DNA of 37,792 bases, from the NCBI GenBank assembly GCA_018715465.1, contig DVLN01000151.1:1-37792 (forward strand), given 5' to 3'. The notes under the pieces were generated by a model, which had not been told where the DNA came from, made no database searches, and saw only the letters and a list, made by a program, of their open reading frames with translations. Position numbers and translations under genes: made by a program. The DNA is from Candidatus Faecivivens stercorigallinarum (GTDB taxonomy: Bacteria > Bacillota > Clostridia > Oscillospirales > Ruminococcaceae). Positions 1-37,792 of this stretch are shown here, one piece after another; the stretch's first letter is position 1, and each line of letters starts with the position of its first letter.

Positions 1-216
1 TTCAGATATTTACGTTATTTCCTGAATATACTATTATTTTTTCAAATTCAGAAAAAACGGTTATAATCGACAGTTTTTGCGAGCAAATTTCCAACAAGTT
101 TATAAGGTTTGTGAATGGAAAATGACGGCAAATACGGTATAATTATAACTGTTCTATTGAGGAATTTCTGATTGATTGTATATTTCTTGCATATTCAGTC
201 AGACGGACAATGATAT

Positions 217-254
217 GGCGGCGGGAAGGCTCTGAAAGGACCTTCCTGACCGCC
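217..254 (+). other. 5' UTR hairpin upstream of the amino-acid SBP gene
   Basis: GGCGGcgGGAAGG-ctctgaaagga-CCTTCCtgaCCGCC: 5+6 bp stem with internal loop, about 40 nt before the ATG; no clean U-tract follows. Confidence 0.5.
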
Positions 255-294
255 CATTTCCATTTAAAAAAATCAAAAAGGAAGGTATCCTGTT

Positions 295-1194
295 ATGAAA
301 AAAATGCTCACCATCCTGCTGGCCGGTCTGACCGCCGCCAGCCTGCTTGCTTCCTGTGGTTCTGCCGATGGAAACTCCTCCTCTGCTTCTGACAGCAGCA
401 CATCCAGCACGGAGTCCGCTTCCGGCGAGACCAGCGAGACCAGCGAAGCAACAAACCGTCTGGAAGAGATCAAACAGAAGGGCGTCATCGTCCTGGCAAC
501 CTCTCCCGACTTTGCTCCGCAGGAGTTTGAGGACATCTCCAGCGGCGAAAAGACCTATGTCGGATGCGACATTGATCTTGCCCAATACATTGCCGATTAC
601 CTCGGGGTAGAACTGGAAATTCAGGCAATGGACTTCCAGGCCTGCCAGGCTGCCGTTTCGACCGGCAAGGCGGACTTTTCCATCTCCGGCTATGCTTGGA
701 AGGAAGACCGCGCCGAGAACTATGAGCTCACCGACTTTTTTGGCAAAGATGATGACGGACAGGTTGTCATCGTTCCTGCCGACAAGGCAAGCGATTATCA
801 GTCCCCTGAGGACTTTGCCGGCAAGGTTATCGGCTGCCAGAACGGTTCGCTGCAGCTCTCGCTGACCGAAACCCAGCTGCCCGACGCTGAGGTTCAGCTG
901 ATTGACAACCTGGGCAGTGCGGTACTGATGGTCCAGAACAACAAGATTGATGGACTCGCATGTTCTGGCAGTCAGGCTGAAATCTATGTCGAGAAGAACA
1001 GTGCCCTTGCACTGGCTGACTGGGAATTTGAATACTCCAGCGATGGCAACGTCGCGCTGATCATGAAGGGTGAGACCGAACTGGTCGAAGAGATCAACAA
1101 GGCGATCGCTGAGGTCAACGAACAGGGTCTCTACCAGCAGTGGAAGGAAGAAGCGACTGAACTGGCACTTTCACTGGGAATTGACGTCGGCTGA
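295..1194 (+). CDS. Amino-acid ABC transporter substrate-binding lipoprotein
   Basis: Lipobox (LLASC) signal peptide, SBP family 3-like sequence (GVIVLATSPDFAPQEF, GKADFSISGYAWKEDRAENYELTDFF), followed by permease and ATPase. Confidence 0.95.
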   Translation: MKKMLTILLAGLTAASLLASCGSADGNSSSASDSSTSSTESASGETSETSEATNRLEEIKQKGVIVLATSPDFAPQEFEDISSGEKTYVGCDIDLAQYIADYLGVELEIQAMDFQACQAAVSTGKADFSISGYAWKEDRAENYELTDFFGKDDDGQVVIVPADKASDYQSPEDFAGKVIGCQNGSLQLSLTETQLPDAEVQLIDNLGSAVLMVQNNKIDGLACSGSQAEIYVEKNSALALADWEFEYSSDGNVALIMKGETELVEEINKAIAEVNEQGLYQQWKEEATELALSLGIDVG

Positions 1195-1208
1195 TTCTGT
1201 TTAGGAAG

Positions 1209-1252
1209 GCTGCACAGTCCGAAAGGTGACTGTGCGGCTGTATTCATTTTTT
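1209..1252 (+). terminator. Intercistronic stem-loop with U-rich tail between SBP and permease genes
   Basis: GCTGCACAGTC/GACTGTGCGGC stem followed by tattcatttttt; probably a partial terminator or 3' stabiliser of the SBP message. Confidence 0.65.
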
Positions 1253-1280
1253 ATCATCTATCGGAAGGGAGCCTTGCCAC

Positions 1281-1970
1281 TTGACCGTCATTGAAAACAT
1301 GATTAAGATTTTGCAGCGGTACCCGAACCTGTTCCTGATCGGCACAGGGTATACCCTGCTGCTGAGCGCGATCACCGTAATCTGCGCATCGGTTCTGGGT
1401 GCATTGCTGGCGTTGATGCGCCGCAGCCGGCTGCATATCGGGAAATTTTACCCGCTGCATCTGCTTGCAACCATTTACATCGAAATCGTCCGCGGCACGC
1501 CTATGCTGTTGCAGCTGTATTTCTTCTATTTCCTGCTGCCCGCCCTGCTTCCGTTTTTGGAAATGAGCGACTTTACCAGCATTACTGTCGCTTGTATCGT
1601 CAACTCGTCCGCCTATGTTGCCGAGATCATCCGTGCCGGTATCGACGCGGTCGACAAAGGCCAGACTGAGGCAGCCCGTTCGCTGGGCCTCAACAGCCGC
1701 CAGACAATGATCCGGGTCGTCCTGCCGCAGGCAATCAAAAACATCCTGCCGGCACTGTGCAACGAATTTGTCATGGTTATCAAGGAAACCTCGCTGGCAT
1801 CCACCTTCTTTGTCGGCGAACTGATGACCCAGTACAAGACCATTTCGGGCGCACTTTATCTGCCGATCGAGCCGCTGATCATCGTCGGCTGCATCTATTT
1901 CATCCTGACCTTTACACTGTCCAAGTGCATTGCTGTCTTTGAAAGGAGGCTGAAGGCAAGTGAACGCTAA
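1281..1970 (+). CDS. Amino-acid ABC transporter permease (His/Glu/Gln/Arg family)
   Basis: [46 protein letters not shown]-loop signature; TTG start at 1281 with upstream GGAAGGGA. Confidence 0.95.
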
Positions 1971-2700
1971 TACCTTGATTCAGGTTGAAAACCTCTGCAA
2001 GAATTTCGGCCATCTGGAAGTCCTCAAAGGCATCACCGACCATATCGACAAAGGTGAGGTCGTCTCGATTATCGGCCCTTCCGGCGGCGGCAAATCCACC
2101 TTTCTGCGCTGCCTGAACCTGCTGGAAGTTCCGACCTCCGGCAAGATCTATTTTGAAGGGGTCGATATCACCGACAAAAAGGTCAACATTGACCTCCACC
2201 GTCAGAAGATGGGGATGGTTTTCCAGCACTTCAATGTCTTCCCGCATATGACGGTCGGCGAGAACATCACCCTGGCCCCCACCCTGCTGGGCAAGAAAAA
2301 TAAGGCCGAGGCTGCCGAACAGGCAAAGGAACTGCTCAACCGTGTCGGCCTGCTGGATAAGATCAACGATTATCCCTCCCGTTTGTCGGGCGGCCAGAAA
2401 CAGCGTCTGGCGATCGTCCGCGCACTGGCGATGGAGCCCGACGTCATGCTGTTTGACGAGCCGACCTCGGCGCTTGACCCCGAGATGGTCGGCGAGGTTT
2501 TGCAGGTCATCAAGGACCTGGTCAAGAGCGGCATGACCACCGTCGTCGTCACCCACGAGATGGGCTTTGCAAGAGAGGTCTCTGACCGTGTCTTCTTTAT
2601 GGACGGCGGCATTATCGCCGAACAGGGCACCCCCTCTGAGCTCTTCGGCCATCCGCAGAACCCCAGAACACAGGAATTTCTGGGCAAGGTCCTCTACTGA
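1960..2700 (+). CDS. Amino-acid ABC transporter ATP-binding protein (GlnQ-like)
   Basis: Walker [10 protein letters not shown], signature LSGGQKQR, Walker B VMLFDEP; GTG start overlapping the permease end, AAAGGAGG upstream. Confidence 0.96.
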
Positions 2701-2706
2701 GTGATT

Positions 2707-2744
2707 CAGGAACCGTTCCCTGCCGGGGAATGGTTCCTGTTTTT
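2707..2744 (+). terminator. Rho-independent terminator after the ABC transporter operon
   Basis: CAGGAACCGTTCCC-tgcc-GGGGAATGGTTCCTG followed by TTTTT. Confidence 0.9.
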
Positions 2745-2773
2745 ATAGCAGGCGTTTTCCACCAGAATTACTC

Positions 2774-2802
2774 TTTACAGCGGCGGAAAAGGCGAATATA
2801 AT
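2774..2802 (+). promoter_or_regulatory. SigA-type promoter of the M20 amidohydrolase gene
   Basis: TTTACA (2774-2779), 17-bp spacer, TATAAT (2797-2802). Confidence 0.8.
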
Positions 2803-2837
2803 AAGATTATGATGCCAACAGAAAGGAAGATCAAACC

Positions 2838-4304
2838 ATGGCTGACAAACAAAAATACCTAAACTGGCTGGATGAACACGCCGGACTTTTTGCAGATGTT
2901 TCCGACAGCATCTGGGAATATGCCGAGCTGTCGCTGATGGAGGAAAAATCCTGTGCACTGTACGTCAAGCTGCTGCGGGAAGAAGGTTTCACCGTTGAAA
3001 CTCCTGTCGCCAACATTCAGACCGGCTTCAAAGCAACCTACGGCTCCGGCCGCCCGGTCATCGGAATTCTCGCTGAATATGACGCGCTGACCGGCCTGTC
3101 CCAGGTTGCAGGCTCAACCACCCGTCAGGAACTGGTCAAAAACGGCACCGGCCACGGTTGCGGCCATCATATGCTGGGCGCAGGCGCAATGGCGGCGGCC
3201 TATGCGGTTAAGAAATATCTTGAGGATGCCGGTCCCGGTCATGGCACGGTCATCTTCTTCGGCTGTCCGGGTGAAGAGGGCGGCGCAGCCAAAGCGTTTT
3301 ATGCCCGCGACCACGTTTTTGACGGGCTGGACATTGCGCTGACCTGGCACCCGGGCGACATCAACGCCGTCCGCACCGGTTCCTGCAACTCCTGTATCCA
3401 GACCGAGTACCGCTTTACCGGCATTGCCTCCCATGCGGCAGGCGCACCTGACAAGGGCCGTTCGGCGCTGGACGCAGTTGAGCTGATGAACATTGGCGTG
3501 CAGTTTTTGCGGGAACATATGCCCGACCACGACCGCATCCACTATGCGATCACCGACGCGGGCGGCAACTCCCCCAACGTCGTCCAGCCGCGTGCACGGG
3601 TGCTGTACATGGTCCGTTCCGAGCTGGCAAAGAATGTCCGCAAATTGCAGGCGCGGGTAGATAAAATCGCCGAAGCTGCCGCAATGATGACCGAGACCAG
3701 GATGGAAAAGCGGTTCATCGACGGCTGCGGCAACACCGTTCCCAACGAAGTATTGGAAAAGCTGATGTACAAAAACTTTGAAGAAGTCGGTGTTCCGCAT
3801 TATACTGATGACGAACTGGCCTATGCACAGGCAATTGTCGACGGGTATGAACTTCCTGCCGATGGGCTGCCGGGACGGGGCGAATTCTATGAGTCCGCCG
3901 AGTGCCAGAAGATCATTGCAAAGCTGTCGGACAACGGCAAAAAGCCGCTCAACGATTTCCTGATGCCGTTTGTTCATTCCAATCAGGTCAGCTGCGGCTC
4001 GACTGACGTCGGCGACGTTTCCTGGCTGGTGCCGACCGTCCAGTGTTCGGCTGTCGGATTTGTTTCGGGCGCGCCCGGGCACAGCTGGCAAAATGTTTCC
4101 TGCGGCCACACCTCGATTGCACACAAGGGCCTGCTGACCGCCGGCAAGGTTATCGCCGCAACCGCGATCGACCTTTATGAGAGCCCCGAAACAGTCAAAG
4201 CCGCCAAGGAAGAGTTTGACAGCATTGTCGTTCCGGCTGGCGGATATTGCTGTCTGGTGCCGGAGGATGCCGTTCCGACCAAGATCGACGACCCCTGGGA
4301 TTGA
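2838..4304 (+). CDS. M20 family amidohydrolase, AbgB-like (aminobenzoyl-glutamate/amino-acid amide hydrolase)
   Basis: GTGHGCGHHMLGAGAMAAA, GCPGEEGGAAK and TGIASHAAGAPDKGRSALDA motifs. Confidence 0.9.
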   Translation: MADKQKYLNWLDEHAGLFADVSDSIWEYAELSLMEEKSCALYVKLLREEGFTVETPVANIQTGFKATYGSGRPVIGILAEYDALTGLSQVAGSTTRQELVKNGTGHGCGHHMLGAGAMAAAYAVKKYLEDAGPGHGTVIFFGCPGEEGGAAKAFYARDHVFDGLDIALTWHPGDINAVRTGSCNSCIQTEYRFTGIASHAAGAPDKGRSALDAVELMNIGVQFLREHMPDHDRIHYAITDAGGNSPNVVQPRARVLYMVRSELAKNVRKLQARVDKIAEAAAMMTETRMEKRFIDGCGNTVPNEVLEKLMYKNFEEVGVPHYTDDELAYAQAIVDGYELPADGLPGRGEFYESAECQKIIAKLSDNGKKPLNDFLMPFVHSNQVSCGSTDVGDVSWLVPTVQCSAVGFVSGAPGHSWQNVSCGHTSIAHKGLLTAGKVIAATAIDLYESPETVKAAKEEFDSIVVPAGGYCCLVPEDAVPTKIDDPWD

Positions 4305-4329
4305 CAAAAGCAGTAAAACGCGGTATAAT
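4301..4329 (+). promoter_or_regulatory. Consensus SigA promoter overlapping the amidohydrolase stop codon
   Basis: TTGACA (4301-4306), 17-bp spacer, TATAAT (4324-4329); the amidohydrolase stop TGA is at 4302-4304. Confidence 0.88.
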
Positions 4330-4345
4330 GCCAGTAACTTTGGGC

Positions 4346-4410
4346 ACCGCCAGGATAACTGACGGTAAATTCTGAGGCGCCGGACAGCAGACCCGCTGTC
4401 CCGGTGCACC
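4346..4410 (+). promoter_or_regulatory. Structured 5' leader of the CBS-domain protein gene (two hairpins), unassigned
   Basis: ACCGcCAG-gataa-CTGaCGGT (4346-4366) and GGCGCCGGACAGC-agaccc-GCTGTCCcGGTGCaCC (4376-4410). Confidence 0.5.
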
Positions 4411-4432
4411 CACAATATTGGAGGTAATTTTT

Positions 4433-5845
4433 TTGGACGACGGGCGAACGTGGCTCATTCTCATTCTGGTGATTTCGACGCTGCTGAGCTGCTATATATC
4501 GGCAGTTTTATCGGCGATCACCCACCTTTCGGATGTTACGCTGCATGACAAGGCGGAAGACGGCGATGCAAAGGCTGTCCTGCTCGACCGGCTGATGCAC
4601 GGCAGCTTCCTGGACAGTGTACGGACCCTCAGCTCCTTTTTTGGCTGCGTCACGACCCTGGTTTCGGGCTGGCTGCTGTATGGTGTCTTTTACCGGCTGT
4701 TTGAACAGCTGTGGGAAGGGATCGGTGTCGGACTGCTGCGTGGGGCAACCTGGCTGGCAGCAGTGCTGGTTATCTCTTTCTGTTTTATTATTGTGGTCCG
4801 CAAGATTCCGGGGCGGCTGGGCAAAAAATACGCCGACCGCTTTGCATTTTCCAGTGTGTCAACCATGTACTGGCTTGTACGGGTGTTTTTCCCGCTGTGC
4901 GGAATCATCCGGCTGGTTTCCCGCTGGATTGGCAGACTGTTTGGCATTGGCCGCGAGGCGGAAAACGAACAGGAAACCGTCACCGAAGAGGATATCCGGC
5001 TGATGGTGGATACCGGCGGCGAGATGGGCACGATTGAAAAGAGCCAGCAGGAGATGATCGAAAACATCTTCGAGTTTGACGACAACACGGCCGGGGATGT
5101 GATGACCCACCGTACAGACGTCGTCGCGGTCGAAGAAACAGCAACTGTTGCCGATGTCGCGTCGCTGGCGGTGGAAACCGGATTCTCCCGGCTGCCTGTC
5201 TACAAAAAGAATCTGGACAACATTACCGGCGTCATCTATGTCAAGGACCTGCTCAAACTGATCGCGGATAAATCCGCCATCGGCGAAGACCTGTCGGCAA
5301 TGCCCATCACCGGTTATATCCGCCCGGTCATCTATGTACCGGAATCTGCTGGCTGCCGTGCACTGTTTGCACGTTTCAAGGCGACCAAGACCCATATCGC
5401 GGTCGTAGTCGACGAATACGGCGGAACGGCCGGTCTGGTATGTATGGAGGACATTCTGGAATCCATCGTCGGCGATATTGAGGACGAGTACGACGAGCAG
5501 GAAGAGGAAGTCAGCCGTCTGAAGGAAAACGAGTTCATGTTTGACGGAACCATCGACTTAAAAGACGCAGGCGAACTGCTGGAGATCGAATTCCCGGAGG
5601 ACGAGGACTACGACACGCTGGCCGGCTTTATCACCCATATGTTAGGATACATCCCGGATGAAGGCACGACGCCTTACATTGACTTCTCTGGCTGGCGGTT
5701 CACAGTCGTCATCGTCGATGACCGCCGGATCGAAAAGGTACGGGCGGCACATACCCCCTTTACCCCAGTTGCAGAAGAGTCCGCTTCGGAACCGGAAAAA
5801 GACCCCGAAACCAAGGACGAAAAGACGGACGAAAAAACGGCTTGA
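4433..5845 (+). CDS. CNNM/HlyC-CorC family transporter (DUF21 + tandem CBS + CorC_HlyC domains)
   Basis: N-terminal TM region; EIENIFEFDD-like linker with VMTHRTDVVAVE CBS, HIAVVVDEYGGTAGLVCMEDILESIVGDIEDEYD. TTG start at 4433 preferred because GGAGG (4420-4424) is the SD; the listed ORF start at 4418 overlaps the SD. Confidence 0.93.
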   Translation: MDDGRTWLILILVISTLLSCYISAVLSAITHLSDVTLHDKAEDGDAKAVLLDRLMHGSFLDSVRTLSSFFGCVTTLVSGWLLYGVFYRLFEQLWEGIGVGLLRGATWLAAVLVISFCFIIVVRKIPGRLGKKYADRFAFSSVSTMYWLVRVFFPLCGIIRLVSRWIGRLFGIGREAENEQETVTEEDIRLMVDTGGEMGTIEKSQQEMIENIFEFDDNTAGDVMTHRTDVVAVEETATVADVASLAVETGFSRLPVYKKNLDNITGVIYVKDLLKLIADKSAIGEDLSAMPITGYIRPVIYVPESAGCRALFARFKATKTHIAVVVDEYGGTAGLVCMEDILESIVGDIEDEYDEQEEEVSRLKENEFMFDGTIDLKDAGELLEIEFPEDEDYDTLAGFITHMLGYIPDEGTTPYIDFSGWRFTVVIVDDRRIEKVRAAHTPFTPVAEESASEPEKDPETKDEKTDEKTA

Positions 5846-5854
5846 CCGTATAAT

Positions 5855-5904
5855 AAACCCTGTGGAAACCCCGGAACAGAACCGGAATTTTCCACAGGGT
5901 TTTT
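5855..5904 (+). terminator. Shared terminator between convergent CBS-protein gene and mnmA
   Basis: AAACCCTGTGGAAA ... TTTCCACAGGGTTT perfect inverted repeat with T-rich tail on plus strand. Confidence 0.88.
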
Positions 5905-5926
5905 CTGTTACATAGTTAAAGCCCGG

Positions 5927-6973
5927 TCAGTCGATAAATCCGCCGCCCAGCACGACATCCCCATCATAAAAGGCTGCTGTCTGCCCGGCAGCGGGGGCCC
6001 GCTCAGGGGCATCAAAGACGACCGACACTCTTCCCTCCCCGATCATGCGGACGGTACAGGGAGCTGCTGCCGCACGGGAACGAACCTTTACGCTGCACCG
6101 CATTTCGCCGGTGCGCGCAGCGTCAAACGCGCCGGGAAAGGTTTCGGAGAGATCAGAAACAGTGATCTGGCTTTCATACTCATCTCCGCCCCAGGCAAGG
6201 TAAATTCTGTTTTCTGCCGGGTCAATCCTGCGGATAAAGACGGGTTTACCAAGTGCAATCCCCAGTTTTTTCCGCTGACCGACGGTGTAGTGGATAATCC
6301 CGCGGTGATGACCGCAGACGCTGCCGTCCGGGGCGATATATTCTCCTTCCGGGAAAGTCTGCCCCAGCCGCCGCTCGATATATCCGGCATAATCGCCATC
6401 CGGGATAAAGCAGATCTCCTGGCTGTCCGGCTTGTCGTGACAGGAAAGCCCGGCCTTTTCGGCAATCCGGCGGACCTCATCCTTCGGCAGACGGGCAAGC
6501 GGGAAATGGAGCCTTCCCAGCTCTTTCTGGGTCAGGCGGCAGAGCATATAGGACTGATCCCGCGCCTTATTTTCTCCCGCCGTCAGCAGCACCCGGTCCC
6601 CATCTCGGCGAAGACCGGCATAGTGACCGGTCGCAACCATCGGAAAACCGTAAGCGTCCGCCGCTGCCATCAATCCTTTGAACTTGACCAGCGGATTGCA
6701 TACGACACAAGGGTTTGGGGTTCTCCCCGCGGCATAGGAGCGGGCAAAATACCCGGCGACCTCCCGGTCGAAATCCTCCTCCATATGCCAGACATGCAGC
6801 GGAATTCCAATCTGATCAGCAGAGACCTGCGCATCAGCAACTGCGCCGTCATGGGCGTCGCTCATCCGCAGGACAACCCCGGCGACCTCATATCCCTGGT
6901 CCCGCAGCATTGCGGCACAGGCCGAGCTATCAACACCACCCGAAAGCGCAACCAGAATCTTGTTTTTATCCAT
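5927..6973 (-). CDS. mnmA: tRNA-specific 2-thiouridylase MnmA
   Basis: ALSGGVDSSACAAML P-loop, GRTPNPCVVCNPLVKF, DSQEICFIPDGDY, GQRKKLGIA; start set at MDKNKI behind GGAAAGGGG. Confidence 0.96.
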   Translation of the reverse strand: MDKNKILVALSGGVDSSACAAMLRDQGYEVAGVVLRMSDAHDGAVADAQVSADQIGIPLHVWHMEEDFDREVAGYFARSYAAGRTPNPCVVCNPLVKFKGLMAAADAYGFPMVATGHYAGLRRDGDRVLLTAGENKARDQSYMLCRLTQKELGRLHFPLARLPKDEVRRIAEKAGLSCHDKPDSQEICFIPDGDYAGYIERRLGQTFPEGEYIAPDGSVCGHHRGIIHYTVGQRKKLGIALGKPVFIRRIDPAENRIYLAWGGDEYESQITVSDLSETFPGAFDAARTGEMRCSVKVRSRAAAAPCTVRMIGEGRVSVVFDAPERAPAAGQTAAFYDGDVVLGGGFID

Positions 6974-6990
6974 AGCCTGCCCCTTTCCAG

Positions 6991-7446
6991 TCATCGGTTC
7001 CCGGAGAACTTTTTGGACTCGGCGACCGCCATCTGGTCACAGCGTTCATTCTGCGGGTGACCGGCATGACCCTTGACCCACTGGTAGTGCATCTCATGGC
7101 GGTCGATCTCACACAGCAGCTGTTCCCACAGATCAGGATTGAGCGCCTTGTCCTTATTGTTGCGCATCCAGCCGTTGGCCCGCCATTTGCGCGCCCAGCC
7201 CTTAGTGATCGCGTCGATCACATATTTGGAGTCGCTGATCAGTGTCACATCACAGCGGTATTTGAGGGCCGCCAGCCCGTTGATCACCCCCAACAGTTCC
7301 ATGCGGTTGTTGGTGGTATTGGCCTCGCCGCCGGACAGCTCCTTTTTATATCCGTCACATTCCAGAATCGCACCCCAGCCGCCTGGGCCGGGATTGCCGG
7401 AACAGGCGCCGTCGGTATACAGCTTTACTTTGCGCAGGGTTTCCAA
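6991..7446 (-). CDS. rnhA: Ribonuclease HI
   Basis: YTDGACSGNPGPGGWG, NNRMELLGVINGL, WVKGHAGHPQNERCD; TTG start with AAAGGAAGG upstream. Confidence 0.96.
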   Translation of the reverse strand: METLRKVKLYTDGACSGNPGPGGWGAILECDGYKKELSGGEANTTNNRMELLGVINGLAALKYRCDVTLISDSKYVIDAITKGWARKWRANGWMRNNKDKALNPDLWEQLLCEIDRHEMHYQWVKGHAGHPQNERCDQMAVAESKKFSGNR

Positions 7447-7480
7447 ACCTACAATCCTTCCTTTCCAGTGTTTCCTGATT

Positions 7481-8308
7481 TCAGCGATTTATGCCGGCGA
7501 TTCCCCAGCCGGTATCCGCCCCGGCCGCCCGGAGCTTGGCCGACAGATACCGCTGCTTATAGACGCAGCGGGACAGAGTATTCAGCCGCACGACTGCCGC
7601 CGTATTGAAAAACATTCCCGAGATTCCAAACACCAGAATCCCCTGGACAAACTTCTGCAAACTCATGCTGTCGGCCATCCGCTGTGCAGCCAGCTGAATT
7701 CGGGGCTCCCGGTCGATATCAGGCGGGCTTCCCTCTCCCAGACGGCGGAGCACCGCCATCAGCTGCCGCTGTTCACTGCCCGCGTCCTGACTGCGTGCAA
7801 ACACCGCCGACAGGATCATCAGCGCCAGCTCCTGCTCCCACGGGTGGGAGATATTAACACCGTAGACTGCCCCAGTCTCCAGCACACTGCGCAGCATCAA
7901 TGCCGCCAGCACTGCCGCTTCCGGGCTTCCGATTCCGAGCGTCCCAAGCCCGCCGCCTTCCAGCGCCGCGAGCGACAGCTCTCCCCGCTGCACCCTGGCA
8001 GCCTCCCGGTCGAGGGCCTCCAGCGCCCGGTAGCCGCTGTCCTGGTCGACCAGCCGGTCCAACCGGTGGTAGGTCTGTTCCAGCTCTTGAGCGTCAATCA
8101 TCCGTTCGATGAGCCGGCGTGACGGGTCCAGCAGCACCCGCAAACTCTCAGTAAATGCCCCACACAGCAGCTTCCGGTGGGCATCCGGCAGCGCATCCGT
8201 CATCCGTTTCACCGAGCGGATTTCCGACCGGTCCTGACGGACCTGGAAAAAACGGATCATTTGGGCATGGGTCAGGTGCAGTTCCTTCTGAATATTGTTT
8301 GAAGTCAT
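7481..8308 (-). CDS. EcsC-family-like protein
   Basis: SPEAAVLAALMLRSVLETGAVYGVN...ELALMILSAV and C-terminal VNTLSRCVYKQRYL-type segment resemble the EcsC family; good SD (GGAAGGAGG). Confidence 0.65.
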   Translation of the reverse strand: MTSNNIQKELHLTHAQMIRFFQVRQDRSEIRSVKRMTDALPDAHRKLLCGAFTESLRVLLDPSRRLIERMIDAQELEQTYHRLDRLVDQDSGYRALEALDREAARVQRGELSLAALEGGGLGTLGIGSPEAAVLAALMLRSVLETGAVYGVNISHPWEQELALMILSAVFARSQDAGSEQRQLMAVLRRLGEGSPPDIDREPRIQLAAQRMADSMSLQKFVQGILVFGISGMFFNTAAVVRLNTLSRCVYKQRYLSAKLRAAGADTGWGIAGINR

Positions 8309-8381
8309 CCTTTTGCCGTCCTCCTTCCCGCCGCCCTTCGGCAGGCATTCTGCACAGCAAGACGCTGTCCGCCATCAACGC

Positions 8382-8421
8382 AAAAGAGAGGGCCCCGGCG
8401 GAAACCCCCGAAGTCCCTCTC
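8382..8421 (-). terminator. Rho-independent terminator after pyrE
   Basis: minus strand GAGAGGG ... CCCTCTC followed by TTTT. Confidence 0.8.
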
Positions 8422-8442
8422 CCGAAAAAGCGGACGGACACC

Positions 8443-9105
8443 TTACAGGATGCAGTATTTGTCCATGTATTCTTCCATCAGTTTGAGAACAGCTTCGTAT
8501 CCCTGCTGTTCCTTCAGATATTCATAGATATCCGCAACGCTGATGATGGAATGAACGGTAATGCCAAACTCTTCCTTAACCTCCATCAGCGCGGTCTTAC
8601 CGGGAGTGGTGCCAACTTCGCAGCGGTTGACCGAAATAAACATGTCCGACAGTTTTACATCGGCAGCCGATTTGAGGATCGGGACCGTTTCACGAACAGC
8701 AGTACCGGCGGTGATGACGTCCTCGATAATAATGACATTGTCGCCGTCAACCGGTTTGTAACCGACCAGCGCGCCGCCCTCGCCATGATCCTTGACCTCT
8801 TTACGGTTAAAGAAGTACGGTTTGTCGATACCGTATTCGCGTGCAAGCGCGCCTGCACAGGCGGTTGCAAGCGGAATGCCCTTGTAAGCGGGACCGAACA
8901 TCGCGTCAAACTGATCGCCGACCGTTTCTTTGACCAGTGCGGCATAATATTTGCCCAGCGTGTCGATCTGTGCGCCGGTGCGATAATTGCCGGTGTTGAC
9001 GAAATAGGGGGAAAGACGTCCGCTCTTGGTCTTGAACTCACCGAAGCGGAGGACATCGGCACCCATCATAAACTCAATAAATTCCTTCTTTTTCTGATCC
9101 AGCAT
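8443..9105 (-). CDS. pyrE: Orotate phosphoribosyltransferase
   Basis: FGPAYKGIPLATA, PRPP loop VIIIEDVITAGTAVRE, KTKSGRLSPYFVNTG. Confidence 0.95.
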   Translation of the reverse strand: MLDQKKKEFIEFMMGADVLRFGEFKTKSGRLSPYFVNTGNYRTGAQIDTLGKYYAALVKETVGDQFDAMFGPAYKGIPLATACAGALAREYGIDKPYFFNRKEVKDHGEGGALVGYKPVDGDNVIIIEDVITAGTAVRETVPILKSAADVKLSDMFISVNRCEVGTTPGKTALMEVKEEFGITVHSIISVADIYEYLKEQQGYEAVLKLMEEYMDKYCIL

Positions 9106-9204
9106 CGTATAATCGTCCTTTCCGAATAGCTTGTATCAACAGTATACCACATTGTCCTTAAAAAAGAAAGCATCTTTACCCAAAATGCCGCGGCAGCTGT
9201 CTGT

Positions 9205-9834
9205 TCATGCGTATTCGGCCAGGACCGCCTTTGCGGTCGCAACAATCTGTTCGGTGCCGCCCCGCTCTGCCCAGAAGGAGCTGTCCGCCTCAGGCAGCGA
9301 CGCACCGGTGATCGCGCGGAAGATGGACGCCGCCGCCAGTGCCGACCCGAGCGGGCTTGCATGACGTTTATCCCGCCAGTAGAGCGGCGCATCCGGGACC
9401 GCTGCCCGCACCTTTTCCCAGACGACACCGGCAGGCGCCAGCAGCATATTCTCTTGCGCTGCCAGCCGTTCAAACGCGGCGGTCAGTTCAGCCTGATCGT
9501 CCGGGGCTTCTTCCTTCGCCCATGTCATATAGGCGACCGGGGTTGCCTTTGCCTGCCGGATCAGTTCCAGCAGCTGTGCAGCCTGCCGCATCAGCGCTTC
9601 TTCCCCGTCAAACGGGTGGGTTGCCTGCTGCAAGACAACATAATCATACCCGCCGTGCAGGATGTTAAACGCCGTCTGGGGCTGGTCGATGTGCCAGCGC
9701 AGCGGAACACCGGGACTGGCCAGCATCGTGACATGAATCTCCTGGCCGAGGACCTGCTCAAACAGCTCGGCGACCATCGCCGGCATATCGTTGAAATAGG
9801 TATGGCTGTTGCCGATAAACAGAATCTTTGTCAT
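9205..9834 (-). CDS. SGNH/GDSL-type hydrolase family protein
   Basis: ILFIGNSHTYFNDMP block I, DYVVLQQATH, RHASPLGSALAA block V-like; start set at MTKILFIGN. Confidence 0.82.
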   Translation of the reverse strand: MTKILFIGNSHTYFNDMPAMVAELFEQVLGQEIHVTMLASPGVPLRWHIDQPQTAFNILHGGYDYVVLQQATHPFDGEEALMRQAAQLLELIRQAKATPVAYMTWAKEEAPDDQAELTAAFERLAAQENMLLAPAGVVWEKVRAAVPDAPLYWRDKRHASPLGSALAAASIFRAITGASLPEADSSFWAERGGTEQIVATAKAVLAEYA

Positions 9835-9838
9835 CCGC

Positions 9839-10969
9839 TCATCCCTCCGTTGTGTCATTGGTAAAGGTCACCGAACTGGCGTACCCCTTATCGGTCAGGC
9901 AGATATAGGTCTTGCCGACATTGGCGACCAGCGGCTGGCCGTCGGAATCAGTAAAGACAAACGGGTCTTCCACCCCGCCCTTTTCCCAGCTGATCTCCTC
10001 TCGTCCTCCGGCACTGACGTACCATCCGCTGCCGGACGAGAGATCCAGGTTGCGCCGCTCGCTGCCGTCGCCGAGGGCTGTAACCGTCGTATAAAGGATC
10101 AGCACATTTTCAAAGGTGATCACCTCTTCGGTGTCGGCGTCAATATGTTCCTGACCATTACGGTACTTGGTGTAGACGCCGGTCGTCTCGTCATAGAAAA
10201 ATTCAGCGTTATACGAACCGGAAAAGGGAACGAAGACATCATCCGCGACCCCGTCCTCCGGGACGAGCACCTCACCATACGAGAAGTCAAACAGCGGCTG
10301 ATATTCCCCTTCCAGACTGATTCCTTCCGACTCGGCCTGGGCACGGATGGTCTCGCCGTCGATAAAGAAGCTGTGCTCCCGGCCGTAGGTCTGTGCCCGC
10401 CAGGTATCCTGGTAAAAGGCGCTGGTGCAGTACTGGCCATCGACGTCATCGACCCCGTAGCTGCTGATATAGTCATACGCAGTCGGCGAGCCGCCGAAAT
10501 GGGTATACAAAGCGTTGAGCCCTTCTGAGAATGATACATAATAATGCCGCGCACTCCGCACCGGCCCGACATACGGAATCTGGTCGATGTCGGCATACAC
10601 CCCCATCATCCGGGTAATGCCCCCCTCGACGACTGCTTCGAAGATCACATCCGCCGCCGCAAGCCCTCTCTGGGGCAGTGCCTGACCGATGTTGTTGATC
10701 ATGACGGTGACCGGACGCAGCCCGACCGCCGATTCGGCAAATCCTTCTTCACCCGTCAACGGGTTGCGCGGGCCAGTATCCTCCGGCTCTTCAGGAACGC
10801 TTTCCGGTTCACTTTCCGGTTCGCTGATTTCCGAAGAAGATTCCGGCATCATCGAACTGATCTCCTCGTCGGTCTCTCCCGCCATCGAGCAGCCGCCCAG
10901 CAGCCCCGCCGTCATCGCCAGACAGAGGATGGCCGCCGTCAGACGTCTTCCCATTGTGCATTTTCCCAT
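9839..10969 (-). CDS. DUF3048 (YerB-like) lipoprotein
   Basis: Lipobox LLGGC; NPLTGEEGFAESAVGLRPVTVMINNIGQALPQRGLAAADVIFEAVVEGGITRMMGVYAD typical of DUF3048; GAGG SD before ATG at 10969. Confidence 0.9.
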   Translation of the reverse strand: MGKCTMGRRLTAAILCLAMTAGLLGGCSMAGETDEEISSMMPESSSEISEPESEPESVPEEPEDTGPRNPLTGEEGFAESAVGLRPVTVMINNIGQALPQRGLAAADVIFEAVVEGGITRMMGVYADIDQIPYVGPVRSARHYYVSFSEGLNALYTHFGGSPTAYDYISSYGVDDVDGQYCTSAFYQDTWRAQTYGREHSFFIDGETIRAQAESEGISLEGEYQPLFDFSYGEVLVPEDGVADDVFVPFSGSYNAEFFYDETTGVYTKYRNGQEHIDADTEEVITFENVLILYTTVTALGDGSERRNLDLSSGSGWYVSAGGREEISWEKGGVEDPFVFTDSDGQPLVANVGKTYICLTDKGYASSVTFTNDTTEG

Positions 10970-11077
10970 CAATTCCTCATCTCTTTCCGGCCCATTGGCC
11001 ATATTTGCGGCCAGTCCCCCGACAGGCGCGTCTATATCAATACACGCGAGCACCCAGAAAAGTTTCACGCCTTTCGG

Positions 11078-12076
11078 TCATTCCCCGTCAAACCGGATGC
11101 CGCATTTTTCGCGGATCGTCTCCATCAACCAGGTCCCGTCTCTGGAAAGCTGTACCATCCCCGCGTATTCGTCCGCGGTTCCCTCTCTGTCGAGAATATA
11201 TCGGACAAAATCAGCCGCTTCGTTTCCGAGCGATGCTGAATGAGGTTCTTCCCCAAACAGCAGCCCGCTTTCGCCGTCATTTTTCCACAGCCGGATGTTT
11301 AAGATACGGGAAACGGGGGAAAAGGTGACCGTTCCCCGATCGCCGACGATCTCACTGGGGGCGCGGGACTGGCCGATCTTGGACCAGCTCATCAGACAGC
11401 TGCCCCACGGATAGACAAACATTGCGTTCCCGGCGCCGTCCGCGCCGCCTGGCAGAAAGTGGGCGCTCGCCTCCACCCGTTTCGGCATCCCAAACAGCGC
11501 AAGCGCCAGATAGACGTCATACACCCCAATATCCATCAGCGCTCCTGCACATAGTTCTTTATTGAAGATGTTGGGCAGTTCTCCCCGCAGCAACGCAGGA
11601 TAACGGGAGGAAAGCTGGGAGAAGTTGAGGACAGCGCCGCTCAGCGTGCCGATCTCCTCTACCGCCTGTTTCAGCTGCACAAACCGCGGCTGATGGGGAG
11701 CCATAATCGCCTCCATAAAAATTGCACCGTTTTCCTCAGCCACCGCCAGCAGCCGTTCTAGCTGCTCACAGGTCACGACCGCCGGTTTTTCGCACAGGAC
11801 ATGGATTCCCCGTCGGAGAAAGACCTCCGCCTGTTCCACATGCAGCCGGTTGGGGGTCGCGATGTAAACTGCGTCCACCGTCCCGGAATCTGCCATCTTT
11901 TCCAGATCGGTCCAGACCGCATCTTCTCCCAGCCCATGCTCCCCGGCAAATTCCAGTCCCCGCTCGAATGAACGGGAGTAGACAGCGGTATGCCGGATAC
12001 CGGATACATTTTTCAGCCCTTTCAGAAACCATCCGACGATTTTTCCACTGCCGACCGTCGCAAGTCTCAGCATCAT
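11078..12076 (-). CDS. Gfo/Idh/MocA family oxidoreductase
   Basis: LATVGSGKIVGWF Rossmann start, DAVYIATPNRLHVEQAEVFLRRGIHVLCEKPAV; start set at MMLRLATVG rather than upstream ORF start. Confidence 0.93.
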   Translation of the reverse strand: MMLRLATVGSGKIVGWFLKGLKNVSGIRHTAVYSRSFERGLEFAGEHGLGEDAVWTDLEKMADSGTVDAVYIATPNRLHVEQAEVFLRRGIHVLCEKPAVVTCEQLERLLAVAEENGAIFMEAIMAPHQPRFVQLKQAVEEIGTLSGAVLNFSQLSSRYPALLRGELPNIFNKELCAGALMDIGVYDVYLALALFGMPKRVEASAHFLPGGADGAGNAMFVYPWGSCLMSWSKIGQSRAPSEIVGDRGTVTFSPVSRILNIRLWKNDGESGLLFGEEPHSASLGNEAADFVRYILDREGTADEYAGMVQLSRDGTWLMETIREKCGIRFDGE

Positions 12077-12115
12077 TGTCCATCCCCTTTGCTTACGATA
12101 TTGCTTCCAGTTTTC

Positions 12116-12144
12116 AGTATACCAGATATCGCGCTCGATTACAA
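12116..12144 (-). promoter_or_regulatory. Promoter of the oxidoreductase gene
   Basis: minus strand TTGTAA, 17-bp spacer, extended -10 TGGTATACT. Confidence 0.7.
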
Positions 12145-12183
12145 ACGCGGGAAAAGAATTTTTAGAAAATGTTTTCAAATCTC

Positions 12184-12212
12184 TTGACAACTATTCTTGT
12201 CAATGATATACT
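12184..12212 (+). promoter_or_regulatory. SigA promoter of the XRE regulator/DUF3169 operon
   Basis: TTGACA (12184-12189), 17-bp spacer, TATACT (12207-12212). Confidence 0.87.
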
Positions 12213-12235
12213 TTAATTGACAAGAATAGTTATCA
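12185..12235. promoter_or_regulatory. Long inverted-repeat operator flanking the -10 element
   Basis: AACTATTCTTGTCAA (12189-12203) and TTGACAAGAATAGTT (12217-12231) are perfect reverse complements; extended to 19 bp each (12185-12203, 12217-12235) with 1 mismatch. Confidence 0.85.
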
Positions 12236-12291
12236 TTTTGCAAATGATCATTGTCAATTCCTACTTGAGCATAAGATGAAAGGAGGCCGTT

Positions 12292-12516
12292 ATGCCGCTG
12301 CACAATCGCTTAAAGGAATACCGCGCCCGGCTGGATATCAACCAGTCGGAAATGGGCCGGCTTGCCGGGGTTTCCCGCCAGACCATCAGCCAGATCGAGC
12401 GCGGTGACTATTCCCCCTCGGTCACACTCGCCCTGCGGCTTGCAAAGATCTGCGGGGTCACGGTCGAAGACATTTTTTCACTGGACGAAACGGAGGATTC
12501 TTATGAAAAAGACTGA
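12292..12516 (+). CDS. Small XRE/Cro-family HTH transcriptional regulator
   Basis: LKEYRARLDINQSEMGRLAGVSRQTISQIERGDYSPSVTLALRLAKICGVTVEDIF. Confidence 0.95.
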   Translation: MPLHNRLKEYRARLDINQSEMGRLAGVSRQTISQIERGDYSPSVTLALRLAKICGVTVEDIFSLDETEDSYEKD

Positions 12517-13324
12517 TATGCAGGTCCCGGAACAGCTTCGGGAAAAACAGCAGGAAATCCGTAAGGAAGATAAAAAGTCCCTGCCTAAACTGCTTTTATT
12601 CATGCTGTGCGCGGCAATTATTGGATTCCCAATTGGGTTTGGCATGGGATATCTGGGGAAAAATGGCATCGACTGGCTGCCGGAGACGCTGGAACAGTTC
12701 TGGATGATCTCGGCGCTGTGGATCATTCCGGTATTTGCCCTGCTGCTGGCGGTTCCGTCACTGGCGCTGTGCACCGGCATGAAAAAGGCAATCAGCCAGC
12801 TGGGAGAAGACGACGATACAACGGCCGAAAAGATTGACCGCCGGCTGGGCGTCTCGATGCTTTTGAGCGCCGCGTTTATGATCTGCCTGTTTTTCGGGCT
12901 GGCGGTCATCTTTGCGGTCTGCGATGAGATGAGCGGGGCCCAGCTGCTGACCGGGTTGTCGGAGCTGATTCTGGGGCTCGCACTGGCGACTGTGGCGCAG
13001 AAAAAGGCGGTGGACCTGACCAAGCTGCTCTACCCGGAAAAACAAGGCAGTGCCCTGGACATCAAGTTTGTCAAAGTCTGGGAAGAAAGCTGCGACGAAC
13101 GGGAAAAGTCGATGATCTGGCAGAGTGGATACCGGGCCTACAGAACGACCTCAGCGGTTTATCCGCTGCTGTTTGCCGTAATCGCAGTCGGTGCAATTCC
13201 ATTCGGATACGGTCCGCTTCCTGCCGGAATTGTCCTGCTGATGTGGCTGATTCAGACAGTCAGTTACTGTATTCACACCATCGGTATTGAATCCCGCACC
13301 AAAAAAGGCCATACAGAAGGATAA
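12503..13324 (+). CDS. DUF3169-like membrane protein
   Basis: Overlaps the 3' end of the XRE gene (translational coupling); multiple TM segments; XRE + DUF3169 pairing is a known arrangement. Confidence 0.7.
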   Translation: MKKTDMQVPEQLREKQQEIRKEDKKSLPKLLLFMLCAAIIGFPIGFGMGYLGKNGIDWLPETLEQFWMISALWIIPVFALLLAVPSLALCTGMKKAISQLGEDDDTTAEKIDRRLGVSMLLSAAFMICLFFGLAVIFAVCDEMSGAQLLTGLSELILGLALATVAQKKAVDLTKLLYPEKQGSALDIKFVKVWEESCDEREKSMIWQSGYRAYRTTSAVYPLLFAVIAVGAIPFGYGPLPAGIVLLMWLIQTVSYCIHTIGIESRTKKGHTEG

Positions 13325-13333
13325 AGCAAAAAT

Positions 13334-13370
13334 TCCCTCCTGTCCGGGATAGGTTTCCGGGCAGGAGGGA
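13334..13370. terminator. Bidirectional terminator between DUF3169-like and MBL genes
   Basis: TCCCTCCTGtCCGG ... CCGGgCAGGAGGGA stem. Confidence 0.8.
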
Positions 13371-13398
13371 GTTTCATTGTCTGAAAATAATTCTTGTA

Positions 13399-14205
13399 TT
13401 ATTCAACCGGATAGCAGGCCGACGCGCCGCCATGTACCGCGCGTTCCGCCTTTTTGCCGAACATCTCGTTGACCGGTGCAAAGCCGTAACCGGCGAGGTT
13501 TTCCATCTTCTTCTGAGTACCGGCGAGAATTTCACTGTCCAGCGCGATAAAGTCGCGGATGTACTGTTTGCTGATCGGGCTGCCGTTGTGAGCGGGGCAG
13601 ACAAAGTCGTATTCGCTTTCCCTTGCCAGCAGCTTTTCCATATTCTGTTTATGCAGCGCCGCCTGTTCCAGCGCGGTCAGATCCTGCCGCAGCAGCAGCA
13701 CCTGTCCCGACTCCAGCTCGTCGCCCGAATAAACGCAGCGGCTGACATCGTCGATATAGGCAAGGCTTCCGGGGTGGTGACAGCCGATCGCAACAACGCT
13801 GACCTTGCGTCCGCCCAGGTCGATGACATCCCCGTCGTGCAGGATGTTGATTTTATAATCAGGATGGGGCATCGCCATAAAGCGTTTCTGCATCTCCTCA
13901 CCAAACGCATTTTTGGCGTCTTTGGAAGCAGCTTCGCTCATCCAGGCCTCTTCCCAGAGGGCGTTTCCGCCGGTATGGTCAAAATGGCCATGGGTATTGC
14001 AGACCATGACAGGCTTGTCGGTGATTGTCTCAACAAATGCCCGGAGGTCGCCGTCACCGTAAGCGGTGTCGATCAGCATTGCCTTTTCGCTGCCGATCAG
14101 CAGATAGCAGTAGAGGCTGCCGTGATAGCAGATCACCCAGGTATCGGGGAAGTTCTGCCATTTACCGTAGATATATCCGTGTTCGTTGACATTGGGGTTT
14201 GCCAT
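13399..14205 (-). CDS. MBL-fold metallo-hydrolase
   Basis: CNTHGHFDHTGGN (HxHxDH), YSGDELESGQ; start set at MANPNVNE behind GAAAGGATGG. Confidence 0.9.
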   Translation of the reverse strand: MANPNVNEHGYIYGKWQNFPDTWVICYHGSLYCYLLIGSEKAMLIDTAYGDGDLRAFVETITDKPVMVCNTHGHFDHTGGNALWEEAWMSEAASKDAKNAFGEEMQKRFMAMPHPDYKINILHDGDVIDLGGRKVSVVAIGCHHPGSLAYIDDVSRCVYSGDELESGQVLLLRQDLTALEQAALHKQNMEKLLARESEYDFVCPAHNGSPISKQYIRDFIALDSEILAGTQKKMENLAGYGFAPVNEMFGKKAERAVHGGASACYPVE

Positions 14206-14347
14206 TGTGACCATCCTTTCAGACAAAAGTGCATAAGTTTTATCAGATAGTTATAGAATAGCACAGTCTGAAACATCTGGCAAGCAGTCAATCTGTCATT
14301 TTACAGCGAAAAATTATCTTTTTCACTTTTACCGGCGACAGGCAGTG

Positions 14348-14393
14348 AAAAAGGGACAGTCTTTCCGCAACATACAGAAAGACTATCCCTTTT
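14348..14393 (-). terminator. Terminator of the fatty-acid synthesis operon
   Basis: minus strand AAAGGGATAGTCTTTC ... GAAAGACTGTCCCTTTTT. Confidence 0.9.
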
Positions 14394-14424
14394 AAAAAAA
14401 CACGCTGAATCGAGAGAACCGAAA

Positions 14425-14652
14425 TCAGGCGTTGTCTTCGATATACTTAACGATATCGCCGACGGTTTTGATATTCTCGACCTGCTCGTCGGGGATTTCA
14501 ACGTCGAATTCCTCTTCGAGAGACATGACCAGGTCGACCAGGTCCAGAGAGTCAGCGCCGAGATCGTCAACGATGCTGGCTTCCATGGTAACCTTTTCTT
14601 CCTCAACGTCCAGCTGATCTACCAGAATCTCTTTTACTTTGTCAAAAATCAT
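14425..14652 (-). CDS. acpP: Acyl carrier protein
   Basis: [29 protein letters not shown] phosphopantetheine site; start [10 protein letters not shown] behind GGAGG. Confidence 0.96.
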
Positions 14653-14729
14653 GGGTATTTCCTCCTTGATATTCACATCTATCATAATCCGCCGGTATAA
14701 AGGGTTCTTATACCAAAGCGAAATTACAA

Positions 14730-15698
14730 TCATCCATTTTCATCCGAAACCGGTTGCATTCCATCCCGCATTCCGTCATCATCGGTACTGACCACGACGT
14801 CACTTTCCGGGAGCTCACCGATCTGGGGCAGCGTATCTTCCAGTCCGACAGAACAGTCATCCTCTTCGCAGCAGCTGCCCGCGAGGATATCCTCTTCAAA
14901 TACGCCAATTTTTCTGAATTTATTATAACGTGCTTCTAATAAATTTGCAACACTTTTTTTGGATAATTTTTTCAGAGAATCCAAAATAAAGTCGGCAATA
15001 TTCCCGGCCGTCACTTCAGGGTTCATATGCGCGCCGCCGGCAGCCTCCGGGATGATCACGTCACAGACACCATATTCCTTCAGGTCTTCCGCCTTCATGT
15101 GCATCTGTTCGGCGGCCTCTTTTTCACGGGAAGCGTCTTTCCACAGAAGGGAAGCAAACCCTCTGGGCGAGATAACGCTGTAGACCGCATTTTCCAGCAT
15201 CCCCAGCGTATCGCATACCCCAAGCGCCAGTGCACCGCCGGAACCGCCCTCTCCCAGCACAATCGAGATAACCGGTGTTTTGAGCCGGGAAAATTCAAAC
15301 AGGTTGCGGGCAATCGCCTCACCCTGTCCCCTCTCCTCGGCTGCAACGCCGCAGAAAGCACCGGGCGTGTCGATAAAGCAGATAATCGGTCGGTGGAACT
15401 TCTCAGCCTGTCTGGCCAGCCGGAGTGCCTTACGGTAGCCTTCCGGGTGGGGGCAGGAGAAGTTGGTCTTCTTGTTTTCCTCGAGGTCATGTCCCTTGAC
15501 CTGTCCGATCACCGTCACCGAGATACCATGTACCCGGGCGATGCCGCCGACGATCGCCGCATCGTCTCCGAACAGCCGGTCGCCGTGCATCTCATAAAAC
15601 TCGTCAAAGATCATCGGGATATAATCCCGCACCGTCGGACGTCCCTTATGGCGGATCAGCTCCATCCGCTCCCAGGCGGTCAGCTTGTTTTCTTCCAT
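14730..15698 (-). CDS. accA: Acetyl-CoA carboxylase carboxyltransferase subunit alpha
   Basis: [72 protein letters not shown] before MEENK; C-terminal acidic extension. Confidence 0.96.
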
Positions 15699-15727
15699 CG
15701 TCAATTCCTCCTGTCCTTTTTCTGTTG

Positions 15728-16645
15728 TCATACATCCAGCTTCTGGTCAGGAAGATGGGCTTTGAGCAGCTTGGAGAGGGTGCGGCGCATATTGACCCTG
15801 CTGACGATCATATCGACAAAGCCATGCTCCAGCAAAAACTCTGCCGACTGGAAGTCGTCCGGCAGCCGCTGGCGGATGGTCCCTTCGATGACCCGCCGCC
15901 CGGCGAATCCGATCAGCACCTTGGGTTCCGCGATGATGATGTCCCCCAGTGACGCAAACGACGCAGTGACGCCGCCGGTGGTCGGGTCGGTCAGCACCGT
16001 GATGTACAGAAGCCCCGCATCGGAATGACGCGCCACTGCCGCAGAAGTCTTGGCCATCTGCATCAGCGAGATGATCCCCTCCTGCATCCGGGCGCCGCCG
16101 GATGCGGTGAAAGCGACGACCGGCAGACCTTTTTCAGTCGCCCGTTCAAACGCTCTTGTGATCTTCTCACCGACAACCGAGCCCATCGACGCCATCATAA
16201 ACCGGGAATCCATAATGATGATCACACATTTCCGTGTGCGGATGGTACACTCACCGGTGATGACAGCCTCGCGAAGGCCAGTTTTTGCCTGAGCGGAAGC
16301 GACCTTCTCCTCATACCCCGGAAACTCCAGCGGATTGAGGGTGGAAAGCCCCTCATCGTATTCGACGAAGCTGCCGCGGTCAACCGTCAGTTCCAGCCGT
16401 TCCTGACAGGAGATGCGGGCATGGTAGGAGCAGCCCGGGCATACCTTCAGCCCGGCGTTAAACTCCTCCATAAAAATCACATTGCCGCAGCGGGGACATT
16501 TGAACAGCAAATTCTGCGGAATTTTGGAGCGATGGGAAGCCTTAGCCTTCCCGTCGGCATCGCCGCCGGCAGCGTTTGACTTTCCGTTCCCGTCCCCGTC
16601 AAAATCCATCCGGGAACGGACGACTTTCCAGATATCTTCAAGCAT
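15728..16645 (-). CDS. accD: Acetyl-CoA carboxylase carboxyltransferase subunit beta
   Basis: CPRCGN...CPGC zinc ribbon, [47 protein letters not shown]. Confidence 0.96.
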
Positions 16646-16715
16646 ACTCTCACCCGTGCCGGTTTACCAGGCACATTTCCTTTCCGTGACGTTTAAAGGG
16701 GCGCGGACGGGTAAG

Positions 16716-18065
16716 TTATTTGGTCAGCCGTCCGATATTGCGTCCGAGGAAGCCGATATCATAATCCGCCGACTCGACGTCCGGGTCACGAAGTAATTTT
16801 AACTGAAAATCAATGTTGGTGTCAACCCCTTCGACAAGAAATTCCGCCAGCGCCCACTGCATTTTCATCAGCGCTTCCTCTCTTGTCGGCGCGTATGCAA
16901 TCAGCTTTGCGATCATCGAGTCGTAGTAAGGGGTGATCTCATACCCGGAATAAACCGAAGTATCAATACGGATACCGGGGCCGCCGGGCATATACAGGCT
17001 GGTGATCTTTCCGGGGGACGGGCGGAAACCCTGTGAGGGGTTTTCGGCGTTGATCCGGCATTCAATCGCGTGGCCCTGCAAATGGATATCCTCCTGCGAG
17101 AAAGGCAGCAGCTCACCTGCCGCAATCCGCAGCTGCATTTTGACGATGTCGATACCGGTGACAAATTCGGTGACCGGGTGTTCAACCTGAATACGGGTAT
17201 TCATCTCCATAAAGTAGAACTGGTCGCCGGACAGCAAAAATTCGACCGTTCCGGCGTTTTCATACCCGCAGGCAATCGCCGCACGGACAGCCGCCTCACC
17301 CATCTTTTTGCGCAGCTCAGGGCTGAGGATGGGACAGGGGCATTCCTCGACCATCTTCTGGTTGCGGCGCTGCAATGAACAATCCCGTTCTCCCAGATGG
17401 ACGACATTGCCGTAATGGTCCGCCAGCAGCTGGACCTCGACATGCCTGGGGTCGACGATGAACTTTTCCAGATAGACCCCGTCATCCCCAAAGAAGGATT
17501 TTGCCTCCCGTTTTGCGGTGATAATCGCATCCTCCAGTTCCTCCGGGCGGTCAACCCGCCGAATTCCCCGTCCGCCGCCGCCGGCAGAAGCCTTGACCAT
17601 GACCGGATAGCCGACTTTTGCGGCAATCTCCGCCGCCTCCTCGACCGAACCGATCAGCCCGTCCGAGCCGGGGACAACCGGGACATCTGCCTCCCGCATC
17701 GTCTGTTTGGCGGTGGCCTTGTCCCCCATCCGCAGCATTGCTTCCGGGCTGGGGCCGATAAAGGTTACGCCGCAGCGGGCGCACATCCGGGCGAAGTTCG
17801 CGTTTTCCGACAGAAAACCGAACCCGGGGTGCAGCGCGTCGGCGCCGGTCAGCTCACAGGCCGCGAGGATTGCCTTCATGTTGAGGTAACTCTCAGCGGT
17901 CGACGCCGGTCCGATACAGATTGCCTCATCGGCAATCTTTGCGTGAAGCGCGTCTCTGTCAGCCTCAGAAAAAACAGCGACCGTCCGGACCCCCAGCTCA
18001 CGGCAGGCACGGATAATCCGCACCGCGATTTCGCCGCGGTTTGCAATCAGGACTTTTTTAAACAT
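16716..18065 (-). CDS. accC: Acetyl-CoA carboxylase biotin carboxylase subunit
   Basis: FKKVLIANRGEIAVRIIRACRELG, HPGFGFLSENANFA, KASAGGGGRGIR, EMNTRIQVEHPVTE. Confidence 0.97.
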   Translation of the reverse strand: MFKKVLIANRGEIAVRIIRACRELGVRTVAVFSEADRDALHAKIADEAICIGPASTAESYLNMKAILAACELTGADALHPGFGFLSENANFARMCARCGVTFIGPSPEAMLRMGDKATAKQTMREADVPVVPGSDGLIGSVEEAAEIAAKVGYPVMVKASAGGGGRGIRRVDRPEELEDAIITAKREAKSFFGDDGVYLEKFIVDPRHVEVQLLADHYGNVVHLGERDCSLQRRNQKMVEECPCPILSPELRKKMGEAAVRAAIACGYENAGTVEFLLSGDQFYFMEMNTRIQVEHPVTEFVTGIDIVKMQLRIAAGELLPFSQEDIHLQGHAIECRINAENPSQGFRPSPGKITSLYMPGGPGIRIDTSVYSGYEITPYYDSMIAKLIAYAPTREEALMKMQWALAEFLVEGVDTNIDFQLKLLRDPDVESADYDIGFLGRNIGRLTK

Positions 18066-18084
18066 ATCCTCGTTCCTTTACCTC

Positions 18085-18552
18085 TTATTCTTTTTCAGCG
18101 CCTGACTCTGCGGCTGCCGGAGCATCGCCTAGCATCGAAGTCAGCTCAGCAGTCACAATCTTGCGGCCATCGACCGTCGCAACCGCCTTGCAGACAGCCA
18201 GCGGGCCGCGGACCTTGATGACCTCGACTTCAAGGGTCAGGGTATCACCGGGAACTGCCTTGTTGCGGAACTTTGCCTTGTCGATACCGGCAAAGTAAGC
18301 AATCCGCCCCTTGTTTTCCGGCAGCGACAGCGAGCAGACCGCGCCGGTCTGTGCCAGCATTTCAATGGTCAAAACGCCCGGCTGAACCGGTTCCTGGGGG
18401 AAATGCCCGGCAAACCAGAATTCATCGGGACGCAGGTATTTTTTCCCGACCGCCCGGACACCAGGTTCCAGCTCAACGATCTCGTCGATCAGCAGGAAGG
18501 GGTCGCGGTGCGGAATGATCTCCTTGATCTGTTCCTTATTGAGAAGAGCCAT
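18085..18552 (-). CDS. fabZ: 3-hydroxyacyl-ACP dehydratase FabZ
   Basis: IKEIIPHRDPFLLIDEI, FAGHFPQEPVQPGVLTIEMLAQTGA. Confidence 0.96.
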   Translation of the reverse strand: MALLNKEQIKEIIPHRDPFLLIDEIVELEPGVRAVGKKYLRPDEFWFAGHFPQEPVQPGVLTIEMLAQTGAVCSLSLPENKGRIAYFAGIDKAKFRNKAVPGDTLTLEVEVIKVRGPLAVCKAVATVDGRKIVTAELTSMLGDAPAAAESGAEKE

Positions 18553-18584
18553 GATTAAAGCCCGTCCTTTCCGTAAAAATGGGT

Positions 18585-19073
18585 TCAGCTGATAACCATG
18601 ATCGGCTGGCCGTACTCGACCGCCTGGCCATTCTGAACCAGAATCTTTTCGACCGTGCCGGTGAATTCGCTGGTGACCTCATTCATCAGCTTCATCGACT
18701 CGATGATAAACAGCACGTCGCCTTCGCTGACCTGTTTGCCGACCGTCACATAAGGCGGTTTGTCAGGGGATGCGGAAGCGTAGAAGGTGCCGACGATCGG
18801 AGACTTGACGACATTGCCGGAAATCTCCTCTTTCTTTTCGGCAGGGGCAGCGGCCTCCGCCGCCGGAGCGACGGCCGGAGCAGCCGGCATCTGAACAGCG
18901 CCGGGTACAGCCGGAGCCGCAGCAGGCGGGCAGACATAGACCTGTTCCGGTTTTTCACTGGCAAAGCACAGCTCAAAATCCCCGTCCCGCAGGGTAAAAC
19001 TGGTGAGGCCGGAGGTGGAAAAGGCTTCCATCAGTCCGCGCATCTCATCTATAGAAAGTTTCATATCAGACAT
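18585..19073 (-). CDS. accB: Biotin carboxyl carrier protein of acetyl-CoA carboxylase
   Basis: C-terminal biotinyl domain with ESMKLMNEV, Ala/Pro-rich linker, VGTFYASASPDKPPYVTVGKQV. Confidence 0.95.
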   Translation of the reverse strand: MSDMKLSIDEMRGLMEAFSTSGLTSFTLRDGDFELCFASEKPEQVYVCPPAAAPAVPGAVQMPAAPAVAPAAEAAAPAEKKEEISGNVVKSPIVGTFYASASPDKPPYVTVGKQVSEGDVLFIIESMKLMNEVTSEFTGTVEKILVQNGQAVEYGQPIMVIS

Positions 19074-19112
19074 AGATAACTCCTATCCATTGTTCAGGTT
19101 GATGTTTGCCTG

Positions 19113-20348
19113 TCAGCCCTCATACTTTTTCAGGCAGAGGGTCGCGTTGTGACCGCCAAAGCCAAGCGAGTTGCTCAGTGCGACATGGATATCACATTTG
19201 CGTGCTTCATTCGGAACGCAGTCGAGATCACACTCGGGATCGGCATTTTTGTATCCAGCCGTCGGCGGGATAATCCCGTTTTCCAGTGCCAGTGCGCAGA
19301 CCAGTGCCTCGGTCGCACCGGCAGCACCCAGCAGGTGTCCGGTAACCGACTTGGTGGAGGAGACAGGGGTTTTTGACGCTTTGTCCTCACCCAGTGCCTT
19401 TTTGATCGCGATGGTCTCATACCGTTCGTTGAGGGAGGTGGAAGTACCGTGAGCGTTGATATAATCGACGTCTTCAGCGGTCAGGCCAGCTTCCTCAAAC
19501 GACAGCTGCATGCCTCTTGCAGCAGCTTCCCCGGAAGGAGACGGGCTGGTGATATGATAAGCGTCGCCAGTCGCGCCATAGCCGACGATCTCGGCATAGA
19601 TATGCGCGCCGCGCGCTTTTGCGTGCTCAAGTTCCTCCAAAACCAGGATGGTGCTGCCCTCACCCATGACAAAGCCGCTTCTCTCGGCGTCAAACGGGAT
19701 GGAAGCACGGTCAGGGTCTTCAGTTTCGGTCAGTGCGCCCATGTTGTCAAATCCGGCCAGTGCCAGCGGGGTGATCGCCGCTTCGGCGCCGCCGGTGATG
19801 CAGGCATCCAGATAACCGTTTTTGATGTTGTGGAACGCTTCGCCGACCGCATGGGAAGAGGTCGCGCAGGCGGTGACAGGGGCATAGTTGACGCCCTTGA
19901 AACCGGTACGGATGGAGATATTGCCGGCCGCCATATTTGCAATCATCATCGGGATAAAGAAGACCGATACCCGCTTGGGGCCTTTCTGGAGATAGCTGTA
20001 ATAGGAATTTTCAAAGGACTCCATACCGCCGATGCCGCTGCCGACGATGACACCGACCCGGTAGGGGTCAAGATCCTTCAAGTCGCTGCCGCAGTCTTTG
20101 AGGGCGTCCATTGCTGCCGCGAGCGCAAACTGGCAGTAACGGTCCATCCGTTTGGCTTCCTTTTTATCAATCCACTGGGTAGGGTCAAAATCGTGCACCT
20201 GTGCAGCGACTTTAACAGGGGTTTGGTTGTCGATTCCAGAGATCGGGGTGATGCCGTGTTTACCGGCGACGATCCGCTCCCAGAAGCTTTCGACCGTATT
20301 GCCGACCGGGCTGATGACACCCGCGCCGGTGATTACCACTCTTCTCAT
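19113..20348 (-). CDS. fabF: 3-oxoacyl-ACP synthase II (FabF)
   Basis: VITGAGVISPVGNT, APVTACATSSHAVGEAF active-site Cys, NAHGTSTSLNE, KSVTGHLLGAAGA. Confidence 0.97.
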   Translation of the reverse strand: MRRVVITGAGVISPVGNTVESFWERIVAGKHGITPISGIDNQTPVKVAAQVHDFDPTQWIDKKEAKRMDRYCQFALAAAMDALKDCGSDLKDLDPYRVGVIVGSGIGGMESFENSYYSYLQKGPKRVSVFFIPMMIANMAAGNISIRTGFKGVNYAPVTACATSSHAVGEAFHNIKNGYLDACITGGAEAAITPLALAGFDNMGALTETEDPDRASIPFDAERSGFVMGEGSTILVLEELEHAKARGAHIYAEIVGYGATGDAYHITSPSPSGEAAARGMQLSFEEAGLTAEDVDYINAHGTSTSLNERYETIAIKKALGEDKASKTPVSSTKSVTGHLLGAAGATEALVCALALENGIIPPTAGYKNADPECDLDCVPNEARKCDIHVALSNSLGFGGHNATLCLKKYEG

Positions 20349-20369
20349 ACGCTTACAGTCCCTTTCTGT

Positions 20370-21113
20370 TTACATGACCATGCCGCCGGAGACGACGAGC
20401 ACCTGGCCGGTAATATACGACGCCTTGTCCGAAACCAGGAAGGAAACCGCGTTGGCGATGTCTTCCGGTTCGCCCAGGCGGCCGAGCGAAATCTGCTTGA
20501 GGATCTCCGCCTTGTAGTCTTCTTCCAGCACGTCGGTCATCGGGGTACGGACAAAACCGGGGGCGACCGCATTGCAGGTAACCCCGCGAGAGCCAAGCTC
20601 CTTGGCGACCGTCTTGGTCATGCCGATGACGCCTGCCTTAGAAGCAGAGTAGTTGATCTGGCCAGCGTTGCCGAAGACACCGGCGACAGAGGAGATGTTG
20701 ACAATCCGTCCGCCGCGCTGACGCATCATGACAGCGCCGACATGCCGCAGCATGTTAAAGGTGCCTTTGAGGTTGACATTGATAACTGCGTCAAACTGAG
20801 CCTCACTCATTCTGACCATCAGGCCGTCCTTGGTGATACCGGCGTTGTTGACCAGCGCGTCGATACTGCCAAAACGGGCCTTGACCGCCTTGACCAGTTC
20901 GCCGCATGCCTCGAAGTTGGAAACGTCAGCGACAAAGCATTCCGCTTCAACGCCCAGCTCACGGCAGGCAGCAGCGACTGCCTCGCCGCCGTTTTCTACT
21001 TCACGTTCCGAATAGCAGTCGATCGCAATATTAAAGCCATCAGCTGCGAGAGTTTTTGCGATGCAGGCGCCGATCCCCTGGGATGCGCCGGTAATCAATG
21101 CTGTTTTCGCCAT
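20370..21113 (-). CDS. fabG: 3-oxoacyl-ACP reductase FabG
   Basis: ALITGASQGIGACIAKTLA, NNAGITKDGLMVRM, INYSASKAGVIGMTK, VSGGMVM end. Confidence 0.96.
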   Translation of the reverse strand: MAKTALITGASQGIGACIAKTLAADGFNIAIDCYSEREVENGGEAVAAACRELGVEAECFVADVSNFEACGELVKAVKARFGSIDALVNNAGITKDGLMVRMSEAQFDAVINVNLKGTFNMLRHVGAVMMRQRGGRIVNISSVAGVFGNAGQINYSASKAGVIGMTKTVAKELGSRGVTCNAVAPGFVRTPMTDVLEEDYKAEILKQISLGRLGEPEDIANAVSFLVSDKASYITGQVLVVSGGMVM

Positions 21114-21135
21114 AATTTTGATATTCCTTTCGGGT

Positions 21136-22086
21136 TTATTCACAGATTTCGCTGTAACGGTTTTTCAGCAGTTTTTCTGCGCCGTCAAACATCGACTGGA
21201 TGATCTCGGCACAGGGACGGATCTCGTTGACCATGCCGCCGATCTGGCCGCACATGAACGAGCCGTTCTCCTTGTCGCCCTCCTGGACGGCACGGCGGAG
21301 AGAACCGATGGTCAGCTCCTCGATCTCAGCAAAGGGTTTACCTGCCCGCTCGGCCTCGATGACCTTACGGGTATAGCGGTTCTTGACCTGACGGCAGGGT
21401 GCGCCGCCGACACAGATGCCGCCGGTGATCGCCGAATCGGTATCCTTGGCACCCAGGACCATCTCCTTATAATTGGGGTGAATCTGGCACTCAGGGGAAG
21501 CCAGGAAGACGGTACCGCACTGAACGCCCTCAGCGCCCATCATCATTGCAGCCGCCAGTCCTCTGCCGTCGGCGATGCCGCCTGCGGCGATAACCGGAAT
21601 TTTGACTGCGTCGACGACCTGCGGGACCAGGCACATAGTTGTAATCTGGCCGATATGGCCGCCCGATTCCATACCTTCGGCGATGACCGCGTCAGCACCC
21701 GCCCGCTCCATTCTCTTTGCGAGCGCGACAGAAGGAACAACCGGAACGACAACGATACCAGCTGCCTTCCACTGTTCCATGTACTTACCGGGGTTGCCGG
21801 CGCCAGTGGTGACAACCTTGACCCCCTCTTCCACGACGATGCGGGCAAGGTCTTCGGCGTTGGGGCTCATCAGCATGATGTTGACACCAAACGGCTTGTC
21901 GGTCATCTCACGGCATTTTCTGATCTCGCCGCGGATGACTTCACCGGGTGCGCTGCCGCCCGCGATGATGCCCAGTCCGCCCGCATTGGAAACAGCGGCG
22001 GCAAGGTTTGCCTCAGCGACCCAGGCCATACCGCCCTGGAAGATTGGATACTGAATGCCCAGAAGCTCAGTGATTCTCGTTTTCAT
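21136..22086 (-). CDS. fabK: Enoyl-ACP reductase II (FabK, FMN-dependent)
   Basis: ITELLGIQYPIFQGGMAWVAEANLAAAVSNAGGLGIIAGG, VIAEGMESGGHIG, PVIAAGGIADGRGLAAAMMMGAEGVQCGTVFL. Confidence 0.95.
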   Translation of the reverse strand: MKTRITELLGIQYPIFQGGMAWVAEANLAAAVSNAGGLGIIAGGSAPGEVIRGEIRKCREMTDKPFGVNIMLMSPNAEDLARIVVEEGVKVVTTGAGNPGKYMEQWKAAGIVVVPVVPSVALAKRMERAGADAVIAEGMESGGHIGQITTMCLVPQVVDAVKIPVIAAGGIADGRGLAAAMMMGAEGVQCGTVFLASPECQIHPNYKEMVLGAKDTDSAITGGICVGGAPCRQVKNRYTRKVIEAERAGKPFAEIEELTIGSLRRAVQEGDKENGSFMCGQIGGMVNEIRPCAEIIQSMFDGAEKLLKNRYSEICE

Positions 22087-22179
22087 CTTGATACCTTTCC
22101 TTTCATGCCGGGAAGACCCCCGGCCGGGATATTTCGTGTCCTGCACAGGTGGAAAGCAGCTGCATCCGCCTGTTTGCTA

Positions 22180-23166
22180 TTACAGTTCAAAAACGCATCC
22201 GCCATAGACCAGACCGGCACCGAATCCGACCAGGCCGATCTTGCGTCCGGGTTTCAGCTCGCCGGCTTCTCCCAGCTCCGACAGCCCGACCGGGATGCAG
22301 GCAGAAGAGGTGTTGCCATAGCGGTCGATGTTGACATAAAACCGTTCCAGCGGAAGGCCCAGTTCCTTTGCTGCCGACTGGATAATGCGAAGGTTCGCCT
22401 GATGAGGGACGATCAGATCCAGCTCTTCGGGGGTTGTCCCAAACTTTTCGCAGGCGTCTTTAAGCGCATGACTCATTGCTGAGACCGCGAACTTGTACAC
22501 TTCCCGTCCGTTCATATATAATACGCCGGGACGGTTTACATCGGGGAAACCGTCAATCGACTGAGGGTCGATCTGTTCAACGAACGGAACTTCGTTGAGG
22601 GGGCGGCGGGCAAACAGGGTGTTTGCGCCGGTCCCATCAGCGCCTAGCGTCGAAGCAAATCCCTTCTCGCTCCATCCGACCACACAGGCCCCCGCTGCGT
22701 CTCCAAACAGCACGCAGGTGGAACGGTCGGTGTAATCGGTGATCTTGGACAACCCTTCAGCGGAAATGATCAGCACATGGTGATAACCATGCTGGAGATA
22801 CATATGTGCCATATCCAGCGCATAAACAAATGCGGCACAGGCGGCGTTGATGTCAAACGCGACTGCGTTGACCGCGCCGATCGCGCCCTGGATGATGCAG
22901 GCCATTGAAGGGGTGATGTAATCGCTGGTGACGGTGGTGCACAGGATCAGGTCGATATCGGCAGCTGTCAGCCCGGCGTTTTCAATCGCAGCCCTGGCGG
23001 CCCGTTCGGCCATAATCCAAGTCGGCTGCTCGGTGATCCGGCGCTGTTTCATGCCGGTACGTTTGACGATCCATTCGTCTGAGGTCTCAACAATTTTTGC
23101 AAAATCGTCGTTTGTCACGATTGTTTCAGGCAGATATCTGCCGGTTCCCAAAACTTTCAATCCCAT
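22180..23166 (-). CDS. fabH: 3-oxoacyl-ACP synthase III (FabH)
   Basis: GTGRYLPETIVTNDDFAKIVETSDEWIVKRTGMKQRRI, FDINAACAAFVYALDMA, PHQANLRII, GNTSSACIPVGL. Confidence 0.97.
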   Translation of the reverse strand: MGLKVLGTGRYLPETIVTNDDFAKIVETSDEWIVKRTGMKQRRITEQPTWIMAERAARAAIENAGLTAADIDLILCTTVTSDYITPSMACIIQGAIGAVNAVAFDINAACAAFVYALDMAHMYLQHGYHHVLIISAEGLSKITDYTDRSTCVLFGDAAGACVVGWSEKGFASTLGADGTGANTLFARRPLNEVPFVEQIDPQSIDGFPDVNRPGVLYMNGREVYKFAVSAMSHALKDACEKFGTTPEELDLIVPHQANLRIIQSAAKELGLPLERFYVNIDRYGNTSSACIPVGLSELGEAGELKPGRKIGLVGFGAGLVYGGCVFEL

Positions 23167-23296
23167 ATTCAGCTCAACCGCGCTCAGGGCGCTTCCTTTC
23201 TTTGGTATCCAAACCCCGGAAGAAAAAGATTGGAAAACTTCCGTTTAAAACTTGAAAAATTCCCGGAATTTTGGTATAGTGAAACTGTACTTCATT

Positions 23297-23325
23297 ATTG
23301 TATATTTTTACGCCCGGATTGTCAA
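23297..23325 (-). promoter_or_regulatory. SigA promoter of the fabH-acpP operon
   Basis: minus strand TTGACA, 17-bp spacer, TACAAT. Confidence 0.85.
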
Positions 23326-23490
23326 CCGAAATCCGTCTGCGGAATTTCCATTTTGCCATATTTTTGGCGGAAAAAAAAGTCCCGCGGCAAATATTTTACA
23401 TTTCCTTCACAGGATGGATTCAGTTGACCGCGGGTCATTTTTTTATCCCCGGATTTTCTCCCGGGGATATTTCAGAAAGGACCTGAAAAG

Positions 23491-24405
23491 ATGAAAACTG
23501 TTTTTCTGTTTGCCGGACAGGGCAGCCAGGCCCCCGGTATGGCTGTCGAGCTTGTCCATGAATCGGCAGAAGCTGCAAAGGTGTTCGATTGTGCGTCGTC
23601 GGTACTGGGCTTTGACCTGCTGGACAGATGCGCAGGCGGCACCCCTGAAGAGCTGGCGGTGACCACCGTCGCCCAGCCGGCCATCATGGCGACCTCTCTT
23701 GCGGCGCTGGCCTGCGTACGGGAACGTGGAATTGAAGCAGAAGCGGTGGCCGGACATTCGCTGGGCGAATATGCGGCGATGGTTGCTTCCGGGATGCTGT
23801 CGATGGAAGACGGCTTTAAACTGATCGCCCACCGTGCGGCGGCAATGGGCAAATGCGCTGAAAACGGCGGCGGCTCGATGGCTGCCATCATGGGCCTGCC
23901 AGCGGAAGAGATCGCGGCAGTGTGTGAAGAGATCGACGGATATGTCCTGCCGGTCAACTACAACTCAACTGCCCAGACGGTCATCGCGGGCGATTCGGAA
24001 GCGGTCGCGGCTGCCTGCGAGAAATTCGTCGCAATGGGCAAAAAGGCGGTCCCGCTCAAAGTCGCGGCGGCTTTCCACTCCAAATTGATGCAGCCGGCTG
24101 CCGATGAATTCTATCAGGCAGCAAAAGGCTTTACCTTCCAGAAACCGACGCTCGCTTTCTATTCCAACCTGACCGGCGAACTGCTGGAAGATTTCTCGGA
24201 CATGCCCGGTTACCTCGCGCGGCACATCGTCTCCCCCGTCCGGTTCACCAGCGAACTGGCGGCGATGCAGGCAGCGGGATACACCCGCTATCTGGAGCTT
24301 GGCCCCGGCAAAACGCTGACCAGTCTGGTCAAACGTACCCTGACCGGCGTCACCGCCCAAAATGTTGAAAATGCAAAAACCCTTGCCAAAGCGTGTGAAG
24401 AATAA
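23491..24405 (+). CDS. fabD: Malonyl-CoA:ACP transacylase
   Basis: FLFAGQGSQAPGMAVEL, VAGHSLGEYAAMVASG, NYNSTAQTVIAG, AAFHSKLM. Confidence 0.96.
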   Translation: MKTVFLFAGQGSQAPGMAVELVHESAEAAKVFDCASSVLGFDLLDRCAGGTPEELAVTTVAQPAIMATSLAALACVRERGIEAEAVAGHSLGEYAAMVASGMLSMEDGFKLIAHRAAAMGKCAENGGGSMAAIMGLPAEEIAAVCEEIDGYVLPVNYNSTAQTVIAGDSEAVAAACEKFVAMGKKAVPLKVAAAFHSKLMQPAADEFYQAAKGFTFQKPTLAFYSNLTGELLEDFSDMPGYLARHIVSPVRFTSELAAMQAAGYTRYLELGPGKTLTSLVKRTLTGVTAQNVENAKTLAKACEE

Positions 24406-24423
24406 CGCAGAAAGGAGTAGGCC

Positions 24424-25392
24424 ATGATCTACTCACTCTATCCGGTATTTAAGGATTACCTGTGGGGCGGTACCCGCCTGCGGGAGGAATACGGAAAAAA
24501 ATCTGACCTTGCAAAGGTCGCCGAGAGCTGGGAACTGTCCTGCCACAAGGACGGCGTTTCTTCCATTGGACTGGCCGGGATGGACGCCACCAAGCCAGTC
24601 CCGCTGACCGAGTTTATCCGCATCCGCGGCAAGGCGGAGGTCCTGGGCACCCGCCCGGCTGCCTTCCCGAACTTCCCGGTCATGATCAAACTGATCGACG
24701 CCAAAGACAACCTGTCAGTCCAGGTGCACCCGGACGACCGCTACGCGATGCGGGAGGAAGGCTCAGTCGGAAAGACCGAGATGTGGTACATCGTCGACTG
24801 TGATGAGGGAGCAGAACTGCTCTACGGCTTTGACCACGAGGTCACGGCGGAAGAAGTCCGAAAGGCTGCGCTGGACAATACCCTTCCACAGCTGTGCAAC
24901 CATGTTCCGGTTCACAAAGGGGACGTCTTCTGGATTAATGCCGGGACACTGCACGCAATCGGCAAGGGAATCGTGATCGCCGAGATCCAGCAGAATTCCA
25001 ACCTGACCTACCGGCTGTATGACTACGGCCGCACCGACAAGGACGGCAACCCGCGCGAGCTGCATCTGGACAAAGCACTGGATGTACTGCGGTTTGAGCG
25101 TCCGGCACGAATGGGCCCGATCGGGCACCCCGAACAACACAACGGCTACACCCGAACCCTTCTGGGGAGCTGTCATTATTTTACCGTCTTTGGAATCGAC
25201 CTGCACAGCGAATATACCGGCAACGCCACTTCCCTCTCCTTCCACTGCCTTACGGTGACCGACGGCAGCATGGTGATCGAAAACGAGGGGCAGCTGGTAG
25301 AGGCCAAAAAGGGAGAAAGCTATTTTATCCCTGCATCCGCCGGCGTCTATACCCTCAAAGGCAGGGGCAAAGTCCTGATCACAACGGTATAA
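24424..25392 (+). CDS. manA: Mannose-6-phosphate isomerase, class I
   Basis: YLWGGTRLREEYGK, VQVHPDDRYA, LHAIGKGIVIAEIQQNSNLTYRLYDYGR. Confidence 0.93.
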   Translation: MIYSLYPVFKDYLWGGTRLREEYGKKSDLAKVAESWELSCHKDGVSSIGLAGMDATKPVPLTEFIRIRGKAEVLGTRPAAFPNFPVMIKLIDAKDNLSVQVHPDDRYAMREEGSVGKTEMWYIVDCDEGAELLYGFDHEVTAEEVRKAALDNTLPQLCNHVPVHKGDVFWINAGTLHAIGKGIVIAEIQQNSNLTYRLYDYGRTDKDGNPRELHLDKALDVLRFERPARMGPIGHPEQHNGYTRTLLGSCHYFTVFGIDLHSEYTGNATSLSFHCLTVTDGSMVIENEGQLVEAKKGESYFIPASAGVYTLKGRGKVLITTV

Positions 25393-25435
25393 TAATACCG
25401 GGATAGTCTTCAAACAGAAAAAGGAGGGAAACGGG

Positions 25436-26704
25436 ATGGCTTCATCTGCGCCCGAACAGATCGCGGGAGAAAAACCCCGCGACATCAAACTGAACAACCG
25501 GCGGATTGTATTGGAACTGCTCCAGCGGGGCGACAGAGTGTCGCTCGGACAGCTGGCGGAAAGCTGCAACCTTTCCCGCAACACAATAAAAAAATGTATG
25601 GACTTTTTTATCCAGAAAGGGATCGCGGCTGACGCCGGAAAGGGCAGTTCGACCAGCGAGGGCGGAAAAAAGCCCGACCTGTTCATACTGGATGAAAGCT
25701 GGGGGGTCGTTGGCAGCATCTACTCGGCCGGCAACATGTTGTATGGCGCACTGTACAGCATCGGGCTGACACTGCTGACCCGCAGTGAGGAAGACCTTTC
25801 AGCCCGCCATCAGGCCAACACGCCTGCGTATACCCCCGATGAACTGGTTGCCGGATGCGGGCGGCTGATGCGGCGGATGCTGGCAGACGCTGGCAAGGAT
25901 CCAGCGCTGCTCAAAAGCGTTACCTGTTCCATACACGGGGTGGTCGACGTACACACCGGCACTGTCTTTTCCAGCGGCATAGGCGGCTGGAACGGGCAGG
26001 TCCCGCTGGGGAAAATGTTATCGGATGAGCTTTTCGGGGTGACAGTCTTCTGCTGCAACCCGGTCCGTTCGATGATGCTCAGCGAAGCGGGACAGGACCC
26101 GACAGTCAGAGACAATTCGGTACTGCTGTACACCCACGGCCACGGCGGGATGGCGGCAGTCATCCGCGGCGGACATATCGTTCAGGGCAAGCGGTGCGTA
26201 CTGGGTGAGATCAGCGGTATCCCGCTCAACTTCACCTCTCATCCTGATTCGGACACCTCACTGGGCGGCGACAGCCTTGGGGTACTGGTATGCAGGGAGA
26301 GGCTGCTCAGTGAGATCAGCAGCAATCCAGCGCTGTATCTCTCGTCCAGCCTGTCGGGGCTGGGCCGGGAGCCTGAGCTGGCTGATCTGTTTGCAGCAGC
26401 CGAAGCGGGAGACGAGCTTGGACAGGCGGTAATGCGGTACGCAGCAAGGTGGTTTGCAGTATCGCTGCGGCAGCTGCTGTTTCTGGCCGACCCGGACATC
26501 ATCATTATCCAGGGCGACTATGCGAAGGCCGGCGGATACTTTTTGCAGACACTGCAAAGGTATGTCCAGTCCTATGTTGCCCCATCGGTCAGCGTTATCC
26601 CCGATATCCGGCTGTCCCATCAGGATGAAATTGCCTCCTGCATGCGGGGCGGAGCAATTGTTTGCCGCAACCGGGTGTTTGCTTCGGATGAGATGTATGA
26701 ATAA
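25436..26704 (+). CDS. ROK-family (NagC/XylR-like) transcriptional regulator, kinase motifs degenerate
   Basis: N-terminal wHTH (NNRRIVLELLQRGDRVSLGQLAESCNLSRNTIKKCMDFF) followed by ROK-like domain; AAAGGAGGG SD. Confidence 0.82.
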   Translation: MASSAPEQIAGEKPRDIKLNNRRIVLELLQRGDRVSLGQLAESCNLSRNTIKKCMDFFIQKGIAADAGKGSSTSEGGKKPDLFILDESWGVVGSIYSAGNMLYGALYSIGLTLLTRSEEDLSARHQANTPAYTPDELVAGCGRLMRRMLADAGKDPALLKSVTCSIHGVVDVHTGTVFSSGIGGWNGQVPLGKMLSDELFGVTVFCCNPVRSMMLSEAGQDPTVRDNSVLLYTHGHGGMAAVIRGGHIVQGKRCVLGEISGIPLNFTSHPDSDTSLGGDSLGVLVCRERLLSEISSNPALYLSSSLSGLGREPELADLFAAAEAGDELGQAVMRYAARWFAVSLRQLLFLADPDIIIIQGDYAKAGGYFLQTLQRYVQSYVAPSVSVIPDIRLSHQDEIASCMRGGAIVCRNRVFASDEMYE

Positions 26705-26729
26705 TCCAATCTGACCATTATCACAAAAC

Positions 26730-26774
26730 AAGCCATACCATTCAGAGGGAAAATCCTGTGGATGGTATGGCTTT
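26730..26774. terminator. Terminator between convergent ROK and GH32 genes
   Basis: AAGCCATACCAT ... ATGGTATGGCTTTT. Confidence 0.87.
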
Positions 26775-26797
26775 TATCATTGGCTTATATCTTTATA

Positions 26798-28438
26798 TCA
26801 TTTGCCGGCATGGCAGGCACTGCGCAGCTTCCACAGCGTCCCCTCTGCCCGGCAACTTTGCAGACAGATCAGTTCCAGTCCGGTCTTTCCAGGATCGAGC
26901 GGGCTGTTGAGCCCGCAATGGAAAACGCCGCTGAACAGCTCAATGCTGCCCTGATCAGCGATGATCCGCAGCGAAACTTTCCCGTCCACCGGCTGGGGCA
27001 GCTGATAGATACCAGTCGGGAAAACCAGTTCCCTGCCGCCCGCCTGTACCAGAACCGGTACGCCACGCAAGGACAGCATCGCCCGTCCATCGGGGGCGTC
27101 AAAATGCAGTTCTACTTCCAGATCGAGCGCCTCTCCGCCAAAACGCGCCAGCTTTTTCTCCGATAGACCGACCGACTCGGTACGCAGTGATTTTACCGCG
27201 TCAATCGGGTCGGCTTTCAGCCGCGGGCCATCCGGGGTGGTGACCAGCGACAGCTTCCAGGGCAGACTCATACAGCTGGCAAACGGAGTACCCGGGAAGA
27301 CGGTCGGAATCCAGGAGATCTGAATTTCTTCTCCGCGCTCCAGACCGGAGAAGGTCTGCGGGGCGTAGGTCGCGGCATTGGTAAAGATGCGGACGGTGCC
27401 GCCGGTCTGGGTGAAACCCTTGATCACCGGCGTTTCGGCGACAAAATGCCGCCCCTCAAAATGCCCCAGCTGGTAATTTTCAGGTGAGCCGAACAGCACC
27501 CATTTTGCCTGTCCGGGGTCGCCGTCCAGAAACAGCTCGAACAGGTCGGGACATTCCGCTGTTCCCTCCATCGTCAGCCGCTCCCCCTTCTCCCAGTGGA
27601 GCAGATCGTCCGAATAGAGCAGCATATAGTCGTTTTCCTCGAGATACAGTGCCATCACCCAGCAGCCGGCATCTTGCACCCAACGGACCTTGGGGTCGCG
27701 GTTGAGCCCGACGATACTGTCGACGACACAGCCGATCTTCTGAAAGCTGTTGCCGCCGTCCAGACTGACTGCTGCGCACTGATCAGCCTTGGGACGGACC
27801 CATCCTTCCGGGAAGATCGGCTTGCCGTCCTCGTCAAAGCCGAGACGGGGCAGAAAACGTATCCGGGTCGCGGTATAAAACAAAAAGATCGGCGGATGCT
27901 CCCCCGTCTGCAGACCAGAGGTATTGTTCCAGTCAACGACACCGCTGCCGGAAAAGATATTGCCTTCCTCATCGCTCGGGCAGAGGGGCGGACGGCGTTC
28001 GGTCCAGTGGAGCAGATCACTGCTGACCGCCCAGCCCCAGTGGGTGTTGGCATGGTTCAGGCCATAGGGGTTAAGCTGGTAGAACATATGATACAGGCCG
28101 TTGTAATACAGCAGCCCATTGGGGTCATTGTGGAACCCCCGGCGGGGGGCAAAATGCACCAGCGGACGCATCTCTTCCCTGCCCGCCGTCATACTGTCGG
28201 CAGGCTGATCGGTTATACGGACCAGCCGGGCCAGCTGCTGCGCCTGATCTTCCCCACATTCGGTAAAGCGGAAAGAAAAGTCCTCCGCGTTCCCGTCAGG
28301 CAGCGGAAACACTGCCCACATCTCCGGCTCTTCTGCCACCACCAGCTGCTGTTCATCGTATTTTTCACCCCGGACAAACAGCTGAATCCGGGCGGAGACA
28401 CCTTTTCTGCCGACCGGCACATTACAATATCCTGCCAT
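26798..28438 (-). CDS. Glycoside hydrolase family 32 (beta-fructosidase/levanase-like)
   Basis: HFAPRRGFHNDPNGLLYYNGLYHMFYQLNPYG (nucleophile Asp), NRDPKVRWVQD, TAECPDLFEL (acid/base Glu). Confidence 0.93.
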   Translation of the reverse strand: MAGYCNVPVGRKGVSARIQLFVRGEKYDEQQLVVAEEPEMWAVFPLPDGNAEDFSFRFTECGEDQAQQLARLVRITDQPADSMTAGREEMRPLVHFAPRRGFHNDPNGLLYYNGLYHMFYQLNPYGLNHANTHWGWAVSSDLLHWTERRPPLCPSDEEGNIFSGSGVVDWNNTSGLQTGEHPPIFLFYTATRIRFLPRLGFDEDGKPIFPEGWVRPKADQCAAVSLDGGNSFQKIGCVVDSIVGLNRDPKVRWVQDAGCWVMALYLEENDYMLLYSDDLLHWEKGERLTMEGTAECPDLFELFLDGDPGQAKWVLFGSPENYQLGHFEGRHFVAETPVIKGFTQTGGTVRIFTNAATYAPQTFSGLERGEEIQISWIPTVFPGTPFASCMSLPWKLSLVTTPDGPRLKADPIDAVKSLRTESVGLSEKKLARFGGEALDLEVELHFDAPDGRAMLSLRGVPVLVQAGGRELVFPTGIYQLPQPVDGKVSLRIIADQGSIELFSGVFHCGLNSPLDPGKTGLELICLQSCRAEGTLWKLRSACHAGK

Positions 28439-28482
28439 ACTTTTCTTCTCCTTTTCCGACCGCAGAAGCGGTCAATATGCAC

Positions 28483-28512
28483 AGTATAGCACCGCAGGTT
28501 TGTGAATGTCAA
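28483..28512 (-). promoter_or_regulatory. Promoter of the GH32 gene
   Basis: minus strand TTGACA, 18-bp spacer, extended -10 TGCTATACT. Confidence 0.83.
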
Positions 28513-28536
28513 CCAGACAAACTATCGTTTGAATAC

Positions 28537-29442
28537 TTACCGAATCCTTGAGTCGCTGTAGACGGCCATTGCCCGCCCGACGCACATGATCTGCCGCTGG
28601 CCGGGGTCATCGACATAATCATAAAGCTCATGCAGTTCGGGATGGTCAATAATCTGATTCAGACAGCCGATCATCTCTTCCAGATAACCGGGGTCGATAC
28701 CCTGTTTGCCATGGCCAGGGCAGAGCTTTCTGACCTTTTCAAACCGTGGGCGGTTGCCGACCAGCGAATCCCGGAAAGCGGTGACGGTCATCCCCTCAGG
28801 GAACCAGGTGTTCGGGAACCGTTCAATGATCAGCGTCGGAGTGGAGAGGACCGCGTCGCCGCTGTAGAGAATGCCGCTTTTGTGGTCGAGCAGCATGCAG
28901 CCGCCGGCGGTATGGCCGGGGGTATAAATTGCCTCCACTTCTTCCCCATCGCCCAGTCGGAAGCGATAACCGTCCCGGTATGGGATTACTTCCGTCTGAT
29001 CGCTGATCGGGACCAGATCCTTTTCATCACAGAGAGGGCGCATCCGCGTTTCAGGATGGGCCATCTGGGCTTTGAGATAGGGGACATCCTGTTCAGGACA
29101 GTACACCTTGCCAAACTGGCCGTTGCCGCCGGAATGGTCGCCATGAAAATGAGTGTTGACAACGTCCAGCGGCTTTCCGCCGGTCAGTGCATCGACAGCG
29201 CCCTTCAAGTCGCCCGCCCCCATACCGGTGTCGATCAGCAACGCCCGTTCACTGCCGATGATCAGGTGCATCCAGGTGGAAGCACCTGGAAGATGCGCAT
29301 CATAAAACAGGTGGCGGACGCGGGGGTCATCCTCATCCGGCAGAACCGTCAGATAAGGGTTAGCCGCACAGTTGTGGGGCAGGGCCGCCACCGAGTCGGC
29401 AAATGCGTCGTTTTCATCCATATACTTTTTCCATTCTGACAT
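28537..29442 (-). CDS. MBL-fold metallo-hydrolase (paralogous to 13399-14205)
   Basis: VNTHFHGDHSGGN, YTPGHTAGGCMLLDHKSGILYSGDAV; start MSEWKKY behind AAGGAG. Confidence 0.92.
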   Translation of the reverse strand: MSEWKKYMDENDAFADSVAALPHNCAANPYLTVLPDEDDPRVRHLFYDAHLPGASTWMHLIIGSERALLIDTGMGAGDLKGAVDALTGGKPLDVVNTHFHGDHSGGNGQFGKVYCPEQDVPYLKAQMAHPETRMRPLCDEKDLVPISDQTEVIPYRDGYRFRLGDGEEVEAIYTPGHTAGGCMLLDHKSGILYSGDAVLSTPTLIIERFPNTWFPEGMTVTAFRDSLVGNRPRFEKVRKLCPGHGKQGIDPGYLEEMIGCLNQIIDHPELHELYDYVDDPGQRQIMCVGRAMAVYSDSRIR

Positions 29443-29709
29443 ATCAAAAACACTCCTTACCTGTCGCGCCGCCGGATATCCCGGCAGCCATTCTGTACAA
29501 ATTATAGCATATCTGCGGCCGGTCAACAAGTAGTGTCAACCTGTAACCGGCAATCTTCCCCCATCAGCGGCAAGGGCGAAAAACCGGAAAAATCGACAGG
29601 AAGAAAATAAAAATTGTACAAAAATAAGTCACTATTTTCTCAGTCTTTTCCACCCCCGCCAAATCGTCACAAAGCCAGTAAATACCGGGGTTTGTTTGCC
29701 CTATAACGC

Positions 29710-29738
29710 TTGACGGAAACAGAAAATGCCAGTATAAT
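29710..29738 (+). promoter_or_regulatory. SigA promoter of the BMP-phosphoesterase operon
   Basis: TTGACG (29710-29715), 17-bp spacer, TATAAT (29733-29738). Confidence 0.87.
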
Positions 29739-29803
29739 AAAGCCAGGACGATACAAACAGATACGTCCGATTTCAGAATGTAAGGTAAGGAAGTGTTCTG
29801 AGT

Positions 29804-31735
29804 ATGAAAATGGAAGAATACGAGAAAGCCTATAAACTCGGGAAGAAAGAATATCAGTCCCGGCTTCTGAATGGCCAGCTGCCTACACTGGAAGTACTGG
29901 ATGAAATTCTGCCCGACAGCACCAGCTACTCGGAGGTCCCCCTCGGCGTTGTCCAGATCCCGATGCGCCAGATTGTCGGCACTAAAACGGCCGGCCGGAG
30001 CACCGCTTTTGCAGCCAACTTCATGCCGATTCTCGGCCCCGCAACCGAGTTTGCCGCCAAATGGCAAAACCTCAGCGTCATTCAGGAAAATGAAGGATTC
30101 CGCGATCCCGTCAAGGCATACGAATATATGAACCGGTTTTATATCCAGGAGGGGAACAAACGGGTCAGTGTCATGAAATACTATGGCGCCTACTCGATTC
30201 CCGGCAATGTAATCCGCCTGATCCCCAAACGGACAGACCAGCTGGAAAATAAAATCTACTACGAATTTCTGGATTTTTACCGGGTAACCGGCATCAACTA
30301 TATCTATTTCAGCAAACTGGGCGGTTTTACCAAATTGCTGACCGCCGTCGGAAAAGGAGCCGAAGATGTCTGGACCAACGACGAAAAGGTCACTTTCAAC
30401 TCGGTATTTTTCAGCTTCCAGGAAGGTTTTTATCAGAACGGCGGCGAAAAACTGGCATTGACCGATGGTGATGCTTTTCTGCTGTTCCTCGACCTGTACA
30501 GCTATGATTCGATCAAGGATAAGACCCGCAGTGAGATTATGGCATTGACCGCCTCCTGCTGGGAAGAGTTTGTCCTGCAATCCAAGCCTTATCAGGAAGA
30601 GATTGATCTGAAACTCAACCCAAGCCAACACGAAAAACCACTGCTCGACCGGCTGCTCCCCCTGAACACCACCCAGCACCTGAAAGTCGCCTTTATCTAT
30701 ATGCGCACCCCCCAGAGCTCAGCCTGGACCTATGCGCATGAGCTTGGCAGAACCCATATCAGTGCGGTTTTTGAGGACGAGATCGACACCTTCACCTACG
30801 AAAACACCACGCAGGAAAACATCGACGCGGTCCTCGAGGACGCCATCGGCAAAGGTGCTGATATCATTTTCACCACCTCCCCTGTCTTTGTACAGGCAAG
30901 TGTCAAGGCGGCGATTGCCCATCCGACCGTCAAGATCCTCAACTGCTCGCTGAATACCACCCACCGGTATATCCGCACCTATTATTCCCGGATGCACGAA
31001 GCCAAGTTCCTGATGGGGGCGATCGCAGGCGCGCTGTCCAGCAATGATAAAATTGCCTATATCGCCGACTATCCGATCTACGGGACAATTGCCAGCATCA
31101 ATGCCTTTGCATTGGGTGCCAAGATGATCAACCCGCGGATTAAGGTGCATCTGCTCTGGTCGACGCTGAAGGACTTCAATCTGGACGAAGAACTGCTGCG
31201 GCTGCATCCCGACTGTTTCCTGGGCAGAGATATGGTTATCCCCGAAAAAGGATACCGGGATTTCGGCCTGATCCAGCTGGATGAGGACGGCAATACCATC
31301 AGCCAGGCGATGCCGCTCTACAACTGGGGTACCTTCTATGAAAAGCTGATCCGTACTGTGATGGACGGGACCTGGAAATACGACGAAGACAAGAAAGACA
31401 GCAAAGCCATCAGCTACTGGTGGGGACTGTCGGCTGACGTCGTCGACGTTGTCTACTCTGCCCGTATCCCGATCGGAACCAAACGGCTGGTTGAACTGCT
31501 CAAGGACACCATCCGTACAGGGCATTTTGACCCGTTTGCCGGCGTGCTCTACGCCCAGAACGGAATCGTCCAGAGCGACCCCAACCGTTCACTGACGCCG
31601 GAAGAAATTGTCAACATGGATTGGCTGGCGGAAAATGTCATCGGCAGCATCCCGACAGCAAATGAGCTGATGGACCATGCCGTGCCGGTCACCATCCAGC
31701 AGGGCGTTGAGACACGGAAAGAGGAAACTGTCTGA
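29804..31735 (+). CDS. BMP/PnrA-like periplasmic-binding-fold protein without signal peptide, with a long N-terminal region carrying a ParB-like motif
   Basis: C-terminal half BMP-like (GKGADIIFTTSPVFVQASVKAAIAHPTVKILNCS, EAKFLMGAIAGALSSNDKIAYIADYPIYGTIASINAFALGAKMINPRIKVHLLW); N-terminus MKMEEYEKAYKLGKKEYQ has no signal peptide; YIQEGNKRVSVMKYYGAYSIPGNVIRL resembles the ParB/Srx GxxR region. Confidence 0.82.
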   Translation: MKMEEYEKAYKLGKKEYQSRLLNGQLPTLEVLDEILPDSTSYSEVPLGVVQIPMRQIVGTKTAGRSTAFAANFMPILGPATEFAAKWQNLSVIQENEGFRDPVKAYEYMNRFYIQEGNKRVSVMKYYGAYSIPGNVIRLIPKRTDQLENKIYYEFLDFYRVTGINYIYFSKLGGFTKLLTAVGKGAEDVWTNDEKVTFNSVFFSFQEGFYQNGGEKLALTDGDAFLLFLDLYSYDSIKDKTRSEIMALTASCWEEFVLQSKPYQEEIDLKLNPSQHEKPLLDRLLPLNTTQHLKVAFIYMRTPQSSAWTYAHELGRTHISAVFEDEIDTFTYENTTQENIDAVLEDAIGKGADIIFTTSPVFVQASVKAAIAHPTVKILNCSLNTTHRYIRTYYSRMHEAKFLMGAIAGALSSNDKIAYIADYPIYGTIASINAFALGAKMINPRIKVHLLWSTLKDFNLDEELLRLHPDCFLGRDMVIPEKGYRDFGLIQLDEDGNTISQAMPLYNWGTFYEKLIRTVMDGTWKYDEDKKDSKAISYWWGLSADVVDVVYSARIPIGTKRLVELLKDTIRTGHFDPFAGVLYAQNGIVQSDPNRSLTPEEIVNMDWLAENVIGSIPTANELMDHAVPVTIQQGVETRKEETV

Positions 31736-31749
31736 AAGGAAACATCGAC

Positions 31750-32343
31750 GTGAAAATTCTTGTACTCGCCGACCAGGAGTCGGAATATTTGTGGGATTAC
31801 TTCGAACGGAGCAAATTTGAGGGAATCGACCTGATTATTTCCTGCGGTGATCTGGACGCGGGGTATCTCTCCTTTTTGGCAACGCTGTTGCCGATACCGG
31901 TTTTATATGTCCACGGCAACCACGACACCAAATATCAGACCAGACCACCGGAAGGCTGTATCTCCATTGACGGTGAGTATTATATCTATAAAGGAGTCAG
32001 GATCGTCGGTCTGGGCGGTTCAATGCGCTACCGCAAGGATGTTGAGAACCAGTATACCGAACGGGAGATGGCAAAACGTGTGCGCAAGCTGCTGCTTCCA
32101 CTGGTTTTTCACCGGGGATTTGATATCCTGGTCGCTCACGCCCCCGCAAGAGGCGTCAACGACGGGGAAGACCTGGCCCACCAGGGCTTCAAGGTCTTCC
32201 GCCGGCTGATCTGCCATTACCACCCAAAGTATTTTGTACATGGGCATATCCATCAGAACTATACATCCCGTTTCAAACGGTATGACAAGCTGGATGATAC
32301 GACGGTTGTCAACGCCTACGAGCGCTGCATCATTGAGATCTGA
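31750..32343 (+). CDS. Calcineurin-like metallophosphoesterase
   Basis: KILVLADQES, SCGDLDAGYL, YVHGNHD, LVAHAPARG, FVHGHIH; GTG start 14 nt after the BMP gene stop. Confidence 0.9.
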   Translation: MKILVLADQESEYLWDYFERSKFEGIDLIISCGDLDAGYLSFLATLLPIPVLYVHGNHDTKYQTRPPEGCISIDGEYYIYKGVRIVGLGGSMRYRKDVENQYTEREMAKRVRKLLLPLVFHRGFDILVAHAPARGVNDGEDLAHQGFKVFRRLICHYHPKYFVHGHIHQNYTSRFKRYDKLDDTTVVNAYERCIIEI

Positions 32344-32345
32344 AC

Positions 32346-32394
32346 AAAAAAGAAGAGCTGCACCCGGTAAAACGGCGTACAGCTCTTCTTTTTT
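32346..32394. terminator. Bidirectional terminator between phosphoesterase and sigE genes
   Basis: AAAAAGAAGAGCTG ... CAGCTCTTCTTTTTT. Confidence 0.92.
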
Positions 32395-32422
32395 GTCATC
32401 TGGTCAGATCTGCTCACCCAGC

Positions 32423-33205
32423 TTAGATCTGCTCACGCAACTCTACAGCAAGGCGTTTCAGAATCCGTTTTTCCAAACGGGATATGTAGGACTGAGAAAT
32501 TCCGATACAGTCAGCAACCTCCTTCTGGGTATGTTCCCGTCTGCCATCCAGCCCAAAGCGAAGTGTCATGATCTGCTGTTCCCGTCCCGAAAGCCGGGAA
32601 ACTGCCGCACGAAGTGCCGCACGTTCCGCCTCCGCTTCCAGATCCTCACTGACCGCATTTTCCGGCGACCCAAGCACATCGCTGAGCAGCAGCTCGTTGC
32701 CATCCCAGTCGACGTTGAGCGGCTCGTCAAACGATACCTCGCTCTTTAACCGGGAGGTTTTGCGCAGGTGCATGAGGATTTCATTTTCGATACAGCGGGA
32801 AGCATAGGTTGCCAGCTTGATCTTTTTGTCGGGCGAAAAGGTATCAACCGCCTTGATCAGCCCAATTGTGCCAATGCTGGTCAGATCCTCCAGCGAATTT
32901 CCACCTCCTTCAAACTTCTTTGCGATATAGACGACCAGCCGCAGATTTCTTGTAATCAGCTGTTCCTTGACTGCCGGATCGGGCAGCCGGACGATCATCG
33001 CCTCTTCTTCCTCCCGCGTCAATGGCGGAGGCAGCGACCCGCCCCCGGTCATATAATAGAGTACATTTTCCGACTGGTCATGCTGCCGGCTCAGCTGCCT
33101 GTTATTTGCGCTGCTGTCCGGCTGGCGCCGTGCGCCGGTAGTCAGCAGGCCTGCAAGCAGGTTCCCGATCTGCCGCATGATCAGATGCTGCATTGAATAA
33201 TTCAT
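32423..33205 (-). CDS. sigE: RNA polymerase sporulation sigma factor SigE (pro-SigE)
   Basis: [94 protein letters not shown]; preceded by spoIIGA. Confidence 0.95.
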
Positions 33206-33216
33206 ACCACTCCTCC

Positions 33217-34077
33217 TCAGTCCAATGGGCCTACCACCCCATCCACCCTTTCACCGGCAACTGGACTAAACGCCTCCTCCCCCAATGCCAGCACACAGTC
33301 AAAGGCCGCTCCGTCCCGCTGCCGGACCAATACCGCCTCTATCCCGGCCAGCAGCCGTTCCCCCGCGGCTGTACGGCAGGGCACCATCCGCAGTTTCCCC
33401 CGCCAGCGTCCCGGCTTGGCAGCTGCGGAAAGGCTGGTACAGCAGTTGACCAGATCATCCGGCCAAACACCGGATACTGCCTGCAATCCGACCACCGCAA
33501 CCGGCCTGCCAAAACAGGTCAGGCGGTTTCCTGTATCAATCAGCAGTCGGACAGCAGCTTCCCGTCCGCAGCAGCGGACGATAAACCGCTCGGTCAGCTG
33601 CTCAGGCATCCGTTTTTCAAACAGCCAGGAAAACCCCTTGGCGGCCGCACAGCCTGCGACAGCCGCCGCTGTCAGCCAAACTGCCGACAGATGGAAATAG
33701 ACGACACCGTTTCTGACCGCCATCCCCGGCGGGGCCAGCAATGCAGCAACCGCGATCATCCCACCTGCAAACAGGACACTGACCAGAAAAAAGGTCAGCG
33801 TCAGCCGTACAAAGCTCCGTCCCGGCTGTCGGCCAAAGGTGATCAGTACAATCCCTGCTGCAACTGCTAGCCGTACCACTGTCAGCACTGCCGGTGAAAG
33901 CCCGGGCAGCAGCATCACCAGTGCTGCTGCACCCCCCGCAAGGCTTCCGGCAGCAATACGCCCCCGTCCGGCGTGCCGATGGCCGAGCAGCGCGGTACAG
34001 CGGAGCATCGCCCAGGTCAGCATCAGATTCAGCGCAACCAGTACATCCAGATAGATGGTCTGCCCAGCCAAAGTCAT
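33217..34077 (-). CDS. spoIIGA: Sigma-E processing peptidase SpoIIGA
   Basis: Hydrophobic N-terminal half, [16 protein letters not shown] aspartic-protease-like motif, immediately upstream of sigE; start placed at [17 protein letters not shown]. Confidence 0.88.
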
Positions 34078-34106
34078 TCCCCCATTCCGCCTCCCGGACA
34101 CCCACC

Positions 34107-34140
34107 AGTATACGCCAACCGGACTGGAAAAATGGTCGAA
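34107..34140 (-). promoter_or_regulatory. Candidate Spo0A-controlled spoIIGA-sigE promoter
   Basis: GGTCGAA (plus, 34134-34140; 0A-box-like, one mismatch to TGTCGAA) 21 bp upstream of a minus-strand TATACT -10 (34107-34112). Confidence 0.5.
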
Positions 34141-34156
34141 GGAGCAGACCGGCAGC

Positions 34157-34188
34157 AAAAAAACTGCCTTCCGCAGAGGAAAGGCAGT
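34157..34188 (-). terminator. Terminator after the HTH-zinc-ribbon gene
   Basis: minus strand ACTGCCTTtCC ... GGAAGGCAGTTTTTTT. Confidence 0.9.
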
Positions 34189-34197
34189 CAATCGTAA

Positions 34198-34635
34198 TTA
34201 TTTATTTTTCCAGCGCTTGAGGGTCGGCATAAAGGATTCAAGATAAGCACGGGCGGCCTGTTTGTCCCCCTGCATATGAGGCAGACAAAATTCGATCATC
34301 TCCTCCATCGTACAGTCTTCCAGGAATTTTCCGTTATCATAACACCATTTGCAATAGTCCTCATTCAAAGTGCCATCCGCCTCGCTGCCAAGGATATCAT
34401 CCTCTAGCGGCATTCCACAGCACTGGCAGATCAGCTTTCTGGGCGACCCGAGCAGGGTATTGACTGATACGCCGAACAGTCTGGACAGGGCAAGCAATGT
34501 ATCCGCACTAGGAGTCGTTTCACCTGTTTCCCAACGGGAAACAGCCTGACGGGTCACAAACATCCGCTCGGCAAGTTCTTGCTGGGTCATCTGCCGCTTA
34601 CTGCGCAGCGACACAAGTACTTCTGCAAATTTCAA
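34198..34635 (-). CDS. HTH (XRE) regulator fused to a putative zinc-ribbon domain
   Basis: RSKRQMTQQELAERMFVTRQAVSRWETGETTPS HTH; CQCCGMPL...EDYCKWCYDNGKF zinc ribbon. Confidence 0.92.
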   Translation of the reverse strand: MKFAEVLVSLRSKRQMTQQELAERMFVTRQAVSRWETGETTPSADTLLALSRLFGVSVNTLLGSPRKLICQCCGMPLEDDILGSEADGTLNEDYCKWCYDNGKFLEDCTMEEMIEFCLPHMQGDKQAARAYLESFMPTLKRWKNK

Positions 34636-34684
34636 CAGAGATCATCCTTTCTTATCTTCAAATCAAACGACTGTCTCTGTCCAT

Positions 34685-34713
34685 ATTATACCGTCAGCCA
34701 ACCAGTATGTAAA
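34685..34713 (-). promoter_or_regulatory. Promoter of the HTH-zinc-ribbon gene
   Basis: minus strand TTTACA, 17-bp spacer, TATAAT. Confidence 0.82.
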
Positions 34714-34741
34714 GCAACCATCTGTTGCCTGCAAACAAAAC

Positions 34742-34771
34742 AAAAAACCGGACAGGTTTCCCCATCCGGTT
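34742..34771 (-). terminator. Terminator after rplL
   Basis: minus strand AACCGGA ... TCCGGTTTTTT. Confidence 0.9.
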
Positions 34772-34793
34772 ATCTTGCAATTCAAAAGAAGAA

Positions 34794-35168
34794 TTATTTG
34801 AGCTCGACTTTCGCGCCAGCGTCTTCGAGTTTCTTCTTCATCTCTTCAGCAGCATCCTTAGCAACGCCAGTCTTGACAGGAGCGGGAGCGCCGTCAACGA
34901 TAGCCTTGGACTCTTTCAGGCCCAGACCAGTGATCTCTTTAACAGCTTTGATAACAGCGGTCTTAGCGTCGCCAACTTCAGCCAGGACAACGTCGAACTC
35001 GGTCTTCTCTTCAGCAGCAGGAGCAGCAGCGCCGCCAGCAACGACGACAGCACCAGCAGCAGCAGAAACGCCAAATTCTTCTTCGATGGTCTTAACCAGC
35101 TCGTTCAGTTCGAGGACGGTAAGAGCCTTGATTTCTTCGATCATAGCAGAGATTTTTTCAGAAGCCAT
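34794..35168 (-). CDS. rplL: 50S ribosomal protein L7/L12
   Basis: [65 protein letters not shown]. Confidence 0.98.
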
Positions 35169-35237
35169 GAGAATATACCTCCATGTAAGATAATTGTAGG
35201 GTCTGTATCACGACAGACAACGGATTCCTGAGAAAGA

Positions 35238-35756
35238 TCAGGCAGTAGCCTCTTCGGCAGACTCGTCCTTCTTGGCGATCTGGTCCAGGACAACCGCGAG
35301 ATTGCGGACGATGCCATTCAGGCCACCAGCCAGCTGAGACAGCAGGACTTCTCTGGAAGGGATAGATGCGATTGCATCAACGCCAGCTGCATCGAGGACA
35401 TCGTTCTCAATGAAACCGCCTTTGATATTGAAGCAATCCTTGTGGTCCTTTGCGTACTTCGCAATGATACGGGCAGCAGCGGTAGCGTCGGTCTCAGACA
35501 GAGCAACAGCGGTGGTACCGTCCAGATGCTTTGCCAGTTCCTCAAACTTGCCGCCGGTTACTGCGAAACGAACTGCGGAGTTCTTGTAAACAGAGTAATG
35601 AACGCCAGCTTCACGCATTTCTTTACGGAGCTTGGTGTCGTCCGCGACGTTGATACCTTTGTAATCAACCAGGACGCCAGCAACAGAACCGTCGATTTTA
35701 GCCTTCAGCTCTTCAACAACTTTCTGTTTTTCAAGTAAAACTTTGTTGCTAGGCAA
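35238..35756 (-). CDS. rplJ: 50S ribosomal protein L10
   Basis: VLVDYKGINVADDTKLRKEMREAGVHYSVYKNS; TTG start preceded by GGAGGTGAATCGA. Confidence 0.97.
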   Translation of the reverse strand: MPSNKVLLEKQKVVEELKAKIDGSVAGVLVDYKGINVADDTKLRKEMREAGVHYSVYKNSAVRFAVTGGKFEELAKHLDGTTAVALSETDATAAARIIAKYAKDHKDCFNIKGGFIENDVLDAAGVDAIASIPSREVLLSQLAGGLNGIVRNLAVVLDQIAKKDESAEEATA

Positions 35757-35807
35757 ATCGATTCACCTCCATGAATTTGGTTTGTGATCCGAAAAGCTAT
35801 TCTTACG

Positions 35808-35925
35808 AAAAAACCTTCCCGCACTCGAAAGACACGGAAAGGCAGAAATATCACTATTTCGCTTATTCCTCGGCAAGCTGCGGCTCAGCCGCAATTATAC
35901 CGGTTACCCGGAACTTGCTGTCTTT
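35808..35925 (-). promoter_or_regulatory. L10 leader (ribosomal protein leader) with overlapping intrinsic terminator
   Basis: Minus-strand AAAGACAGCAAG ... CTTGCCGAGGAATAAGCGA ... CCGTGTCTTT closes the conserved L10 leader; CCTTTCCG ... CGGGAAGG TTTTTT overlaps its closing stem. Confidence 0.85.
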
Positions 35926-35941
35926 GGATCACAGCTTGTAT

Positions 35942-35971
35942 ATTATACCACACGCAGGGTATTGTTGTCAA
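35942..35971 (-). promoter_or_regulatory. Internal SigA promoter for rplJL
   Basis: minus strand TTGACA (35966-35971), 18-bp spacer, extended -10 TGGTATAAT (35942-35947). Confidence 0.88.
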
Positions 35972-36000
35972 TACCCTGCGCGAAGTTTTTTTAAAAAAGA

Positions 36001-36693
36001 TTACACGCCGTATTTAGCGGTAGAGACCTTGACACCAGGGCCCATGGTGGAAGCAACGACGCAGCTCTTCAGGTAAGCACCCTTGGAAGCAGCGGGTTTT
36101 GCTTTGACAATCGCATCCATCAGGGTGTTGAAGTTCTCAGAGAGCTTCTCAACGCCGAAGGAAACCTTGCCGATCGGGCAGTGGATGATGTTGGTCTTGT
36201 CCAGACGGTACTCGATCTTACCAGCTTTTGCTTCGGTAACAGCACGAGCGACATCGGGGGTAACAGTACCAGCCTTGGGAGAAGGCATCAGGCCACGCGG
36301 ACCGAGGACTTTACCCAGACGGCCAACTACGCCCATCATGTCAGGGGTAGCGACGACAACGTCGAAATCCATCCAGCCTTCAGACTGGATCTTCTGGACA
36401 TATTCTTCACCTGCGTAATCAGCGCCGGCAGCCAGAGCTTCATCAACCTTGTTGCCTTTGCAGATAGCAAGAACCTTAACGTTCTTACCGGTACCGTTGG
36501 GCAGAACGACCGCGCCGCGGACCTGCTGGTCAGCGTGACGGGAGTCAACACCCAGGCGGATATGAACTTCGACGGTCTCGTCGAATTTAGCCTTGGCGAT
36601 ATTTACGACAGTAGCGAGTGCTTCAGCAGAATCAAACTGAGTAGCAGTGTCGTACGCCTTGACACTCTCGTTATATTTCTTTCCGTGTTTCAT
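36001..36693 (-). CDS. rplA: 50S ribosomal protein L1
   Basis: VRLPNGTGK-like [39 protein letters not shown]. Confidence 0.98.
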
Positions 36694-36714
36694 TTTCGTT
36701 AATCCTCCCTAATA

Positions 36715-36742
36715 GTGGTAGATAGCGGAATCTTCCTCCCAC
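36715..36742 (-). promoter_or_regulatory. Candidate L1-binding stem upstream of rplA
   Basis: minus strand GTGGGAGGAAGATTCCGCTATCTACCAC: GTGG/CCAC and GGAA/TTCC helices with asymmetric internal loop. Confidence 0.65.
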
Positions 36743-36752
36743 GCAGCGGGGG

Positions 36753-37178
36753 TTAGTCCACAACCTCGATACCCATGGAACGGCAGGTGCCGGCGATCAT
36801 GGACATAGCAGCTTCCAGAGAAGCGGCGTTGAGGTCAACCATCTTCTGTTCTGCGATCTTCTGAACCTGTTCTTTTTTGATCTTAGCGACTTTGGTCTTG
36901 TTCGGAGTACCGGAAGCGGACTCGATACCGCAAGCCTTCTTGATCAGGACAGCTGCAGGAGGAGTCTTGGTAACGAAGGTAAAGGAACGGTCAGCGTAAA
37001 CGGTGATGATAACCGGGATGATCATACCGATATCATTTTTGGTACGCTCGTTGAACTCCTTGGTGAACGACATAATGTTGACACCATGCTGGCCGAGTGC
37101 CGGACCAACAGGGGGGGCAGGGGTTGCTTTGCCTGCCGGGATCTGAAGCTTAATATAGCCTGTAACTTTCTGAGCCAT
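36753..37178 (-). CDS. rplK: 50S ribosomal protein L11
   Basis: [49 protein letters not shown]; start at [10 protein letters not shown] behind GGAGG. Confidence 0.98.
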
Positions 37179-37200
37179 TGATAAGCACCTCCAAAATAAT

Positions 37201-37283
37201 GTGGTAACTGGCGGAACAGGGCGATTACCGATGCGCCGCATAGCGGCATTGTATACAGCGAAGACGCTGCTTGTTCCTCCCAC
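37201..37283 (-). promoter_or_regulatory. Candidate second L1-binding stem in the rplK leader
   Basis: minus strand GTGGGAGGAACA ... TGTTCCGCCAGTTACCAC, same helix/internal-loop pattern as 36715-36742 with a larger apical region. Confidence 0.6.
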
Positions 37284-37349
37284 ATTCAGGCCGGGTGGAT
37301 CCCGTACCTGAAAGGCTGTCCCACCATGGGACAGACGAATGTTTCTTGT

Positions 37350-37792
37350 TTACTCTTCTGCCAGCTCGACTTCGCCCAGCTGCAGATCAGCCAGCGTATC
37401 GCGCCCGAAGAAAGATACGGAAACCTGTACGATTCCCTTGTCGGTGTCGATTCCAACGACTTTGCCGACAAATCCTTCCAGAGGACCATGGGTAACCTTG
37501 ACACTGTTTCCGACCGCAAAGTTGACCTGAACGGATTTCAGTTCTACGCCAAGCGCTTCGACTTCCTTTTCGGTCAGTGGAATCGGTTCGGTTGTCGAAC
37601 CGACGAAACCGGTGACGCCGCGAATGTTGCGAACAAAATACCAGGATTCAGGGGTGATCAGCATCTTGACCAGAACGTAGCCGGGGAATACTTTTCTTTC
37701 CACCTCACGCTTTTTGCCGTCATCATTGTACTCTTCAACCGTTTCGGTGGGTATTCTTACCTCAAAAATCCGGTCGCCGAACCCCTGGTTCT
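37350..37792 (-). CDS. nusG: Transcription termination/antitermination protein NusG (partial, 5' end outside window)
   Basis: NQGFGDRIFEVRIPTETVEEYNDDGKKREVERKVFPGYVLVKMLITPESWYFVRNIRGVTGFVGS; reading frame is open to the window edge. Confidence 0.97.
   Translation of the reverse strand, partial: NQGFGDRIFEVRIPTETVEEYNDDGKKREVERKVFPGYVLVKMLITPESWYFVRNIRGVTGFVGSTTEPIPLTEKEVEALGVELKSVQVNFAVGNSVKVTHGPLEGFVGKVVGIDTDKGIVQVSVSFFGRDTLADLQLGEVELAEE

Follow-up and report, generated by a model that had tools for sequence, protein, structure and literature searches.

The open reading frame at positions 29804..31735 (+ strand) of the window, by which we mean the whole analysed stretch of 37,792 nucleotides from Candidatus Faecivivens stercorigallinarum, encodes a fusion of a predicted ParB/Srx fold with a BMP receptor domain and is paired with a gene for a calcineurin-like metallophosphoesterase (MPE). 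The actual unit is the pair of ParB-fold gene and MPE gene, whose C-terminal sensor is exchangeable (BMP, Fe-S or none). We propose that the two genes of the window encode a cytoplasmic two-protein metabolite switch in which a metabolite-gated NTP module acts on the MPE, a reading that we hold with evenly balanced confidence.

Conservation of the Gene Pair and Exchange of the Sensor

The MPE gene was located directly 3' of the fusion gene at 94 of 96 loci with a median gap of 9 bp, a count whose weight comes from the other families, because 80 of the surveyed loci are mostly close Lachnospiraceae relatives that carry little weight alone. One of the two exceptions is cut off by the end of its contig; in the genome of the second, the MPE gene sits on a different contig. 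Nine loci, all from a single clade, have the MPE gene inverted, so that it converges with the fusion gene, and still adjacent to it. Thus, the adjacency is not just operon inertia. No third conserved gene was detected beside the pair, all other gene clusters being present at no more than 20 of 101 loci.

Remote relatives of the N-terminal part, searched in 399 genomes of the phylum, carry Cys clusters or 4Fe-4S domains and no BMP domain. These Fe-S relatives adjoined an ortholog of the MPE in ten of ten cases, and three further Fe-S forms and two short forms did so as well. Since relatives with Fe-S domains or without any sensor also adjoin the orthologous MPE, the ParB-fold/MPE pair is the core of the arrangement. 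A search that started from the MPE yielded 25 strong orthologs, 20 of them encoded beside a ParB-fold gene (5 BMP, 13 Fe-S and 2 short forms). For the remaining five a ParB-like gene was present elsewhere in four genomes, and none was found in one. Among 300 genomes, 16 contained both genes, one only the ParB-fold gene and one only the MPE gene, which corresponds to a Fisher probability of 2e-24 when species relatedness is ignored and several draft assemblies are included.

In the MPE tree the BMP-partnered enzymes form one clade (support 100/99), and the two short-form MPEs are its likely sister (93/83). This topology is consistent with a single gain of the BMP domain by a pre-existing ParB-fold/MPE pair. 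The initial annotation had asked whether the pairing of the fusion gene with the phosphoesterase is conserved. This pairing was recovered in many families and extends to the Fe-S and short relatives; the deeper unit, in which the BMP domain is one of several C-terminal attachments to the ParB fold, had been missed by reading the sequence alone. Unlinked ParB-fold proteins of about 125–157 amino acids with little beyond the fold were observed at loci L187, L188, L212, L213 and L214.

The Fusion Gene and Its Surroundings

The fusion gene starts with ATG and encodes a protein of 643 amino acids. It is preceded by a putative sigma-A type promoter, a consensus match (TTGACG-17-TATAAT, 11 of 12 positions) at 29710..29738 (+). 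After an intergenic gap of 14 nt follows the MPE gene (31750..32343, +; 197 amino acids, GTG start). Between the MPE gene and a convergent sigma-factor gene a terminator hairpin with a U-tract, and an A-tract on the opposite side, is located at 32344..32396 (+). The calculated fold of the region 32340-32400 has a free energy of -32.7 kcal/mol (z -9.3), and a simple terminator scan did not pick up the hairpin. The order of consensus promoter, two genes and strong terminator described earlier, with the phosphoesterase 14 nt downstream, was therefore confirmed.

The claim that the protein lacks a signal peptide and a lipobox also held. Neither these nor any other export signal were found in the 643 residues on inspection of the upstream frame and of hydropathy, the highest 19-residue hydropathy being 1.42 at residue 354, with no membrane segment. 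A missed upstream start with an export signal is ruled out by the in-frame TAA at 29786-29788, five codons 5' of the ATG. The fusion protein is predicted to be cytoplasmic.

The only Pfam family matched by the fusion protein was Bmp, PF02608 (1.8e-15, 57.2 bits at a cut-off of 24.1), and databases would label the protein as transport. It shares this domain with the BMP/PnrA binding proteins of ABC transporters and differs from them in the missing signal peptide or lipobox and in its surroundings: as had been noted, neither an ABC permease nor an ATPase gene adjoins the fusion gene according to the window ORFs and Pfam. It is the sole BMP gene of the 2.16-Mb genome assembly. The closest records to the window are the Ruminococcaceae MAG UBA1448 (96% identity) and Candidatus Faecivivens (91%). 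An Rfam scan of the window revealed neither a purine riboswitch nor any further Rfam element close to the fusion gene, and the same scan of eight relatives gave two matches only (T-box and 6S), both on the other strand and kilobases away. Control of the gene by such an element was consequently dropped.

The neighbours of the pair are a GH32-like ORF (assigned by eye), an MBL-fold protein, a sigma factor and SpoIIGA. The latter two, SpoIIGA (PF03419, 3e-36) followed by a 260-amino-acid sigma factor that is likely SigE, occupy 32423-34191 (-) and converge with the MPE gene, the terminator lying between; their adjacency to the pair is not kept in the family. Further along, 34198-34635 (-) encodes a 145-amino-acid XRE-type HTH protein with a C-terminal zinc ribbon (PF12674, 2e-29), and an L10_leader (RF00557, 53 bits) was found at 35799-35945 (-) upstream of rplJ/rplL-like ORFs.

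The N-Terminal Module

A ParB-like motif is present at residues 98–140 of the fusion protein. It contains a C-motif-like loop, GFRDP (residues 98–102; 30095..30109, +), placed by homologue alignment and by an hhalign register with the G..qP of ParB, and the P-motif EGNKR (residues 116–120; 30149..30163, +), placed by homologue alignment, which includes the GxxR of ParB folds. Among 40 homologues G98, E116, G117, K119 and R120 are invariant and P102 is conserved in at least 90%; the G and R of GxxR do not vary between the BMP, Fe-S and short forms. The Pfam family ParB_N (PF02195) did not match the fusion protein even at E<1. The motif alone is thus no proof of a ParB fold, and structural and profile evidence was required.

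The AlphaFold model of residues 1–292, calculated from the alignment of 40 homologues, reached a mean pLDDT of 86.9. A Foldseek search with this model against the PDB returned Noc (7nfu) first and also found sulfiredoxin (6ky4; TM 0.67 over 88 residues) and SbnI (5ujd; 2.6 Å over 91 residues), all with a probability of 1.00. Model and search place the ParB/Srx-fold core at residues 42–141 (29927..30226, +). The model continues with a helical extension (residues 142–260; 30227..30583, +), whose counterpart in relatives partly matches DUF4032 (PF13224), and with a flexible linker of low model confidence (residues 261–290; 30584..30673, +). A profile built from BMP, Fe-S and short forms retrieved canonical ParB/Noc genes that neighbour parA. 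When the N-terminus of the BMP form was compared directly with ParB, profile against profile, hhalign gave the right register at an E-value of 0.0015 and a probability of only 17, and the N-terminal sequence profile found no match among PDB chains. The Fe-S relatives also stayed at or below 18 bits against PF02195 (cut-off 26.3); we ascribe the miss to the reach of this Pfam model and not to the fold. According to structure model and profiles, the N-terminus is a ParB/Srx fold, as the motif had initially suggested, and a chance motif is ruled out by the Foldseek match together with the retrieval of ParB/Noc.

The module shares the fold, the GxxR motif and the fusion to a further domain with ParB/Noc, SerK, SbnI and Srx (PMC12704722). 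It differs from these proteins in that neither an HTH domain nor a neighbouring parA gene was detected (Pfam, window ORFs), so a canonical ParB partition protein was rejected. Tested relatives need the Arg of GxxR to bind NTP (PMC12704722), and by analogy the N-terminal module may bind an NTP. The main text of a 2025 survey of ParB-CTPase fold fusions mentions neither BMP nor phosphoesterases, and its domain-centric search used PF02195 (PMC12704722), the family to which the window protein has no match.

The BMP Domain and Its Pocket

Pfam, profile, structure model and pocket mapping assign residues 291–617 (30674..31654, +) to a BMP/PnrA receptor domain of the AtzT/3s99 type. Residues 289–617 matched AtzT (6pi5) at 2e-32 and the Brucella protein 3s99 at 7e-31, and the full-length model was in agreement (TM 0.78–0.80). 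Judged by sequence and model, its nearest relatives are therefore the purine-nucleobase binders AtzT (guanine) and 3s99 (adenine) and not the nucleoside binders. The window protein departs from both in lacking a signal peptide and adjoining ABC genes, in its fused ParB fold and in its changed pocket.

AtzT binds guanine with a KD of 110 nM; Tyr45 and Trp194 sandwich the base, which Ser97, Glu165, Asn218 and Asn220 hold in place (PMC6834077). At AtzT positions 45/97/165/194/218/220 the window protein has W S G K R M, compared with WSEWHT in a sister clade and WSEWHD in 3s99. It does not keep the purine-pocket residue set of AtzT/3s99 at these six positions, Glu165, Trp194, Asn218 and Asn220 of AtzT being replaced by G, K, R and M. 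All 40 family members keep the stacking Trp308. In the sister clade (n=11, MPE gene mostly convergent) the pocket is close to that of 3s99, with E/D at 165, often W at 194 and H/Q/N at 218, and these proteins plausibly bind a purine base. The window clade has G at 165 in 29 of 29 members, mostly K at 194 and R/K at 218. Its pocket is remodelled and more basic, with purine contacts lost and Lys/Arg gained, and its ligand is perhaps anionic or phosphorylated.

The initial annotation had assumed an intracellular nucleoside/nucleotide sensor. The intracellular part agrees with the predicted cytoplasmic location; the assumed ligand fits less well, because the nearest relatives bind nucleobases rather than nucleosides and the base contacts are replaced in the window clade. 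Overall the initial reading is partly supported, and its proposal that the phosphoesterase acts on a related phosphorylated ligand stays conjectural.

A BMP fold deposited as a regulator and not as a transport protein is Med (2hqb; TM 0.77), the comK transcriptional activator. With about 283 residues, Med has no room for a ParB fold, and we know of no MPE partner for it.

The Metallophosphoesterase

The MPE matched metallophosphoesterase families only (Metallophos, PF00149, 1e-10). The metal ligands D8, D34, N57, H130, H166 and H168 are kept, and six of the seven usual ligands are invariant. The motif-I His (of DxH) is lost throughout the MPE clade and replaced by Glu in the window, so catalysis could be altered. 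In profile searches against the PDB the closest solved relatives were Dbr1 (3e-5) and MPPED2 (1e-4), followed by LpxH (0.01); similarity to the first two is weak, the Dbr1 matches covering about 120 residues, and the window enzyme lacks the motif-I His. Because these are the nearest solved relatives, a phosphodiester substrate is plausible. A likeness to RecA among single-sequence PDB matches was rejected as chance repeats of a concatemer with 6 bits per stretch. In two genomes of one genus an adenine deaminase gene abuts the MPE ortholog (L161 4438-6321 and L162 7117-9045), which independently, if modestly, hints at purine metabolism.

Proposed Mechanism and Alternatives

In the proposed switch the ParB/Srx-fold module would bind a nucleoside triphosphate. 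Binding of a small purine-like or anionic metabolite to the BMP domain would alter the nucleotide state of this module, which in turn would control the dedicated MPE through contact, and the MPE would cleave a phosphoester from the metabolic branch to which the BMP ligand belongs. The C-terminal sensor would be swapped between lineages, with BMP here, Fe-S clusters elsewhere and none in the simplest forms. We infer the contact between ParB-fold protein and MPE, the direction of control, the ligand identity and the MPE substrate; adjacency of the genes shows neither contact nor direction of control. Some observations speak against the model: the pocket of the window protein has G, K, R and M in place of the purine contacts of AtzT, the MPE has lost its motif-I His throughout the clade, and ParB-fold proteins of about 125–157 amino acids also occur unlinked to an MPE.

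The gene pair could instead encode a kinase and a phosphatase. In this case the ParB/Srx module would be a SerK/SbnI-type kinase that acts on small molecules under the control of the BMP or Fe-S domain, and the MPE would take the phosphate off again. An opposing paired enzyme would account for the co-occurrence of ParB-fold and MPE genes. SbnI, a structural neighbour in the Foldseek search, is a free serine kinase with a heme-responsive C-terminus and resembles the window protein in its ParB/Srx module and possible sensor domain; it has another sensor, lies in a siderophore gene cluster and, to our knowledge, has no MPE partner. An Fe-S-type relative matched the NCBIfam SerK model at 1.8e-4, yet its 20.8 bits are far under the cut-off of 380 bits. 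Some relatives carry DGNHR or DGHHR, whereas the BMP form has EGNKR rather than DGxHR. A counterpart to SerK's catalytic Glu was not identified, and the likeness to SerK/SbnI is one of fold only. We consider a kinase-phosphatase pair unlikely, though worth weighing.

An NTP-gated clamp or RNA/DNA-binding regulator acting with a nuclease related to the RNA lariat debranching enzyme appears quite improbable. DNA binding is a frequent role of the ParB fold and Dbr1 leads the PDB profile matches of the MPE, ahead of MPPED2; however, these Dbr1 matches are weak and short, HTH domain and parA neighbour are absent, and the presence of a metabolite receptor or of Fe-S domains points rather to metabolism. 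A transport remnant, in which a BMP binding protein without signal peptide scavenges purines in the cytosol and the MPE is unrelated, is already disfavoured and very improbable despite the clear AtzT type of the receptor domain, as the fusion is kept over many families with invariant ParB-fold residues and the MPE pairing survives both inverted orientation and absence of the BMP domain.

If the metabolite switch is real, an apparent transport protein becomes a cytoplasmic sensor, and a partner enzyme is added to the ParB-fold switches, so far mostly known from DNA segregation. It would also make a metabolite signal of common gut Clostridia, among them Blautia, Dorea, Roseburia and their relatives, accessible to experiment. 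Since one enzyme is common to three sensor states, their comparison should reveal the function of the MPE. Each part is known; the architecture, the partnership and the sensor exchange appear undescribed. In a literature from which subscription journals are largely absent, no paper was found that joins a BMP family ABC transporter with a metallophosphoesterase or combines DUF4032 with ParB. More tentative, and to our mind somewhat doubtful, is the wider proposal of an undescribed bacterial signalling class, in which a ParB-fold NTP switch would couple exchangeable sensors, such as a metabolite receptor or Fe-S clusters, to a single phosphoesterase of its own. Such a class would occur widely in gut Clostridia and be concealed by annotation as transport.

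At a further locus (L202, 912-2018) an Fe-S-type ParB-fold gene precedes a weak match, below the cut-off, to PF02965 (the activation domain of B12-dependent methionine synthase) and a homocysteine methyltransferase-like ORF.
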